Source of the DNA: Chitinophaga pinensis
GTDB lineage: Bacteria; Bacteroidota; Bacteroidia; Chitinophagales; CAMDFR01
DNA: 64,000 nt
Direction of reading: 5' to 3'
Assembly (NCBI GenBank): GCA_945860705.1
Contig: CAMART010000016.1
Span: forward strand, 1 to 64,000
Positions 1-64,000 of the stretch are shown here, one piece after another; within the stretch, counting starts at the first letter, position 1, and the number at the start of each line of letters is the position of its first letter. A model generated the notes under the pieces. It worked only from the letters and a program-made list of their open reading frames with translations. It was not told the DNA's origin and searched no databases. A program made the position numbers and the translations under genes.

Positions 1-817
1 CGCGCAGTCGAGATGCCTCTTCAAATTTCTGTTCATGAATCAATGCGCTTTTTTTTACTTTAAGTTGTTCTAACTCTGCATTTAATTGATCTATAGTCCA
101 TAGACTGATATTATCATTGCTGTAGATATTTATCTTATCAATGATGGCATCAAAATACGCATTAATATCATTGCGCCACAAATAATTTGGATGATAAGTT
201 CTGAAAGCAAAAGGAATACCTAGCATGGTTACTTTAGCAAGGGCTCTTTCAGAGAAGTTAGAAGGAATTTTACTAAATGCCAATCCACCAAAATTATCAT
301 GGATCACGCTGTCGTAATTTGGACCTGTTAAAAACAATACGATGCTTGGTTGCAAGATTTTTATTTCTTCTTTAGCAACATCAAAGTTCATCTTCTCTGC
401 TTCATAGATATAGTCTGGCGGGAAACCTTTTTCATTATACTTTCCAATCTTTACTAGATTATTCCAGACAAGGCTGATTTTTTTGTTTGGATATTTTTCT
501 TGTAGCAATGAAATAAATCTACTCACTCCATTCCAAAACTGACCACCATAGTTCCAACATTCACCTTGGTTCAAAAACTCGTCGTAATATGTTAATGTCG
601 TTTCGATTTCATTTTGAAATGGGCCTTCCCAATCATTGGTCTCCTGACCATAGACCATGATTTTTATATCGGCTGCTTGGTATTCTTCTTCATTGATAGA
701 AAGCAGTAATGGATTAGTAGGCTTCTCATCCAATTGCACATCTGAAAGAATATCTTGCATGGTAGCAGATAGCATATTCCACTTTGATTGGTATAAGTTT
801 AAAAATTTTTTATTCAT
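1..817 (-). CDS. Uracil-DNA-glycosylase-fold-like protein (partial, runs off the window)
   Basis: This was read directly from the minus strand. It starts with ATG at 817, stays open to base 1 (272 codons visible), and its C-terminus is outside the window. Segments resembling the UDG superfamily are visible in order: VYGQETNDW, VWNNLVKIG, PSIVLFLTGPNYDS and FRTYHPNYLW. The last recalls the HPS-type motif that contacts DNA in UDGs. The visible C-terminal end (ALIHEQKFEEASRLR) resembles a UvrB/UvrC UVR motif. A base-excision or nucleic-acid-binding role is inferred from these motifs only, and the family match should be treated as tentative. It is the last visible gene in the run downstream of retron 1. 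Confidence 0.5.
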   Translation of the reverse strand, partial: MNKKFLNLYQSKWNMLSATMQDILSDVQLDEKPTNPLLLSINEEEYQAADIKIMVYGQETNDWEGPFQNEIETTLTYYDEFLNQGECWNYGGQFWNGVSRFISLLQEKYPNKKISLVWNNLVKIGKYNEKGFPPDYIYEAEKMNFDVAKEEIKILQPSIVLFLTGPNYDSVIHDNFGGLAFSKIPSNFSERALAKVTMLGIPFAFRTYHPNYLWRNDINAYFDAIIDKINIYSNDNISLWTIDQLNAELEQLKVKKSALIHEQKFEEASRLR

Positions 818-851
818 AGTTTAATGTTTTTTAATTTAATAAATATTCTTC

Positions 852-959
852 TTATTCATAGGACGTAATCAATTCTCTTATAACTTCTAATACAACATCA
901 ATCTCATCTCTCTTTTTAAATATTTTATGATAGATTATTAAAAGCCTCTTTAATTTCAT
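852..959 (-). CDS. Possible 35-residue ORF overlapping the preceding gene
   Basis: An ATG lies inside the 3' end of the 103-residue gene in the +1 frame and opens a short reading frame (begins MKLKRLLIIYHKIFK, ends ELITSYE). It stops 34 bp before the next gene. Its charged, helical composition looks protein-like. It may be a translationally coupled small protein, or the tail of the upstream gene after a frameshift. There is no family evidence. Confidence 0.2.
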   Translation of the reverse strand: MKLKRLLIIYHKIFKKRDEIDVVLEVIRELITSYE

Positions 960-1236
960 CAAATTTTGTGGTATGTTCTTTCATCTCTATCTTGAAATGT
1001 ACTGTTATAATTTCGACTTCAAATGGAGGTATTTCAAGAAGTAACTTGATTCTAGAACTTGTCTTTTTATTCAATTTTATCATATCATCACATAAAATAA
1101 CAGCCTCATAGTTTTCCTCTATTATTAGCTTTTCTCTAAAACCATTCCATTCGTCATTCTCACTGGTCAACTTAAGCGAAATTTCCTCAATCTTTTCTTT
1201 TATAATGATATATAATTTTCTTTTACTCTCCGTCAT
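925..1236 (-). CDS. Hypothetical protein, 103 aa
   Basis: The gene is not recognised. It encodes a small, charged, mostly helical N-terminus (MTESKRKLYIIIKEKIEEIS) and a more beta-like C-terminus. It overlaps the upstream 66-residue gene by 14 bp, so the two are almost certainly co-translated. The pair sits between retron 1 and the UDG-like gene, which makes both of them candidate accessory (effector or antitoxin) genes of retron 1. That role is positional inference only. Confidence 0.6.
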   Translation of the reverse strand: MTESKRKLYIIIKEKIEEISLKLTSENDEWNGFREKLIIEENYEAVILCDDMIKLNKKTSSRIKLLLEIPPFEVEIITVHFKIEMKEHTTKFDEIKEAFNNLS

Positions 1237-1423
1237 CTAGCACTTTATCTATGGTTATTAATATAGATTTTAGTTCTTTCAAAATTGTATCAATAGATGC
1301 ACTATCTTCATATTTTTGAGCCAAGACTAATTTCTGTTTCCATTCTGTTAGTTCCTTTTTTTCATTATCTAGCGAATGTTTAAGTCGTTCGATAAGTTTT
1401 TTTGATGTTGGATGATTCAGCAT
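1223..1423 (-). CDS. Small coiled-coil protein, 66 aa
   Basis: The product is short and almost entirely helical (SKKLIERLKHSLDNEKKELT, then LAQKYEDSASIDTILKEL). It probably forms a coiled coil. The second half faintly resembles the UVR helical hairpin seen at the end of the 1-817 protein. It is the first gene after the 225-bp gap that follows the retron 1 reverse transcriptase. It overlaps the next gene by 14 bp. Function unknown. Confidence 0.6.
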   Translation of the reverse strand: MLNHPTSKKLIERLKHSLDNEKKELTEWKQKLVLAQKYEDSASIDTILKELKSILITIDKVLDDGE

Positions 1424-1498
1424 TTGTTGTGTTTTTTTAATAAGTAATTAATAAAATACATAATTCATAAACACAAATTTATATAAGCACTAGGCAGC

Positions 1499-1512
1499 CT
1501 ATTTGCGTTTTG
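1499..1512. repeat. 14-bp repeat CTATTTGCGTTTTG, copy 1
   Basis: CTATTTGCGTTTTG lies 75 bp upstream of the 66-residue gene and is identical to 8937-8950, about 72 bp upstream of the DUF3127 gene. The shorter core CAAAACGCAA is present in the opposite orientation at 5493-5502, upstream of the Cas4-like gene. It may be a shared promoter or operator element. Confidence 0.4.
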
Positions 1513-1617
1513 CTTTTTTATTGAAAAAAAATAAAATAAATAAAAACCGATACTACGTATAAAAGTAGAAAAATATTTAATGGCATTACAAATGCCAGAT
1601 AATCTTCATTTCAAGAT

Positions 1618-1635
1618 GCGTTTCGCTAACATCTT
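1618..1635. repeat. 18-bp repeat GCGTTTYGSTAACATCTT, copy 1
   Basis: This copy reads GCGTTTCGCTAACATCTT and matches 16 of 18 positions with 8943-8960. The AAGATG just before it makes a short hairpin with its CATCTT end. It lies between the retron 1 RT stop and the two small downstream genes. Confidence 0.4.
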
Positions 1636-1648
1636 AAACAGCTAGTTG

Positions 1649-3070
1649 TTAGCTTTTAGGTCTTTTAATTTTCAGCGTTTGGTTTTCATTATTTAGATCG
1701 TACTCAAATTCAGATAATAGTTCTTTGTATGTCGAATTAAACCTTTCGCTTAAAGTTCCTTTAATTAAATTACTTCTATTTATCGGTGGTAAATTTTTTG
1801 GCCAATTTAAAGTTTGTTTATATAGCTCAAAATTATTTATCAACCAATTTTTTTTTGTGAAACCATTATTGCTTATTTCTGTAAGGGCTTTTAGGTAATT
1901 TTCTTCATTAATCCTTTCGATTTGGGCAGATGTGTTGTTAATTTGAGTTTTTCCTCTGTGACATTGTATGGAATTAATATGCTTAAACTCTTTTAAAAAT
2001 CTAACATGCATTGGATCCTCTACCCCTCTAATCTGCCCTACAAAATTGATATAACCAAACAATCGATTCAAGAATCTATCAAATAGCTCATCAGGTATTT
2101 CATTTGCTGACACTCCAAAATGCTTGCAGACGGCACTTTCTAAGCCATTCATTTTTAAATCATGTAACATGGCTCTTATTTTCTTAAGCAATTTTCTATC
2201 TACATTTGGTTTTTCGTTTACGGTAATACCTGTAACTACCTGTCTGCGATACCATGGACGAAGTCGCAACTTTTTCTCATTGATTCTAAAATCATTTCTA
2301 TTGATTATAGAAACAATATCAAGAATGGTATCCTCAGTTATGGTATCATTTGTAGAAAATGATAGGTCATCTGCATATCTAGAGTATGTGATATCTCGCT
2401 CATCGCAATAAGATTTCAATTGCTGATCGAGGTCAAAGCAAATAAAATTGGAAACAATAGGCGATGATGGAGCGCCAGTCGTTAACTTGCCTTGATAGGT
2501 AACTAATAATGCCAGTGCAGTTGCTATTTCTTCATTAAAATCGAAGAGTGAAGAAATAAAAACAGTTCTCACTCTTTGGGCTGTGATACTGGGAAAGAAA
2601 TCTTTTAAATCAATATTTAATAAACTTTTTTTATTTACATGTTGCTCAGCATTTAGCAGAATATTGCATTTCCTGCCATATTTTTTAGGGTTGATTGTAA
2701 AGCCATTGACTTCAACAGGTTTGATAAGAGCATAATAAGCTTGTAGATAAAAATTTATTCGTCCTTGTATAGCTTTTAATTGTTTATTTGGCTCATAAAT
2801 ATCTCGAAAACCGCTCTTCTTTTTTGCTATTTGATAATGTCTATAATTAGGATTATTGATAGCATCTTCCAATTGATAAAAATTACGCTTAACAAGTAAA
2901 GAAAGTTCTTTTGCATTTGATAATCCTACAAATAAGTATGCATTGAGCTCGTAGTAACTTCTTTTCCCTTTGTTATATCGAAAGTATTTAGGACGACTTA
3001 TGAAATCACGCCAAAGCCCTTCTTTCGAGTACGGCATAGATAGAATTAGTTTATTTTTACTTGTTGCCAT
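1649..3070 (-). CDS. Retron-type reverse transcriptase (retron 1)
   Basis: This is an RNA-dependent DNA polymerase of the retron clade, expected to copy an adjacent msd template into multicopy single-stranded DNA. Visible motifs are the retron-specific NAEQH (residues 140-144, region X, NAxxH), IDLKDFFPSI (first catalytic Asp, 154), TTGAPSSPIVSN, the YADD box (232-235) and VTG (279-281, region Y). There is a thumb and a C-terminal extension to 473 residues, somewhat longer than typical retron RTs. It starts 24 bp after a candidate msr-msd RNA (3094-3271), the normal retron order. NAxxH and VTG separate retron RTs from group II intron RTs. No group II intron RNA or maturase/endonuclease domain was seen. 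An anti-phage role is the usual one for retrons but is inferred here. Confidence 0.93.
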   Translation of the reverse strand: MATSKNKLILSMPYSKEGLWRDFISRPKYFRYNKGKRSYYELNAYLFVGLSNAKELSLLVKRNFYQLEDAINNPNYRHYQIAKKKSGFRDIYEPNKQLKAIQGRINFYLQAYYALIKPVEVNGFTINPKKYGRKCNILLNAEQHVNKKSLLNIDLKDFFPSITAQRVRTVFISSLFDFNEEIATALALLVTYQGKLTTGAPSSPIVSNFICFDLDQQLKSYCDERDITYSRYADDLSFSTNDTITEDTILDIVSIINRNDFRINEKKLRLRPWYRRQVVTGITVNEKPNVDRKLLKKIRAMLHDLKMNGLESAVCKHFGVSANEIPDELFDRFLNRLFGYINFVGQIRGVEDPMHVRFLKEFKHINSIQCHRGKTQINNTSAQIERINEENYLKALTEISNNGFTKKNWLINNFELYKQTLNWPKNLPPINRSNLIKGTLSERFNSTYKELLSEFEYDLNNENQTLKIKRPKS

Positions 3071-3093
3071 AGTTTTTTAATAGTTTAAAAAAA

Positions 3094-3271
3094 GGAGCCG
3101 TTGCTAATTATCTTTGACCGTAATACAATATCTTATGTTGGAGCGCAGCGGAGACATAAGATAAGCTTGCGTCAGGGCATTACACTCCAACATGGGTTGC
3201 TGGAACACAACCACTAGTCCTTACTTTGAATTTACACGGTTTTGACTCATAATTTTTTTAAGCAACGGCCC
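3094..3271 (-). ncRNA. Candidate msr-msd RNA of retron 1
   Basis: On the minus strand this about 178-nt intergenic RNA starts 9 bp after the DnaB-like stop and ends 24 bp before the RT start. Its ends pair: GCCGTTGCT (3097-3105) with AGCAACGGC (3261-3269). The pairing extends outward as AAAGG/CCTTT around one bulged A, as expected for retron a1/a2 repeats. Inside are a perfect 10-bp stem (TATCTTATGT/ACATAAGATA) with a GC-rich loop and a longer ATGTTGGAG/CTCCAACAT pairing. These are the kind of stems an msd provides. The 3' end carries TGCTAATTAT (+ strand), identical to the same position in retron 2. The branching G was not determined. Confidence 0.75.
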
Positions 3272-3279
3272 TTTATTAT

Positions 3280-4338
3280 TTAGAATGGAGGCACATCAAA
3301 ATCATCCATTCTATTTTTTGATATATTAAATTTACTTTCATATGTAGCTTCTTCCGCGTCAAAATCTTTCAATTGAGAAGAGTAATTTTTGAGCACAAGC
3401 TTAGCAGTTCCTAAAAACCCATTATTATTTTTTGCGACAATCACTTCCATTATGCCTCTAGTATCATTACCTTCTTCGTCTTGGTATATTTCATAATATT
3501 CAGGCCTGTAAATGAAGAATACTTTATCAGCATATTGTTCTAATGCACCACTTTCTCGAAGATCTGATAGCATTGGACGTTTAACCCCACCACGCACTTC
3601 AACAGCCCTGCTCAACATACTTCCTGCAATGATACATACATTATACTCAAGAGCGATTTCCTTTATTTCCTTTATTATATAATTTAATTCAGCATCTCTA
3701 TTTTGATTAAATTTATAGGCACTGAGTATTTGAATATAATCAATAAAAATACATCTAACGCCGTTCTCCTTGATTTGTTTGATACACAAGGCTCTCAAAT
3801 TACTAAGATTACTCCTACAATCATCATTAATATAAATTGGATATTGATTCATCCTATCCACTAATGGGCCAAGTTCAGCAAGCTCCTCGGCTGATAGACT
3901 ACCAAACGAAATTTTTGCAGGATTCATGCCTATTAATACACCAGCAAAGCGATTGATGAGCAAATTTGCATTGGTATCGAAAGTTACGTATAAAACAGGG
4001 ACTTGTAGCGCAATCTCTAATGACATATTAATCATAAAGTCGGATTTACCCATACCAGGTCGTCCACCAACTAAAATTAATTCGCCAAAGCTCAGCCCAT
4101 TAATAATCTTATCAATATTCTTGAAATTGGTTTGGATATGATTATCAATTTGCTGACCATTTTTAAGCTTCTCTACTGCCTTAGAAAAGATACTTGACAA
4201 GGAAGGCGCGCTTACTGATTCATATAGCTTGTATTCATGATTTCTCACTGTTTTAATCAGATCTGTACAAAGTTCCTTTTCAGTAATATCTTCTTGTTTT
4301 AGGAGCTCATTTATTTTATTTATTAGTAGTTCTTTCAT
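3280..4338 (-). CDS. DnaB-type replicative helicase domain protein
   Basis: This is a RecA-fold hexameric helicase core without the DnaB N-terminal domain (352 residues versus about 450-500 for DnaB). Visible are Walker A GGRPGMGKS, the Walker B-like CIFIDYIQIL, the DnaB signature AGSMLSRAVE...LSDLRESGALEQYADKVFFIYR, and the final beta-strands. The C-terminus ends DDFDVPPF, resembling the acidic-hydrophobic tip of single-strand-binding proteins and the tips of the two DUF3127 proteins nearby. Its stop is 9 bp from the retron 1 RNA, so the two are probably co-transcribed. It could serve replication or maintenance of the element, or it could be part of the retron system. Confidence 0.85.
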   Translation of the reverse strand: MKELLINKINELLKQEDITEKELCTDLIKTVRNHEYKLYESVSAPSLSSIFSKAVEKLKNGQQIDNHIQTNFKNIDKIINGLSFGELILVGGRPGMGKSDFMINMSLEIALQVPVLYVTFDTNANLLINRFAGVLIGMNPAKISFGSLSAEELAELGPLVDRMNQYPIYINDDCRSNLSNLRALCIKQIKENGVRCIFIDYIQILSAYKFNQNRDAELNYIIKEIKEIALEYNVCIIAGSMLSRAVEVRGGVKRPMLSDLRESGALEQYADKVFFIYRPEYYEIYQDEEGNDTRGIMEVIVAKNNNGFLGTAKLVLKNYSSQLKDFDAEEATYESKFNISKNRMDDFDVPPF

Positions 4339-4437
4339 GGAATAAAAGTAGGTTTAGTATTTTGAATTTTTTGATTTGTTGATAAATTTTGTTTCATTTT
4401 TTTAATTGAGTATTCGCTTTCAAGTTGTTACATTTTT

Positions 4438-5439
4438 TCAATTACTTTTAAATATTAAGAAGATAACTCTTAAAATTCTATCCAATAGACTTTGTTTACT
4501 TATAGGTAGTTCTCCTATAGTCTCTCCCTTGCTACAATGCGCTATAAATTCGCAGGTATAGGGTTTATTGCATTGCGCACCCATTGACACACAAGGAACT
4601 TGTTTCGCTTTTAAAACTAGTTTGAGCCTTTCAATATTTTTAGGGATACTCGTCATTTTTTCTTCCAGTTTTGCAGTAACATCAATAATTTCAAAATCAC
4701 CATCTCTTGTTGCCAAAACAATATTAAATGCCTCAATGCTTTTGAGAACTGATTTGCAGACATAGTATTGTATTGCTGCATCGTTCATAATCACCTCCGT
4801 TAAAGTTGTTGAGTTTTTAACCTCATAAATAGTTAATTTATTTCCATTTTCTTGATGTAATACATCTGTTAAAACCAACACCTCATTATACACAAAAGCA
4901 GCTTCAAAAATAGTAATCTCTTTCCCTTTTGCTATTAGTGCTTCGGTATAGGCGCTATACAAATGAAATTGATTTTTAAAAATCTTCTTTAAATCAATGG
5001 CATTGACAAAAAAACTTCTGAAATGATCTTCAAAACTCCTACCTGCATCAAAAAGTAGTTGAGTTTTAGCACTGGTAGGTGTTTTGTATTTAGCATGAAA
5101 TTTATTTAAATACAAGGCCTTAGGGCATTGTAAGCCACGTATATAAGTACTTTTCGAAAGTAAATGATGTTTAATATTTTGTTGACTTCCACTCGTAATA
5201 TAATCACTTTTGAGTGCGTCAAGCTCATCAAAACTTTTCGCCAATGCGATTTGTTTGTCTAAAATTTCAGCGAGCGGGAGAAATACTCTATCCATGCCTT
5301 CCTCAGTAATCATCACTCTTAAATCTGACTTCTGCATCCATGCTTTTATCTGAGTATACTTCTGCTCAGCACTATTAAACTGTGCGACTAAAAAATCATT
5401 GTCCGCATCTTGGGTATATTTTTTTAAATATTCTAACAT
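4438..5439 (-). CDS. Cas4/RecB-like Fe-S nuclease (PD-(D/E)XK)
   Basis: The ATG at 5439 is preferred. The longer reading frame to 5517 would need a TTG start and would include an upstream repeat element. The N-terminal about 90 residues are helical. Then come YIRGLQCPKALYLNKFH, FDAGRSFEDHF, a nuclease core with VLTDVLH and IYEVKNST (the D...ExK active site), a QYYV helix, and the C-terminal cluster CNKPYTCEFIAHC. The first Cys (in QCPKAL) plus three Cys at the end form the [4Fe-4S] pattern of Cas4/AddB-like nucleases, also found in DUF2779 proteins. A 5'-3' exonuclease role is inferred. No cas1/cas2 or CRISPR array is nearby, so it is a solo Cas4-like enzyme in a DNA-processing block. Confidence 0.8.
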   Translation of the reverse strand: MLEYLKKYTQDADNDFLVAQFNSAEQKYTQIKAWMQKSDLRVMITEEGMDRVFLPLAEILDKQIALAKSFDELDALKSDYITSGSQQNIKHHLLSKSTYIRGLQCPKALYLNKFHAKYKTPTSAKTQLLFDAGRSFEDHFRSFFVNAIDLKKIFKNQFHLYSAYTEALIAKGKEITIFEAAFVYNEVLVLTDVLHQENGNKLTIYEVKNSTTLTEVIMNDAAIQYYVCKSVLKSIEAFNIVLATRDGDFEIIDVTAKLEEKMTSIPKNIERLKLVLKAKQVPCVSMGAQCNKPYTCEFIAHCSKGETIGELPISKQSLLDRILRVIFLIFKSN

Positions 5440-5492
5440 ATTTTTGGTTTTTTTCAGTATTTGTGTCTTTGATTCATGCAAAAGTAGGATAG

Positions 5493-5502
5493 CAAAACGC
5501 AA
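5493..5502. repeat. CAAAACGCAA, third copy of the repeated upstream core
   Basis: This copy is inverted relative to 1503-1512 and 8941-8950. It lies about 55 bp upstream of the preferred ATG of the Cas4-like gene. Confidence 0.3.
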
Positions 5503-5523
5503 TGTATTTGCATTCAACTATTA

Positions 5524-6261
5524 TTATTTTAAAAGATTAATGTCTACATCTTTATTGGCTTTTCTATTTCGAGTTCTTACTATCGTTGACTTGTAATTAG
5601 ATGGAAATTTATAATAGTAAAATGTATAGTCATCTACACATGGTAAATCTGCTAAATCCACATTTTTTAATAAATCAATATCAATTTCAAGCCTTCTAGC
5701 CAATTCCTTAGCGTAATATGTGTTTCTGGTAATAACATTATACTGTTCGTATTTGTAGGGAGATAAATTAGTATATGGAATAAATTCAAGCGCATATAAA
5801 AATCCAAAATCACTATACTTCCCTTTTTTAAATAAATCTATTATCATTTTCCATCTTGGTATTACTTTGAATACAATTCCATATACACACTCATCAATTT
5901 TAAATGTTGTTACATAATTTTTAACTCGTGACTTTGTTGTTTTAATAAACAAATCAAACTTTTGATATAACTTTTTAGGGAAGTGGAAGACGAGAACGAT
6001 ACAATTATCTATTTTTATTGGCTCCACTGCATCAGGCATATTAGCAACTACTTCTATATAGGCATTAACAAAACCAAATTCCCTTGCAATTTTTGGTGTT
6101 AATATTTTATCAGCAATTTGTATGGTGGGCAACAAGTACTTTGTACATAAATTCATTTTGACATCAGGTTTTGACGACTCTAAGTATTTCATTAATTCTC
6201 CTTTTTTTGACTTAGGCTCCTTTTGCACAGTCTCTAAATCGAATAGTAAAAGTTGATTCAT
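5524..6261 (-). CDS. Unknown protein, paralogue of the 7794-8471 product
   Basis: The family is not recognised. The 245-residue product shares a colinear core with the 225-residue product of 7794-8471: NLCTKYLLPTIQIA versus NLCSKYLLPSIQIT, then GFVNAYIEV/GFVNAYLEV, KIDECVYGIVF/KIDDYVFAIAF, LFKKGKYSDFG/LFKDGKYSAFG, EQYNVITR/EQYKVITR and DDYTFYYYK/DDYIFYYKQ. The first about 30 residues (MNQLLLFDLETVQKEPKSKK) are an extension missing from the paralogue. No signal peptide or membrane segment is seen. Two diverged copies in one gene run suggest duplication within the island. The small soluble alpha/beta composition gives no firm function. Confidence 0.7.
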   Translation of the reverse strand: MNQLLLFDLETVQKEPKSKKGELMKYLESSKPDVKMNLCTKYLLPTIQIADKILTPKIAREFGFVNAYIEVVANMPDAVEPIKIDNCIVLVFHFPKKLYQKFDLFIKTTKSRVKNYVTTFKIDECVYGIVFKVIPRWKMIIDLFKKGKYSDFGFLYALEFIPYTNLSPYKYEQYNVITRNTYYAKELARRLEIDIDLLKNVDLADLPCVDDYTFYYYKFPSNYKSTIVRTRNRKANKDVDINLLK

Positions 6262-6444
6262 TTTTTTTTAATTTTTAGGTGTTATCACATTGCTCAATTC
6301 AATATGGATTTAGATAATCACTTGCTTGTTTATATTATTATAATTTACAAATGAATAAATATCTTCTACTTCGCAAACTATTACTAAATTTGTTTCATTT
6401 GCTCTGTTATTCTTTTTTGTAATAAGTTCAGTTCCATAACTTAT
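6262..6444. other. Intergenic gap, no gene seen
   Basis: This is AT-rich, with no ORF of note, no strong hairpin and none of the 19-bp palindromes found elsewhere in the island. It presumably carries the promoter of the minus-strand paralogue gene. Confidence 0.4.
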
Positions 6445-7512
6445 CTAACTTATATTATATACAACCCCTTGTTCATCAAGTAACTTTTTTAAAAAAGAAT
6501 CCTCTGGCATAATGCTATTGTCCGCATCTGTTTTAATTACTAACTTCTTTGGCAAGTTGGCATAATAGTTAGCAATGGGCTCATAATATTTTGGAAATAA
6601 ATGCATAAAATCATACTGTACTTGAAAAATATCTATACGATATAATAAACTAGGAAGCATATAAATAGAAGCTTCATCTTCATCATGTTCTTCCATAGAC
6701 TCGCAGCAATGAATATGTAAAAACAAAATCTCTAATTTGTCAAACAGTGTTTCATAGTTTACAAGCCATCTCAGCAATAGGTTGTACTTTTTTTTACAGA
6801 TTCCTTGTATTTTAAATTCAAGCATAGCAGTTGTTGTTATCTTATTGAGTTTATGTAATTCAACTAGACTAGAGGAATGTGAATAGATAGCGGCAAACTT
6901 CGCTTTATAATGTCCTTTATTGGAGCTAACAACTTTCTTCCATTGACTTTCATATCTATCTACCCAATCTGCCAAAATCTCAATGTTTATGTATTTTATC
7001 CATTTATTATTTTTTTTTGGATTCATATACTGATCATGTAGTAGAATAATTTCCTCACAAGCTTTATCACAAATCTGTACTTCTATCCAAAAATTGACTG
7101 GTGGATTGAAATCGAATCGCTCGTCGTATTCTATTTTTATGCTGCGTGCAAACCTTTGTTTCTCTTCTGACCTAGATAATAAAGCAAAATTTGGACAATA
7201 AGCTATATCCAATACCTGGTCATCATTATCCGTTTGAATAATCAAATCCAAATAATTCCTTGATTTATTACCGATAAATCTATATCCACTTTCGCCATTA
7301 TGACAACTTTTACAAGTGCACTTTCCAGCAATAGGAATAAATTTCGTGTCTCCTTCTCGTTTAAATTCAGCAATCAAAGCGCTTAACTTTTCAATAAAAA
7401 CTTCTTTTGAGGCGTCATTATAGGAGCGGTTGTTGGCAAGCACCATATCTACCATATCCATTCTTAAATCACAGAGAAAAAATAGTAATGCCTCTTTTTT
7501 AAATTCGTCCAT
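6445..7512 (-). CDS. Hypothetical protein with a CxCxxC cluster, 355 aa
   Basis: The gene is not recognised. The N-terminal about 60 residues are helical. Around residue 75 the motif KCTCKSCHNG, followed by a Cys about 35 residues later (DIAYCPNF), could bind zinc. A mixed middle section follows, with WIEVQICDKACEE and an aromatic-rich helix (YINIEILADWVDRYESQW). The C-terminal half is helical and acidic (EEHDEDEAS). It sits between the two paralogous unknown genes, so it probably belongs to the same functional unit. No enzyme motif is visible. Confidence 0.65.
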   Translation of the reverse strand: MDEFKKEALLFFLCDLRMDMVDMVLANNRSYNDASKEVFIEKLSALIAEFKREGDTKFIPIAGKCTCKSCHNGESGYRFIGNKSRNYLDLIIQTDNDDQVLDIAYCPNFALLSRSEEKQRFARSIKIEYDERFDFNPPVNFWIEVQICDKACEEIILLHDQYMNPKKNNKWIKYINIEILADWVDRYESQWKKVVSSNKGHYKAKFAAIYSHSSSLVELHKLNKITTTAMLEFKIQGICKKKYNLLLRWLVNYETLFDKLEILFLHIHCCESMEEHDEDEASIYMLPSLLYRIDIFQVQYDFMHLFPKYYEPIANYYANLPKKLVIKTDADNSIMPEDSFLKKLLDEQGVVYNIS

Positions 7513-7548
7513 TTGTTTATTTTTTATTAGGTTTCTTTTTAATGATTT

Positions 7549-7785
7549 TTACTTAGTCTCCCCCATTAGCTCATTAATTAAATGACTCGTATCTACTAAT
7601 CTTTCAAAGAAGTCTTCAAATTGCTCACGACTTACTTCAAAAAATTCAACTGGCTTCATGCCTTCCCCATTATAGGCTACACTCACTGTAAAGTCAGTCA
7701 AATTTTTATGGTCTGGATAAGTTCTTTCTATCCATAGTTGTAATAATTTCCCTTGTTTTATTCTTAGTAAAAATCTTGTTTTCAT
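7549..7785 (-). CDS. Hypothetical small protein, 78 aa
   Basis: This small soluble protein has a beta-rich start (MKTRFLLRIKQGKLLQLWIE) and a helical acidic end (SREQFEDFFERLVDTSHLIN). It starts 8 bp after the stop of the upstream paralogue gene (7794-8471), so the two are co-transcribed. Function unknown. Confidence 0.55.
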   Translation of the reverse strand: MKTRFLLRIKQGKLLQLWIERTYPDHKNLTDFTVSVAYNGEGMKPVEFFEVSREQFEDFFERLVDTSHLINELMGETK

Positions 7786-7793
7786 ATATTGAA

Positions 7794-8471
7794 TTATTCT
7801 TTAGGTAAGGAGCTTAAGCGAGACTCTTTTCTTTGTAAGTTTAATATGTACGGGTTATTCGCAATGTTCGCACGCTCTACTTCTGTTTGTTTATAATAAA
7901 AAATATAGTCATCTGATGTTGGATATTCATCCAAATCGATATCACTTAAAACACTTGGGTAAATACCCAATGCATACGATTTCTCTTTAATATAGGAGGG
8001 GTCCCTTGTAATCACTTTATATTGCTCAACAGCAAACTTTTTATCATTTTTATGATTAATAATAAATTCATCTGCATAACTTTTACCAAATGCACTGTAT
8101 TTACCATCTTTAAACAAGTTCAAAATAAATGACCACTTAGGCAATACATCAAAAGCTATGGCAAATACGTAATCATCAATCTTGTAGCATCTATTGAAGT
8201 TGGGCACCTCCAATTTAAATTGATTGATAAGTATTTCATTTTCTTTTTCACTTGATTCGTCGAAATTGAATATCATATAGATGCAATTCTCTTTATTTAG
8301 GAGTAAGTCACCTTTCTCTAATTTAACATGTACTTCTAGATAAGCATTCACAAACCCTAATATTTCAAGGGTACTTTCCGAGAAATTATTATGAGTAATT
8401 TGAATGGATGGGAGCAAATATTTACTACATAAATTTTTCTTTATCTTTGCTAAAGTTTTTATAGATTCCAT
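7794..8471 (-). CDS. Unknown protein, paralogue of the 5524-6261 product
   Basis: The 225-residue product is colinear with that of 5524-6261 over nearly its whole length (shared blocks listed there). It lacks the N-terminal extension and has a different, basic tail (NLQRKESRLSSLPKE). It follows the DUF3127 gene by 43 bp on the same strand. No catalytic motif was recognised. The conserved Cys in NLC(T/S)KYLLP and the conserved FGKSYADEF/FGFLYALEF segment would be the first places to look for function. Confidence 0.7.
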   Translation of the reverse strand: MESIKTLAKIKKNLCSKYLLPSIQITHNNFSESTLEILGFVNAYLEVHVKLEKGDLLLNKENCIYMIFNFDESSEKENEILINQFKLEVPNFNRCYKIDDYVFAIAFDVLPKWSFILNLFKDGKYSAFGKSYADEFIINHKNDKKFAVEQYKVITRDPSYIKEKSYALGIYPSVLSDIDLDEYPTSDDYIFYYKQTEVERANIANNPYILNLQRKESRLSSLPKE

Positions 8472-8514
8472 ATTTTATAAATATATTTTTTTGGATTTAG
8501 ATATCTTTTTTGAT

Positions 8515-8865
8515 TTAGAAAGGCAAATCATCCTCAATTTCCTTTTCTTCCTTGATTTTGTTCTGTGCTGAATTGTTGTCTATATCTCCAACCATTGTGG
8601 ATTTCACTAGCTCTACTTTCCATGCTTTAATATCGGTAAACCAACGACTATTGTATTCTCTACTTTCAATGTCAAAATCAATTTTTAGAACATTGCCGAC
8701 CTGAAGCTCTGCTTCTTTAATTTTATTTCCCCAAATGGCAATACACATTTTCTTTGGATATTGATCATCCGTTTCAAGGATCACTTCTTGTTTATACCAA
8801 TCGCCATTTTTGCCTTTACCTGTTTGCATAGGTAGTACCTGAATTAGTTTTGCGGTTAATTGCAT
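8515..8865 (-). CDS. DUF3127 OB-fold protein with SSB-like tail (copy 1)
   Basis: This is a 116-residue DUF3127 family protein (KNGDWYKQEVILETDDQYPK, DFDIESREYNSRWFTDIKAW). The family is Bacteroidota-specific and predicted to adopt an SSB-like OB fold. It ends in an acidic segment closing with EDDLPF, like the C-terminal tip by which bacterial SSB recruits repair proteins. Copy 2 (13465-13812) is over half identical and also ends in an acidic LPF tip. A role in binding single-stranded DNA during element replication or retron msDNA handling is inferred. An 18-bp repeat lies about 78 bp upstream. Confidence 0.85.
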   Translation of the reverse strand: MQLTAKLIQVLPMQTGKGKNGDWYKQEVILETDDQYPKKMCIAIWGNKIKEAELQVGNVLKIDFDIESREYNSRWFTDIKAWKVELVKSTMVGDIDNNSAQNKIKEEKEIEDDLPF

Positions 8866-8936
8866 TTTTTATTTTATTTAGTTTTTAATAATATGTTTTA
8901 GTTTGCTTGAGCAAATTTAATTTACGTGAACGAAGT

Positions 8937-8960
8937 CTATTTGCGTTTTGGTAACATCTT
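8937..8960. repeat. Fused copy of the 14-bp and 18-bp upstream repeats
   Basis: CTATTTGCGTTTTG (8937-8950) runs straight into GTAACATCTT. This single 24-bp element contains both sequences that are about 105 bp apart at 1499-1512 and 1618-1635. It lies 72-95 bp upstream of the DUF3127 gene. Confidence 0.45.
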
Positions 8961-8987
8961 TCTAATGCTTCCTTTAATAAACCTCAT

Positions 8988-10337
8988 CTAGTATAAAACC
9001 AACGTATTCTTTGCTCGAGTAATAGCTGTATATTGATATTTCAAATCTCGCATGCCCATTGTACCCATAAACACTTTATCCCATTCACCACCTTGTGCTT
9101 TATAGCAAGTAATAGCATGACCATAAGTCAATCTTAAAGCTCCAACATACCTATCGCTAGACGGAAATCCACTTTCACTATATATTTTATTTTTTCTGAA
9201 TCGTTCTCCTCGTAATCTTTTTTCATGTATGTCATCCATATTTCCCGATGGAAAATCTATACAATCAATCAAAATATAATCTTCAATTATTTGCTCTTCT
9301 CCGTTCAAAGCTTTTGCTTTTAGTTTTATTGGACAAAAACGTAAGCCAGCTACTATTTCAGTGCAATCTAAATTTACATCTAAAACCTCTACATGATCAC
9401 CTGTATATAATTCTACACCATTCCTATTCCATTTTTGAGTCACCAACATCCAATCTCCTATTTCAATTTTCCTTACATCTTTTCCAAATATTTTGTTTCT
9501 TACTAAATTATTAAAAAGCTTATTGCCATTATGTGAAGGGTTAATAGAGATGCAATATTCTTTTGGATTATTCATATAATTCTCTACATATTTGGTAGTA
9601 GCCCCATTAATACTATTAAATCTAAATGCATTTATTGTACAGTTTGTTGCATTGTTTTTAATAGCATTTCTAGTATTGGTAGCTTCTCTCAATATGTAAC
9701 TTCCATCTTCTTGTCTTTTCACTTCTGTAAGATAAAATATCGAACCTTGAAGTCTATAATTTGAAACTAAATAATCCTTATCAAGCGCATAAGAATGTTT
9801 TTCATGTATTGGAGCTAACTGATAATTGTCACCTAAAAAAATAATTTTATTTTTTGGATTCCCTTCCTTCGCAAAACTTACAAGCGTATCAAGTACCGAC
9901 TCCTTGCATTTAAACAACGAATTCGCTTCATTGCTCACTTGTGAAGATATCATAGATGATTCATCTACTATATATATTTGATAAGTATCTTCCTCATTCT
10001 GCTTTGGTGAAAAAACAACTTCCCCGGTTTCTTTATTTACAGTAGTATCAAAAATCATAGAATGAATCGTATTGCTAGACACATTCGATTTACGACCCAA
10101 TAATCTTGCTGCTTTAGCAGTAGGTGCCGCTATCTTATAGGTCAATTCTTTTGCATTCATAAAGCTAATTAAGGCTGTCGTGATGGATGATTTCCCTGTA
10201 CCAGCCGCACCACATAAAATCAAAAAATCATTATTGTCCTTTTCATCCACAAAGGCAGACATTGCTAGCAATGCATTTTTTTGCTCTACAGTTGGATTCT
10301 CAAATTGAAGATGGTCGAGTATGGATAATTTCATCAT
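8988..10337 (-). CDS. RecD/Pif1-type SF1B DNA helicase
   Basis: The ATG at 10337 is used. The frame upstream of it opens only at a TTG and contains a regulatory palindrome. Visible are Walker A CGAAGTGKSS, motif Ia AAPTAKAARLLGRK, Walker B IYIVDESSMIS, motif III LGDNYQLAPI, and the C-terminal UvrD-like motifs TYGHAITCYKAQGGEWDKVF and YTAITRAKNTLVLY. This is a complete minimal 5'-3' helicase core of the RecD2/Pif1 group (about 450 residues). A truncated relative is encoded at 12728-13003. It probably unwinds DNA for the element's replication or defence. The 19-bp palindrome 44 bp upstream suggests control by the WYL regulator. Confidence 0.9.
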   Translation of the reverse strand: MMKLSILDHLQFENPTVEQKNALLAMSAFVDEKDNNDFLILCGAAGTGKSSITTALISFMNAKELTYKIAAPTAKAARLLGRKSNVSSNTIHSMIFDTTVNKETGEVVFSPKQNEEDTYQIYIVDESSMISSQVSNEANSLFKCKESVLDTLVSFAKEGNPKNKIIFLGDNYQLAPIHEKHSYALDKDYLVSNYRLQGSIFYLTEVKRQEDGSYILREATNTRNAIKNNATNCTINAFRFNSINGATTKYVENYMNNPKEYCISINPSHNGNKLFNNLVRNKIFGKDVRKIEIGDWMLVTQKWNRNGVELYTGDHVEVLDVNLDCTEIVAGLRFCPIKLKAKALNGEEQIIEDYILIDCIDFPSGNMDDIHEKRLRGERFRKNKIYSESGFPSSDRYVGALRLTYGHAITCYKAQGGEWDKVFMGTMGMRDLKYQYTAITRAKNTLVLY

Positions 10338-10380
10338 AATTGCTTTCTTTTTTAATTCTGAAACAAAGATGAAAGTCAAC

Positions 10381-10399
10381 TATGCAGTACAACTTCATA
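10381..10399. promoter_or_regulatory. 19-bp palindromic operator, site A
   Basis: TATGCAGTACAACTTCATA is an imperfect palindrome (7 of 9 half-site positions). It lies just upstream of the RecD-like helicase and of a CATCTTTG box (minus strand, 10364-10371) that resembles a Bacteroidota -7 element. The same motif occurs at 13435-13453 and 19206-19224. Confidence 0.6.
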
Positions 10400-10477
10400 G
10401 ATAAAAAAGAACAATTTTTTCAATGATATTGTACTTCGAAATAACTAAGACAGCTTATAGTTATTGCCTTTTATGTA

Positions 10478-12721
10478 TTATATTAATTTCCAGTCTATAC
10501 TTTTTTTTGCAGGATTATAACTTTTTATAGCTTGTCCTTTGAAGGTACATCCATCTATAAGTTTATATTTGGAAACCATATTTGGGTGTATGTAAACGCT
10601 ATCAACAAATCCAAAAGATTTACCTTCTGGTATTTTTACTATACCAGATACATCTTTCATAAATTCCATTTTAAAAGCTTCATCCTGTAACTTTCTTGTT
10701 GTGTATACTTGATGCCTGCCTTCTTTACTTTCTCCCTGAAAACGGACTTTCAAAGTATCTCCAACTTTTACATCCGATAAAAATCGATCATACTTAAAAA
10801 AGCCAACTTTTGAATCAGCACTAATAAAGTGTAGTATTTTTTTGCTTGAATTCACAAACTCAACAAAAACTATTTCTTCAGCTATATCACTAAATAAAAT
10901 AGATTCTGCCATATTGCTGTACTCTGTATAAAAGTCAAGGTTTGATTTTTTGCTTACTGCAGTTTTAAACCATGTTTCATCCTGCCAATGAGCAACTTCA
11001 TCTGGTAAGATATAGTCACTGATATTTCCTACTTTGACTAATAATTCGATCTCTGTTTTGGCCTCATTATGTAGCTTTTTGGCAATTAGAATCTTTGCCA
11101 TTTTTTGTCTTAAATTAACCAAAATTTGTTCCAGACTTTTGCATGATAATGCTTTACAATAACAAGCAAAAAACATATCACTATCCTCCGGGAAAGCTTC
11201 GGCTATAATTTCCCAAATCCAGAAATCGTTTCGTTTTTTCTTAGCAAAGGGAATAAGTGATTCAAGCATATTGTCCTTATCACCCAATGATAATAAAAGC
11301 TTAGCTTTGAAATAGGCAGGATAATGAAATTGCGGATAGTTATCTACTATTTCGGATAAAAGCGGTAGGAATGCTTCTGCCTTATGTCTATTAAATATTT
11401 TATTACCTTCATGATTATATTTGGGCAATAAGTTTTTTGCATAAGCAATGTACGCTTGCTCAGCAATTGCCATTACTTCTTTACTATTAGGTATTTTTTC
11501 CTTTTCAAAATCAGCGTCCAAAAAATTTTGAAAGCCCCACCAATCTGCAAATGCCACATAATGTTCAGTGTCTTTGAGTGATTTATGAAATGCTTTAAAT
11601 AAAAAACTATATTCAGCAGATGGCTTTTGGAAATGGAAGCTTTGAGTAATCTCAAAGATGCTGATAATTTTTTTTGTGTCAGTTGGCTCAATTTTACATA
11701 AGCTAAATACCATTTTCCCAATCTGCCAACATATTTTCTCGTAAAACAATTTTTCTAAATTAGGAAGTTCTAATTTGGCTATTTCATCCAACCATGAAAT
11801 AAACGTATCAAACTGCTCAGGTGTATTATCCTTTTTTACGAAACTATAATAGACCCAACTAATGTTGCGTTTTGGCCCTTCTAGCTTAAAATGTATTAAA
11901 TTTTTCCTTAGTGATTCTTTTTCTATATCCTCTTCAAAATCATTCCCTTCAAGTTCAGCTAAGGCTTTTATTGTTGATAGAATATTCTCAATTTCTATTT
12001 GTAAAGCGTCATGATTTATGTTCTTAATAGCAATGTCTAAATCTTTTTTTGCCAATCGCAGAGCTTCCATTAGTTGACCTGACTGTCTTAGTTCTTTTAT
12101 ATCCTGATTCTCTTGCGAAAAATCAATATCTGATAAGCCTGTCCAAATAATAAACTCATTTCGTTTTTGTTTATCTCGGATACTTTGGTAGATACTGACG
12201 CACATTTTTTTAAAAGAATCTTGCTCTTTTAGAAATGGAATCAATTTTATTTCTTCGATAAGGATATCTAAATGTGTCTCGTCTGTAATTGTTTTTGACA
12301 TCTTACTTATAACAACAGGTAACTGGATCATTAGCCAATCCATATTGCCGACTATACTTATAATATGTCTCAACTCTTTTAGTCTATCGATAAACAAAAC
12401 AAAATTGTCTAATGAATCTTTTAGGAGATAGTACAACAGTCTATCTAGGAAGCACTCTAGCCAACTGACCTTCATCTCTGGGATTGCAATTAATGTAGAT
12501 TCTATGTAATCTTTAAAGGCGGGGTCTGATACCATTGGATGATCAACTGAAATTTCCTCTGTTATATTCATTTGTCTCTTAAACAAGTTTATCGCCTCTA
12601 TTTTATATAATATAATTTCATCTTTACTTTTATTTATCTCCGAATGGATAAATACATAAGCCTCCTCATATTTTTTTTCAGATATCAAAAGTTCTATTTT
12701 GCTTGTTATTTCTTTATACAT
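10478..12721 (-). CDS. TPR-like/OB-fold protein (747 aa)
   Basis: The first about 600 residues are helical and repeat-like (MYKEITSKIELLISEKKYEEAYVFI and many similar hairpins such as KLLLSLGDKDNMLESLIPFA), consistent with TPR or related solenoid repeats. The C-terminal about 130 residues look like two small beta-barrels. The last (SGIVKIPEGKSFGFVDSVYI, then GCTFKGQAIKSYNPAKKS) resembles cold-shock/S1-type OB domains. Similar solenoid plus cold-shock architectures occur in bacterial conflict systems, so an RNA- or ssDNA-sensing role is a reasonable inference. It starts 6 bp after the truncated helicase and is clearly in the same operon. Confidence 0.7.
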   Translation of the reverse strand: MYKEITSKIELLISEKKYEEAYVFIHSEINKSKDEIILYKIEAINLFKRQMNITEEISVDHPMVSDPAFKDYIESTLIAIPEMKVSWLECFLDRLLYYLLKDSLDNFVLFIDRLKELRHIISIVGNMDWLMIQLPVVISKMSKTITDETHLDILIEEIKLIPFLKEQDSFKKMCVSIYQSIRDKQKRNEFIIWTGLSDIDFSQENQDIKELRQSGQLMEALRLAKKDLDIAIKNINHDALQIEIENILSTIKALAELEGNDFEEDIEKESLRKNLIHFKLEGPKRNISWVYYSFVKKDNTPEQFDTFISWLDEIAKLELPNLEKLFYEKICWQIGKMVFSLCKIEPTDTKKIISIFEITQSFHFQKPSAEYSFLFKAFHKSLKDTEHYVAFADWWGFQNFLDADFEKEKIPNSKEVMAIAEQAYIAYAKNLLPKYNHEGNKIFNRHKAEAFLPLLSEIVDNYPQFHYPAYFKAKLLLSLGDKDNMLESLIPFAKKKRNDFWIWEIIAEAFPEDSDMFFACYCKALSCKSLEQILVNLRQKMAKILIAKKLHNEAKTEIELLVKVGNISDYILPDEVAHWQDETWFKTAVSKKSNLDFYTEYSNMAESILFSDIAEEIVFVEFVNSSKKILHFISADSKVGFFKYDRFLSDVKVGDTLKVRFQGESKEGRHQVYTTRKLQDEAFKMEFMKDVSGIVKIPEGKSFGFVDSVYIHPNMVSKYKLIDGCTFKGQAIKSYNPAKKSIDWKLI

Positions 12722-12727
12722 TTTAAT

Positions 12728-13003
12728 TCATTTTATAGACTTATAAATAGTAAAAGCTTCTTGTACGGTTTTTTCTCTAATTACTTTGGCTACTCTGCCT
12801 GTTGGAGCCATCAAGGCAAAATCCTTTTCAATTGTATTGAGATAATCAATTAAGCCTTTCAGGATGGTTGTTTTACCACTACCAGCATACCCTTTTAACA
12901 TAAACACCTGCACCGGACTGGCTAAAAAAGCTTCCAGCTTAGTTAGAGCAGTTTCCTGGCCCTGACTTAGTTTTAAATGCTTAAAGTGATTGAATATGCT
13001 CAT
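12728..13003 (-). pseudogene. Truncated RecD/Pif1-type helicase N-terminus (91 aa)
   Basis: The product contains only the N-terminal ATPase segment of an SF1B helicase: QGQETALTKLEAFL, Walker A KGYAGSGKTTILKGLI and motif Ia LMAPTGRVAKVI. It then ends after TVQEAFTIYKSIK with no Walker B or C-terminal helicase domain. The intact relative at 8988-10337 is about 450 residues. The stop is followed within 6 bp by the next gene, so a deletion joining the remnant to its neighbour is likely. A retained small ATP-binding protein is the alternative. Confidence 0.7.
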
Positions 13004-13413
13004 ATTGTCTCTTTAGAACTTTTAATTAAAGCTTTACTAAATAATTCTGTAACTTTCTTTCGTCCACTGGAAAATCCATCTGTTGTATAACATAAAAAAG
13101 TATCTAATCCATATTTACAAAGATTTTCAACAGATAAAGGTTCTCTTTTGTGGATTGGCTTATAATCTTGTATGTTAGATTCAAATAGGTTTATATTTTC
13201 AATTAAACAATTCAAAATAAATTCAAATTCATATAAATTAATTGCTGATGCCTCCTTATATAAATCCTCTAAAACCTCATCCTCAGAAGATTCTCCTTTT
13301 GATCCAATTTTTGTAATTCCATTTCTTAAGAAATAATAAGCTATTAAAGCATCAAAATTTTCTCTTGAAAACGGAAAGATATTTTTACCCTTTATTTCGA
13401 TTAATTTTTTCAT
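13000..13413 (-). CDS. Hypothetical protein, 137 aa
   Basis: The gene is not recognised. The product is soluble and mostly helical, with an acidic stretch (GESSEDEVLEDLYKE) and a basic C-terminus (SSGRKKVTELFSKALIKSS). It overlaps the truncated helicase gene by 4 bp and is the first gene of that three-gene transcription unit. The third copy of the 19-bp palindrome lies 22 bp upstream. Confidence 0.55.
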   Translation of the reverse strand: MKKLIEIKGKNIFPFSRENFDALIAYYFLRNGITKIGSKGESSEDEVLEDLYKEASAINLYEFEFILNCLIENINLFESNIQDYKPIHKREPLSVENLCKYGLDTFLCYTTDGFSSGRKKVTELFSKALIKSSKETI

Positions 13414-13434
13414 AATGTAAATTTATTTTTATTC

Positions 13435-13453
13435 TGTGCGGTGTAACTGCACA
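13435..13453. promoter_or_regulatory. 19-bp palindromic operator, site C
   Basis: TGTGCGGTGTAACTGCACA is the most symmetric of the three copies (TGTGC/GCACA outer arms). It lies between the DUF3127 copy 2 stop and the 137-residue gene start, where a promoter for the latter is expected. Confidence 0.6.
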
Positions 13454-13464
13454 ATAAAATATTT

Positions 13465-13812
13465 TTAAAAAGGCAATATATCGTCTTCACTATTTGGAAT
13501 AAAGTCAACCGTATTAACGGTATTGTCAGGTGTGTTTTGATTACTTGCACTTGCTATCGTTATTTTCCAAGCTTTAATATCGGTATACCATTTACTGCTG
13601 TATTCCCTGCTTTCGATGTCAAAATCAATTTGCAATAAGTTACCGATTTGCAATTGACCTTCATTGATCTTATCTCCCCAAATTGAGATGCATACTTTTT
13701 TAGGATATTGACCATCAGTTTCAACAATGATGTCTTGTTTTTTCCATTCTCCATTTTTACCTGTACCGGTTTGGATTGGAAGTAGCTGGGTGAGTTTGGC
13801 TTTTAGTTGCAT
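13465..13812 (-). CDS. DUF3127 OB-fold protein with SSB-like tail (copy 2)
   Basis: This is a 115-residue paralogue of the 8515-8865 product, with the same DUF3127 landmarks (KNGEWKKQDIIVETDGQYPK, DFDIESREYSSKWYTDIKAW). The C-terminal tail again ends acidic-hydrophobic (NSEDDILPF). It lies just downstream of the retron 2 operon (stop at 13866) in the same direction and may be transcribed with it. Its function is probably ssDNA binding, inferred from the family fold and the tip. Confidence 0.85.
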   Translation of the reverse strand: MQLKAKLTQLLPIQTGTGKNGEWKKQDIIVETDGQYPKKVCISIWGDKINEGQLQIGNLLQIDFDIESREYSSKWYTDIKAWKITIASASNQNTPDNTVNTVDFIPNSEDDILPF

Positions 13813-13865
13813 ATTATATTAATAATTTTAGTAAAAAGTTGATAGTTAATTACTCAAAAGTTCGT

Positions 13866-14990
13866 TTATGGAAATAAAGACAAAATATTTTTAATAAATG
13901 TCAATTGTTTAATGCAGAAATCATATTGCTCAGTCGAATCTTTTTCATTTATAAGTGGTCTTTCATAAATATTTTTTATTTTACTATGAATAAAATCAAT
14001 TTTGTTTCTAAATGAATTAATACTATTAAATCCATTTGATAAACTCTGAAATTGTTGATTATCCATTTGATATGCTGCAAGTAAAGAGTACACTTGTTCA
14101 CTCAAATTAATTTTTCCATTTATATATTTAAAATCTATTATATTGGCATTTTCTTGAACACCTTGGGAAACCCAATTTCCTCTTATATCTTTTGAAATAT
14201 TAACTTCAATTGTATCATTATCTCTTTCAATAAAATACTCTTTATTGCGAAACTTCCAATTACCACTAAATGTGTAATCTGGCATAATCCAATTATTGTA
14301 CTCAGAGTATCCTTTTACAATTTCTTCTAAAATTGACCAATAAATAATGAATGCAATTGCTTCATTGTTTGTTTTTAAAACTTTTTTTTCTAATTCATTA
14401 GGTTCTTTGAAAAGATAATCATATCCAAGTTTCAACTTGTCAATAATCCTATCTTTTACATTTTCATATTTTTTATTTTCCATGAAATAACTATGTTTTG
14501 AAATTTTATCAATTATATCTTTAGATAATTTCCATATATCATTTCTTTTTTGTCCAATTGCCTTTAATTCAATAAATTTTTTTTTTAGATTATTGTAGTT
14601 TTGTTTAGATGTCTCTATGTCAAAGACATAATTAGGATGTTCTTTAATATAATATCCATCAATACCATAATTCCTGAATGCATCTACATTCCATATTTTG
14701 TTAGTTGCTGTAATTAAAATAATTGGAGTGGCAAAATTCATATTCAGAAAATTATTTTTTATTTTTTCTAGTATTTTGTATCCAGAATATTCAGTAGGAT
14801 TTGTAACATTATGATCTTGTTCACTTAACCTAACATCTAGAAAAATTAAATCAAATTTATCTTCAATCTTATTTTCTGCTTCTTGTAAATTAAGGGCTAC
14901 CTGTACAATCATATCCGTTACTGGAAACACCTTTTCAATTATTTGTTTCCAGCCTTTATTTGCATTATCATCTATTAGTAATATTCTCAT
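13866..14990 (-). CDS. Response-regulator receiver protein (retron 2 operon)
   Basis: The N-terminal 120 residues form a canonical receiver: acidic pair D7/D8 (ILLIDDNA), phospho-acceptor D52 (LIFLDVRLS), T94 (ILITATNK) and K116 (YYIKE). The remaining about 250 residues carry no HTH, diguanylate cyclase or other known output domain. They are helical and charged and resemble no family I can name. It overlaps the preceding gene by 4 bp and closes a four-gene operon headed by a retron RT. A phosphorylation-controlled effector or switch for the retron is inferred. The source of phosphate is unclear, as no intact histidine kinase is adjacent. Confidence 0.85.
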   Translation of the reverse strand: MRILLIDDNANKGWKQIIEKVFPVTDMIVQVALNLQEAENKIEDKFDLIFLDVRLSEQDHNVTNPTEYSGYKILEKIKNNFLNMNFATPIILITATNKIWNVDAFRNYGIDGYYIKEHPNYVFDIETSKQNYNNLKKKFIELKAIGQKRNDIWKLSKDIIDKISKHSYFMENKKYENVKDRIIDKLKLGYDYLFKEPNELEKKVLKTNNEAIAFIIYWSILEEIVKGYSEYNNWIMPDYTFSGNWKFRNKEYFIERDNDTIEVNISKDIRGNWVSQGVQENANIIDFKYINGKINLSEQVYSLLAAYQMDNQQFQSLSNGFNSINSFRNKIDFIHSKIKNIYERPLINEKDSTEQYDFCIKQLTFIKNILSLFP

Positions 14991-16186
14991 CTTTTTGGAA
15001 TTTTAGTTAAATCTATTTTATCAACAATAGTAGGGCCTTGTATTATAATTTTATTTCTAAAAATTCTATTTTCTTGTTGTACTTCCTCGGGCAAAGCCTC
15101 ATATAATCCATTTTTTGCTATTAGCCATTTGAAATAGAGAGAATCTAATTTATCTTTATCGAAATCGGTAATTTCATTTATGTCAATACCGGCATTATAT
15201 GCAAGCTGATATATTCCAAATTCATTAGCTATAGAGTGGTCATCGATATGATCCTCTGTAACATCAAGTTTTAGTTTAGCCAATTCATTTTGTAACTCTT
15301 TTTGCAAAAATGGTTGTTGATCTTTTTGCACCGCGTTTTTAAAGGATTCAATAGAATAATCAATTAGATGTGTGTTTTTTGTTTTAAGTATGTTAAAATA
15401 ATTATTCTGTAAAAGGTAGTCCATACTTACTGCGCTGTAGAGAAAAATCCTTGTTGCTTGATTGAGTGATTTTGAACATCTAATGTAACAAGCTAATCTA
15501 AGTCCATTAAAATCAGACAAGGTGCTTCCAAAGCATAATGGGACAAAAATATTATCGTATTTGTTTCTATTAAAAACATTATCAAATCGATCATTTAGAA
15601 TAAAATCATTTTCAGAATTTAAAACTTCAGAATTATACCCAATCGGGTTCTCTTCAAAGACTAAATATCTATTTGATTGTATCAACAAACTATTAGAATT
15701 GTTAAATATATCTTTAAAATTAATAATTGTGTTTCTTGATAACTGCCATTTATTGCCTAATTCAATTTCAATTTCCTTGTTCTTGCCATAGATAAGATAG
15801 TCAATGTTAATATCATTTTGCCTTTTTTTTAGTATAAATAATTCTAAATTTTGATACAAAGTAGAAATAGGTAAATTTATTCGATTAGCATTTTTGCTTC
15901 TAGAATATATTCCACCACTAAAATAAATAACCAAGTTTGCTCTACTTTTCAATCTCTCCTTGACTTCCATAATATTCTTAACTCTATCATGTTCTATATT
16001 TTTAAAAAAAGATTCATGTATTATTAAAATATTTTTCTCATGGAACATTTGTCGCCTGAAATCTTCTGACTTCATATCTTCATATGTCCATATAGGTATT
16101 ATCTCATCTTTATAAGAGTTAAGCTTTTCTTCGGTCCAAGAATACTTAGACTGTCTATTTTTTTTATCGTCTATTATATAAATCAT
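14987..16186 (-). CDS. Pseudo-receiver protein (retron 2 operon)
   Basis: The 399-residue product starts like a receiver (MIYIIDDKKN, with acidic pair D6/D7; then NILIIHESFF and NLVIYFSGG as the next beta-strands). The position of the phospho-acceptor Asp is occupied by His-Glu, so normal phosphotransfer is unlikely. The rest includes a segment FVPLCFGSTLSDFNGLRLAC and helical stretches of unknown fold. It overlaps both neighbours by 4 bp. It probably partners with the true receiver encoded next in the operon. Confidence 0.65.
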   Translation of the reverse strand: MIYIIDDKKNRQSKYSWTEEKLNSYKDEIIPIWTYEDMKSEDFRRQMFHEKNILIIHESFFKNIEHDRVKNIMEVKERLKSRANLVIYFSGGIYSRSKNANRINLPISTLYQNLELFILKKRQNDINIDYLIYGKNKEIEIELGNKWQLSRNTIINFKDIFNNSNSLLIQSNRYLVFEENPIGYNSEVLNSENDFILNDRFDNVFNRNKYDNIFVPLCFGSTLSDFNGLRLACYIRCSKSLNQATRIFLYSAVSMDYLLQNNYFNILKTKNTHLIDYSIESFKNAVQKDQQPFLQKELQNELAKLKLDVTEDHIDDHSIANEFGIYQLAYNAGIDINEITDFDKDKLDSLYFKWLIAKNGLYEALPEEVQQENRIFRNKIIIQGPTIVDKIDLTKIPKR

Positions 16187-17421
16187 TTATTTATTAATTT
16201 AAAAATATACTCTAGTCCCTTTACTTCTTCACTACTTTTAATCCAATAGTGCTTTTGTTTCTCTCGAACTTTGTAGTCCCAAAGAATAGCTTCATAGGAT
16301 AATCCATCATTAAATTTTGTTTTTATTGTAAAATCTGCAATGCCGTTTATTTGATTATCGATAAGATTTCTAAACGAATTTCCAATTATTCTACCGTCGA
16401 TATTTTTGTTTAATCCATTTGAGTTTTTATGTATTATGGAAAATAAAAATCCTTTTTCAAAAGATTTAAATTTAATTTCGACTTCCGGTTTCTTTAAATT
16501 TCTTTCTTCTGTGACATCGAGGATCATTTTGATAATAATTCTATACGACTGGACTAATTTTGAAATATCAGTAAAATAATCAATTGTTTCATCGACATCA
16601 TATAAAAAGTCTATTTTATCAAACCACTCTACTTTTGTATTTAACTTAACTATTTTCTTTAAAGAGTTATTTTCTCTGATATGAAATAAATATTTAAAAT
16701 ACAACACTATTTCACTAAAACTTTGAATATGCTCTACACAAATGCCATCTTTTTCTAACAACCTTATTTCTGGTGTTATGGCATTAAACATAAACCCAGT
16801 TTTATTTAATTCTTCATCTGGATGTGGTGGAATGTGTGGATTTTGTTCAGCCCATTTTGTTAAGTTCGGACTCATCCAATTTATAGTCATTTTTTCAGCC
16901 CATTTATCTATTGTATCTCCATTAAGATTCTTACCAGTAATATAAACACTATAAAGAGTTCTTGTATCTCTGTTTACTTTATCTTGAATGCTGTTAAATT
17001 GGTTGAATTTATCTATTATTAATTCTCTGTGTTGAATAAAAGAATATTCTGTAATATTGAGCAATCTATTTAGTTTGATTATATCATTAGAATCACATAA
17101 ATGACATGATGTACTTAATGTTTGGTCTTGATTAAACGTCAATAAATATTCATATAGCAGCTTTGGATTATAATAGTATTTCGGAAGATTCGTTGTTTGG
17201 TTTTCAGGTGAATCTTCCGGCTCACTATTTGGATTGTCTATTTCTCCATTCGTTACTTTTGCCACTTCTAATTTTTTTACTCTCTCTTCCAAATCCTTTC
17301 CTAAAATTTTATCATTTTTTATTTCTTCTTTAGCTAATAACAACAATCTCTCTCTTTGATTAAGAGTGAGCTTCTTGTTTTCCAATAGTTCTTGAATGAA
17401 GTCGTATTTGTCTTTTGCCAT
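16183..17421 (-). CDS. Unknown protein, possible degenerate GHKL ATPase (retron 2 operon)
   Basis: The 412-residue product has a helical, coiled-coil-like N-terminus (residues 1-60), a polar acidic linker (EIDNPNSEPEDSPENQ), and a central region with a possible metal site (TSCHLCDSND). The C-terminal part has the strand and helix order of a histidine-kinase ATPase (VEIKFKSFEKGFLFSI, then IGNSFRNLIDNQINGIADFTIKTKF). The N, G1 and G2 boxes are not clear, so it may be degenerate. It overlaps the RT gene by 1 bp and the pseudo-receiver gene by 4 bp. Sensor or kinase-like partner of the receivers is an inference from context. Confidence 0.55.
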   Translation of the reverse strand: MAKDKYDFIQELLENKKLTLNQRERLLLLAKEEIKNDKILGKDLEERVKKLEVAKVTNGEIDNPNSEPEDSPENQTTNLPKYYYNPKLLYEYLLTFNQDQTLSTSCHLCDSNDIIKLNRLLNITEYSFIQHRELIIDKFNQFNSIQDKVNRDTRTLYSVYITGKNLNGDTIDKWAEKMTINWMSPNLTKWAEQNPHIPPHPDEELNKTGFMFNAITPEIRLLEKDGICVEHIQSFSEIVLYFKYLFHIRENNSLKKIVKLNTKVEWFDKIDFLYDVDETIDYFTDISKLVQSYRIIIKMILDVTEERNLKKPEVEIKFKSFEKGFLFSIIHKNSNGLNKNIDGRIIGNSFRNLIDNQINGIADFTIKTKFNDGLSYEAILWDYKVREKQKHYWIKSSEEVKGLEYIFKLINK

Positions 17422-18944
17422 TATTTAGTATTTACTTTACAATAGTGATTCATAGCAACATCTATACCTTTGTTTTCCCATATATTTAAAAGTTCTTCTA
17501 ATGGGTTAATTGTTCCTGATAAAGCATCAAACCTACCCTTCAACTTTAAATACAACTCATTATCAGCGCCCTTAACCATTTTCAAGTACTCTAATTTACC
17601 TGATACTACATTTGTCATATTTGGCATTCCATTTTTTACATGTCCTTTGTCGGCAAGGTATTGTTTTAAAAAGAATCCTGTAGCTCTTTCATATCCATAC
17701 CTTTCCCAGTAATACAACCACATACGCAATTGCTTGATGTATCGCTGCTGTACATTGACCTTTTCATTCACCAATAAACCGGTTACTTCTTTGCGGTAGC
17801 CATCTTTTTGCAAACGGGTCTTGCTTTCTTTGATGTGAAAGTTTTGCTCAGTAATTATCCTGTGTAATTCTTTTAAAAACTCACTCTCGGGCTGAAACAC
17901 GTTGTGCATAGAACTGAAGGTGATGTCATCGGCATAACGGCTGTATTTTAGGCCAAATCGTTTTGCTACACCTGACAATAAATAATCAAGTTTTTGGCAA
18001 ACAATGTTTGTTATTACCGGTGAGGTTGGAGCACCCTGTGGCAATACATTGCGTTTTACTTTTTCCCATACGCCATTTTCGTTTTTGCGTTCTACTTCCA
18101 TTTCGGTACAACATAAAGACGCTATTAAATTAGCAATTCTAAGTCTATTATCTTTATCTCGACCTTTGTTGTTAATCAAACTTCGAATAACACGGTCCTT
18201 AACAAAATCAATATCCTCATCAAGCTTTCTTTCGTCTTTTATCTGTAAAGCCAAGTTTTTGATGTATTCTAAGTCTGAATTTTCTTTCAAAATCAATATC
18301 AAATTCTTCTCTGCCAATTTATAAAATAACTTGCCACCATTTGATAGTTTAAGGAAGGTAAAATCATCAGCTAATTCTTCTTCAGCATTTGATAGGTATT
18401 CAATAACCGTTTTGACTTTCTTTTTACTCTTTATGCTAATTGATGTGTGCTCATTCCTAAATTTTTTATCGTGCTCCAAATTTAGATAGAATGGATGTAG
18501 TTGAAGGCATTTCCATATTCTAGCTTGATCAATACTATGAAAGAAATCTTTTAAATCAATATTGTATACAAACTTACTTCCTTCATGCATTTTTGCATTG
18601 TCTACAATAGACTTATTCCGAATAAAGCCCATAGCAGCTCTATGTGGTTCAAAAACACATTGAAGGGTATATGATAAGGCTCGTTGTATAGATAATAGTC
18701 CCTTCACTGGTGCATGAATTGTACGGTCTTGACTAGATTTCTTTTTTATTAGAAAGGAGATGTAATTACTTTTTGTGTCATTGATAAATGCATACCTAGT
18801 TAACTGCTCTAATTCAATTTTAGCAGTTTTTTTATTATACATTAAAACTTGAACTTCATTCAATATTCGAATAAAACCCTTCTGAGTTCTAACTCTTTCG
18901 AAAGATTGTTTTATTTTATCGATTTGTTCTAATTGTGTTTTCAT
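17421..18944 (-). CDS. Retron-type reverse transcriptase (retron 2)
   Basis: Retron RT motifs are all present: NAKMH (116-120, NAxxH), NIDLKDFFHSI (Asp130), LPQGAPTSPV (301-310), YADD (337-340) and EVTGLLVNEKVNV (VTG 387-389). An insertion of about 130 residues (roughly 155-290) separates the first catalytic motif from the PQG motif, making it 507 residues. It differs clearly from the RT at 1649-3070, so this is a second retron and not a recent copy. It is the first gene of a four-gene overlapping operon and lies 18 bp after a candidate msr-msd RNA. Confidence 0.93.
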   Translation of the reverse strand: MKTQLEQIDKIKQSFERVRTQKGFIRILNEVQVLMYNKKTAKIELEQLTRYAFINDTKSNYISFLIKKKSSQDRTIHAPVKGLLSIQRALSYTLQCVFEPHRAAMGFIRNKSIVDNAKMHEGSKFVYNIDLKDFFHSIDQARIWKCLQLHPFYLNLEHDKKFRNEHTSISIKSKKKVKTVIEYLSNAEEELADDFTFLKLSNGGKLFYKLAEKNLILILKENSDLEYIKNLALQIKDERKLDEDIDFVKDRVIRSLINNKGRDKDNRLRIANLIASLCCTEMEVERKNENGVWEKVKRNVLPQGAPTSPVITNIVCQKLDYLLSGVAKRFGLKYSRYADDITFSSMHNVFQPESEFLKELHRIITEQNFHIKESKTRLQKDGYRKEVTGLLVNEKVNVQQRYIKQLRMWLYYWERYGYERATGFFLKQYLADKGHVKNGMPNMTNVVSGKLEYLKMVKGADNELYLKLKGRFDALSGTINPLEELLNIWENKGIDVAMNHYCKVNTK

Positions 18945-18962
18945 AATATTTAAAGTTCAATG

Positions 18963-19175
18963 AAAAGCCTGCTAATTATTCTTTGTATAAATCTAAGTGA
19001 AACGGATTATTCCGTAGGATAAAAAATTAAATAAAATAATAATATAATAATATAATCATTTAAACTATAACACTATATTACTAAGAAACATTCATTCCCC
19101 GATAAATCGGGGAACACCAACCGATTTGGTGTCAGACACCCAGTTGGCCAAATCAATATTTTGTGGCAGGCTTTC
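18963..19175 (-). ncRNA. Candidate msr-msd RNA of retron 2
   Basis: This lies in the 364-bp gap between the RT and the divergent WYL gene. The ends pair perfectly, AAAGCCTGC (18964-18972) with GCAGGCTTT (19166-19174), as retron a1/a2. Internal stems are TTCCCCGAT/ATCGGGGAA, ACACCAA/TTGGTGT and ACGGA/TCCGT near the RT side, with a very AT-rich middle. TGCTAATTAT (18970-18979, + strand) is identical to 3102-3111 in retron 1, and CTTTG follows in both. The position (18 bp upstream of the RT) and shared terminal motif make this a convincing template RNA. The branch-point G and msd boundary are not resolved. Confidence 0.75.
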
Positions 19176-19205
19176 AAAGAACAATATGCAAAGTATTATT
19201 ACAAC

Positions 19206-19224
19206 TATGCAGTGGAACTTCACA
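19206..19224. promoter_or_regulatory. 19-bp palindromic operator, site B
   Basis: TATGCAGTGGAACTTCACA lies 19 bp upstream of the TATATTTG -7 box of the WYL gene, where a -33 element would be. The placement suggests autorepression, and possibly control of retron 2 transcribed the other way. Confidence 0.6.
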
Positions 19225-19243
19225 AATGTATAAAAAATTATTT

Positions 19244-19251
19244 TATATTTG
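19244..19251 (+). promoter_or_regulatory. TATATTTG -7 box for the WYL regulator
   Basis: This matches the Bacteroidota TAnnTTTG -7 consensus, 57 bp before the ATG. No good -33 TTG was found, which fits a promoter whose -33 region is occupied by operator site B. Confidence 0.5.
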
Positions 19252-19308
19252 ATTCTTATTCTTTTAAGAAAATATTCTTAATATAATAATCAAGTAAAAC
19301 CAATCCAT

Positions 19309-20325
19309 ATGGCAGAAAATAGAAACGCTCAAATTAGGTATAAAATTCTTGACAACTGCTTCAGAAATACTGGTAAAAGGTATTTTATGAAGGATCTCCA
19401 GGAAGAATGCGAAAAGGTTTTATTAGAAATCGATCCTGATTCTAACGGCATCAGTGACCGCCAATTATTTGAGGATATAAAGTTTATGGAAAGTGCTGAA
19501 GGATGGAGCATAAAGTTGGATAGACCCAAAGATGGAAAAAGAGTATATTATAGATATGAGGATCCAACTTATTCTATATTCAATATGCCACTCAATGAAG
19601 TGGAAGTATTGAAATTAAAAAATTCTTTAGAATTGCTCTCACAGATTAAGGGGATGCAACAATTTGATTGGGTGCATGATTTGATTGAAAAACTCAACCA
19701 ACGATTTAAAATAGCTGCAAATAACAACCCCATTGTTGAATTTGATAATAATAGTTATTTGAAGGGAAAAGAAGAATTCTTCAGTCAATTATATGATGCA
19801 ATTTTATATAAGAAAGTACTTCAAATCAATTATAAGCCTTTTGGTTCAATAGAAATTGAAGAGCTTTGTTTTCATCCCTATTATCTTAAACAATTCAACA
19901 ATAGATGGTACCTATTTGGTCTTAATGAGGCGATTGATAAATCAGATTGGAATATTGCTATTGATAGAATAGTTGATATTAAAGTTCTTGACCATCTATA
20001 CAAAGATAATAAAACTATTAATTGGTCTGAACATTTTGATAATATTGTTGGAGTCACATTCCCGAATGATACAAAAGTGGAAAATATTGAGCTACATTTC
20101 TTTGGAAAAACAATAAATTATGTTCTAACAAAACCTCTTCACCATTCTCAAAAAGGCACTAAAGTTGTTGATGACATACTTAAGCTTAGATTAAAGTTGA
20201 TGATTAATTATGAGTTCGAAAGTTTGATACTTTCATTTGGCGAAAATGTAGAAGTAATTAAACCAGATTCCCTTAGAACTGCTATTAAGAAGCGATTAAG
20301 ACTTGCTATAAAAAATTACAAGTAA
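19309..20325 (+). CDS. WYL-domain transcriptional regulator
   Basis: The 338-residue product has a winged-helix N-terminus (RYKILDNCFRNTGKRYFMKD...ISDRQLFEDIKFMESAEGW) followed by a WYL domain. The domain's typical core is visible (LQINYKPFGS, FHPYYLKQFNNRWYLFGLNE) and a C-terminal extension domain follows. WYL regulators such as BrxR and CapW repress defence loci and are released by nucleic-acid or phage signals. It is divergent from the retron 2 operon, with operator site B in between. Its targets are inferred from the three palindrome copies: itself (and possibly retron 2), the RecD-like helicase, and the 13000-13413 operon. Confidence 0.88.
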   Translation: MAENRNAQIRYKILDNCFRNTGKRYFMKDLQEECEKVLLEIDPDSNGISDRQLFEDIKFMESAEGWSIKLDRPKDGKRVYYRYEDPTYSIFNMPLNEVEVLKLKNSLELLSQIKGMQQFDWVHDLIEKLNQRFKIAANNNPIVEFDNNSYLKGKEEFFSQLYDAILYKKVLQINYKPFGSIEIEELCFHPYYLKQFNNRWYLFGLNEAIDKSDWNIAIDRIVDIKVLDHLYKDNKTINWSEHFDNIVGVTFPNDTKVENIELHFFGKTINYVLTKPLHHSQKGTKVVDDILKLRLKLMINYEFESLILSFGENVEVIKPDSLRTAIKKRLRLAIKNYK

Positions 20326-20534
20326 CGATTTTTACTGCTGATTTTATAGAATTACTTTTTAATATTTTTTGTTTCTAAGTTGCATTCCATGTGTATTTTA
20401 TAGAATTTTACTTTCCTAAAATAAATTTAAGTAGTTCAATTACCATTAAGAGCTATATATCATAACTTGCACAAACTACCGTAAACACTACTTTACAAGA
20501 AAAAATAAAAACATAACACGACAAAAGCATAGTG
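20326..20534. other. Intergenic gap, no gene seen
   Basis: This is a 209-bp AT-rich gap between the WYL gene and the DnaE-like gene. There is no clear terminator, no 19-bp palindrome and no ORF of note. Confidence 0.4.
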
Positions 20535-21809
20535 ATGACAAACGAACATGAACATTTAAAGAAAATAGTGTACAATGGTGCAAGAGCTAAAAATCTAACC
20601 GTAACCGATACCATATTAGATAGAATTAGCTATGAACTTGCCGTAATTGAGCAAAAAGGGTTTACAGATTATTTTATTATCTATTCAAGAATCATTGAAG
20701 CATGCAATGAACTCAAATTGATTCGTTCCTATGGTAGAGGATATGCGGCAGATTCTTTGATCAATTATTGTTTGGACATTACCAAAATAAATCCCATGGA
20801 TGAAAATTTGATGTTTGAAAATTTCATACATCTACAACAAAAGAACTTGCCTGATGTACAAATTGATATTCCAAGAGGACAACAAAAAAATGTAGTTGAA
20901 CTGCTAAGAAAAAAGTATCCGATTTATAGCTCTTATTTTGTTGCATTTTTACCACAAGAAGATACAGAATACGATAATATTATTTACAACAATACTATCT
21001 ATAAAAAACATCCTTGTGGTATAATTATTACACCAGATAAACTTATTAACTCGACATTTGAGTATAGAAATCAAGATTTTTATCTGCGAGGGGATAAAGC
21101 AAACGATCCTATTTTTAATAGCAAATTTGATATTTTAGAACTTGAATATCTGAATAGGTTGCAATTAATAGTAGATGAAGTTGGTGAGAAATATCTTCCT
21201 TATAAATTACCATTAAATGATATGGGAGTATTTGATTTTTTCGCTACTGGAGACTTGGATAATATTTTCCAATTCGACGCTTCTTCGCACAAACGTATAT
21301 TTCGTGAGTTCAAACCAAATTCTATATATGATTTATCTATCATCAACGCTTTATTTAGACCCGGCTTATTAGAATGTATATCAAATATTACTAGAAGCAA
21401 GCAGAATAACAATAAAGATTTTTGCATGAACGACATTCGAGTTTCAGAAATTCTATCCGAAACCTATGGAGATTTAATATATAAAGAAACATATCTACAA
21501 CTTTCAAAAGAAATTGCAGGGATAGATTTTGTTGAGGCTGATGCATGGAGACAAAAAATGATGCGAGACAAAAGCAAGAACGAATCAATAAATTTTAGTG
21601 CTGTTTTTGCAAAAGGATGCAAAGAACATAGCACCTTAAACGAAGATGAAATAGCGACACTTAGCAATTTAGTAAAAGAAAGGGCAGGATCAACATTTCC
21701 AAAATCTCACTCGTTATGTTATGCAATAATCGGCTATTGGGGAGCTTACTACAAAACCCATTTTAGAAGTCAGTTTGATAAGGCATTTAGCAAAGAATTA
21801 ATATGGTAA
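20535..21809 (+). CDS. Mini DnaE-like protein (degenerate Pol III alpha palm/fingers)
   Basis: The ATG at 20535 is preferred over the adjacent GTG. Landmarks of bacterial DNA polymerase III alpha appear in order: RISYELAVIEQKGFTDYFII, YGRGYAADSLINYCLDITKI, PDVQID, KKHPCGIIITP, SKFDILELEYL, FATGDLDNIFQFDAS, IINALFRPGLLE, ETYGDLIYKETYLQLSKEIAG and the closing SHSLCYAIIGYWGAYYKTHF. Only about 424 residues remain: the PHP exonuclease domain, OB fold and tau-binding region are missing. In the catalytic PDxDxD block one Asp is replaced by Gln (Q109), with D111 and D199 kept. It is probably catalytically impaired, and a defence or decoy role is speculative. Confidence 0.85.
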   Translation: MTNEHEHLKKIVYNGARAKNLTVTDTILDRISYELAVIEQKGFTDYFIIYSRIIEACNELKLIRSYGRGYAADSLINYCLDITKINPMDENLMFENFIHLQQKNLPDVQIDIPRGQQKNVVELLRKKYPIYSSYFVAFLPQEDTEYDNIIYNNTIYKKHPCGIIITPDKLINSTFEYRNQDFYLRGDKANDPIFNSKFDILELEYLNRLQLIVDEVGEKYLPYKLPLNDMGVFDFFATGDLDNIFQFDASSHKRIFREFKPNSIYDLSIINALFRPGLLECISNITRSKQNNNKDFCMNDIRVSEILSETYGDLIYKETYLQLSKEIAGIDFVEADAWRQKMMRDKSKNESINFSAVFAKGCKEHSTLNEDEIATLSNLVKERAGSTFPKSHSLCYAIIGYWGAYYKTHFRSQFDKAFSKELIW

Positions 21810-21960
21810 TTATGCATGTCTATTTATTCTTTTAAAAATCATTTCAAAAGGCAAATTGTTATATTAGAAAAACAGAAGAATAATAATTGTTTAGAATCGA
21901 TTAAAATCATTAACAATCAAGTCAAACCATTAAGATTAATATCAAAAAAAAAACTCCATT

Positions 21961-22662
21961 TTATATACTTAATATCTTCTCCCCTTTTTCATCAATAATG
22001 ATTTTTCTATTGTCAAATTGAGTAACTAGAGCAAACCCATTATAAAATGGTTCAATAGCTAAATATCTTTCATTATATAGACTCCTACCCTGCTTGTTTA
22101 TATGATGCCAACCGTCTTTATCCTGAGCAGTCGCATAATTCTTATGAAAAACACCTAAGTCAATAAACTCCAAGCCGTTTATGCAGTTTCCATTTGTATC
22201 AATATGCCTATAAAATCCATTTGCAGTTTTTACACAAGCAATACCATCTTTGAAATCACCTGCATATATATAACTTTCTTTATAGATTTTATGGCCATTT
22301 AACTTAATATGAAAATATTGATTATTTGCATCTCTTACAGTACAAATATCTTCTTGATAGTTGCCTACCCAAAGATAATTCTCATTATAAACTTGTTTAC
22401 CAAATTCATCAATATGATACCATTTATTATCAAGCACGACCGCTCCTCTATTGCAATAGTAACCAAAGGTTCTTGTGTATCTTTCTGAATAAATTGCTTG
22501 TCCATTTATGTCAATGTGGTAGGCTCCTGATTTGTCAATAACCGGCGCTAGTCCTGGCGAATGAAATTTGAGAACTTCAAGAAACTGTTTACCAAAAATT
22601 AGCTTCCCATCAAAAAGAAAATGTGTATTGTCGCTAGATACTTTTATGTTTTGCCAATTCAT
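21961..22662 (-). CDS. WG-repeat protein (RiPP-like operon)
   Basis: The 233-residue product is built from about six degenerate repeats of the form W/YHI(D/N)..G..IY.E.Y....F..G.A.V (for example YHIDEFGKQVYNENYLW and HHINKQGRSLYNERYLAIEP). WG/KWG repeats form beta-propeller-like or solenoid surfaces and usually mediate protein binding. There is no signal peptide. It is the last gene of the operon, overlapping the methyltransferase gene by 4 bp. A scaffold or substrate-recognition role in peptide maturation is inferred. Confidence 0.75.
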   Translation of the reverse strand: MNWQNIKVSSDNTHFLFDGKLIFGKQFLEVLKFHSPGLAPVIDKSGAYHIDINGQAIYSERYTRTFGYYCNRGAVVLDNKWYHIDEFGKQVYNENYLWVGNYQEDICTVRDANNQYFHIKLNGHKIYKESYIYAGDFKDGIACVKTANGFYRHIDTNGNCINGLEFIDLGVFHKNYATAQDKDGWHHINKQGRSLYNERYLAIEPFYNGFALVTQFDNRKIIIDEKGEKILSI

Positions 22663-23624
22663 TTTTTAAAAATTAAGATTGTTTGTAGTTGATTCAATTG
22701 TTTAGCTTCTTTAAAAGAAAATCCTTTTGCCTCACAGAGTTCTTTATATTCAATAGAACTGCGTTCATAGCTTTGACACATGGCAGTCATATTTAATGAA
22801 AGTAATGATAAGTTACTTTGAATCTTATCTGTACAGTTTTCTATAATATATAATGTTCCATTAGCTGGTAATGCATTAAAACAATTTTGTAAAATAATCA
22901 TAGCCTTCTCATCATTCCAGTCATGTAAGACTCTAGAAAGAATTATTGCATCAGCAAATTTAGGAATTTCATTAAAAAAATCACCACAAACTACTTCGAT
23001 GTTTTCAATGACAACTTGTTCAATTACCTTTTCTAAATCAAAAAGTAAGCAACTAATAGTTGGATATTTATCCTTTATTAAACTTATTGCTGCACCATAA
23101 CCACCACCAACATCTATTATACTATTGTGTTTACTAAAATCAATAATCATAGGGAGCTCCTTATAATCATCTCTTGCATATTCAAACATAGCTTTATGAT
23201 ATTTATATAGCTTTTCAGGTTGATCATTCAAATAATCAAAATATGATTTATGATATATCTGTTCGAATGAACTTTTACCAGTTTGAATCGAATATTTCAG
23301 ATTTTGCCAAGCTAGAAGATGTTCTCCTGACCAATTTAGACAGGCATAATAAAGTCCATCAGGATTTTCTTCTCTTAGTAAATTGCCTTTCTCAGTTAAA
23401 GTGTAATTTTCATTATTTAGAATCAAATATCCATCATAAATTAGAAAATCTAATAAATTCATTAATGTCTTTATATCCCAATTATTGCTATGAATCAGTT
23501 TCTCTGAACTATTTTGTCCATTAAATATTTTATCAAATATATTTAGTTCACAAGCAGCATTCACAGCAAGGTATTTCCAATGTTCAGTGAACATTCCTTT
23601 TAATTCATTTTTCATATTTTCCAT
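22659..23624 (-). CDS. SAM-dependent O-methyltransferase (family 2 type)
   Basis: A winged-helix dimerisation domain (about residues 10-90) precedes a class I methyltransferase with motif I SIIDVGGGYGAAISLI, the acidic motif LLFDLEKVIEQ, CGDFFNEIPKFADAIILSRVLHDW and the catalytic-region HDWNDEKA. This is the architecture of plant-type and antibiotic O-methyltransferases (about 330 residues). Two ATGs are possible (23624 or 23615), and both overlap the preceding phosphatase gene. In this operon it is a likely tailoring enzyme for the small peptide or its glycan. Confidence 0.85.
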   Translation of the reverse strand: MENMKNELKGMFTEHWKYLAVNAACELNIFDKIFNGQNSSEKLIHSNNWDIKTLMNLLDFLIYDGYLILNNENYTLTEKGNLLREENPDGLYYACLNWSGEHLLAWQNLKYSIQTGKSSFEQIYHKSYFDYLNDQPEKLYKYHKAMFEYARDDYKELPMIIDFSKHNSIIDVGGGYGAAISLIKDKYPTISCLLFDLEKVIEQVVIENIEVVCGDFFNEIPKFADAIILSRVLHDWNDEKAMIILQNCFNALPANGTLYIIENCTDKIQSNLSLLSLNMTAMCQSYERSSIEYKELCEAKGFSFKEAKQLNQLQTILIFKK

Positions 23625-24195
23625 TTTTTAAAAATAAACCCGATAAGTATTTTATCCAATTCTCATTTGTATAAACTGACTTATTTATACTATAATGATA
23701 AAAAGCAATCAACATATCATGTGATACAAAAATCGTAAGACCATTTTGAGTAGTGTTTTCATTTATAAAGTTAGTCATAGACTTATTTAATTCTTCAGCT
23801 TTTGGAATACCTGGAATTTCAACTTCATTTATAAATTGTTTATACATTTCATCCAATCCAAATTTCAAAAAATATTCTCCAGCTATTTTCTCATCCTTTA
23901 TATGTAAACCAGGAGCACCCAAAGCAGTTGTTTCTATAATTTCAATTTTTCTTCCATAACCCTTTGTAATAAGTTCTGCTGTTTGAACACATCTAGCAAT
24001 AGGGCTCGTTAGAATCTTATTCACTTTCATTTCTATAATACTCTCTCCAAATTCAATCGAGTTTTGTATACCTTTTTCATTTAACAAAATTTCATTACCA
24101 AATGAACCTAGTGGAATATTATCTCTATCACCATGTCTAATTAGCAAAGAAAGTTGAGTCTTATCTGAATAATTTTTTATCGTTTCTTGTATCAT
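23605..24195 (-). CDS. Histidine phosphatase superfamily protein
   Basis: The phosphoglycerate-mutase-like fold is shown by the catalytic LIRHGDRD (R20-H21-G22), TSPIARCVQTAELI and the second catalytic His in FVSHDML. At 196 residues it is of ordinary length. It starts 1 bp after the GT-radical SAM stop and overlaps the methyltransferase gene by 20 bp, so it belongs to the same operon. Its substrate is unknown. Removing phosphate from a sugar or peptide intermediate is one possibility. Confidence 0.85.
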   Translation of the reverse strand: MIQETIKNYSDKTQLSLLIRHGDRDNIPLGSFGNEILLNEKGIQNSIEFGESIIEMKVNKILTSPIARCVQTAELITKGYGRKIEIIETTALGAPGLHIKDEKIAGEYFLKFGLDEMYKQFINEVEIPGIPKAEELNKSMTNFINENTTQNGLTIFVSHDMLIAFYHYSINKSVYTNENWIKYLSGLFLKNGKYEK

Positions 24196-24196
24196 A

Positions 24197-26494
24197 CTAA
24201 TTTGGTTTACGCATATTGCAAGATTTGCAAAGTGGAATTGATTTATAATTGTTGACCAGTTCTTTGTAAACAGGACTATTTAATACTTCTTGGATTGAGG
24301 TATTTTCAATGTTTCCAAAATCACCTAAAGATTTTCTTAAATTATCTGGAGCACAGCAAGGAGAAACTTTTCCTGTAGCTGAAATCCAAAGTTCTTTGCT
24401 AAGAAACGGACATTCGTAATGTTCCGGCACTTCAGTGTTTTCGTTATCAGTTAATGGAATGATGTTTTCTAACAGCACTTTTTCTCCATTGGGTTTTCTG
24501 TATTGCTCTTGGGCTTCTAATGCTTGTTTTACATATTCATTCCATTGTGTGATACTTTCTTTTGAAAATTTCATTGAAAGGTCTTTTATTTCCTCAAAAT
24601 GTGCCCAAAGCTGATGCCCCTTCACTCTATCAACTCCAAGAGAAGCAGCTAATTTTACAATGTCTGCTAACTCGTGCATATTATTCTGCATGAAGGTAAG
24701 TTGAAAGGTTACACGGCAGAAGTAGCCTGTGTTTGCAAAGTGTTCATCACGGTATTTGATAAACTCTTTTGCATTTTCAATTGCTTTTTCAAAGTCAATT
24801 CCCTTCATTATTTTTTCAGATGTTTCCTTTGTAGCTCCGTTCCAACTAATTTTTACATCGGTTGTATTTGGCACAATTAATTTTGCCCAGTCTTCAACTG
24901 ATTTTTTTGGAAATGTGCCGTTGGTAGTAAGGTTGATTTTTATGTTTTTCTGCTCTGATAATTCAAATATTTTATCAAATTCTTTATAAAGCAATGGTTC
25001 GCCCATAGTGGAAGGTATAATTTCTTTTACTCCTAATTTTTCTGCTTGCTTAAAAATATCTTCTACCGTTTCAAATTTCATCCGTCTGCGTTTCACTCCC
25101 GTTTCTTTATATAGTGTGGGAATGAAATTACTATATGGACTGTGTTCTTCGCACATGATACATTTGAGATTGCAATCTTCTGGGTTGGTATCAATGGTTA
25201 TTCGCCAAAGAGTTTTAGGAGTAATATAGTTGTTGTAAATTCTCTCTAGTTCTTTGCAATGATCCTGAATATTAGGAACACTGCCATCGGCAGAAAACAA
25301 GTAACCTTTCTGGCCATATATTGCCATCAAATCAGGGTTATTAATAGCAAACTTCATTTGCTCAGCTAATGAAGCTATATTGCGGTGTTCAAATAATAAT
25401 CCATTGACCTGATGTTGCACATACTCTTTCATACCACCAAAATCGGCTGTAATTACAGGTATTTTACAAGATTGTGCTTCGTGTATTACAAGAGGGGAAT
25501 TTTCTGCCCAAATACTTGGTACAACAATACAATCCACTTTGGAGAAAACATCGTTGGCTAAATTGTGATTGATGTATTCTCCTGCAAATTCAATTTTGTT
25601 TTTTGATTTGCTGGCAAGCAACTTTAGCGCCTCAGTACTTTGACCGCTTTGTCTACCGTAAATTCTTAGTGTAGCTGGGGTTTCAATTTGAGAGAATGCT
25701 TCAATAAGATGATTTACACCCTTTGCTGGTATTAGTGTACCTATGTAGCCAAAAGTAAAATTGCTTTTCTCTTTCGACTTCTCTGTTGGTGTCAAGTATT
25801 CTGTCGGGAAACCATAGTCTAAGTAAATAATTTTATTTTCAGGTATTGAAAACTCATTTACAAACCTATTGCGCAAGTAAATGGATGGGGCAATGAAAGT
25901 ATCAACTTTGTTGATGATTGCCCTTGTTTCAATCATTCTTTGGTGTGTCCAAACACTCCAATGTTCTATATCCTGTTGCTCGTTCTCTTCTCTACCACTA
26001 AAATAAACTTTGTAACAGTCGCTTGCACATTTTTTATCATCTTGTGCTGAACACAACTGAAAGTTATTTTCCTTGCCTATGCTTCTTGTCAGGAATTGCC
26101 CTCTTGGACACATCAGCCAAAAATCGTGAAGCGTAAAAACGATTGGAATGTTTTGCTTATTGAGTTCATCTACAATTCCGGTAGATAGGTGGTTGAGATG
26201 CCCGATATGTGCAATGTCGGGTTTGATTTCGGCAATGAGCTTTGCGAAATTGTTATCCATTGCCTGATGACGATAGCCATCTTTGCCCTGTGGATTATTT
26301 ACGAAGTAAAAATCCAAGTTGCTGTTTACAGTTTGCTTTCTAATTTCAAAATCAGGAGCATAAGGATTTTCTTCTCTTGTAAAAACAGAAACCTTGTGAT
26401 TTTTTGAAAGTTCATTACAGATGGATTGGCTGTATACTTCTGAACCAGCATTATAATTTAGCGGATAACCATGAATGATTTTTAGGATGTGCAT
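24197..26494 (-). CDS. Glycosyltransferase-radical SAM/SPASM fusion protein
   Basis: Residues 1 to about 425 are a GT-B family 4 glycosyltransferase (GSEVYSQSICNEL, TLHDFWLMCPRG, GYIGTLIPAKGVNHLIEAF, and the donor-site E-x7-E in AENSPLVIHEAQ). Residues about 430-765 are a radical SAM enzyme with CNLKCIMC (C441, C445, C448) and a C-terminal SPASM-type cysteine set (YECPF, SPCCAPDN, LCKSCNM) for auxiliary Fe-S clusters. SPASM enzymes commonly modify ribosomal peptides. Fusion to a glycosyltransferase is unusual. The gene follows a 32-codon ORF and a hairpin, the classic order of precursor then maturase. The exact reaction is unknown. Confidence 0.88.
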   Translation of the reverse strand: MHILKIIHGYPLNYNAGSEVYSQSICNELSKNHKVSVFTREENPYAPDFEIRKQTVNSNLDFYFVNNPQGKDGYRHQAMDNNFAKLIAEIKPDIAHIGHLNHLSTGIVDELNKQNIPIVFTLHDFWLMCPRGQFLTRSIGKENNFQLCSAQDDKKCASDCYKVYFSGREENEQQDIEHWSVWTHQRMIETRAIINKVDTFIAPSIYLRNRFVNEFSIPENKIIYLDYGFPTEYLTPTEKSKEKSNFTFGYIGTLIPAKGVNHLIEAFSQIETPATLRIYGRQSGQSTEALKLLASKSKNKIEFAGEYINHNLANDVFSKVDCIVVPSIWAENSPLVIHEAQSCKIPVITADFGGMKEYVQHQVNGLLFEHRNIASLAEQMKFAINNPDLMAIYGQKGYLFSADGSVPNIQDHCKELERIYNNYITPKTLWRITIDTNPEDCNLKCIMCEEHSPYSNFIPTLYKETGVKRRRMKFETVEDIFKQAEKLGVKEIIPSTMGEPLLYKEFDKIFELSEQKNIKINLTTNGTFPKKSVEDWAKLIVPNTTDVKISWNGATKETSEKIMKGIDFEKAIENAKEFIKYRDEHFANTGYFCRVTFQLTFMQNNMHELADIVKLAASLGVDRVKGHQLWAHFEEIKDLSMKFSKESITQWNEYVKQALEAQEQYRKPNGEKVLLENIIPLTDNENTEVPEHYECPFLSKELWISATGKVSPCCAPDNLRKSLGDFGNIENTSIQEVLNSPVYKELVNNYKSIPLCKSCNMRKPN

Positions 26495-26519
26495 TTGTTT
26501 GTTTTTAAATTAATGAAAA

Positions 26520-26541
26520 GGTTGGGGATTGCTCCCCAACC
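26520..26541 (-). terminator. Intra-operon hairpin (attenuator-like)
   Basis: A perfect 9-bp stem GGTTGGGGA/TCCCCAACC with a 4-nt loop is followed on the minus strand by TTTTCATT. It lies 2 bp after the peptide stop codon and before the GT-radical SAM gene. A leaky terminator here would yield excess peptide transcript over maturase transcript, as in many RiPP operons. Confidence 0.7.
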
Positions 26542-26543
26542 AA

Positions 26544-26642
26544 TTACTTCTTAGGTTTAGGCGGATTATTGCCTGCAGGACCACTAGGATGACCTGGATT
26601 TTGACTAGGTCTTGGTAACTGAATCATTGGTTTTTTTGCCAT
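26544..26642 (-). CDS. Pro/Gly-rich 32-aa peptide, candidate RiPP precursor
   Basis: A 33-codon reading frame starts at ATG 26642 (MAKKPMIQLPRPSQN) and ends NNPPKPKK before TAA. Nearly half of the 32 residues are Pro, Gly or Asn, with a PGHPSGPAG core, a basic start and a basic end. There is no Cys, Ser-rich or double-glycine leader signature. It is directly followed by a hairpin and the radical SAM/SPASM fusion. The position and size fit a precursor peptide, which is an inference. It belongs to no class I can name. Confidence 0.65.
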   Translation of the reverse strand: MAKKPMIQLPRPSQNPGHPSGPAGNNPPKPKK

Positions 26643-26732
26643 TATTGTAGTTTTTAAGTTAGAAAAATGTCAACAGTTCTCCGCGTCGACTTCCGCATCC
26701 TTTGTTTTAAATGGACATTGGGAATAACCATT

Positions 26733-27056
26733 TTAATTTAGTATTTGAATAGTATACTTTTGTTTCTTTATAACATGTGTAAGTTCATTTGAATAAAAAG
26801 CGTGTACAAGTTGACCTTCTTTTATTTTAAGACAAAGATTAGGTAGTTCCATATTTTCTGGAAATTTCAACTTATTTCTTTTTAACCAATCAAACCTTGC
26901 AATGATAATTGCGTTAGCTTGAAGTTGTTTCTTTTTAGCAGAGGCTAAAATTGTTTTTATAGTTTTTTGATCTGGTGCAACTTTAGAAGCTTTGCAGCTA
27001 CCATCCGATGTTACTGAAAATTTTGTTGTATCAAAATCCTGTTTTATATGTTCCAT
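26733..27056 (-). CDS. Hypothetical protein, 107 aa (first gene of the sigma-54 operon)
   Basis: The gene is not recognised. The product is basic and soluble (SAKKKQLQANAIIIARFDWL, then a beta-like end VKKQKYTIQIL). It begins 39 bp downstream of a near-consensus sigma-54 promoter and ends 90 bp upstream of the candidate precursor peptide. It could be a leader-binding or regulatory protein of the cluster. It has no visible catalytic motif. Confidence 0.6.
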   Translation of the reverse strand: MEHIKQDFDTTKFSVTSDGSCKASKVAPDQKTIKTILASAKKKQLQANAIIIARFDWLKRNKLKFPENMELPNLCLKIKEGQLVHAFYSNELTHVIKKQKYTIQILN

Positions 27057-27094
27057 GTAATTGTTTTTTAATAATTAATATTTACTCAAGTAAT

Positions 27095-27110
27095 TCCAAC
27101 TACTATGCCA
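27095..27110 (-). promoter_or_regulatory. Candidate sigma-54 promoter (-24/-12)
   Basis: The minus strand reads TGGCATAGTAGTTGGA against the consensus TGGCACRNNNNTTGCW. This matches at every defined position except C-to-T in the -24 box and C-to-G in the -12 box, with exact spacing. It points into the 107-residue gene and the peptide operon, and the adjacent divergent gene encodes a sigma-54 activator. Confidence 0.6.
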
Positions 27111-27178
27111 CTTAAAAATAACATACACAAATAGTTGATAATCAATACTTAATTAAAATAAATTAAAATAATTAAAAT

Positions 27179-27200
27179 ACCTATAGGTAATATATTACCT
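27179..27200. promoter_or_regulatory. Overlapping palindromes, candidate enhancer/operator
   Basis: ACCTATAGGT (27179-27188) overlaps the perfect 16-bp palindrome AGGTAATATATTACCT (27185-27200). They end 7 bp before the activator ATG and lie about 70-90 bp upstream of the divergent sigma-54 promoter, a usual enhancer distance. Confidence 0.6.
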
Positions 27201-27207
27201 TTACTTA

Positions 27208-29019
27208 ATGAAAAATACATATATCACCTGGCACTACACCACACATGGAGTTGCATATCTCAAGCACATACTCAGCAAGTTTTATTTGCTTAAGAAGTTG
27301 CCATCAGAAAAATTGGATTTAAGCCAATTAGAACAGAAGGTACTCAATTCAATATTTGATTCTCCAATCCAGAACGGTTTTGTTTTCGATGAAATTATTT
27401 ATTTAACTGCACCACAAATTGCATTTGACAAATTATCTAGCAGACGTATTAGTTATAAAAACACAATACTTGAAGATGAATTTATTATTAAACAAGGATT
27501 GAAAGATTTATTTGGCGAAATAATTACTAATGACAGTATTTGCTATGATATAGATGCAGAAATAGCTTTTGTTAAAAAGAAATATCCTAAGAAAGTAAAA
27601 TTATTTGAACAAGCTGTTTGGAGAAATATTCAACATTATCCCATTGAGCAACAAATTAAATGGTTACAACAATACTCAAACTTCAAAAATATTTATGAAG
27701 GGAAATTCACGTTTATTGAACTCAAAGTAGATGATCTTAGAAATGAAAAACAAATATCTGAAGAAGTAAGTAAATGGACTAGGCAATATTTTTCAAAACA
27801 TAAAAATATTGTTCCAATCATAAATGTATCGCTTGGAAGTAATGAAACACAAGTTGTTTGGCATATATTATCAGAAGCTGGGCAATTACCAGATAACACG
27901 AGGTTCATTAAAACCTATGATGATAAAAGCGATAAACTAGAAAAGCGATTCAAACAGTTTTCCATCCAAGAAATACCAACTAACTTAATTTCTACAATTG
28001 GTGCAGACTTTAAGGTTTATAGTGAAACAAAATCCCCTTCTCGAGAATTAGTAAATAAGAAAATGGAAACATTCCTTAAAACTGGTTTTTCTATCCTATT
28101 AATTGGTGAAAGGGGAATTGGAAAATCTAAAATTGCTAGTGAAGCTAAGCAATCTTTTGACTCGAAAAATCCATTTATTGAAGCGAACTGTGCCTCTTTT
28201 GATGAAGATAGTAAAGCTGAAGCAGAGTTATTCGGTTATGAAAAAGGAGCTTTCACTGGTGCAAACACCGAAAAGAAAGGACTTTTAGAAGCAGCAAATG
28301 GAGGAATACTTTTTCTTGATGAAATCCATCATTTGTCAAAACTGGTTCAGGCAAAACTTATGAAAGCATTGCAGACAGATAAATACAATAAAATGTCCAT
28401 TCGAAGAATGGGAAGTAATAAAGAGATTAAAGTTGAATGTCGTTTGATATTTGCAACAAATAAAAGTATCAATGAATTACATAATTTATTACTACCTGAT
28501 TTTTATGATAGAATAGTTCAACACGTTGTAAATATACCTGCATTAAGAGAGACAGTTGAAGATAGATTAAATGATTGGGATAATTTATGGAAAAGTTTAA
28601 AATTTAAAGGTGATGCACCAAAAGATTTAGAACTTATCAAATGGTTGAAGCAATTGACTTTGTATGGAAATTATAGGGATTTACAAAAGATAGCGATATA
28701 CTATAATTCTTTTAATCAGTTTGATGAAGAAACTATTAAAATGATGAATGAAACAAATGCTTTTCAATATGCCAAGAAAGAATTTGAAAAGTACCACTCT
28801 CCTATTATTCAAATTGAAAAAGAGAAATTCAATTTTAATATCAATAAAACAACTAAAGAAATGTTAGCAGATTATTTATTTGAATTACAAGATTGGGCTG
28901 TTAATAAATTCGGAGAACGAAAAAAAGCAATTGAGCACTTTCGATCAATTGGAGATACTGTAGCGCCTGAAACTTTTAATAATTGGAAAAATAGAGATTC
29001 AATTAAAAAGAAAAAGTAG
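27208..29019 (+). CDS. RtcR-like sigma-54-dependent transcriptional activator
   Basis: The 603-residue product has three parts. The N-terminal about 280 residues contain a CARF/RtcR-type strand-loop (PIINVSLGSNETQVVWHIL) that in relatives senses nucleotide ligands. The central AAA+ domain has Walker A GERGIGKSK, the sigma-54-contacting loop GAFTGAN, Walker B GGILFLDEIHHL and the sensor-like FATNKSINEL. The C-terminal segment is helix-turn-helix-like (ERKKAIEHFRSIGDTVAPET). It is divergent from the RiPP-like operon, which has a sigma-54 promoter. Activation of that operon after sensing an RNA or cyclic nucleotide is inferred by analogy with RtcR control of rtcBA. Confidence 0.85.
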   Translation: MKNTYITWHYTTHGVAYLKHILSKFYLLKKLPSEKLDLSQLEQKVLNSIFDSPIQNGFVFDEIIYLTAPQIAFDKLSSRRISYKNTILEDEFIIKQGLKDLFGEIITNDSICYDIDAEIAFVKKKYPKKVKLFEQAVWRNIQHYPIEQQIKWLQQYSNFKNIYEGKFTFIELKVDDLRNEKQISEEVSKWTRQYFSKHKNIVPIINVSLGSNETQVVWHILSEAGQLPDNTRFIKTYDDKSDKLEKRFKQFSIQEIPTNLISTIGADFKVYSETKSPSRELVNKKMETFLKTGFSILLIGERGIGKSKIASEAKQSFDSKNPFIEANCASFDEDSKAEAELFGYEKGAFTGANTEKKGLLEAANGGILFLDEIHHLSKLVQAKLMKALQTDKYNKMSIRRMGSNKEIKVECRLIFATNKSINELHNLLLPDFYDRIVQHVVNIPALRETVEDRLNDWDNLWKSLKFKGDAPKDLELIKWLKQLTLYGNYRDLQKIAIYYNSFNQFDEETIKMMNETNAFQYAKKEFEKYHSPIIQIEKEKFNFNINKTTKEMLADYLFELQDWAVNKFGERKKAIEHFRSIGDTVAPETFNNWKNRDSIKKKK

Positions 29020-29125
29020 TGGTTAATAAGGTAGCTTTGAAGCTAAGTGCTAATTAAAAGAAATAACTATTTGGGTATTGTAACTACAAAAATAGGAATC
29101 TTAAAACCGCACTGCAATAAAATAG

Positions 29126-29165
29126 AGTGCTTTGAAACGTTTGCCTTGTAAGGTGGCAAAGCACT
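29126..29165. terminator. Inverted repeat between convergent genes
   Basis: AGTGCTTTG (29126-29134) pairs with CAAAGCACT (29157-29165) in the 179-bp gap between the sigma-54 activator and the convergent helicase-PIN gene. It lacks a clear U-tract, so it may be a bidirectional terminator or just a hairpin. Confidence 0.4.
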
Positions 29166-29198
29166 TAGCCGACTTTACTGTGCGATAGGTCGTGGGGG

Positions 29199-31454
29199 TC
29201 AATATTTCCCTTGATTCAAAAATGCTTTAAGGGTTATTGTCGTTATACCCAACCCCTTTGCTTTAATCTGTAAACCGTTATCCGAAGTAAGCATTATGGG
29301 ATTTTCACCTTTGTATCTTAAAGCAACTGAAAGGATAAAATTATCGGGTGATTTTTTATTAAAATCGTTTGGTAACAAAGCCAAGTCGGCTGTGTCCATT
29401 TTGATATTTCGTTTGTCAAAACTTTCGTTGATGTGTTTGATTGCTTTTTGAACATTTTTCTTTTGTTCATCTGACAATGAAGGTGATATTTTTAAATAAT
29501 CTAACTCGTCAATTACTTTGGCTGAGAGAACTACACTGTATTTGTGGTCAATCTTAGAAATTATATCTGGTTGCTCAACGAATACGTTGGTGTCAATGAT
29601 GTAAATATTTTCTTTGCCTTTAACAATTTCCTTCTTGGGTTTTTCAAACTTTGATAGGTCTATCTTGTCGATTACTTTTAGCCCTGGTGTTTTAGGAGGT
29701 ATGGAATCATTGTTACTGGTTTCTTCTATAATTTTGGGAACAGAAATATCATTGTTTAAATCACACTTTGAGATAAATTCAGCTACCAATCCTTTGTATG
29801 GTTGAACCACTTTGTAAACTTCATCTAATAGAATCAAAGTACAAAATCTTGCTCTGCTTGTTGCCACATTGAAGCGGTTTAGCTTAAATGAAAACGCAGG
29901 ACTACCATTAGAAAACGCAAAATAAAAGCAGAAGTCAATTGTCAAACCTTGAACGCTATCGACTGTATTAATAAGAATTTGGTCTTGTTTATTATTTAAT
30001 TTATGAAGCAAATTATCTCTTAGCAATTTCACACCTTTCTTCGTGGAAGACAAAATTGCAATTTCAAACTTGGGGTTTATTTGAAGCAAGGCATTTATCT
30101 GAGCTAAAAGCAAGTCATAAATACTTCTCAAATTTGTTGAATCGTAATAGAATAATGAGCTGCCGCCTTTGTTGTTGTAAAGGGTTGGTATTTTTGAAAA
30201 TATCTCATTGCCTTTTTGAATATCTGATTTTGATTTTAGGCTGTTTTCATAAAACGTATTTGTCTGCAAACAGGCATTCTCTGAAAACCTGTAGGTTGTT
30301 GTCAATCTGAATTTTGGGCAGTTTATTGTGGAAGCATAGTAGGTAAAAGACTCCAACATCAAGTCAATATTTGGTGAGATATTGCCCGGATTATCTTGAT
30401 TTACTACTGGCGGTAACTGAATGGGGTCACCAACTAATATTACTTTTTTTCCAAGCAGTTTAGCAGCTGCAATAGTTCCAAGAAAGCACTGACTGGCTTC
30501 TTCTAAAATGATATAGTCATATACCGGGCTTGTAATATTTTCAACAGCAATCCCGGTCATTTTATAGAATGTCGTTAGTAGAATACTTCCTGCAGCTGGC
30601 AGGAAATCTTTGGGCATTGGTTTTAATGCTTTTGCTTCCTTAGATTCTTCTAATGTTAGATTGGATTTATAGACTACCGACTTATTGGCGGCTTCAATTT
30701 CAAAATACTTTTTTGCCAATTCAATCAAAGACCTGTTTGCCAAAGTTGCTACAAGTACCGATTTATTCTCTTTGCTTAAAAGCTCAAGTAGTCTTGATAT
30801 GAAATAGGTTTTACCAGTGCCTGGAGGACCTTGAATTATGATGGTTTCGTGGTTCTTTAGATCGGTTTTGTACTTGGCAATTAATTCCAAAGAATCATCA
30901 ATGTGAACAGGCTTGAAATCATTCAACTGATATTCCCCCAATATTACTTCTTCTGCCTTTGTTGACTTAACATCATTCTTAGTAATCTGAATGAGGTTGA
31001 AATAGTATTTCAAAGGTGGGTCGGATATGCCAAATACAATTTTATCGCCTTTGGAAAGTGAGTTTAAAAATTCTAAGTCAAAGTTGCTGAACCCTACATT
31101 AAATTTACCATTTAGCTCTTGATAATAAACGCCATAGCATTCACTAAAATTAGCCACAAAGTTCTTCCGATAATGACTGTAACTGTAGTCATAGAAATTA
31201 GAATCAACTAAATCAATAGATTTCGGCTTAGTAGCGGTTAATGGGATTTTTGTTTTAGGAAGTTTATCCTTAGAAAATGAAAAAACAACCTGATTTCTTA
31301 ATTCATCAATGTATTCGAAAGTGCCAATATACAATTCTACCTTGTTGATTAGGTTAATGCACTTAGAATCGAGATACGCTTTGTAATCTGAAAGTATCTT
31401 CATTATTTCTTCTTCGTAAAACTTAACCTGTTGTTCCTTGCTTAGTCGTTTCAT
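29199..31454 (-). CDS. SF1 (UPF1/DNA2-like) helicase fused to a PIN nuclease
   Basis: The helicase core shows Walker A GPPGTGKT (209-216), Walker B LEEASQCFLG, LVGDPIQLPPVV and the C-terminal motifs INTVDSVQGLTIDFCFY and NVATSRARFC. From about residue 610 a PIN domain follows: YIIDTNVFVEQP, VLSAKVIDELDYL, NFILSVALRY and MLTSDNGLQIKAKG, with the usual acidic residues for metal-dependent RNA cleavage. The 751-residue protein is the last gene of the seven-gene operon, 2 bp after the GHKL ATPase. It is probably the RNA- or DNA-cleaving effector (inference). Confidence 0.88.
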   Translation of the reverse strand: MKRLSKEQQVKFYEEEIMKILSDYKAYLDSKCINLINKVELYIGTFEYIDELRNQVVFSFSKDKLPKTKIPLTATKPKSIDLVDSNFYDYSYSHYRKNFVANFSECYGVYYQELNGKFNVGFSNFDLEFLNSLSKGDKIVFGISDPPLKYYFNLIQITKNDVKSTKAEEVILGEYQLNDFKPVHIDDSLELIAKYKTDLKNHETIIIQGPPGTGKTYFISRLLELLSKENKSVLVATLANRSLIELAKKYFEIEAANKSVVYKSNLTLEESKEAKALKPMPKDFLPAAGSILLTTFYKMTGIAVENITSPVYDYIILEEASQCFLGTIAAAKLLGKKVILVGDPIQLPPVVNQDNPGNISPNIDLMLESFTYYASTINCPKFRLTTTYRFSENACLQTNTFYENSLKSKSDIQKGNEIFSKIPTLYNNKGGSSLFYYDSTNLRSIYDLLLAQINALLQINPKFEIAILSSTKKGVKLLRDNLLHKLNNKQDQILINTVDSVQGLTIDFCFYFAFSNGSPAFSFKLNRFNVATSRARFCTLILLDEVYKVVQPYKGLVAEFISKCDLNNDISVPKIIEETSNNDSIPPKTPGLKVIDKIDLSKFEKPKKEIVKGKENIYIIDTNVFVEQPDIISKIDHKYSVVLSAKVIDELDYLKISPSLSDEQKKNVQKAIKHINESFDKRNIKMDTADLALLPNDFNKKSPDNFILSVALRYKGENPIMLTSDNGLQIKAKGLGITTITLKAFLNQGKY

Positions 31455-31456
31455 CT

Positions 31457-34400
31457 TTAAAAGTTATAGTCGTCAAGGTTCATTACTTCTATGTATTTCT
31501 TTGCAGCTTGAGTTTTTTCATTTACAATAAACACAAAATGCCATTTACCATTTTCTGTTGTTTTTCCAATAGAATTTAAATCGTTTAAAGAATATTTAAC
31601 TGGTAATTTCATTATGCCATACTTATTAATATCTTTAGTAAAATCGTATAAGCTTTGTTGGGAATTATAAAAGGATATTTGATTGTTGGTTAGAATTGCT
31701 AATTTCACATTAACCTCATTAAGCCTATTCCAATGATGTAAATCCAAGAATAGCAAACCCCGTTGAGCAGATCTAACTATTATTTCGTCATTACCTGCCT
31801 TTAGATAATATTCTTCATCTGATAGTTCTGATTTTGAATATTTATCCTTTATAATCATTAGCGTTTTAATTTTTGCTGCTAAATTCGCTTCAATTTGTTC
31901 ATTAAGTTCATATTCCCCTCCAATAATATCCTTTATAAATTTTATATCGCTTTCTGTAAGGCTTTCCCAAAAAGGATCTTTGTCAATAGTATCACTATCT
32001 GAATCATTATCAACTGATGCTGATAGACTATCCTTTGGCCAATCAGGTGGTATTGAACCAAACATATCAACTAAGGTTTCAATAATTTTCTTATCATCCC
32101 ATCTGTTAACAATGTTATCAAACCATACAAATTCTATTTTTTCACTTTGAAACTGACTATGCAGAAACTCTATAACACTTTTGTTGTTTTTCCAAAAATC
32201 CCTATAATATACTTCCTTTTTTTTCTCATCAAAATAAAAGTCTATATTTTGTTCATATATGGGCTCATTCTTTGGAAAGACCTTTGAGAGTAATTCAACT
32301 TCATAAAATTTAAATGAAGATAAATGTTCAATAACATTTGATTCAACTTCCTCCCATTTTTGCTGGTCAATTTTGAATGCGATATATTTAGCCTTATCTT
32401 TATAAAAACTTTGAATATCATCATTTACAGAAGGATATTCTGGAACTGTTTTTAATTGTAAGCTTTCCTCTGACAATTCTTCAATACCGAATTCATTGAC
32501 TATGTCAAGAAAATTTTCGTGAATATGTTGTTCAGGCTTTATTGGGATTTTTGAATCATTCGAAAAAAACAATTCATTAAGAGGTTTCCACTGGAATAAT
32601 TTGTTAGGTAATTTTACATTTTTTGTTTCCCCAAGTTCAAGGTTTGATTTCTTTAAAATCTCAACTAGATTTAAATCTTTTATTTCTTGTTCCGTTAAAG
32701 TGATTGATTCATTGGACAGAAGAGATAGAATATTTTTAATACTGAGTTCTTGTCTAATGCCAATAGCTTCCTCAAGTGTCAAACCATCATCTGTTATGAG
32801 AATATTTGATAAGTCAATTTGAGGTATTTTTGATTGGTCCGTTATGTACCTGGTAAGTTTCTTTGCATATAAGTTTGTAGGCTTATCTCTTGTTTCATTG
32901 GCCGTAGGAAAATTATCGTAAAAGTTAATTACAAAATAAATAAATGTATTCTGTGGAAACCTTCTATTGTTCCAAATAGACAAATCTGTTTTCTGAGTAA
33001 GAAAATCGAAGTTCTTTTTCTTAGAAATGAAGTCGATGAAATTATCATAATAGATAGGATTATTGAGCAGTTTACTGTAGTTTAGATTAAAATGATTTAG
33101 GAGATAGGTGACCGAAGATATCGTGTATTTATAGTTCCAATTCCTGAGTAGGCCGTTCCTGTCAGCTATATATTTTGAATCAGCTCTAATGTGTGCTGTA
33201 TAATCAAGTTCTTTTAAATCACTTAAAAGTTGACTTTCAACTTTACTAATACTAAAGTTTGAATTAACCCCAATTTCAGTTAAAAAGGATTTATCTATTT
33301 CGAATGGTAAATATTTTTCATTTAGAAAGCGAATAGATGAGCCTATTGATTCATCATTTTGTAAACTCAATTTTGGTTTATAAACATTTGATAAATGAAT
33401 ACTACTCGGCAAATGCCACTCATTCAAACTTGTTAGGAGTTTTAATTGCGACAACTTATTCTCACAGTCTAAGATGAAGCCGTTTTCCTTTTTTTGTTTA
33501 TGTAAGTCAGAAATACATTTTAAAACCGAAAAGTGTTGTTCTTCATCTAAATCAGCTTGGTGATTAACGATATGTGAAATTTTAACATCTAAAACTTGTT
33601 GCTTTTCATCCAGTGAAATACAACCTATTTCTTTGAAGAAAGTATTCCATTCTGATATTTGAGTATTACTATATTCAGGAGAAATTTGGTTATTGAGACT
33701 AACTACTGACAAGACTGAACCAATAATTTTATTAGTTTGAAAGTGATCGGAAATAATAGATTTATAAGTTTCTCGATAAAAGTTATCAATACATTTTAGC
33801 TTGAGATTGTTTCTTATTAATTCTATCTGATCCTTTGTTAACTTAGTTTCCTTCTCTTTATTATCTTTCCAATACTTAAATATTTGCTTTGTAATTATAT
33901 AATGCTGTTGTTCATTGATGCTTGAAAGTCTTGGAAGTAAATCACAAATTGCTTTCTGTAAATCACCAATTGCACCAAGTTGATGAAATATTTTACGCCA
34001 CTGAGGCTCATCCCCGCTTTTTGAAATATACTTATCCGAAATAAACCTAGCATCTGTAACAATACTTCGCACTGTGCTTTCAATTTCAGATGTAAAATTA
34101 AATTCAGCGGACAAGTATGATTTAGAGATTATGCATTTAGAAAGTTGCTCAGTGGTCTCTGTTTTACATAATATTTCGATACTCCTTAAACAATTTAAAA
34201 TTTCCTTTTCATTTTCGAATACTTCCCAATACTTGAATATATATTTCCAAAACAGAAGAAGATTCGATTCGTTATTAAATCTAGCATTTAAAGTTTCGGT
34301 TTTACCGAGAATACTATCCTTAAAGAATTGAATAGAATCAAACATCTTAAAATCAATCTTGACTTCTTTATCTTTGATTGACAATAAAACTTCTTTACTA

Positions 34401-36358
34401 ACTTGCTTAGGTGACAAAAATGATATCTCTTCAGGTACTTCGGAAAAAATATCCAATACTTTACACAGGTCGCCACTATTAGATAAAACAATTTCTTCTG
34501 TTTTCAACAAGCCTTTAAGTGTTTCATTTGAACTAAGATGCTCAATAAACTTGAAATTATTTGTGGGTTGCTTTAACCAATCTTGAAGCTTTGTTTTAAT
34601 ATCATCCTTTAATCTATTGACATCATATAATACACCTACGCTATGTTGGTTTATTAGTTCTTTTATTTTTTCAATTCCTTTGCCTGCATTACTATCAATT
34701 AACTTTTCTGATATGCCAGTTAGTTGTGCAAATTTATCGCCTAACAATTCAAACAACCCAGTTTCATCAATTAATATATTAGATAGCGTTTCTAAAGATC
34801 CAGATTTAGTTGGTACAAATTGGGTTGCTGCAATCTTTTTATCGAAACCTTTCTTAAATGCCTCTATAAATTGAATTTTTTCATCATCGTTTATGTCAGT
34901 TAGTTTACCGAAATTGGGAATTAGATTTAGTACACTCTGTTTATCTATATCGCCTTCAATCAATTCAATAAGTTTATCCAGCAAAAGCTCCCCAGCTTTT
35001 TCAAATAAAAAGTCATTCCAAGTCAGATCTTGATGTAAATGTGTACGTGACCCATCCGGAATAAAATTCCCATTAAGTAAAAATCCAAGCCCTAAATTGA
35101 CCTTCGTTGGTAAATAAGCATAAATTGTTGCATCTTCTACTATTTGAACTTTGTTTTCATTAACTAAAAAACCAAAGCCTATTTCGGTTATTTCAATACT
35201 TTGGTACTTTAAAGGTATCCTTTTATCATTAAGTGCTATTCCTCTATTTAATTCCTCTCGAATACTTTCTTCAACTAAAATATTTTTTGATTTTAAAATC
35301 ATCCATTTATCACCTGTATTTGAAATGCTAAATGAATCATCATTTAAAACAAAATCAATCTCCTTAACATTTCTCAAAAAAAGTAAAATCCTCTCATCCT
35401 TAAAATGTTCCAATAAAGTATCCTTATAGTTGTAAAGCTGCTTAGGCTCCTTTGGTTTTATTACTAAGTTTACATTATTAAAAGGCTGTAATATGTTTTG
35501 AAAGTCCTTTACTTCAGTATTAATAGGTGTAATTTGCCAAAATAATTTTCTCCCCTCATTACGCCATTTTATTTCATCAAAGCGAAATGAATATTCTCCC
35601 GATTTCAAATAAGCAAGATTACAATCTTTAAAAATTGACTTAAAGCCAATGCCTTTGAAACCAATTTTCTCAACTTCATTTCTTTTATCGCCTTCATTAA
35701 TGTCACAAATTGCAACAGCATTATTTACATCAAATGGGCTTCCATTATGCTTAATAACCAAATAAGGGCTCTTAATATCAAACGACATTTTCACATATTT
35801 CTCCTCATTAGGATAGTCATCTGCATTTTGAATCAACTCAAAAATAAAAGTTGCTGGTTGTGTATTAATTTCGTTAGAAATGGCCTCAATTGAACGTGTT
35901 AGTTTACCTTTAACAGATTCTGGTGTATTAATTGAATCTCTTTGAATATTATCTATCAATTCATTACCCCTAAATAAACTTATGTCAACCGCTCTTGATA
36001 AATCAGTTTGTAATAAAAATGGATTTCTATTTTTTAATCTCAATTGGCTTTGAGCCGGTACTACATAAAATTTATACCACCTACCTTCTTCAAGATTTAT
36101 TCTACTCTTGCCACTGTTGAAAAAAATACTTTTTTTAGACCATACTTCTAATGGTCTGTTATTGAAATCATCAGGCTCACCTTCATTGGTGGGGTAATAT
36201 TTTCTAACTCCAGATATTGATCGAACATCTTTAAAAAAACCAAAATCCTTATCTTCAACAACAGTAAATTTTCCAATGAATTGTAAACTTTCAGATTCTA
36301 AAGTGTTTTTCAATCTCTCAATGATTTCCTCTTCCTTTTTATTATACCAGTTTGACAT
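31457..36358 (-). CDS. Giant sacsin-like GHKL (Hsp90-type) ATPase, 1633 aa
   Basis: The GHKL ATPase fold is near the N-terminus: N box FELIQNADDYP (172-183), a G1-like box KHNGSPFD (203-210) and G2 box GFKGIGFKS (233-241). The order and spacing match sacsin/DUF3883-type bacterial ATPases, though the G1 Asp is replaced by His. The remaining about 1350 residues are helical and of unknown fold, ending in a small beta-rich domain. Large proteins of this type recur in anti-phage and restriction loci. It is flanked by gaps of 7 and 2 bp. A conformational sensor or clamp role is inferred. Confidence 0.85.
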   Translation of the reverse strand: MSNWYNKKEEEIIERLKNTLESESLQFIGKFTVVEDKDFGFFKDVRSISGVRKYYPTNEGEPDDFNNRPLEVWSKKSIFFNSGKSRINLEEGRWYKFYVVPAQSQLRLKNRNPFLLQTDLSRAVDISLFRGNELIDNIQRDSINTPESVKGKLTRSIEAISNEINTQPATFIFELIQNADDYPNEEKYVKMSFDIKSPYLVIKHNGSPFDVNNAVAICDINEGDKRNEVEKIGFKGIGFKSIFKDCNLAYLKSGEYSFRFDEIKWRNEGRKLFWQITPINTEVKDFQNILQPFNNVNLVIKPKEPKQLYNYKDTLLEHFKDERILLFLRNVKEIDFVLNDDSFSISNTGDKWMILKSKNILVEESIREELNRGIALNDKRIPLKYQSIEITEIGFGFLVNENKVQIVEDATIYAYLPTKVNLGLGFLLNGNFIPDGSRTHLHQDLTWNDFLFEKAGELLLDKLIELIEGDIDKQSVLNLIPNFGKLTDINDDEKIQFIEAFKKGFDKKIAATQFVPTKSGSLETLSNILIDETGLFELLGDKFAQLTGISEKLIDSNAGKGIEKIKELINQHSVGVLYDVNRLKDDIKTKLQDWLKQPTNNFKFIEHLSSNETLKGLLKTEEIVLSNSGDLCKVLDIFSEVPEEISFLSPKQVSKEVLLSIKDKEVKIDFKMFDSIQFFKDSILGKTETLNARFNNESNLLLFWKYIFKYWEVFENEKEILNCLRSIEILCKTETTEQLSKCIISKSYLSAEFNFTSEIESTVRSIVTDARFISDKYISKSGDEPQWRKIFHQLGAIGDLQKAICDLLPRLSSINEQQHYIITKQIFKYWKDNKEKETKLTKDQIELIRNNLKLKCIDNFYRETYKSIISDHFQTNKIIGSVLSVVSLNNQISPEYSNTQISEWNTFFKEIGCISLDEKQQVLDVKISHIVNHQADLDEEQHFSVLKCISDLHKQKKENGFILDCENKLSQLKLLTSLNEWHLPSSIHLSNVYKPKLSLQNDESIGSSIRFLNEKYLPFEIDKSFLTEIGVNSNFSISKVESQLLSDLKELDYTAHIRADSKYIADRNGLLRNWNYKYTISSVTYLLNHFNLNYSKLLNNPIYYDNFIDFISKKKNFDFLTQKTDLSIWNNRRFPQNTFIYFVINFYDNFPTANETRDKPTNLYAKKLTRYITDQSKIPQIDLSNILITDDGLTLEEAIGIRQELSIKNILSLLSNESITLTEQEIKDLNLVEILKKSNLELGETKNVKLPNKLFQWKPLNELFFSNDSKIPIKPEQHIHENFLDIVNEFGIEELSEESLQLKTVPEYPSVNDDIQSFYKDKAKYIAFKIDQQKWEEVESNVIEHLSSFKFYEVELLSKVFPKNEPIYEQNIDFYFDEKKKEVYYRDFWKNNKSVIEFLHSQFQSEKIEFVWFDNIVNRWDDKKIIETLVDMFGSIPPDWPKDSLSASVDNDSDSDTIDKDPFWESLTESDIKFIKDIIGGEYELNEQIEANLAAKIKTLMIIKDKYSKSELSDEEYYLKAGNDEIIVRSAQRGLLFLDLHHWNRLNEVNVKLAILTNNQISFYNSQQSLYDFTKDINKYGIMKLPVKYSLNDLNSIGKTTENGKWHFVFIVNEKTQAAKKYIEVMNLDDYNF

Positions 36359-36365
36359 AGTCCTT

Positions 36366-37475
36366 TTATTTTCTGCTTAACAATTGTATCGGTTTTTTGA
36401 AAGCGGCTTCAAATTTTGGAACGTGTTGACCCATAAAAGCAAACATTTTCAGCCAATCTTCTTCGTTGAAAACACTTACTCCTTGAAGCTCGAATTTAAT
36501 TCTACTCATACGTTTGTCTGTTAATCGTTCCCATTCTAATGGATTGCCAAATGCTGCTTCTATGCTTTCTTTTTGGTTTACCAGTGCATCAAAAATTACT
36601 TTGTTTTCTTCTTGTGTTTTGCCGTGAATGGATAGTTCTATTCTTATGTAATCGCCTGTTACCACACTGGTAAAAGTTGCACCGCTTATGCCACTACCTG
36701 CACTTATCCAATGGTCTTTACTTGGGCTGACATTTTGATATAGTGAAGTTGTTTTGTTTATTTCTTTGAGGTAGGCTGTCCAGAATTTACGCCTTACAAT
36801 GTGGCGTTCTTTCATTAGTTCTTGTGTGCCTACTTCTTCTCTTGACTTGTTAGCCATACTAATTACAAACTCTTCTGCTTCCTTGATTGGGATAATTTGC
36901 TCCATATTCAAAAATAGCTGCTCGGATAAGCGGAAAGGCGTAGCCTTGAAGCATTGTAATCTTAAACCATAATTAAGCAACCAAAGGACTGTTGATGTTA
37001 CTTCTTTGCGGAACTCACCTGCTATCATCATAATTCGTTGTGAATTGCCTATGTTGAGTTTTTCTTTGTAGTCTTCTGTTTCGAGGAACTCTTCTAATAA
37101 TTCTTCTGCTGTATCTGTACTGCCTATTTTTTGAAGGTATTGGTTGTATATGGCTAAAATTTGAGTAGCATTTAGTGTGGAACAATACGATGAGTATTTA
37201 AGCACTTGCCAAGTAACATCACGCCCTGTATTGTCTAATTTATTTTCTATGATAACCAAATTTCCCTGCTTATCTAAAGCCAATAAATCTAAGCGTTCTG
37301 AGGTATCATTAAAACCATCAAATTCTTTTTGAATGATGAGTAAATCTTCATTTAAGCAAGATGGATTATTTGCAATCCACTCTTGCAAATGTTCTCTTTC
37401 TTTAAAGCCCAACTGCTTGAAGGTGGTGCTTTCAATTTTCTCTATTCGATTGGTTGCTTTATTTATTATATACAT
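36366..37475 (-). CDS. DUF4268 protein with PD-(D/E)XK nuclease domain
   Basis: The N-terminal nuclease-like domain has RLDLLALDKQGNLVIIENKLD (D63, E77, K79), followed by the conserved WQVLKYSSYC helix, as in NucS/PD-(D/E)XK families. The C-terminal domain matches DUF4268 (RRKFWTAYLKEI, GISGATFTSVVTGDYIRIEL, WERLTDKRMSRIKF). DUF4268 proteins often accompany type III restriction systems. The 369-residue gene is 2 bp after res and 7 bp before the GHKL gene. Confidence 0.85.
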   Translation of the reverse strand: MYIINKATNRIEKIESTTFKQLGFKEREHLQEWIANNPSCLNEDLLIIQKEFDGFNDTSERLDLLALDKQGNLVIIENKLDNTGRDVTWQVLKYSSYCSTLNATQILAIYNQYLQKIGSTDTAEELLEEFLETEDYKEKLNIGNSQRIMMIAGEFRKEVTSTVLWLLNYGLRLQCFKATPFRLSEQLFLNMEQIIPIKEAEEFVISMANKSREEVGTQELMKERHIVRRKFWTAYLKEINKTTSLYQNVSPSKDHWISAGSGISGATFTSVVTGDYIRIELSIHGKTQEENKVIFDALVNQKESIEAAFGNPLEWERLTDKRMSRIKFELQGVSVFNEEDWLKMFAFMGQHVPKFEAAFKKPIQLLSRK

Positions 37476-37477
37476 TG

Positions 37478-40375
37478 CTATACTTCTGTTGAACTTGTTA
37501 CTACATCAAAGTTTGCACCGATGGCTGCAAAGTGTTTTCTGCCACATTTTATTTTGTCTGCTTCTGAATTTCTTAGCTTCTCAAAGTTCTTGGTGCTTTT
37601 GGTTTCTCTTACTAAATAGATTGTATCATCATTGTGCTTTACTATTGCCCAATCGGGGTTGTATGTGCCTATTGGGGTTTCTACTTTAAAGAATGTTGGT
37701 AGTTTTACAAATAGCTTTATATCTTCTCTTTTGTCTAAATCTTCTGCAAACTTTCTTTCTATTTCACTATCATAAATTACTCTGTCAAATACTGAATTTT
37801 TAACTGCTAAACATTGTTCAAAGTAGTCTTTCAATTCTTCTTCTCTGAATAGCTGCATACTCCATTCTGTTTGCCCTGTTGTTAGTTTCTCATACTTTAT
37901 ACCATCAATCATAAGCCTGTGTAATTCTCTGTTTATAATGGCTGCTGCTGCATCCATAAACTTTTGAGGATTGATAGCAAACTCGGCAATACGATTGCTT
38001 TCAGAAAGGATTTTAACCAATGTAGAACGTGTTAATTCTGTTTCCTTTTGCAGATAAGCTAAAATATCTGGTAGATTGCCTGAGTATTCTAATTTTATTT
38101 CGTTGGCTTTTGTATTTGTTGTTGTAATACCTTTCTTTTCTACTCCAATAATATCTTCACGGTAAGCAACTTTTACTGGTTCTATTTTTTCCATTTCCTT
38201 GATGGTTTTAGTTGCGTTAGCAATTAAAACATCTGTGGAATAATCTACTTGGTAGGTAGTTCTGTGCTTAATTTTATTCCAAAGGTTTTCAAATTCAGGG
38301 TCAAGGAAAATCTGTTTATTAATTTTTAAACGCTTGGGGTCTTCGTCTTTCTTGATGTGTCTTTCTAACTGATATGATTGAAGTACCGTAATAATATCAC
38401 TTTCTTTTTCTGCAAACTTTTCTGATAAACCTAATGAAAATCCTTCTTTAGAAGGATTGAATGTAGTTTGTATTTTACCATTGTTATCAATAAAACCGTT
38501 GCTTACTAATTCTGCCCAAATATTTTCGCTTGATGTTCTGCCTAAGGCAACTTCTTCTTCACCAACTGTTGCTGTAATTTTTGCAAAGGCTATTTTAGGT
38601 ACTTTACCAAAGGTAACACCACAATCTTCTTCATATTCTTTCTGTAAGCCATTTGCAAAATCAGCATAGCTTTCTCTTGCTATTACAGTAAGTTTATTTA
38701 TGCTATCGTCTTTTACTCTTTCTCCTTCGCTGTTTACTGGTAATCGTAAGCCTCTACCTAATGTTTGCCTTCTTTCTTTGGTGCTGCCTACTTCTCTTAA
38801 AACACATATTTGAAATACATTCGGGTTATCCCAACCTTCACGAAGTGCAGAGTGGGAGAAGATATATTTCAATGGCTCGTCCATTGAAAGTAGCTGTTCT
38901 TTGTTTCGCATGATTTTAGCATAGGTATCATCATCCGCTTGGGTGCTTCCGTTGGTATCTTTATAAACTCCTTTTTTATCAGCTGAGAAATATCCATCAT
39001 GGATCTTATCAACTGGAAAAATAGCTAACTCTTTGTATTGGGGTAATTCTATCAATTCATTATAATGCCTTTCAAACAACTCTGCAAACTTTCCGGGTAT
39101 TGGTTTCCCTTCTTCATCATAGGTTCTGTAATTGGCAACTTTATCTACAAAAAACAAACTCAATACTTTTATACCTCTACCCTTTAATTGCAGTTCTTTA
39201 TCTAAGTGTTTTTTGATGGTATTTTTAATTTGTATCTCAATCAAATCATCTGTAATACCGCCTCTTTCTTGTCCTAAATATAATCTGCCCGAAGTAAAAT
39301 CAATATACTCATTGCCTGGTTCTGCACTTATGTCTAATACTTCAAAACCATTTTGATAGGCTGCTCTTTCATTGGATAGGGCAAATAAATCAGCATTTTG
39401 TTTTACCCACATTTCTGTTTCGTTTACTGCACCTATGCCTTGTACTTGAATACGGATTTTAGCTTTTATACCTGCCTTGTTATTTACCTCTAATAGCTTC
39501 ACATAAGCATCGTTTTGAGCATTTGCACCTACTACTGATGCTACTACTATTTGCTTAACCAAACGAAGCTCATAAGCTCTAATAGGGTCAAGTTTGTAAA
39601 TGAGATTATAGGGGTTTTTATGCGTAGCAGAAAAACGGAATATGCAAATTGGGTTTAATGATTTTATTGCTTCTTGTGCCTTGCTGGTATTATCAACACT
39701 TTGCGGTTCATCTATTAATACAAATGGCCTAACTGAATTAATAAATTCCTTTGGACTAAAACCATTTAATTGATTGCGTTCTTGGTTGAAAATATTGGTG
39801 TCTTTGTTAAAAGCATCAATATTGATTATCATTATTTGCAACTGGTTACTGGTGGCGAACTGCCTTAGGCGGTTTGCTTTTTTACTATCGTACACAAAAT
39901 ATTCAAATTCAATATTGTTGTATAATGCCTTAAAGTGGTCTGCTGTTATTTCTATATTCTTTACTGTACCTTCTCTGATGGCTACACTTGGTACAACTAT
40001 AATGAATTTTTTGAAGCCAAATTTTTGGCTGAGTTCAAAAATGGTGCGGAGATACACATAGGTTTTACCTGTGCCTGTTTCCATTTCAACTGAAAAGTTG
40101 AAACCATTCTTTTTAAATTCCTGTTCGGGTGTGGCATCTAAATCATTTTCCTCTTGTATGGCATGTAGGTTTTTTAGCAATGTTACTTCATTAATGGTAA
40201 GGTTGTTACCAATACCAAGTTCTGATTGAAATATGCTACTTTGCCCTTGCTGATTACTTGCATTTATTTCTACTGTATAATCGGATTGATTTAATGGCTG
40301 CCCATCAAATAAATTTACAAAGCTGTGAACTGCTTGCAACTGAAACGGCTGTGTACTGTCGAATTTTAATTTCAT
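37478..40375 (-). CDS. res: Type III restriction enzyme Res subunit
   Basis: This is an SF2 translocase-nuclease. Visible are Walker A METGTGKTY (98-106), a DEAD-variant box VLIDEPQSVD, FRFSATH, FSHSALREGWDNPNVFQICVLRE and motif VI RRQTLGRGLRLP. The C-terminal PD-(D/E)XK site is YNPDWAIV...LVRETKST. At 965 residues it is full length for type III Res, and all motifs are intact. It requires the Mod subunit encoded 4 bp upstream. Two convergently oriented unmethylated sites are the usual cleavage signal of the family. Confidence 0.93.
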   Translation of the reverse strand: MKLKFDSTQPFQLQAVHSFVNLFDGQPLNQSDYTVEINASNQQGQSSIFQSELGIGNNLTINEVTLLKNLHAIQEENDLDATPEQEFKKNGFNFSVEMETGTGKTYVYLRTIFELSQKFGFKKFIIVVPSVAIREGTVKNIEITADHFKALYNNIEFEYFVYDSKKANRLRQFATSNQLQIMIINIDAFNKDTNIFNQERNQLNGFSPKEFINSVRPFVLIDEPQSVDNTSKAQEAIKSLNPICIFRFSATHKNPYNLIYKLDPIRAYELRLVKQIVVASVVGANAQNDAYVKLLEVNNKAGIKAKIRIQVQGIGAVNETEMWVKQNADLFALSNERAAYQNGFEVLDISAEPGNEYIDFTSGRLYLGQERGGITDDLIEIQIKNTIKKHLDKELQLKGRGIKVLSLFFVDKVANYRTYDEEGKPIPGKFAELFERHYNELIELPQYKELAIFPVDKIHDGYFSADKKGVYKDTNGSTQADDDTYAKIMRNKEQLLSMDEPLKYIFSHSALREGWDNPNVFQICVLREVGSTKERRQTLGRGLRLPVNSEGERVKDDSINKLTVIARESYADFANGLQKEYEEDCGVTFGKVPKIAFAKITATVGEEEVALGRTSSENIWAELVSNGFIDNNGKIQTTFNPSKEGFSLGLSEKFAEKESDIITVLQSYQLERHIKKDEDPKRLKINKQIFLDPEFENLWNKIKHRTTYQVDYSTDVLIANATKTIKEMEKIEPVKVAYREDIIGVEKKGITTTNTKANEIKLEYSGNLPDILAYLQKETELTRSTLVKILSESNRIAEFAINPQKFMDAAAAIINRELHRLMIDGIKYEKLTTGQTEWSMQLFREEELKDYFEQCLAVKNSVFDRVIYDSEIERKFAEDLDKREDIKLFVKLPTFFKVETPIGTYNPDWAIVKHNDDTIYLVRETKSTKNFEKLRNSEADKIKCGRKHFAAIGANFDVVTSSTEV

Positions 40376-40379
40376 ACTT

Positions 40380-42353
40380 CTATACAGTTCTAAAGTTTAC
40401 AACTCCTTTGCTTTTCATTATCTGAACTGCATTGGTTTTTAGTGCATCTGCATTTTCACCTTTGAAGCCTTCATCTAAGCAAATAACCCTTGTAGGTTGC
40501 ATTTCTGCCATTGCCTTGATACAATCGTGGGTGAGTTCTTTTTCTAAACAGATAAGCAATTGCCCTTCGGCAATGCTGAACACTGTTAACCCTGCCAAAG
40601 TAAGTTTTTCAATGGGTGTGGTAAGCTCGAAACCTGATTTTAGCAATAACTCATACAAAATAGCTTCTTGCTCTGCTTCGGGTGAAATGTGCTGGATGTG
40701 TTCAAACAATTTTGCTTGAATAACTTCTGGCTCTTTCTCTAATGTGCTGTCCCAAATTTTAAAGTTTGATTTTGAGAGTTTGAATACTTTGAAGCCGAGG
40801 TCTGGTTGAGCTTCAATTATGTTTTTTGATTCAAAGTTCAGTTGGCTTTCTTTCTTTTTATTTTTTATTTCAATGGCTTCCTTTAACTTTTCAGCAACTC
40901 TCTTTAGTCTTTCTTTACCTATGTCAGTAATTGTTTTGAAGCCCTTAGTAAAAGCTTCACTTTTCTCATCATTAAATTCAGGTATTTGAACACATATAAA
41001 TTTAATCTTAGAGCTATTCTCATAGTTTAAATCCATAACAGCATTGCCAGACGTTCCACTACCAGCAAAAATATCTAAAACAATATCATAGTCTGTAACT
41101 CCAGAAATTTTCATTAGATATTTTAGTAAAGAAACAGGTTTAGGAAATGAAAATGGAATTTGAAGTTTTTTTAAATCTTCAGTTCCATTCCTGTTTAAAA
41201 ACCCTTCAAATATATCTCTTGGTAAATTACCACTTTCTAATTTCTCCTTCAGGTAGCTTTTGGTATAAATATTCCAATTTGCCTGTTTGCCATTCTCGTC
41301 AATTAATGGCGACCTATTTGTTTTTTTAAATACAATTAAATGTTCTTTCTCTTTAAAGCTATCATAATTCCAACGCCATACGCCATCTCCATCAATTGGT
41401 CTTTCGGGAGGAAAAGTACTTCCAGGCGGAATTACTTTTTGACCATCGGGACAGGTTATAAAATATCTCTGGTTGGGTCGCGTTTCGAGAGTAGTTAGAT
41501 AAAACGCTATATCATCTCTATAAAATTCTCCTTTTCTTGGGCCTTCTGTCTCAATTTTTTTAAATTGGTCAGAATCAACATCATCCTTGAAATTTTCTAA
41601 TTCAACTCTATTTTTAGCATAACACAAAATGTAATCTTTACTTGGTGCAAAATGATTTCCCCTGAAGCTTGTAGTTTTTGCAACTCTTGAGATATTAGCA
41701 ATAAAATTTTCAGCACCAAAAATTTCATCCAATACAGCTTTCAAATTGTATAATTCATTATCGTCTATAGAAATAAATAAAACACCGTTGGTGCTGAGTA
41801 TATTTTTAGCAAGAAAAAGCCTTGGATACATCATATTTATCCACTTGCTGTGAAATCTACCATCAGTATCCGTGTTTGTGCCAAACTTCTTACCATCTGC
41901 ATCAACTTGACCTGTATATTCAAGATAAGTGTCTAAACTTTCAGAATAATTATCAGGATAAATAAAGTCGCTTCCAGTATTATATGGTGGGTCGAAATAC
42001 ATAAATTTAATTTTCCCCAAGTAGCTTTTTTGCAATAGCTTCAATACTTCTAAGTTATCGCCTTCAATAAATAGGTTTTCTGTTTTGTCAAAGTCCACAC
42101 TTTCATCACGAGCAGGAATAAGTGTTGCAATGCTTGGTTGTTGTATTGTTTTAAAACATTCAGATTTGCCGGGCCAATTTATTCCATAGCGTTCTTTGCC
42201 TGTATCTATTGCCTCACCTAATGTAAGTTTGAGTTTCTCCCAATCTACTTTAAAGCCTTCGGTAAATGCCTCGGGGAAAAGTTGTTTTAACTTTTGCAGT
42301 TGTTCCTCTGTAATATTCATTGAGGTAAGTTCTTGTTTTTGTATTTCTGCCAT
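40380..42353 (-). CDS. mod: Type III DNA adenine methyltransferase Mod
   Basis: This is a beta-class N6-adenine methyltransferase: catalytic DPPYNTGS (121-128) precedes the SAM-binding FAGSGTSGNAV near residue 430, the order expected of Mod proteins. The variable central region that sets sequence specificity gives no clue to the target site. The 657-residue protein is intact, and the gene lies 20 bp after the SNF2 gene and 4 bp before res. It protects host DNA and positions Res. Confidence 0.93.
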   Translation of the reverse strand: MAEIQKQELTSMNITEEQLQKLKQLFPEAFTEGFKVDWEKLKLTLGEAIDTGKERYGINWPGKSECFKTIQQPSIATLIPARDESVDFDKTENLFIEGDNLEVLKLLQKSYLGKIKFMYFDPPYNTGSDFIYPDNYSESLDTYLEYTGQVDADGKKFGTNTDTDGRFHSKWINMMYPRLFLAKNILSTNGVLFISIDDNELYNLKAVLDEIFGAENFIANISRVAKTTSFRGNHFAPSKDYILCYAKNRVELENFKDDVDSDQFKKIETEGPRKGEFYRDDIAFYLTTLETRPNQRYFITCPDGQKVIPPGSTFPPERPIDGDGVWRWNYDSFKEKEHLIVFKKTNRSPLIDENGKQANWNIYTKSYLKEKLESGNLPRDIFEGFLNRNGTEDLKKLQIPFSFPKPVSLLKYLMKISGVTDYDIVLDIFAGSGTSGNAVMDLNYENSSKIKFICVQIPEFNDEKSEAFTKGFKTITDIGKERLKRVAEKLKEAIEIKNKKKESQLNFESKNIIEAQPDLGFKVFKLSKSNFKIWDSTLEKEPEVIQAKLFEHIQHISPEAEQEAILYELLLKSGFELTTPIEKLTLAGLTVFSIAEGQLLICLEKELTHDCIKAMAEMQPTRVICLDEGFKGENADALKTNAVQIMKSKGVVNFRTV

Positions 42354-42373
42354 AGTATTACTTGCTTAGGATA

Positions 42374-45271
42374 TTAAATAAGTTTCCATTTAATTAAAAA
42401 CAAAGGTTCTTCATTCAAATTTTGCTGTAATCGTTGCTCAATCTGGTCTATTAACTTGTCTTTGTTTTGTTCTATTTCTTTGGCTGCACCATCATATTCT
42501 TTCCATGCAGTATCTCTTTCATTTTCTAACTTCTTACGTTGTTTTTCAAGTTTTAATTTATCAGGCAAATTGGGAGCTAATCGTGATTGCTTCTTTACTT
42601 CCTTAATTTCAAAATCTAAATCTTTAAGAGTTACTTTTAAGGAGTTTCTGCGGTCTTCGCCCCAATGGTCTAATTTTTCTAATTCGTTTTCAAAATATAC
42701 AGCATTGCGTTGTCCAATTTCATCTAATGTGCTTAAACGATGTGTACGAATTTGCTCTGCTAATTTTAGAGAAACGCTTAATGGAACTGCTATTGCTGAA
42801 TTATTGATGGTAGCTGGAATTGAAAAGAACCTTTCGCATTGGTGCTTATCTAATAAAGTCCCATTATCGGTGATACCACACAATTGGATAAACTCTTCTA
42901 ATTCAAAAGATGTAATACTTAATACATTGCCCATCATATAACCCGATTGACCAACAAAACCTTCAATGGCTGCAATATTTTTAGCTGTATTGGTATAATC
43001 GAAAACAAGTTCAATTTCTTCCAATTTAGTAGCCTTGCAAGTGTCAATAATTTTTTGAGCCAAAGGATGTCCTATTCGGTAAACATTAGCATCGTCTATA
43101 TTTTTACCAATACGATAAGGACCAGGATGTATTTTAACTTCGGGGAATGGATTGTTTAATAAACGAAAAGAATGTTCATCAGAAGAAAACTCAGCATTGG
43201 TTGCTAAAAAATATTGTGTGATGCTCCAAAGCCAAGTTTCGTATTTAGAAAGATACTCTTTACTCTCTTGTAGGTTTATGCGTAATTTTTCGTGTACTTC
43301 TTCATCAAAGTTTTCTAATAATTGCTCTCTTGTATGCTGCAAGGCGTTTGAGATATTGCCTTCTAATTCTGACCGTAATTCATTAAATGCAAAATCAATT
43401 TGCTCGGTAGTTCTGCAATCCTGATAAATTTTAGCAATTCTCTTTTCAAAGTCAATACCGTTTTCAATACTACCAAGCAATTCATCTCTTTTACCTAACA
43501 CATCATCACTTGCACCAAAAACAACATTAAAAAGTTTAAATTTTTCATCTAATAATTCATAAACTCTTACATCTGCTGCGTTTGCCTTATTTAAGAAATT
43601 AATAACTACCACATCATATTTTTGACCGTATCGGTGACATCTACCTATTCGTTGTTCAATACGCTGTGGGTTCCAAGGCATATCGTAATTGATAATCATT
43701 GAACAGAACTGCAAATTGATACCTTCTGCTGCTGCTTCAGTGGCAATCATTATAGTTGCTTCTTCTCTAAAATAATCAACTAAGGCTGCCCTCATGTCCG
43801 CACTACGTGAACCTGTTGCACGGTCTGTATCTTTGTATTTTGCTGCCCAAGTGGAATAAATTTCCCTTGATTTAGGGTCTGTGTTTGATCCGTTAAACAA
43901 AACCACTTTACCTGCATATCCTCTGGCTTCTAAAATATTGCGTAGGTATAATTGAGTTCTTGTGCTTTCTGTAAATATGATAGCCTTTTTTGGTGCTTCT
44001 AATCTGTCCATTTCTTTAAAACCCTTTTCAAGGGCTGTAAAGAGTTTTTCACCTTTAGAATTTTTGGTGATGGACTTAGCTAAGGTTTCAAATTCCTTTA
44101 GTGATTGTATTTCAGATTTTATGTTTTCTAAATCTTCACTTGTATAAACCTTTTCCTCTTTTACTTCTTCTTCATCTTCATCCCACTCGTCTTTTAATTC
44201 ATCAAAGGTTTCAAAATTATCGGCAATTATTTCTTCTGTGTTGGTTTCGTTGCTTTTGGAAATAATACCATTAAGTTTTGAACCTAATGCTTCCAAAGTG
44301 CCTGAAATTGCAAATGTTGAGGAGGCTAAAAGCCTTCTCAATATTAAAGTCATCAGTTTACGTTGGCTTGCAGGTAAGGCATAAAGATTTTCTGCTTGCA
44401 GATAATCTGTAACCATATCATACAACTTCTGTTCTTCATCAGTAGGATAAAATTCTTCAACCAATGCAATTCTGTTTGTATAACGGATATACTCTAAAAC
44501 TTGCCGTCTTAGTGTTCTTTTACAAATTGGCTTTAGTCTTTCTTTTAACTCTGTAAATGCTTCTGCATCTGCTGTGCTTGTTACTCTGCTGTATTGGGTC
44601 TTAAAACTTTTTAAATCGCCAAAAGAATAATCATCAATAATACTTACTAAACCATACAACTCTAATAAAGTGTTCTGCAATGGAGTAGCGGTTAAAAGAA
44701 TTTTAGGAGCTTCGTTTAGTGCATCCTTTATAGACTTGGCAATTTTGTTACCTGCCTTATATACATTCCTTAATCTGTGGGCTTCATCAATTACTGCTAA
44801 ATCCCAACCGATTGATTTTATATAAGGTTCTTTGGTTCTTGCAAACTGGTATGAACAAATGATTATTTCCGGCTGGTCGAATGGGTTTAAGTTTCCTTTT
44901 TTAACGCAATCATTGAATGATTTTGCTTCAAGAATAATTGATGAAAGGAAGAATTTATCTTGTAGTTCCTGTGACCACTGTTTACGAAGATTTGCAGGAG
45001 TAATGATGATTATTTTTCGTTTTCTTTCTGCCCACTTTTGGGAAATTACTAATGCAGCTTCAATTGTTTTACCCAAACCTACTTCATCGGCTAAAATAGC
45101 ACCTTTGGATAATGGAGAACGAAAAGCAAATAATGCTGCTTCAACCTGATGTGGGTTTAAATCTACTTGTGCATCTACTAAAGTAGAAGCCAGTTTTTGC
45201 ATACTGTCTGATGAACTACGTTTGGTAAGTTCGTATGCGAAGTATTTAGCGTGGTAAGGGGTAATGCTCAT
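42374..45271 (-). CDS. SNF2-family helicase (RapA/HepA or DrmD-like)
   Basis: The 965-residue SF2 ATPase has ADEVGLGKTIEAAL (61-74), AVIDEAHRLRN, LLTATPLQN, EGINLQFCSMIINYDMPWNPQR and IEQRIGRCHRYGQKYDVVVI. A C-terminal RapA-like region follows, with a coiled coil near the end. SNF2 proteins of this kind pair with methyltransferases in DISARM class 1 and related systems. Here it precedes a type III Mod-Res pair. It overlaps the small first gene by 4 bp. A translocase role on invading DNA is inferred. Confidence 0.9.
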   Translation of the reverse strand: MSITPYHAKYFAYELTKRSSSDSMQKLASTLVDAQVDLNPHQVEAALFAFRSPLSKGAILADEVGLGKTIEAALVISQKWAERKRKIIIITPANLRKQWSQELQDKFFLSSIILEAKSFNDCVKKGNLNPFDQPEIIICSYQFARTKEPYIKSIGWDLAVIDEAHRLRNVYKAGNKIAKSIKDALNEAPKILLTATPLQNTLLELYGLVSIIDDYSFGDLKSFKTQYSRVTSTADAEAFTELKERLKPICKRTLRRQVLEYIRYTNRIALVEEFYPTDEEQKLYDMVTDYLQAENLYALPASQRKLMTLILRRLLASSTFAISGTLEALGSKLNGIISKSNETNTEEIIADNFETFDELKDEWDEDEEEVKEEKVYTSEDLENIKSEIQSLKEFETLAKSITKNSKGEKLFTALEKGFKEMDRLEAPKKAIIFTESTRTQLYLRNILEARGYAGKVVLFNGSNTDPKSREIYSTWAAKYKDTDRATGSRSADMRAALVDYFREEATIMIATEAAAEGINLQFCSMIINYDMPWNPQRIEQRIGRCHRYGQKYDVVVINFLNKANAADVRVYELLDEKFKLFNVVFGASDDVLGKRDELLGSIENGIDFEKRIAKIYQDCRTTEQIDFAFNELRSELEGNISNALQHTREQLLENFDEEVHEKLRINLQESKEYLSKYETWLWSITQYFLATNAEFSSDEHSFRLLNNPFPEVKIHPGPYRIGKNIDDANVYRIGHPLAQKIIDTCKATKLEEIELVFDYTNTAKNIAAIEGFVGQSGYMMGNVLSITSFELEEFIQLCGITDNGTLLDKHQCERFFSIPATINNSAIAVPLSVSLKLAEQIRTHRLSTLDEIGQRNAVYFENELEKLDHWGEDRRNSLKVTLKDLDFEIKEVKKQSRLAPNLPDKLKLEKQRKKLENERDTAWKEYDGAAKEIEQNKDKLIDQIEQRLQQNLNEEPLFLIKWKLI

Positions 45272-45474
45272 TTCTTCTTATAGGTTTTAAGTACAAGTTT
45301 CAAGGCTTCTTCACCCTCCTTGCTATTGTTTATAAGTGGTAACACTTTTTTATTTACTCCATATATCATTGATAAAATATTACTATTAAATTCATGAATT
45401 GAATTAATAGAAATACCTGACTCTTCTGAATGAAGAATAGAATAATTAAAATATTCCTTGTTCTGAACTTCCAT
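45268..45474 (-). CDS. Hypothetical 68-aa protein, first gene of the defence operon
   Basis: The product is small and soluble (MEVQNKEYFNYSILHSEESG, ending KLVLKTYKKK). It overlaps the SNF2 gene by 4 bp, so translational coupling is very likely. No family was recognised. It could be a regulatory or adaptor subunit. The 1-kb repeat-rich region lies immediately upstream. Confidence 0.55.
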   Translation of the reverse strand: MEVQNKEYFNYSILHSEESGISINSIHEFNSNILSMIYGVNKKVLPLINNSKEGEEALKLVLKTYKKK

Positions 45475-45756
45475 AGGGTAAATTGAATTTCGAATATTGA
45501 CAAATATACAAAAAGAAATATTTAAATTTAATTTCAGAAAATTATTTTTTCAAAGAGAAAAGTATAACTATAATTGGAATATAAAAACTGAGCTGATACT
45601 CAGCTTCATCAGAAAATTGTTATAAATATTATTTACCATATACGATTGTGTATAATATATCAAAGAAGATTGATTTGAAAATTAGGATAAATATTGAGTA
45701 GCTTTATTATTTATTTGATGAACTATGCACATTTTTCTCAAAAAGAATCTTCAAAA

Positions 45757-45806
45757 ACGACCGTTTACGATCGTATACGTTCTTTTACGACTGTATACAA
45801 TCGTAA
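45757..45806. repeat. Five tandem 10-bp iterons
   Basis: Five consecutive units have an exact 10-bp period: ACGACCGTTT, ACGATCGTAT, ACGTTCTTTT, ACGACTGTAT and ACAATCGTAA. One helical turn per unit places protein-binding sites on one face of the DNA. Most units are near-palindromic around CGATCG. Confidence 0.7.
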
Positions 45807-45830
45807 TTTTATTTTTTACAATATACTATA

Positions 45831-45990
45831 AACCCAAATTAGCGATAGGATTTGAGTCCCGAAACTTCGGGACGAGAATTCTAGCGTGTTAGTTGGGTTA
45901 ATCCCGTATTAGTGTTTGTTTCAATAATTTTTAATTTATTGAAATACAAACACTTTGACGATTCAGTATTTCTAATGCTGAATATGGGAT
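45831..45990. other. Stacked inverted repeats, candidate structured RNA or REP-like DNA
   Basis: Stem 1, AACCCAA (45831-45837)/TTGGGTT (45893-45899), encloses the perfect hairpin GTCCCGAA-AC-TTCGGGAC (45856-45873). Stem 2, ATCCCGTATT (45901-45910)/AATATGGGAT (45981-45990), encloses a long stem (AGTGTTTGT...TTCAATAA, 45911-45927, with 45936-45954) and a third hairpin (45961-45983). No RT is adjacent. Function unknown. Confidence 0.55.
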
Positions 45991-46055
45991 AAAGAGAATT
46001 AATTCCATGTACAATTGTATAATGATTTAAATTATAAAATCATTAACAAGCATTT

Positions 46056-46095
46056 ACGATCGTTTACGCTTGTAAACAATCATAAGCAGTCGTTT
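46056..46095. repeat. Four tandem 10-bp iterons, second array
   Basis: The units ACGATCGTTT, ACGCTTGTAA, ACAATCATAA and GCAGTCGTTT are related to the array at 45757-45806 and have the same 10-bp period. Confidence 0.6.
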
Positions 46096-46195
46096 AACTC
46101 ATACTTTTAACACATTAAAATTACTTATAATTAATTCTTAGCTTTTGATATGTGACAAAAATGTATTGATGATTTGAAATAATCCTTTTTCACAC

Positions 46196-46312
46196 ATGAT
46201 AAAACTAGAAGATATTGATAAGATTATCAAATCTTTTATTATCGATAATGTGCGAAACGAATTATATGAATGACTTTTAAGTATAAATAAATATAAAGCC
46301 AGAATGGCTTAA
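46196..46312 (+). pseudogene. Short ORF with in-frame TGA, possibly decayed
   Basis: ATG opens a protein-like frame (MIKLEDIDKIIKSFIIDNVR) that meets TGA after 25 codons. It then continues in the same frame for 12 more sense codons (LLSINKYKARMA) to TAA. It could be the remnant of a small helical protein. No family evidence. Confidence 0.25.
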
Positions 46313-46502
46313 ATAAAAATGGAATAAAGAGGAATAAAGGATTTGATATGAAATTAAGATAAAGGATTGATAAATGAAACTATAAACACCAAGCACTAAT
46401 TAAATGGATAGTTTATCAATTAGCTAAAGAGTGCGTTAAGGCTAACTAGAACAATCATAAATTATTCAAAGCAATATGCAGTAATTAATCCTGCAATGTA
46501 GT

Positions 46503-46697
46503 TTAATTGTGCTTTATGCTTGATTTCAATTCTTCATTCTGCTTGTAATAATAATATGCAGTAAACCCCAATACAAATGTAATTCCCGCTAAAAGAATAA
46601 TAGTATTAGAATTGCTTCTACTTGCATTAGCTGCTTGTACGCTACTTAATTGTTCAATTGGCATCTTGCCAAAAAGTGTTTGCATTACTGGATCCAT
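46503..46697 (-). CDS. Small single-pass membrane protein, 64 aa
   Basis: The N-terminal half is polar (MDPVMQTLFGKMPIEQLSSV). One transmembrane helix follows (about residues 32-50, TIILLAGITFVLGFTAYYYY), then a charged tail. It overlaps the zinc-ribbon gene by 13 bp, so the two are co-expressed. Function unknown. Confidence 0.6.
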   Translation of the reverse strand: MDPVMQTLFGKMPIEQLSSVQAANASRSNSNTIILLAGITFVLGFTAYYYYKQNEELKSSIKHN

Positions 46698-47182
46698 GGT
46701 ATGTTTTTTTTATAAGTTAAAATAATATAGTCTTCGTAACCCCAAGCTATTGCATAAGGGCCATAGGTTAATACATTGAGTTCGGTGCCTGGCAATCGAA
46801 ATTTATGATCATAAACTCCGAAATCCAAACCCTTGTCAGTAAGATAATTCTTATATACTTTAAGGAATTGTTTATTCCCTAAAGTTGCTCCTATTAAATG
46901 GATATTTCCAACAAGAGGACTTGTTACAATTGCCGTATCTAACTGTTTGATCTCTTTAATCTCTAAAGTTTGCTCTGCTTTCTTTTTCTGTAATTGTTCA
47001 GCCTCCATCTTTTTTTTCTGGTTATGAAATTCATCTGCACAATGATCGCTACAATAAATTCGACTAAGGTTATTAGTCATAAATTCATGACCATCGTTAG
47101 GGCATTTACGGTAACGATGAGAAGTTCTATCCATCATATAGGCACCTTCTATCCTTTGGGTTAATAAGTTTTTTACATTCAT
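46685..47182 (-). CDS. Zinc-ribbon-like protein, 165 aa
   Basis: Cysteine pairs in YRKCPNDGHEFM and RIYCSDHCADEFHNQKKK form a likely treble-clef or zinc-ribbon site. A coiled-coil linker (KKKMEAEQLQKKKAEQ) and an alpha/beta C-terminus follow. A TAACTTTG box (minus strand, 47187-47194) sits so close to the ATG at 47182 that the true start may be the internal Met pair at 47137/47134. It is divergent from the MerR-like gene. A DNA-binding role in the integration module is inferred. Confidence 0.6.
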   Translation of the reverse strand: MNVKNLLTQRIEGAYMMDRTSHRYRKCPNDGHEFMTNNLSRIYCSDHCADEFHNQKKKMEAEQLQKKKAEQTLEIKEIKQLDTAIVTSPLVGNIHLIGATLGNKQFLKVYKNYLTDKGLDFGVYDHKFRLPGTELNVLTYGPYAIAWGYEDYIILTYKKNIPWIQ

Positions 47183-47186
47183 AGTA

Positions 47187-47214
47187 CAAAGTTAAATAAA
47201 AAACATTACATTTG
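47187..47214. promoter_or_regulatory. Divergent promoter pair
   Basis: A TAACTTTG on the minus strand (47187-47194) and a TACATTTG on the plus strand (47207-47214) both match TAnnTTTG, 12 bp apart. The two promoters must interfere and could be controlled by one regulator bound between them. Confidence 0.55.
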
Positions 47215-47249
47215 CGTAATCTTTTTTTAAACAGTTAATAAATTACATT

Positions 47250-48203
47250 ATGAATATTGAAATTTCAGAAGATCAAGTGCTAAGCATGATGAATACATTT
47301 GGTGTTTCTGTGAGTGATATTAACACGCTGTATCCTAGAATGATGGAACCATTGGCCAAACCATCAGAATTAAATTTAACAGCTAGAGAATTCTTCTACT
47401 GGTGCGATAAAGGAATAATTGATATACCAAAGTCAAAAGATGGACAAAGTCCTTGGAGCAGACTTAATTTGCTAGATGTTATATGGATCAGAATTGTAAA
47501 AGAATTAAGAAGATTTAATTTTCCATTTTCATCAATTGTTAAAATAAAAGAAGATTTGTTTCAAAATATATTTTTGAAATTAATAGTCTTAAATGACTCT
47601 CAATTGGAATCAATTACAAAAGATTTAATAGATGATAATATAAGAGATACATTTAATAGATTTATCAAACAAGCTAAAAAAGATCCAGATGCCATAAAAA
47701 AACTATTCAGTCCAATTGCTTGTCCAATGGGTTCTTTATTAGCAGATATATTAATTTTTAATCGCAATATTCACTTGCATATTTGTAAAATTGGTGAAGA
47801 TTTTCCAATAGTATTTGAAGGTTACTCACTACAACACACCTCTCAAGAAACATTAGATGCAGTTAAAGACCAAACACATCTGACTTTATGCCTAAATGAG
47901 TTAATTGCAGAATATTTGTTAGATGTTCAATGCGAAAAAATTAATATTGAATTTGGTTTAATTTCAGATAAAGAAATAGAAATACTAGAAGCAATTAGAA
48001 ACAAAGAAGTAACAGAAATTACTATTAAAAAAGATAATGATGAAAAATTAGTTTTTACTACAACTAAAAGAAGTGAACTAAAGTATGAAAATATTGAGAC
48101 ATTAAAGCGAATACTACGGATGAATGAGTTTGATGATGTAAGGGTAGTGCTAAGAAACAACAAACATATTTATTTAGAAAATAAGACAAGAAAAAAACTA
48201 TGA
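47250..48203 (+). CDS. MerR-like DNA-binding protein
   Basis: The 317-residue product has a helix-turn-helix resembling MerR family proteins between residues 44 and 105 (TAREFFYWCDKGIIDIPK, SRLNLLDVIWIRIVKELRRF, FPFSSIVKIKEDL). The long helical and beta C-terminus is unlike classical MerR sensors. It lies upstream of the recombinase on the same strand, so regulation of, or a directionality role in, element mobility is likely (inferred). Confidence 0.65.
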   Translation: MNIEISEDQVLSMMNTFGVSVSDINTLYPRMMEPLAKPSELNLTAREFFYWCDKGIIDIPKSKDGQSPWSRLNLLDVIWIRIVKELRRFNFPFSSIVKIKEDLFQNIFLKLIVLNDSQLESITKDLIDDNIRDTFNRFIKQAKKDPDAIKKLFSPIACPMGSLLADILIFNRNIHLHICKIGEDFPIVFEGYSLQHTSQETLDAVKDQTHLTLCLNELIAEYLLDVQCEKINIEFGLISDKEIEILEAIRNKEVTEITIKKDNDEKLVFTTTKRSELKYENIETLKRILRMNEFDDVRVVLRNNKHIYLENKTRKKL

Positions 48204-48278
48204 CCCCATAAAACGGCTCATTTATTATCAATTATTAAAACCCAATAAAATGGCTTTTAGTTGCAACAAGGCAACTTA

Positions 48279-48479
48279 ATGTTAACAGTAAAACAATGTA
48301 GAGAAATTTTAAACAAAGAAGCGGCAGGATTAACAGATGCAGATATCATTCTAATCAGAGATTGGCTTTCTGATTTAGCAGATATGCTGATTGAAACATC
48401 CTCAAAAACTAAAACAGTAAACAAAAAACAAACAAATGACAAAAAGAGCTATTATTTATACCCGCGTTTCAACAGATGA
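48279..48479 (+). CDS. Small helical protein upstream of the recombinase, 66 aa
   Basis: The ATG at 48279 is preferred (the frame to 48261 needs TTG). The product has MLTVKQCREILNKEAAGLTD and ADIILIRDWLSDLADMLIET, typical helical pairs. Its 3' end overlaps the recombinase start by 44 bp in another frame, so translation is probably coupled. It may be a recombination accessory or partner protein. Small genes in this position are common in Bacteroidota elements. Confidence 0.55.
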   Translation: MLTVKQCREILNKEAAGLTDADIILIRDWLSDLADMLIETSSKTKTVNKKQTNDKKSYYLYPRFNR

Positions 48480-50004
48480 GCAGAACAACGGTTATAGTCC
48501 CGCTGATCAAAAAGATAAATTATATCGCTATTGCGAAAATAATGGAATAGAAGTGGTTGGCTTTTATCATGATGATGAAAGCGGAAAGTCTTTTAATAGA
48601 CCTGAATGGAAAAAGATCATGTCTTTCATTCAAAAGAATAAAAACATGGTAGATTATATCTACTTTCTAAAATGGGATCGTTTCTCCAGAAATGCACCTG
48701 AAGCTTATGCAGAATTGGGTAAACTCAAAAAACTAAATGTAGAAGCTAGAGCTATGGAGCAACCATTGGATTTAGATATACCAGAACAAAAAGTCATGCT
48801 AGCTATTTACCTAACTGCTCCCGAAGTGGATAATGATAGAAGAGCCTTAAATATTTTTCATGGAATAAGAAGAGGTAAAAAAGAAGGAAGATGGCTGGGT
48901 GCTTGTCCTCGAGGTTATAAAAATACTCGTAATGAAAATAATCGCCCAATTATTGCTCCTGAAGGTGGAACCCAAGAAAAACTGGTGAAGCAGGCTTTTA
49001 AAGAATTTGCAACTGGCATATATAGCATGGAGGAACTACGTCTCAAATTATATAAGATGGGTTTGAAATGTGCCAGTAACTCGTTTTGGCGGCTCCTACG
49101 AAATAAAGCATATATTGGAAAGGTATTAGTTCCTGCATATAAAAATGAACCTGAGGTTTGGATTGATGGCAAGCATATTCCGCTCATAGATGAAGCCATA
49201 TTTTACAAAGTACAAAGCTTATTGGCTGACAGGAGAAAAAAAGTGCCTACTAGTTTTAAAACGGTAAGAGATGAATTTCCTTTACGTGGGCATTTAATAT
49301 GTCCTCAATGTGCTAAACCACTCACTGCTTCATTTTCTAAAGGAAAAATGGGTATACGTTATCCGTATTATCATTGCTCAAAAGGATGCAAAGAAAGACA
49401 AAAGGCAAGTATCATAAATAATGCTTTTTTAGAGTTACTGCATACCATACAATTTAAACCAGAAACTTTAAAATTATTTTCAGCTATTGTTAAAGATAAT
49501 TTGAAGAAAAATAACCAGGACGGGAAAGCAGAAATGGACTCTGTTCATAAGGAAATACTCAAACAAAAACAAAGACTTGAAAATGCAAAATCAATCATGC
49601 TCGATGGTGAAATTAGCGCCATCGAATTTAAAGAAATGCGCTATGTAATTGAAGAAAAGATTACTCAACTCACTTGCGATTTAAGCAATATCAGTTCTGG
49701 GATGCGGAATTTGGATGATAAGATTGATGAAGTCGTCGAACTCTTAATTGAACTCGAAAAGACTTATCTGCAAAGGGATACAGTCACCAAGCAACATATA
49801 GTGAGTTCGATATTTCCCGCTAAGTTGGTTTTCGAAAATAAAAAAGTTCGAACTCTCGAAATGAACAAAGTACTATCGCTAATAAGCAGTATTGACAAAG
49901 GTTTCAAGGAAAACAAAAAAATAAAGCACACCGAATTTGGCGTGCTTCTCCATAGAGTGGAGCCGGTGGGAGTCGAACCCACGTCCGGACAAAGCGAATC
50001 ATAG
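48436..50004 (+). CDS. Large serine recombinase (integrase) of the island
   Basis: The N-terminal resolvase domain has catalytic Ser12 (IIYTRVSTDEQNNGYS), KWDRFSRNAPEAY and the E-helix region. A recombinase DNA-binding domain, a zinc ribbon (LICPQCAKPL...YPYYHCSKGCKE) and a coiled coil follow. It has 522 residues and all parts are intact. The last about 25 codons lie in the tmRNA terminator and tmRNA 3' end, and the stop codon is supplied by ssrA sequence. This shows the element inserted at ssrA. It is convergent with and overlaps the tmRNA. Confidence 0.93.
   Translation: MTKRAIIYTRVSTDEQNNGYSPADQKDKLYRYCENNGIEVVGFYHDDESGKSFNRPEWKKIMSFIQKNKNMVDYIYFLKWDRFSRNAPEAYAELGKLKKLNVEARAMEQPLDLDIPEQKVMLAIYLTAPEVDNDRRALNIFHGIRRGKKEGRWLGACPRGYKNTRNENNRPIIAPEGGTQEKLVKQAFKEFATGIYSMEELRLKLYKMGLKCASNSFWRLLRNKAYIGKVLVPAYKNEPEVWIDGKHIPLIDEAIFYKVQSLLADRRKKVPTSFKTVRDEFPLRGHLICPQCAKPLTASFSKGKMGIRYPYYHCSKGCKERQKASIINNAFLELLHTIQFKPETLKLFSAIVKDNLKKNNQDGKAEMDSVHKEILKQKQRLENAKSIMLDGEISAIEFKEMRYVIEEKITQLTCDLSNISSGMRNLDDKIDEVVELLIELEKTYLQRDTVTKQHIVSSIFPAKLVFENKKVRTLEMNKVLSLISSIDKGFKENKKIKHTEFGVLLHRVEPVGVEPTSGQSES
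49924..49947 (-). terminator. Terminator of the tmRNA, inside the recombinase gene
   Basis: On the minus strand AAGCACGCC pairs with GGTGTGCTT (9 bp, one G-U pair) around AAATTC and is followed by TATTTTTTTG. It starts 10 nt after the tmRNA 3' end and overlaps the recombinase coding sequence on the other strand. Confidence 0.8.
49948..49990. other. Attachment site (island/chromosome junction) at the ssrA 3' end
   Basis: The integrase gene and the ssrA 3' end meet here. The T-arm and acceptor sequence (GGTGGGAGTCGAACCC) is the likely target. The exact core cannot be fixed because the other junction is not in the window. Confidence 0.6.
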
Positions 50005-50319
50005 CCTACTACATGTTTAGATTGTACTTATTTTTCGAGTATTACAAGGAGTCCAATCATACCAAATAATACTTTATCCTTTTCATCTCGAATATCTGTC
50101 AAGGCTCCAGATTTTCTATCCTGATTTGATTATGCTTAGCTACCACCCTACAGGCTCGAACAGCAGGAAGCAAAGGCACTTAATTCCTTGAATTAAGCAG
50201 CCAAGGCGTAGTTAGACTCGCCGTATAAAAAGTGTTGAAAGTTGATTTTAAAGAGCCATACCTACAACGCTCTACATGCAAACTATAAAACTACCTTCCC
50301 GTCAATTCCGGGCGGCCCC
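49958..50319 (-). ncRNA. ssrA: tmRNA (transfer-messenger RNA)
   Basis: The 5' GGGGCCG (from 50319) pairs with the 3' CGGCTCC (to 49959), with discriminator A at 49958. The T-arm reads GTGGGTTCGACTCCCAC and the encoded CCA is absent. The mRNA part encodes GESNYALAA then TAA (minus strand, codons GGC GAG TCT AAC TAC GCC TTG GCT GCT), a Bacteroidota-type proteolysis tag. It rescues stalled ribosomes together with SmpB. The gene remains intact after integration. Confidence 0.95.
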
Positions 50320-50347
50320 AATATGATCAATGAACTATTATTTATTA

Positions 50348-51157
50348 TTAATTTTTATCTCCAAAATCTAATTTCGAAATACCTACTGCTTTTAATGCTC
50401 TCTTTATATTCACTTTCAAAAACTCTTTTGTTTCAACTACCATACCTTTGGCAATTCCCTCTTCTGGTCTTGCAGTAAATTTCGAATCTCTATATTTAAA
50501 ATCTTCTCCTATTGGTGTAAAATAAAATCCATAATAAGATTTTCTACTTTCATTTTCTGGACAAGTCACTTTTCTTACACCATGTTGAGAAAGTTCGTCA
50601 GTTCTGAAAATAACCGCTCTGTTAAAAGCAGGCAATACAGCCTTTTCCATTTTGGTTACACGTTCATCCCAAAGTTCTAAATGCCCACCATATTCTTCTT
50701 TCCAGTGTTTATTTAGATAAATCAAAATATTTAATCTTCTATGAAGATTTTTCTCAGTATGCATATTATAGTCTAGATGCACGTCTACAAAACTGCCATT
50801 TAAACCTTGATGAATACCTGTACCATATCCATCTAATGTTGATTCTAGATTTGAAAGTCCAGAAATTTCATGCCAAACTTCTATTAATTCATTACTTCTA
50901 AGAGCCTCTCTTACTTGATTGAAAACTGGATGAAATTTTTCAAAATGATATTCTTCTTTTTTATTTTCATTAATAGATTTTCTTTTTACATGCATATCTT
51001 CCATTTTAGGAAAATTTTCATAAAGAAGATTTGCGTATTCTTCATTCAAAAAATTATCCATTATAATGTGCTTACATGGTGTATTACTATTAAAAGTAGC
51101 TTTTAACTCAGCTATTTTAGCTTTATCAAAATAAATTGGGTTTATGATACTTTCCAT
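50348..51157 (-). CDS. 2OG-Fe(II) oxygenase (prolyl-4-hydroxylase-like)
   Basis: The 269-residue product has the double-stranded beta-helix iron site: HxD in FVDVHLDYNMH, the third ligand His in ELSQHGVRKV, and a 2-oxoglutarate-binding Arg in SRKSYYGFYF. GGHLELWD and FNRAVIFRTD are further family landmarks. It hydroxylates an unknown protein or small-molecule substrate. Its stop is 28 bp from the tmRNA 5' end on the same strand, so the tmRNA promoter must lie within this gene. It is the first chromosomal gene beyond the island. Confidence 0.85.
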   Translation of the reverse strand: MESIINPIYFDKAKIAELKATFNSNTPCKHIIMDNFLNEEYANLLYENFPKMEDMHVKRKSINENKKEEYHFEKFHPVFNQVREALRSNELIEVWHEISGLSNLESTLDGYGTGIHQGLNGSFVDVHLDYNMHTEKNLHRRLNILIYLNKHWKEEYGGHLELWDERVTKMEKAVLPAFNRAVIFRTDELSQHGVRKVTCPENESRKSYYGFYFTPIGEDFKYRDSKFTARPEEGIAKGMVVETKEFLKVNIKRALKAVGISKLDFGDKN

Positions 51158-51333
51158 AACACAAAATTACTTATAAATTAATAAATTCCTACGTATATTA
51201 TAGATTAACATCTTTTAGTAATTAATGTTACTTTTTGATTTATAGTTCCTTTAAAAGGTTATAATTTTACACATTAATAATAATAGGCGATTTACACTTC
51301 TCATTATTTTAAGGAATAGTAATAGCTTTTTTA

Positions 51334-51341
51334 TATTTTTG
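51334..51341 (+). promoter_or_regulatory. TATTTTTG -7 box before the MlaD-like gene
   Basis: This matches TAnnTTTG, 25 bp before the GTG start. No clear -33 box was found. Confidence 0.35.
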
Positions 51342-51365
51342 TAGAAAATAATAATAAAATATCAA

Positions 51366-52370
51366 GTGTCAAAAGAATTAAAAGTAGGAATATTAGCCAT
51401 TGTAGGTATAGCTATATTTGTAGTAGGATTTAAGTTTTTAAAGGGATCTAATGTATTTAAAAATGACAATACATACTATGCTATATATGATAATGTAGAT
51501 GGACTCAATTCATCAAATCCTGTTTATGTAAGCGGATACCAAGTTGGTAGAATTGCTGATATCAATTTAATACAACTTGGAAATGGTATGAATAAAGCCT
51601 TGGTAACTTATAGTATCAGCGATGATGTGAAAATACCTAGAGGAAGTAGTGCTTTGATATATGCGACTGATCTATTAGGTGCAAAAGCAGTAAAAATTTC
51701 ATATGTCACTAATTCATCTTATTATGAAGATGAAGATACCATCATCAATGGAATGGAGTTGGGTATGATAGAGAAACTAGGAACTTCTATTACTCCTTTG
51801 TTGGGTCATTTGGATTCTTTAGTAGTGGGGCTTGGCTCTGTAGTAGACAAAAACAATAAAGACAATCTACAAAATACTATAGCTAATATCAATGCTGTTA
51901 TTACCCAATTAAATAAAGATTTACCAGGTATCACAGGTGGTGTAAACACATTGGTAAATGATAAAAATAGTAGTCTTAACAAAACATTAGGAAATCTTGA
52001 AACTTTTACGGGTAACCTCAATCAAAATAATGCTAAAATTAATCACTTACTCACAAACTTAGACCAATTTAGTGATACTCTTAACGAATTGCAACTCAAA
52101 CAAACTGTTGCAAACGCTGAGTTAGCAATAGCTCAACTAAATACACTTCTTGCTCAAATAAATACTGGTAAAGGTACTATGGGTAAACTTGTTAAGGATG
52201 AAGCACTTTACAATAATCTTCAAAACGCTTCGAGCAATTTAAATCTATTATTAGATGACTTTAAAGCAAATCCAAATAGATATGTACATCTATCATTACT
52301 AAAAATAGATAGAACTGTGAAAACTAAAAAACTTCAACAAGACATAGAAAAAGCAAATGCTCCAAAATAA
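51366..52370 (+). CDS. MlaD/MCE-domain lipid-transport protein
   Basis: The start is GTG. An N-terminal membrane anchor (LKVGILAIVGIAIFVVGFKF) is followed by an MCE domain (YAIYDNVDGLNSSNPVYVSG, GSSALIYATDLLGAKAVKI). The C-terminal helical, coiled-coil-like half ends in a basic tail. It is the periplasmic substrate-binding component of an Mla-type phospholipid transporter. The permease and ATPase are not in the window. It is followed 39 bp later by the OstA-like gene, a pairing that fits outer-membrane maintenance. Confidence 0.88.
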   Translation: MSKELKVGILAIVGIAIFVVGFKFLKGSNVFKNDNTYYAIYDNVDGLNSSNPVYVSGYQVGRIADINLIQLGNGMNKALVTYSISDDVKIPRGSSALIYATDLLGAKAVKISYVTNSSYYEDEDTIINGMELGMIEKLGTSITPLLGHLDSLVVGLGSVVDKNNKDNLQNTIANINAVITQLNKDLPGITGGVNTLVNDKNSSLNKTLGNLETFTGNLNQNNAKINHLLTNLDQFSDTLNELQLKQTVANAELAIAQLNTLLAQINTGKGTMGKLVKDEALYNNLQNASSNLNLLLDDFKANPNRYVHLSLLKIDRTVKTKKLQQDIEKANAPK

Positions 52371-52409
52371 CCGATTTTGAAAGAGACAATAAATAAATAT
52401 AACATTATA

Positions 52410-53927
52410 ATGAAAAATATGCTGAACCTGTTTCAGCATATTTTTTTAATAGTTATTTGTACTACTATATATGCACAAACTCCTACAAATACTGGCGAAA
52501 AAAAAGAAATTGAAATATTAAATTCAGATAAACTGAGCTATACAAATACTAATGGATATGAAGTACAATATCTTGTAGGAAATGTAAAACTCAAACATAT
52601 CAATACTTACATAGAATGCGATAGTGCAGTGGTAATGAAATCTGTAAATAAGATATATGCATTTGGTAATGTATATATCAATCATAATGGGAATATAGAT
52701 ATTCACTCTGATCAACTATATTATTTTGGAGATACAAAAACAGCCGAACTAAAACAAAATGTGACCTTAAGTGATGGTAAAATGAGGTTGGAAGCACCGG
52801 AAGTAAGGTATGATATGAATTCTTCAATAGGTACTTACAATAATTCAGGTACTGTTTTTAGTGATGAATCAGTGATAAAAAGCCAAAAAGGCACCTATTA
52901 CAACAATACTTCAGATATATTTTTTAGAGACAATGTAGTAGTGACAAATCCAAAATTTACACTTACTTCAGATACGTTACAATACAACTCAAGTTCAGAT
53001 AAAGCTACCTTCTATAGCCTTACAGAAATAAAAGGCAATGGTAGTACTATTTTATGCTATACTGGTCACTATGATACGAAAAGAGGATTAGCAGATTTTG
53101 GATACAATACTAAAATAATCAACGAAAGCCAAACGCTCTATGGCGATAGCATATACTATGATAGAAATCTTGAGTATGCAAAAACATTCAAGCATTTCAC
53201 CATGGTAGATGATAGTAATAAAGTAATGATCATAGGTACTCGAGCTAATTATAAAGAAGAAAACAAATATTTATTTGCATTTCAAAGACCTTTGCTTATT
53301 AATTATTCAGATGCTGATACTTTGTATTTAAGAGCTGATACATTAATATCTTACAATAAAGAAATCTCTGACAAACGTTTTTTTACCGCATATAGAAATG
53401 TAAGAATGTATAGAAAAGACTTACAAGCAAGATCTGACTCTTTATATTACTCTTTTGAAGATTCTACATTCAGAATGTTTTACAAACCAATATTGTGGAG
53501 CGATGAAATGCAAAGTACAGCGGATACGATTTTTATTTTGACTAAGAAAAATAAAGCATATCAGCTACATTATTATAGCAATGCATATATTATAATGCAA
53601 ACAGTAAAAAATTATTTTGACCAAATAAAGGGAAATAAGATAATAGGTTACTTAAAGGAAAATGAACTGGAATATATGGATGTGAAAGGAAGTGCAGAGT
53701 CACTATATTATGGCAAAAATGATAATAACAAAATTCTAGGGCAAAATAATGCTACTTCTTCTTATATGAAAATATATTTTAGTGATAAAAAAGTAGATAT
53801 AGTGAAATTTATCAATAAACCAATTGCTATCTTCACTCCTATCAGACAAGTTACCGAAGAGCAAAAACTACTTAAAAACTTCAATTGGCAAGAAAGCCTT
53901 AGACCAAAGAATAAAGATGATTTGTAA
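52410..53927 (+). CDS. OstA/LptA-like outer-membrane biogenesis protein
   Basis: The ATG at 52410 is used (the frame to 52377 opens at TTG). A signal peptide (NLFQHIFLIVICTTIYAQ) precedes repeated beta-jellyroll segments of the LptA/OstA type (VQYLVGNVKLKHINTYIECD, HSDQLYYFGDTKTAELKQNV, GNGSTILCYTGHYDTKRG). At about 505 residues it is longer than LptA and lacks a clear LptD barrel. An LPS-transport bridging role is inferred from the family. Confidence 0.82.
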   Translation: MKNMLNLFQHIFLIVICTTIYAQTPTNTGEKKEIEILNSDKLSYTNTNGYEVQYLVGNVKLKHINTYIECDSAVVMKSVNKIYAFGNVYINHNGNIDIHSDQLYYFGDTKTAELKQNVTLSDGKMRLEAPEVRYDMNSSIGTYNNSGTVFSDESVIKSQKGTYYNNTSDIFFRDNVVVTNPKFTLTSDTLQYNSSSDKATFYSLTEIKGNGSTILCYTGHYDTKRGLADFGYNTKIINESQTLYGDSIYYDRNLEYAKTFKHFTMVDDSNKVMIIGTRANYKEENKYLFAFQRPLLINYSDADTLYLRADTLISYNKEISDKRFFTAYRNVRMYRKDLQARSDSLYYSFEDSTFRMFYKPILWSDEMQSTADTIFILTKKNKAYQLHYYSNAYIIMQTVKNYFDQIKGNKIIGYLKENELEYMDVKGSAESLYYGKNDNNKILGQNNATSSYMKIYFSDKKVDIVKFINKPIAIFTPIRQVTEEQKLLKNFNWQESLRPKNKDDL

Positions 53928-54008
53928 TATCTTAACTATTTTTCACATAGCTATTTTTATGGAATCATATTTGATATAGCATCTTTGCAATATAAAAAAT
54001 TAAAAAAT

Positions 54009-55652
54009 ATGAAAAAACTTATTTTCACCTTATCAAGTATAATATTAAGCAATATACTTTTGCATAGTGCTAACCCACAAAAGATTGTAGAATCTAAAAT
54101 AAAAGAAGTAACAGTATATAGACAACAAGCTAAAATAGGAAATGAAGCTTCTTTGACGCTAAATGCTGGAACTACAGAAGTAGTATTCAATAATATTACT
54201 ACCCAAATCAATCCAAATAGTCTACAAGTAGCTGTAAAAGGTGATATCACTTTATTAGCTGCACGATATGAAACCAATTATTTAAAAAAGAAAGAAACGA
54301 ATTCAAAAATCAATCTATATCAAGATTCGCTTGAATTATTGAGTGAGAAAATAAACTGGAATAATGAAATGATTCAAATGTATACTGCAGAAGAATCTAT
54401 ACTTGAAGCAAATAAAAAGCTTACTAACGAAAAAATAAATATAACTGCAGCGGAAGTAAAAGCTTATGCTGATATGTATAGAGCTCGATTGTTTGAATTG
54501 AGAGAAAAGAAATTTATAATTTCTAAACAACAAAAAAACTTAAATGAACAATTAGGCAATCTACAAGCTCAATTGAATGAATGGAACGCAAAAAATAACC
54601 AACCGAGTGGACAAATAATACTAACTGTAAGTACCAATACAACTATAAATGGAGCTATCAAATGTACGTATATAGTAAACAATGCTGGATGGACTCCAAT
54701 TTATGACCTTCGAAGTGATGGATGGGGCAAACCTATAGACCTTGTGTACAAAGCAAATATTTACCAAAACACTGGCTACAGTTGGGAAGATGTAGCTATG
54801 ACTATATGCACGGGCAATCCTACACTCAATAATAATAGACCAATATTAAATCCTTTATATGTAAACTTTGTGACATACAGAATTCAAGAAGCTGTATCAA
54901 CTGGTTCAAAAGGTATGTATAAAAGCTATAATGCTGCTCCAAGCACAGTAAATATGGCTACTTATGATAAAGAAAGTGATGATGAAAAATTATCTTTTGA
55001 AGAAGCTAAATCACTTGAAAATACTGCAACAACAAACCTACTCAATGAAGAATATAAACTATCTCAAACACAAACAATTGAAAGTGATGGAAAATATCAT
55101 TTGGTAAATATGAATACATATAGCTTGCCAGCTACATATGAATACCATACAGTTCCAAAACTAGATGCAGTAGCATACTTATTGGCAAAAGTGACAGATT
55201 ATGGAAAGTATAACCTCATACCAGGCATTGCAAATATATTCTTAGAAGGCTCTTATATAGGTCAGTCAAATATAAATCCATTTACTATGGGAGACACGAT
55301 GCTTATCTCGTTAGGAAGAGATGAAGGTATCAATGTAAAAAGAATAAAACTTCTAGAATTCTGCAAAACTAAATGGATAGATACTAAAAAAACAGAAACT
55401 TTTGCTTATGATATTATTATCAAAAACAATAAATCTACTACTATAGAAATAGATGTACTAGACCAAATTCCAATCAGTAAAAATGATGATATAAAAGTAG
55501 AGATAGAAGAAATGTCTGGTGCAAACTATACACAAGAGATAGGAAAACTCAACTGGAAACTAAGTATAGCTCCTAATACTTCTAAAAAAATACGTCTTAC
55601 TTATACTATTAAATATCCTAAAGATCAGACAATTCAAGAAACTAATTTTTAG
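54009..55652 (+). CDS. DUF4139 protein (mucoidy inhibitor MuiA family)
   Basis: The ATG at 54009 is used. It encodes a signal peptide (MKKLIFTLSSIILSNILLHS), then a DUF4140 N-terminal domain (KEVTVYRQQAKIGNEASLTL), a central coiled coil and the DUF4139 beta domain (NNAGWTPIYDLRSDGWGKPI, YQNTGYSWEDVAMTICTGNP). It is probably secreted or periplasmic. The biochemical role of the family is not established. A strong terminator follows. Confidence 0.85.
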   Translation: MKKLIFTLSSIILSNILLHSANPQKIVESKIKEVTVYRQQAKIGNEASLTLNAGTTEVVFNNITTQINPNSLQVAVKGDITLLAARYETNYLKKKETNSKINLYQDSLELLSEKINWNNEMIQMYTAEESILEANKKLTNEKINITAAEVKAYADMYRARLFELREKKFIISKQQKNLNEQLGNLQAQLNEWNAKNNQPSGQIILTVSTNTTINGAIKCTYIVNNAGWTPIYDLRSDGWGKPIDLVYKANIYQNTGYSWEDVAMTICTGNPTLNNNRPILNPLYVNFVTYRIQEAVSTGSKGMYKSYNAAPSTVNMATYDKESDDEKLSFEEAKSLENTATTNLLNEEYKLSQTQTIESDGKYHLVNMNTYSLPATYEYHTVPKLDAVAYLLAKVTDYGKYNLIPGIANIFLEGSYIGQSNINPFTMGDTMLISLGRDEGINVKRIKLLEFCKTKWIDTKKTETFAYDIIIKNNKSTTIEIDVLDQIPISKNDDIKVEIEEMSGANYTQEIGKLNWKLSIAPNTSKKIRLTYTIKYPKDQTIQETNF

Positions 55653-55669
55653 AATTTAATATAAATATT

Positions 55670-55706
55670 AAAGGGGGATTTTTTGCTTCGCAAAAAATCC
55701 CCCTTT
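55670..55706 (+). terminator. Strong rho-independent terminator
   Basis: A 17-bp perfect stem (AAAGGGGGATTTTTTGC/GCAAAAAATCCCCCTTT) with loop TTC is followed by a T-run, 17 bp after the DUF4139 stop. Confidence 0.92.
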
Positions 55707-55786
55707 TTTTTATAAACATATACACAGCTTACATTTAAATATTTATTTAACATTTTTTATCAATATCCTTACTTTTACATGAGTTA

Positions 55787-58225
55787 ATGATTTACAAACT
55801 ATTAAATAAAAGTATGAAGTTTATTTACACTAGTCTTATATTATTATTTTTTGCATTTGAAAGCAATGCACAAAAATCTATATTGAAAGGAACTGTCACT
55901 GACGATAAAACAAATGAACCAATGATGTCTGTTTCTATTTACGTGAAAGAAACTAAACAAGCTATGGCTTCAGATTTTGATGGCAATTTCAAATTTGAAA
56001 TGGAGCCAGGTCAATACAATGTAGTTTTTAAATATGTAGGATATGAAGAGCAAGATTTAAAGATAGAAATACGTCCAAATGAAACAGTAGTAAAAAACAT
56101 TAAGCTGGTAGAAACTCCTCAAGAACTTGGGCTAGTAGTAGTGACGGGCACTAAATATGAAAAAGATGTGAGTGAGCAAGTAGTAAGTATGGAAGTAATG
56201 AAACTGAGTACCATACAAAACTCAAATAGTAAAATGACAGAGAGTTTAAACAAAGTACCAGGTGTAAATATGATAGGTAATAATATCAGTATTCGTGGTG
56301 GTGCGGGATTTAGTGATGGAGCAAATACGCGTGTAATGATGCTACTTGATGACTTGCCTCTCGTAGGTGCAGACAATGGCTCTATTAGATGGGATGCATT
56401 GCCACTAGAAAGTATAGAACAAATGGAGGTAATCAAGGGTGCTTCTTCAGCATTATATGGAACTAGTGCTATGAATGGTGTAATAAATATACGTACTGGT
56501 AATCCAAAAAGTGATAAACCATATACAAAAATCATCTCAAATTTTGGAGGCTATGAAGCTCCTAAAAATAAAGCCTATAGTAGATGGTGGAAAACAGACC
56601 ATCACACTCCTATGTTTGGTGGTATTTCTTTAGTACATAGAAGAAAATTTAAATGGTTTGATGTGAGTTTTGGAGCAAACTATCAGCAAGATCAGCACTA
56701 TTTAAAATTCAATGATTCTAAAAAATTTAGATTTAATTTAAAACTTAGACGAGTTTTTACTGGAAAACTAGAAGGATTGACCATAGGAATCAATACTAAT
56801 TATGCTCATGAAAGTGGCAATCAATATTTTACTTGGTCTTCATATAGAAGAGCTGTAAACCCTACTACACAAGAACTTACTATTAATGTAGATTCTCTTA
56901 TTTATTTCCCATTTGCAAAAAATCCATACTTAAATAGAAATATAAATATCGACCCTTATGTTACTTATTTCAATAAACATGGAGATAGACATGCGTTGAA
57001 ATTTAGGATTTATAATACAAAAAACTACGAACAGGAATTTAAAAATTCCAACTTTGATCCATTTGCTATACCAAAATATGAAACATCTGGAAAGCCTTTA
57101 TTTTCAAATGCTACTCAGATCTATGGAGAATATTCTTATGTTAGAATGTTTGATAAAATAGATGTGAATGTTACTACTGGTTTTGCAGGTAGTTATTCAA
57201 ATATTAAAAGTTTGACTTTTAATGGATCACACTATACCGGGAATGCTGGTGTATATTTACAAGCAGATAAAAAATTCTTCAAAAAATTGACTGTTTCTGC
57301 TGGTATTAGAGCTGAATTTTCAAAAACAGATACGATAATTGCTAAGAAAAACATATCATTTTCTAATACAAAACCTTTGTTGAGTCCGGTAGTTCCCGTT
57401 TTTAGATTAGGAATGAACTACCAAGTAAGCAGAGGAACATTCTTAAGAGCTTCATTTGGACAGGCATATAGATTCCCTACAGCAGCAGAATTATTTATAC
57501 TTACAAGCAGAGCAGGCGGAAGAGTGTTTCCAAATCCAAATTTATCTCCAGAAGATGGATGGAGCACTGAAATCGGTATAAAACAAGCGGTAAAAGTAAA
57601 AAAATGGTTTGCATACTTTGATTTATCTGGATATTTCACAAAATATAGAAATATGATAGACTATAAACTAGGCAATTTTATACCTCCAGGAGACTCTGTA
57701 GCTTCGTATGGTGCTCAGGCACAAAATATAGATAGAGTTACTATTTTTGGTACAGAAGCATCTGCATTTGGACAAGGTAAATTATTTGGTATACCATTCA
57801 ATTTTATTGTTGGATATTCATTCACACTACCATACAATACTGATACACTCAAAAATGCTTATAACAAAAAAATTAGCCTTACAAATAGAGATGCACCAAT
57901 ATTGGATTATAGAAACATCCATAGTTTTAAAGCAGATATAGAAGCTACTTATAAAAATGTTTCACTAGGAATTAGTTTTGTATATAATAGCTACACTAAT
58001 AGACTTCCGGGAAGTGCTAGTGGTTTTGCTCCAGGTATACTAGACTATAGAAAATATCATAGTAAAGGTTCATTCTTGTTTGATATGAGGCTTGCATATA
58101 CAATTAACGAAAAAGTAAGATTGTCATTCATTGCAAAAAATTTATTGAACAATGAATATATGCTACGTGCAGGATTTATAGAAGCTCCTAGAAACTATGC
58201 AATGCAGATAAGTTATGAATTTTAA
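55787..58225 (+). CDS. TonB-dependent outer-membrane receptor
   Basis: The signal peptide is MKFIYTSLILLFFAFESNAQ, so the ATG at 55814 is more likely than 55787. A CarboxypepD-regulatory domain follows (GTVTDDKTNEPMMSVSIYVK), then the plug (MTESLNKVPGVNMIGNNISI, IKGASSALYGTSAMNGVINI) and a 22-strand-type barrel ending in an aromatic (MQISYEF). At about 800 residues it is a typical size. The substrate is unknown. No SusD partner is adjacent, which argues against a polysaccharide SusC role. The neighbouring heme-motif proteins could point to metal or heme, but this is weak. Confidence 0.9.
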   Translation: MIYKLLNKSMKFIYTSLILLFFAFESNAQKSILKGTVTDDKTNEPMMSVSIYVKETKQAMASDFDGNFKFEMEPGQYNVVFKYVGYEEQDLKIEIRPNETVVKNIKLVETPQELGLVVVTGTKYEKDVSEQVVSMEVMKLSTIQNSNSKMTESLNKVPGVNMIGNNISIRGGAGFSDGANTRVMMLLDDLPLVGADNGSIRWDALPLESIEQMEVIKGASSALYGTSAMNGVINIRTGNPKSDKPYTKIISNFGGYEAPKNKAYSRWWKTDHHTPMFGGISLVHRRKFKWFDVSFGANYQQDQHYLKFNDSKKFRFNLKLRRVFTGKLEGLTIGINTNYAHESGNQYFTWSSYRRAVNPTTQELTINVDSLIYFPFAKNPYLNRNINIDPYVTYFNKHGDRHALKFRIYNTKNYEQEFKNSNFDPFAIPKYETSGKPLFSNATQIYGEYSYVRMFDKIDVNVTTGFAGSYSNIKSLTFNGSHYTGNAGVYLQADKKFFKKLTVSAGIRAEFSKTDTIIAKKNISFSNTKPLLSPVVPVFRLGMNYQVSRGTFLRASFGQAYRFPTAAELFILTSRAGGRVFPNPNLSPEDGWSTEIGIKQAVKVKKWFAYFDLSGYFTKYRNMIDYKLGNFIPPGDSVASYGAQAQNIDRVTIFGTEASAFGQGKLFGIPFNFIVGYSFTLPYNTDTLKNAYNKKISLTNRDAPILDYRNIHSFKADIEATYKNVSLGISFVYNSYTNRLPGSASGFAPGILDYRKYHSKGSFLFDMRLAYTINEKVRLSFIAKNLLNNEYMLRAGFIEAPRNYAMQISYEF

Positions 58226-58292
58226 TATATATATAATTTAAAATGAATTATTAATAAGGATATTTTGTTATACTTATTATGATATTTACATT

Positions 58293-58667
58293 ATGAAAAA
58301 ACTTTCTTTATTAGGTATCGTTATAATTCTTTGCTATTTTATCATTTCATCTTGCAATAAAGATAAAATCAATAATAATACAACTTTAGATTGTACAATA
58401 GTAGATTCTACCAATACGTATGATTTAAGAATAAAATCTATCATGGACATTAACTGTGCAACAGCTGGATGCCATAATACAACTAGCGCTAGTGCCACAG
58501 TAATACTTGACAATTATAATAGTACTAAAGATGCTTTAGCTACAAAAAATGTCCTTTGTGCTATGAAGTACGAAACTAATTGTATCCCTATGCCTCCAAG
58601 TGGTAAACTTAACGATACTATTATAAATTATATTAACTGCTGGAAAGAAGCAGGATATCCAAGATAA
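58293..58667 (+). CDS. Lipoprotein with a CX4CH heme-like motif, 124 aa
   Basis: A lipoprotein signal (IILCYFIISSCNKD) is followed by a small domain with NCATAGCHN (C-x4-C-H) and further Cys pairs (VLCAMKYETNC). The domain resembles the cytochrome-c-like domains in the 60325-60996 product, including the PPSGKL distal segment that may supply an axial ligand (CIPMPPSG). Covalent heme binding through CX4CH is unusual and unproven. The DUF5777 gene follows 8 bp later. Confidence 0.75.
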   Translation: MKKLSLLGIVIILCYFIISSCNKDKINNNTTLDCTIVDSTNTYDLRIKSIMDINCATAGCHNTTSASATVILDNYNSTKDALATKNVLCAMKYETNCIPMPPSGKLNDTIINYINCWKEAGYPR

Positions 58668-58675
58668 ATCAAATT

Positions 58676-59671
58676 ATGAAAAAAACATTAGCATTATTTA
58701 CTTTATTATTTTCAGTATTCATCAACTTTGCTCAAGATGTAAATATAGATGACCTACTAAATGAAAACAATAAACAAAAAGACTATGTAAGTGCCACATT
58801 TAAAGGCACTCGACTCATAAATGGACATACTGTAGAAACTACAAAAAAACATGCATTAGATTTTTTGATTACTCATAGATTTGGAGATATGGGCGTAAAA
58901 GGTGTCAGTGGTCATACACTTTTTGGTATAGACAATGCATCAGATATTCAATTTGTTTTTGAGTATGGTATCACAGATGATATTACAGTTGGTTTTAGTA
59001 GAACTCAGGGTGCTGGTAAAGTGAGAGAACTCTATACTGGACTTTTTAAATACCGAGTTTATAAGCAAACTACAAATAATAAAAGACCTTTTACAATAAC
59101 TTTATTAGGTAATGCTACAATAAGTAGTATGAAAAAACAAAGTGATCCATTATTGATATCAAGCTTTCCAAAATTCAGTAATAGAATGTCTTATTTAGTG
59201 CAAGCAATGGTAGCTAGAAAATTTAATAAGTGGCTTACTGTACAAATAACTCCTACTTTTCTTTGGAGAAATCTAGTAGATTATAATGACAACAATGGTT
59301 TATTTTTTATGGGTCTTGGTGCAAGAGCAAAAATTTCAAAACGCTCTGCAATTGTATTTGAATACTATTTGCCATTGATGGGAAAAGGACAAAACTATAG
59401 AGAATATTTCCCTATGATTCGTGGCAAAAAAGATGCAAGCTACTACCCTTCTCTTCATATTGGATATGAATTGGAAACAGGCGGACATGTTTTTCACATA
59501 AATTTGACAAATAGTGCAGGACTTTTAGAAAATGATTATTTACCATTTAATAATAAAAATTGGGCTCAAGGCGGTTTTAGATTAGGATTTACGATTTCAA
59601 GAGGTTTTTATTTTAGCAAAGGAACTAACGCTTGGACAGGAAAACCTAAAAAAACTAAAGAAGCTCAATAA
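58676..59671 (+). CDS. DUF5777 family beta-barrel protein
   Basis: A signal peptide (MKKTLALFTLLFSVFINFAQ) precedes a beta-rich, outer-membrane-barrel-like sequence (LDFLITHRFGDMGVKG, FVFEYGITDDITVGFSRT, FRLGFTISRGFYF). DUF5777 proteins recur beside YceI and cytochrome-like lipoproteins in Bacteroidota, as here. Function is not established. Confidence 0.8.
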   Translation: MKKTLALFTLLFSVFINFAQDVNIDDLLNENNKQKDYVSATFKGTRLINGHTVETTKKHALDFLITHRFGDMGVKGVSGHTLFGIDNASDIQFVFEYGITDDITVGFSRTQGAGKVRELYTGLFKYRVYKQTTNNKRPFTITLLGNATISSMKKQSDPLLISSFPKFSNRMSYLVQAMVARKFNKWLTVQITPTFLWRNLVDYNDNNGLFFMGLGARAKISKRSAIVFEYYLPLMGKGQNYREYFPMIRGKKDASYYPSLHIGYELETGGHVFHINLTNSAGLLENDYLPFNNKNWAQGGFRLGFTISRGFYFSKGTNAWTGKPKKTKEAQ

Positions 59672-59700
59672 ATTAATTAGTTTTATTATCTGTTTGGCAC

Positions 59701-59708
59701 TACATTTG
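59701..59708 (+). promoter_or_regulatory. TACATTTG -7 box before the YceI gene
   Basis: This matches TAnnTTTG exactly, 29 bp before the ATG. The -33 element is weak. Confidence 0.45.
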
Positions 59709-59737
59709 GATTATATAAATTATAAAAATAATATATT

Positions 59738-60280
59738 ATGAAAAAATTAGTAATTTTAGTAAGTATCTTAAGTATATATACTGCAAGTATCGCTCAGACT
59801 TTTATTGCAAAAAATGCTTCAATACGTTTTTTCTCAACTACACCAGTTGAAAATATAGATGCAACTACAAAAACTGCTGTAGCATTATTAAATACTAGCA
59901 CAGGGATGCTCACATTTAAAGCAAGTAATAAATCATTTATTTTTCCAGATAAATTGATGCAAGAACACTTTAACGAAAACTATATGGAAAGTGATAAATA
60001 TCCAAATGCAGAATTTACAGGCACGATTGAAAATATGCCCAACCTTTCTAAAGATGGTGTATACAATGTAAATGTAAAAGGAAAATTCACAGTACATGGT
60101 GTATCTAAAGATAGAACAATACTTGCTACACTTACAGTAAAAGGCGGTAAAATTACTGGATACTCAAAATTTATGGTAAAATGTGTAGATCATGATATTG
60201 AGATACCAAAAATTGTTTTAGCAAAAATAGCTGAATCAATAGAAGTAACTGTAAATTGCGAATTTTTACCAAAAGAATAA
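59738..60280 (+). CDS. YceI family periplasmic protein
   Basis: A signal peptide (MKKLVILVSILSIYTASIAQ) precedes a YceI lipocalin-like barrel. Visible landmarks are FIAKNASIRFFSTTPVENID, HFNENYMESDKYPNAEFTG, GKFTVHGVSKDR and the final strand VTVNCEF. Family members bind isoprenoid lipids such as polyprenyl quinones. At 180 residues it is a normal length. It lies among heme-motif lipoproteins and DUF5777, so a link to respiration or quinones is plausible. Confidence 0.9.
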   Translation: MKKLVILVSILSIYTASIAQTFIAKNASIRFFSTTPVENIDATTKTAVALLNTSTGMLTFKASNKSFIFPDKLMQEHFNENYMESDKYPNAEFTGTIENMPNLSKDGVYNVNVKGKFTVHGVSKDRTILATLTVKGGKITGYSKFMVKCVDHDIEIPKIVLAKIAESIEVTVNCEFLPKE

Positions 60281-60285
60281 ATCAC

Positions 60286-60311
60286 AAAAAGATGCTTATT
60301 TGCATCTTTTT
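60286..60311 (+). terminator. Rho-independent terminator after yceI
   Basis: A 10-bp stem AAAAAGATGC/GCATCTTTTT with loop TTATTT is followed by more T residues. It lies 5 bp after the stop codon. Confidence 0.85.
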
Positions 60312-60324
60312 TTAATTAAATATT

Positions 60325-60996
60325 ATGAAGAAAATAAGCATTTCCATTTTTATTATTACGAGCATATTTGTAGGTGTAAGCTGTAATAAAGATAAAACAC
60401 AAGCTCCACCAGAACCTTGTGATCCTAGTAAAGTTTATTTTGAACAGGATGTACTTCCAATTATTCAAAGTAACTGTGCAAAAAGTGGGTGTCATGATGC
60501 TGGCTCACATGTAGAAGGTCTGAACTTGACCACTTATAATGGAATAATGGAAATTGTAAAAAAAGGAAATGCAAATGACAGTAAATTACATAAAGTAATA
60601 ACTGATAATGATCCGAGTGATATTATGCCTCCTCCTCCGAGTGCGCCTTTGACTGCAGATCAAATAAATATTATTGATTATTGGATAGCCGAAGGTGCGC
60701 TAAATAATAGATGTGAAAATAGCAACTGTAATTCTACCAATATGTCTTTTGCTACAGATATAAAACCAACAATAGATGCAAATTGCCTTGGATGCCATAG
60801 TAGTGCAGGAGGAACTTCGGGTGGATATGATTTTAGTACTTATAATGGTGTAAAAAGTGCTGTAACCAATAATAAGTTATACGAATCTATTGTACAAACA
60901 GGATCAGCCGTATCTATGCCACCAGCTAGTAAACTAAGCCAATGTAAAATAGATCAAGTAAAATCTTGGATAGATGCTGGTGCTCCCAATAACTAA
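60325..60996 (+). CDS. Lipoprotein with two cytochrome-c-like domains
   Basis: A lipoprotein signal (IITSIFVGVSCNKD) is followed by two homologous domains. Domain 1 has NCAKSGCHD (C-x4-C-H) and domain 2 has NCLGCHS (canonical CxxCH). Each continues with a Met-Pro-Pro segment (DIMPPPPS, VSMPPASK) that could supply the distal Met, and each ends in a DYWIAEGA/KSWIDAGA helix. An electron-transfer role is inferred. The 58293 product resembles domain 1. Confidence 0.82.
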   Translation: MKKISISIFIITSIFVGVSCNKDKTQAPPEPCDPSKVYFEQDVLPIIQSNCAKSGCHDAGSHVEGLNLTTYNGIMEIVKKGNANDSKLHKVITDNDPSDIMPPPPSAPLTADQINIIDYWIAEGALNNRCENSNCNSTNMSFATDIKPTIDANCLGCHSSAGGTSGGYDFSTYNGVKSAVTNNKLYESIVQTGSAVSMPPASKLSQCKIDQVKSWIDAGAPNN

Positions 60997-61058
60997 CAGC
61001 TACAATCTATCAAATATCTTTTTTGTTAATTATTCTTATTCTATATCAAAACATATAC

Positions 61059-61066
61059 TAACTTTG
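61059..61066 (+). promoter_or_regulatory. TAACTTTG -7 box before the ubiE/menG gene
   Basis: This matches TAnnTTTG, 22 bp before the ATG. No convincing -33 was seen. Confidence 0.45.
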
Positions 61067-61088
61067 TCGTGTTTTCGTTATACTAAAT

Positions 61089-61826
61089 ATGATTGCTTTG
61101 AAACACGATACAATAAGACCATACGGACATACTGATACTACTAAAAAAGAAGAAGTAGAGCATATGTTTGATAATATAGCTCATCGCTACGATTTTTTAA
61201 ATCACTTACTTTCTGCAGGCATTGACCATACTTGGAGGAAAAAAGCTGTAAACTATATTGGAGAAATACATCCAAAAATAATTGCTGACCTTGCTACCGG
61301 TACTGGTGATTTTGCAATGGAAAGTGCTAGACTTAATCCTACAAAAATAATTGGAATAGATATTAGTGATGAAATGATGCACTATGGTAGAATCAAAACA
61401 AAAAATAAAAAATATGATTTTATCGAATTTATAAAAGGTGATAGTGAAAAACTTGAATTTGATGATAATTACTTTGATGCTATGACTGTGGGTTTTGGAG
61501 TAAGAAATTATCAAAATCTAGAACAAGGACTCACCGAAATGAAACGAATTTTAAGAACAAATGGTAGATTGGTAATACTAGAAGTATCTATACCGAAAAA
61601 TACACTTATGAAATTTATTTTCAATATTTATTTCAATTATTTCTGTCCATTTATTGGTAGATTGTTTTCTAAGGATGTGCGAGCATATACATACTTAAAT
61701 GAAAGTGTAAATGCATTTCCTAGTGGGAAAAACTTCACAGATATACTTGAAAAAATAGGCTTTAGAAATGTAGTTTGGAAACCATTAACTTTTGGTATTT
61801 GTGCCATGTACACATGCGAAAAATAA
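61089..61826 (+). CDS. ubiE: Demethylmenaquinone methyltransferase
   Basis: The UbiE/MenG family signatures are present: HMFDNIAHRYDFLNHLLSAG, WRKKAVNYIGE, motif I ADLATGTGDFAMES, GDSEKLEFDDNYFDAMTVGF and GVRNYQNLEQGLTEMKRIL. At 245 residues it has the normal length. It performs the last methylation of menaquinone, the expected quinone in Bacteroidota. Its end overlaps the next gene's start by 13 bp. Confidence 0.95.
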   Translation: MIALKHDTIRPYGHTDTTKKEEVEHMFDNIAHRYDFLNHLLSAGIDHTWRKKAVNYIGEIHPKIIADLATGTGDFAMESARLNPTKIIGIDISDEMMHYGRIKTKNKKYDFIEFIKGDSEKLEFDDNYFDAMTVGFGVRNYQNLEQGLTEMKRILRTNGRLVILEVSIPKNTLMKFIFNIYFNYFCPFIGRLFSKDVRAYTYLNESVNAFPSGKNFTDILEKIGFRNVVWKPLTFGICAMYTCEK

Positions 61827-62494
61827 ATATCGTCATATTATTACTTATTAGTATTACTACTATAAAAGCTCAGGTAAACTATTTTGAGCTGAGTAATAAA
61901 TTGATGTATTTTGGTATTAGTATGGGTTTTACTGGTGGTGACTATAAACTTATTCCTGCTCCTACCATCTCTAGAAAAGATAGCATCTATAATTTTAAAA
62001 CAATTGTTCAACCAGGCTTTAATTTGGGTATAATAGGCAACTTACAAGTGCATAAATATTTTGATATCAGATTGATTCCATCATTAGTATTTACAGATAG
62101 AAGAATCCAATATGCTATGAATGATGGAACAAAAATTAATAAACAGGTACAACATATTTATATCTCTCTTCCTCTAGAGTTTAGATACAAATCAAAACCA
62201 ATCAAAGATTTTAGACTTTTTATAATGTCTGGTATTAGATACGACTTTGATTTAAATTCAAACAATAAAAAACGAGGCGATCCTCTATCAATAAAAGTAA
62301 AACCTCACGATTTATGTTTTGAGTATGGTATAGGATTTCAGTATTATTTTACTTATTTTATTATTTCTCCCGAATTTAAAATGAGTCATGGATTGCTTGA
62401 TATCAAAGGCTCAAATGAAGGACTCATACAACAACGAGTAATAGATAAAATATTCTCAAGAGCATTTACTATCACTATCAATTTTGAAGGATGA
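61814..62494 (+). CDS. PorT-family outer-membrane beta-barrel protein
   Basis: The ATG at 61814 gives a clean signal peptide (MRKINIVILLLISITTIKAQ). The longer frame to 61775 does not. The mature protein is beta-rich with PorT-like segments (FNLGIIGNLQVHKYFDIRLI, YISLPLEFRYKSKPIKDFRL, IGFQYYFTYFIISPEFKMSH). PorT-like proteins assist the Bacteroidota type IX secretion system. The gene's place right after ubiE is common in the phylum. Role inferred from the family. Confidence 0.8.
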   Translation: MRKINIVILLLISITTIKAQVNYFELSNKLMYFGISMGFTGGDYKLIPAPTISRKDSIYNFKTIVQPGFNLGIIGNLQVHKYFDIRLIPSLVFTDRRIQYAMNDGTKINKQVQHIYISLPLEFRYKSKPIKDFRLFIMSGIRYDFDLNSNNKKRGDPLSIKVKPHDLCFEYGIGFQYYFTYFIISPEFKMSHGLLDIKGSNEGLIQQRVIDKIFSRAFTITINFEG

Positions 62495-62564
62495 AATTAT
62501 TTACCACTATATGATAATAGTATAAAAACGGTTTTAAAAGTTTTTACTGTATTTTTACTATACG

Positions 62565-63512
62565 ATGTCTAAATCATTTATACATACTGAAAAAATCATA
62601 CGAAAAGCTAAAGAACTTGGTTTTGATGATATAGGTTTTTCAAAAGCAACATATCTAGAAAAAGAAGCAAAAGACTTAGAAAAATGGCTGGCTCAGGGAT
62701 TTCATGGCTCTATGAAATATATGGAAAACTATTTTGATAAAAGGCTTGACCCACGACTGCTTGTAGAAGGTGCTAAAACAGTGATATCGTTGAGTCATAA
62801 TTATTTTAGCGATAAAACACAAGTAGATAATGAAGCACCAAAAATAGCCAAATACGCATATGGAAAAGACTATCATTTAGTTTTGAAAGAAAAACTAAAT
62901 GTACTTATTGATTTTATGAAGGATGAAATAGGCGATATCCAAGCAAGGGCTTTTACCGACAGCGCACCTATCATGGAACGAGCTTGGGCTGAACGCTCTG
63001 GTATAGCATGGATTGGCAAAAATACTTTAGCACTCACTAAGTCAAAAGGTTCATTTTACTTTCTTGCTGAAATCATCTGTGATGTAGAGTTTGTATACGA
63101 TAATCCTGTAAAAAATTATTGTGGTACTTGTACTAAATGTATAGACTCCTGCCCTACTCAAGCACTTTATGATGCCAAAAAAATTGATGCAAGTAAGTGT
63201 ATTTCTTACTTGACTATAGAATTGAAAGATGAATTGCTACCTAATGAATTTAAAAATAAAATGAACAATTGGATGTACGGATGCGATATTTGTCAGGATG
63301 TTTGTCCAATAAACGCTAGAACGAAACCAAATACTGAAATAGAATTTCAACCGAAAAATGAAATACTAAATTTCACTAAAAAAGATTGGGAAGAACTAAA
63401 TAAAGAAACATTTGATGTTATCTTTAAAAACAGTGCAGTGAAAAGAACTAAATTTTCTGGACTTCAGAGAAATATTTCATTTATCAAAAATAATAATTAT
63501 GAAAATAGTTAG
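62565..63512 (+). CDS. queG: Epoxyqueuosine reductase
   Basis: This is a cobalamin- and Fe-S-dependent enzyme of the last step of tRNA queuosine synthesis. Visible are GFDDIGFSKATYLEKEAK, FTDSAPIMERAWAERSGIAWIG (the family signature), and two [4Fe-4S] sets (CGTCTKCIDSCPT and CDICQDVCPIN). The 315-residue length matches the catalytic form without the HEAT-repeat extension. All key cysteines are present. Confidence 0.95.
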   Translation: MSKSFIHTEKIIRKAKELGFDDIGFSKATYLEKEAKDLEKWLAQGFHGSMKYMENYFDKRLDPRLLVEGAKTVISLSHNYFSDKTQVDNEAPKIAKYAYGKDYHLVLKEKLNVLIDFMKDEIGDIQARAFTDSAPIMERAWAERSGIAWIGKNTLALTKSKGSFYFLAEIICDVEFVYDNPVKNYCGTCTKCIDSCPTQALYDAKKIDASKCISYLTIELKDELLPNEFKNKMNNWMYGCDICQDVCPINARTKPNTEIEFQPKNEILNFTKKDWEELNKETFDVIFKNSAVKRTKFSGLQRNISFIKNNNYENS

Positions 63513-63541
63513 CATCTACACTCTTATCATAAATGTACAAA

Positions 63542-64000
63542 ATGAACAAAAGTAGTTTTGGATTATTACTAGGAATAATTCTATTCTTCATGAGCAGTTG
63601 TGCGCAATATCAAAAATGTGCTCACCTGACAATAAATGAAGATTTTTTAAGTAAAATAAAATGTGAAGAGGATTTCATAATACTTAAAAGTACTCCTATA
63701 TCTAACAATTTTTCACAAGTAGATGCATTAAAACTAGTGTATGATATCAAAAACAAAAAACTCTACTTTACAAATTCCACAAAGTATAAATTTCATTATG
63801 ATTTTTGTTCCAGTTTTCTTGGATATAAAAAAGATTTAAGCATATTTAATTATATAGAATATAGTGAGAGTAGCAATAGAAATTATATACTAGCCAATCT
63901 CAATCACTACAAAGCTTCTGATGTTTATACACTTGAGTTTTTTTCAGATGATAAAATACCAGCTAATCTAATAGAATTGATGTTTAAGGAAGTAAGTGCT
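63542..64000 (+). CDS. Lipoprotein, N-terminal part (runs off the window)
   Basis: The frame opens at ATG 63542 (an in-frame ATG at 63533 is also possible) with a lipoprotein signal ending FFMSSC. The visible about 150 residues (LVYDIKNKKLYFTNSTKYKF, HYDFCSSFLGYKKDLSIFN, NYILANLNHYKASDVYTLEF) resemble the N-terminal region found before PEP/pyruvate-binding domains in Bacteroidota exported proteins. The remainder is beyond the window, so this stays tentative. Confidence 0.6.
   Translation, partial: MNKSSFGLLLGIILFFMSSCAQYQKCAHLTINEDFLSKIKCEEDFIILKSTPISNNFSQVDALKLVYDIKNKKLYFTNSTKYKFHYDFCSSFLGYKKDLSIFNYIEYSESSNRNYILANLNHYKASDVYTLEFFSDDKIPANLIELMFKEVSA

Follow-up and report, generated by a model that had tools for sequence, protein, structure and literature searches.

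A retron reverse transcriptase and its RNA recur behind a DnaB-like gene

We analysed a stretch of 64,000 nucleotides from a Chitinophaga pinensis assembly (contig CAMART010000016.1, positions 1 to 64,000; hereafter "the window"), and found on its minus strand a gene for a DnaB-family helicase paralogue, a structured RNA and a retron reverse transcriptase (RT), in that order. Judged from its sequence, the locus is a real bacterial retron, that is, an RT with its own structured template RNA. The same layout was present in all 24 loci that we assembled: the DnaB-family paralogue lies directly upstream of the RT, on the same strand, and the non-coding RNA (ncRNA) lies between the two. With an RT and an ncRNA accompanied by a constant DnaB-like partner in at least 24 loci, we consider it close to certain that this is a retron with a DnaB-like partner. 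The earlier note on this DNA, which had recognised no retron effector around the RT, rightly called a retron, but overlooked that the DnaB-like gene is its constant partner; the genes downstream do not belong to the unit.

The reverse transcriptase and the conserved unit

The RT (1649-3070, minus strand; 473 aa) carries the NAEQH, YADD and VTG motifs from which the earlier note had called it a retron RT, and the NAxxH, YADD and VTG motifs are kept in nine of nine aligned homologues. Its core spans approximately residues 40-370; residues 371-473 form an extension that we found elsewhere only in a sister copy, L004. For the core, PADLOC ranks nothing but retron RT models at the top, and its retron models span 155-299 bits (RT-Protease XI, 299; RT-Toprim I-C, 298; RT-TIR XII, 280), and the non-retron models Drt2 and group II intron (NCBIfam) score 32.9 and 31.7 bits. 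The Ec67 and TIR retron models of NCBIfam give 235 and 241 bits, against cut-offs of 450 and 600. Matches to the XI and XII models are confined to the RT core, ending near residue 383, and the type I-C, XI and XII profile models revealed no fused Toprim, protease or TIR domain; RTs from other loci reach 440-465 bits over the RT core on the same XI/XII PADLOC models. The predicted structure (pLDDT about 74, with the last ~100 residues below 50) matches Eco2 (Ec67) first, followed by Ec86, Eco7, Ec78, Ec83 and Eco8, and its top 18 fold matches are retrons, ahead of any DRT or intron RT. By clade, motifs and fold, the RT sits on the retron side and not with group II intron, Abi or DRT enzymes; the placement that the earlier note had named as refuting thus did not come about.

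Profile searches recovered 22 further RTs of this clade, in addition to the 95%-identical copy in the same genus. An order-level search of 396 genomes yielded closer RTs, with a DnaB-like gene upstream in L129, L130, L131, L133, L134, L135 and L136, and a profile of the RT clade led to L178, a viral contig arranged in the same way. At class level, a search of 395 genomes detected an RT of this clade in 16; of the 15 that were new, 14 have a DnaB-like gene directly upstream, and the fifteenth adjoins Cas1/Cas2-type genes. In one genome (G491) the contig begins at the RT, such that the upstream side falls outside the contig. Together with the window and L004, the full set comprises L129-L131, L133-L136, L178 and L358-L371 (n=24), and covers 14 family codes and one viral contig. 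RT identity among these loci falls to about 35%, and their neighbourhoods are otherwise different. No gene was seen to recur downstream of the RT across the set. The gap between the DnaB-like gene and the RT is about 155-265 nt (recounted from a later start in L363), and 631 nt in L369. Among 200 fetched loci with an RT match, some of them overlapping, there was no DnaB upstream outside this clade. The window RT as a single query had no match in viral contigs, and a phylum-level sample contained no DnaB-linked relative apart from the window itself; it took the searches at order and class level to bring the clade to light.

We also noted two other RTs. One lies elsewhere in the window, is 507 aa long with an extra stretch within the RT domain, and heads a four-gene cluster (13866-18944) whose further members are at 16183-17421, 14987-16186 and 13866-14990, the last being response-regulator-like; this cluster recurs wholly or partly, often with a RecD-like helicase, in L141, L145, L146, L147 and L148. 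The other, in L067 (5312-6910), is a fusion of a retron-like RT with a restriction endonuclease domain of the Mrr type (Pfam Mrr_cat 2.8e-6).

Architecture of the retron RNA

The msr-msd RNA occupies 3094-3271 on the minus strand, read from 3271 down to 3094, and is assigned from its folding stability (z -4.85), covariation and a match to a descriptor. The 209-nt gap upstream of the RT folds at -58.9 kcal/mol, and 0 of 200 shuffles are as stable; the 3' end of the ncRNA is 23 nt from the RT start codon, consistent with the 24 bp given before. The proposed pairing of the RNA ends also proved real. In the window, GCCGTTGCT pairs with AGCAACGGC, and an inner AATTAT/ATAATT helix follows across a bulge. 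By position, a1 (3249-3271, minus strand) has an outer arm at 3271-3261 (GGGCCGTTGCT), a bulge and an inner arm at 3254-3249 (AATTAT), and a2 (3094-3111, minus strand) has an inner arm at 3111-3106 (ATAATT) and an outer arm at 3105-3094 (AGCAACGGCTCC). This complementarity has a p of about 0.0055 in the window, and seven relatives give values of 0 to 0.0095. Compensatory changes preserve the terminal pairing in the 24 loci, so that a second refuting outcome named in the earlier note, lack of its conservation in homologues, did not come about either.

Right behind a1 (AATTATG) stands a candidate branching guanosine (3248, minus strand), which is G in 24 of 24 loci. The position of this invariant G equals that of rG15 of Eco2, which bears the 2',5' branch (PMC12405507), and we infer from that position that G3248 would be the branch point. 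The first msr stem-loop (AGTC...GACT; 3216-3247, minus strand) starts immediately 3' of this G and shows covariation, with double changes in all four pairs and 97.2% of cells paired. The second (GGTTGTGTTCCAGCAACC; 3195-3212, minus strand) was found by unguided RNAalifold; in the composites described below, 98.9% of its cells are paired. The msd hairpin (TATCTTATGT-CTCCGCTGCGCTCCA-ACATAAGATA; 3129-3163, minus strand), the putative template of the msDNA stem, has a perfect stem of 10 bp, a length reached by 0 of 300 shuffles; a perfect stem of 8-15 bp, beyond chance, is present in nine of the ten ncRNAs tested, and one pair of the stem changes from A-U to G-C between the window and L004, as read from the alignment. 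The plan common to these RNAs opens with the outer a1/a2 helix, which is followed across a bulge by the inner one; the invariant G comes next, then, without a gap, stem-loop 1, stem-loop 2 (mostly GGYTG...CRRYC) and the msd hairpin, and the inner arm of a2 lies behind AG or CG.

Run on a plain, untuned MAFFT alignment, RNAalifold recovered only stem-loop 2, with covariation, because the outer arms are not alignable by sequence; for this reason we used composites of helix arms. The arms were chosen by eye, such that the pairing counts lean towards structure; as controls, we slid the partner arms, combined arms of different loci, and applied a descriptor alongside negative sets. In composites from ten sequences, 98.7% of cells in 23 pairs were paired and 17 pairs had double changes; none of 500 shuffles reached the observed value, and slid versions gave 17-49%. 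For 15 inner pairs in 18 distinct sequences, the values were 97.0% and 11 pairs, with 20-46% for slid versions. The outer a1/a2 helix was paired in 183 of 184 cells in 23 loci, dropping to 45% when arms from different loci were crossed. The descriptor matches 22 of the 24 DnaB-linked loci, the very loci on which it was tuned, and has no match in 25 other retron-like RTs, 24 reverse complements, 550 shuffles or the six members of a Cas1-type group discussed below. No Rfam family matches the window ncRNA.

A motif near CTCACTGCGTTCCGC in the msd loop is common to about half of the DnaB retrons (L129, L131, L358-L363, L365 and L368), where it is strong, but the window has only a weak form of it (p 0.23). 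In msDNA the motif would be single-stranded, and it might perhaps be a recognition site.

A retron layout with a bounded msr-msd, as the earlier note had it, agrees with the RT clade, the motifs, the Eco2/Ec67-like fold and the conserved terminal pairing. With its compact form and strict anchors, this ncRNA would be a new template RNA for msDNA production.

The DnaB-like protein and its possible role

The gene upstream of the RNA (3280-4338, minus strand) encodes a DnaB-family helicase paralogue of 352 aa that lacks the DnaB N-terminal domain (Pfam DnaB_C, 6e-62); the earlier note had described it as a DnaB-type helicase with an SSB-like tip. The tip, an acidic -PF tail, is real; since it also occurs in the majority of the housekeeping DnaBs in these genomes, we rejected it as a special trait. 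The protein has a Walker A motif (GGRPGMGKS) and a Walker B motif (FIDYIQ), with TFD for SLE and SMLSR for SQLSR. A DnaB_C domain is present in all retron DnaB-like proteins tested, most of which have 284-371 aa and no N-terminal domain; six of the 24 have a longer N-terminus, and Pfam DnaB_N is found in three of the 24 (L133, L135 and L136). The protein of L134 is as long as, and nearly identical to, that of L133, and those of L370 and L371 have 443-446 aa. The conserved Glu of the SLEM motif, which we take to be the catalytic base, is retained in 10 of 10 housekeeping DnaBs; at this position the retron DnaBs have Asp in 13 of 24 cases, including the window, Glu in nine, and neither in L370 and L371. 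The Walker A Lys is replaced in L004 (by Q) and L178 (by R), and the change from SQLSR to SMLSR, with loss of the H3 Gln, is shared by the window and L004. Loss of the H3 Gln in the window and of the Walker A Lys in L004 may reflect decay in this genus.

A DnaB_C search of ten genomes found one housekeeping DnaB in each, of 499-557 aa and away from the retron; in the nine whose contig covers the upstream side, the retron locus holds the sole other strong DnaB_C copy. The DnaB tree would fit either a single origin of the retron copies or several. In PADLOC-DB 2.0, the DnaB-like gene matches mad8 only (22 bits), and none of the typed retron partner proteins.

Comparison with L004, a Saprospirales MAG contig from the same genus as the window, delimits what surrounds the unit. 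The two are 94.8% identical over 4.2 kb (window 5541 to 1304), a block that holds a DUF2779/Cas4-like gene, the DnaB-like gene, the ncRNA, the RT and the first part of a small ORF, and beyond it they share little more than a 75-bp stretch. The dN/dS values (NG86) of the RT (0.15), the DnaB-like gene (0.34) and the DUF2779 gene (0.24) show, at the level of this pairwise comparison, purifying selection on the genes compared. The DUF2779/Cas4-like gene (4438-5448, minus strand), a putative nuclease whose relatives are annotated as DUF2779 and which is colinear with L004, is an optional neighbour: it is adjacent in two of the 24 loci (the window and L004), and we rejected it as a conserved partner.

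Downstream of the RT, the two small ORFs and the gene described as UDG-like do exist. None has a Pfam match, the UDG identity is unconfirmed (the AlphaFold model is too poor, pLDDT 43), and the genes are not conserved with the RT. We rejected the UDG-like gene as a member of the unit; in L178, a protein encoded after the RT at first looked like the UDG-like protein but proved not to be similar. The small ORF behind the RT (window 1223-1423; L004:6378-6680) is common to the window and L004 in its first half and then diverges, and the L004 ORF and the UDG-like protein of the window both end in a UVR-like motif; this pattern suggests recombination, as far as sequence comparison goes. The window locus is part of an island that resembles a mobile element; next to the SSB and helicase genes of this island, two similar-looking proteins without a Pfam match are encoded (5524-6261 and 7794-8471). 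In the region 48436-50319, a serine-recombinase-like ORF overlaps the 3' end of the tmRNA gene (49957-50319). The overlap looks like an element insertion, and the island may extend from there to the contig start.

Given that the downstream genes are not conserved, the DnaB-like gene upstream is the best effector candidate, a role that gene order and co-conservation suggest. In retrons in general, the RT-msDNA holds back an effector until phage infection (PMC12548924, PMC13405049). The explanation towards which we lean is an undescribed retron type made up of a co-directed DnaB-like gene, msr-msd and RT, in which the DnaB-like ring would be toxic upon release. We are more tentative about the particular mechanism, in which RT-msDNA would restrain the ring and its freeing would stop replication. 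The RT would prime on the G behind a1 and copy the msd hairpin into msDNA; RT and msDNA would keep the DnaB-like protein inactive until a phage replication event perturbed the complex; and the freed ring would load on forks, or mix with host or phage DnaB, such that replication stopped and the infected cell died or arrested without phage release. The ring could be a slow or ATP-locked helicase, with no N-terminal domain in most members and an often altered catalytic Glu, and such a ring ATPase, its catalytic base weakened, could block the fork by occupying single-stranded DNA or by joining host or phage DnaB hexamers. Nonetheless, nine of the 24 proteins retain the Glu and six have longer N-termini, and therefore one mechanism need not fit all.

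Alternatively, the DnaB-like protein could be a decoy or guard, a mimic of host DnaB to which phage loaders or inhibitors bind, triggering the RT-msDNA, with harm done by RT-msDNA or by a variable neighbour. Most retron DnaBs do retain the DnaB_C motifs, and many the acidic -PF tail, while catalytic positions drift, and there are variable neighbours, the DUF2779 nuclease for one; however, across the 24 loci no further protein is conserved next to the unit, which would leave the RT or the msDNA itself as the executor, and we give this reading perhaps one chance in a handful or slightly better. Less probable still is a non-toxic system in which the DnaB-like protein would be an accessory helicase for maturation or strand separation, with msDNA or the RNA-DNA hybrid as its substrate. 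DnaB proteins bind single-stranded DNA, and Walker A and B are retained in most members, but the frequent change of the SLEM Glu to Asp and the loss of the Walker A Lys from the L004 and L178 proteins speak against a required processive helicase.

The nuclease could itself be the effector here, forming a four-part system with the DnaB-like protein and the retron. Nuclease, DnaB-like gene, ncRNA and RT move as the 4.2-kb block between two genomes whose flanks differ, but the nuclease adjoins the unit only in those two loci, both from one genus, and we regard this as improbable. Lastly, the setting of the window on a mobile-element-like island would suit a chance arrangement, a retron RT behind a mobile-element replication gene with no functional link. 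Recurrence of the gene pair and ncRNA in 24 loci, across 14 family codes, differing neighbourhoods and RT identities down to about 35%, refutes this, and we give it next to no credence.

Retron types are defined by their effectors, and there is no replicative helicase among those compared here. If the DnaB-like protein is indeed the effector, this would be a defence built on a broken version of the motor that drives the cell's own replication forks.

Relation to Cas1/Cas2-linked reverse transcriptases and known retrons

In a tree of 46 RTs, the DnaB-linked RTs group with those of a Cas1-type group (support 100/99), and a larger quick tree concurs (SH-aLRT 93 for the joint group); a single clade of DnaB-linked RTs is not rejected (p-AU 0.22), but the trees do not establish it. 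The Cas1-type group comprises retron-like RTs right before Cas1-/Cas2-type genes in L137, L139, L140, L142 and L372, with L138 included by its RT only; Pfam confirms Cas1 at three loci of the group and Cas2 at one, and L372 and L140 are assigned by gene order and length. These loci come from several families of the phylum. The DnaB-retron ncRNA descriptor is found in none of the six, and a Pfam scan detected no cas1 or cas2 among the genes adjoining the window RT. A survey from 2017 described one retron-like RT beside Cas1/Cas2, in Haliscomenobacter hydrossis, thought to be a recent insertion (PMC5541045). The shared clade may reveal how CRISPR adaptation took over a retron RT. It is possible, although we hold the combined idea as tentatively as the release mechanism above, that the executor is a catalytically altered DnaB copy attacking the fork, and that a CRISPR adaptation-linked RT arose from the same clade after loss of the retron RNA.

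We found no DnaB-type retron in PADLOC, NCBIfam, Rfam or the open literature, a comparison that leaves aside the typing scheme of Mestre 2020, and the open literature held nothing relevant on a retron with DnaB or DUF2779. A 2026 preprint distinguishes sixteen retron subtypes by effector (among them ATPases, cold-shock, HNH, HEPN and transmembrane proteins), with more being classified, and names no DnaB. As far as these sources reach, a retron type with a DnaB-family partner appears undescribed.

The closest solved structure to the window RT is that of Eco2 (Ec67), a type I-C RT-Toprim retron. Both have a1/a2, a branch G right behind a1, an msr hairpin and one long msd hairpin (PMC12405507); unlike Eco2, the window has no Toprim domain in its RT, a separate DnaB-like gene upstream, two msr stem-loops and an RT of another clade. 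Types XI (RT-protease) and XII (RT-TIR) are among the best PADLOC matches of the RT core, at 299 and 280 bits, but the match covers that core only, and neither a protease nor a TIR domain was found. In five Cas1/Cas2-type loci, of the kind reported for H. hydrossis (Toro 2017, PMC5541045), the RT belongs to the same clade as the window RT, but Cas1/Cas2 take the place of the DnaB-like gene and the retron ncRNA descriptor has no match. Retron and housekeeping DnaBs share the DnaB_C domain and, in most cases, the acidic -PF tail, whereas the retron proteins are shorter, mostly without the N-terminal domain, on long branches and altered at catalytic positions, and, unlike their housekeeping counterparts, are accompanied by an RT and an ncRNA.
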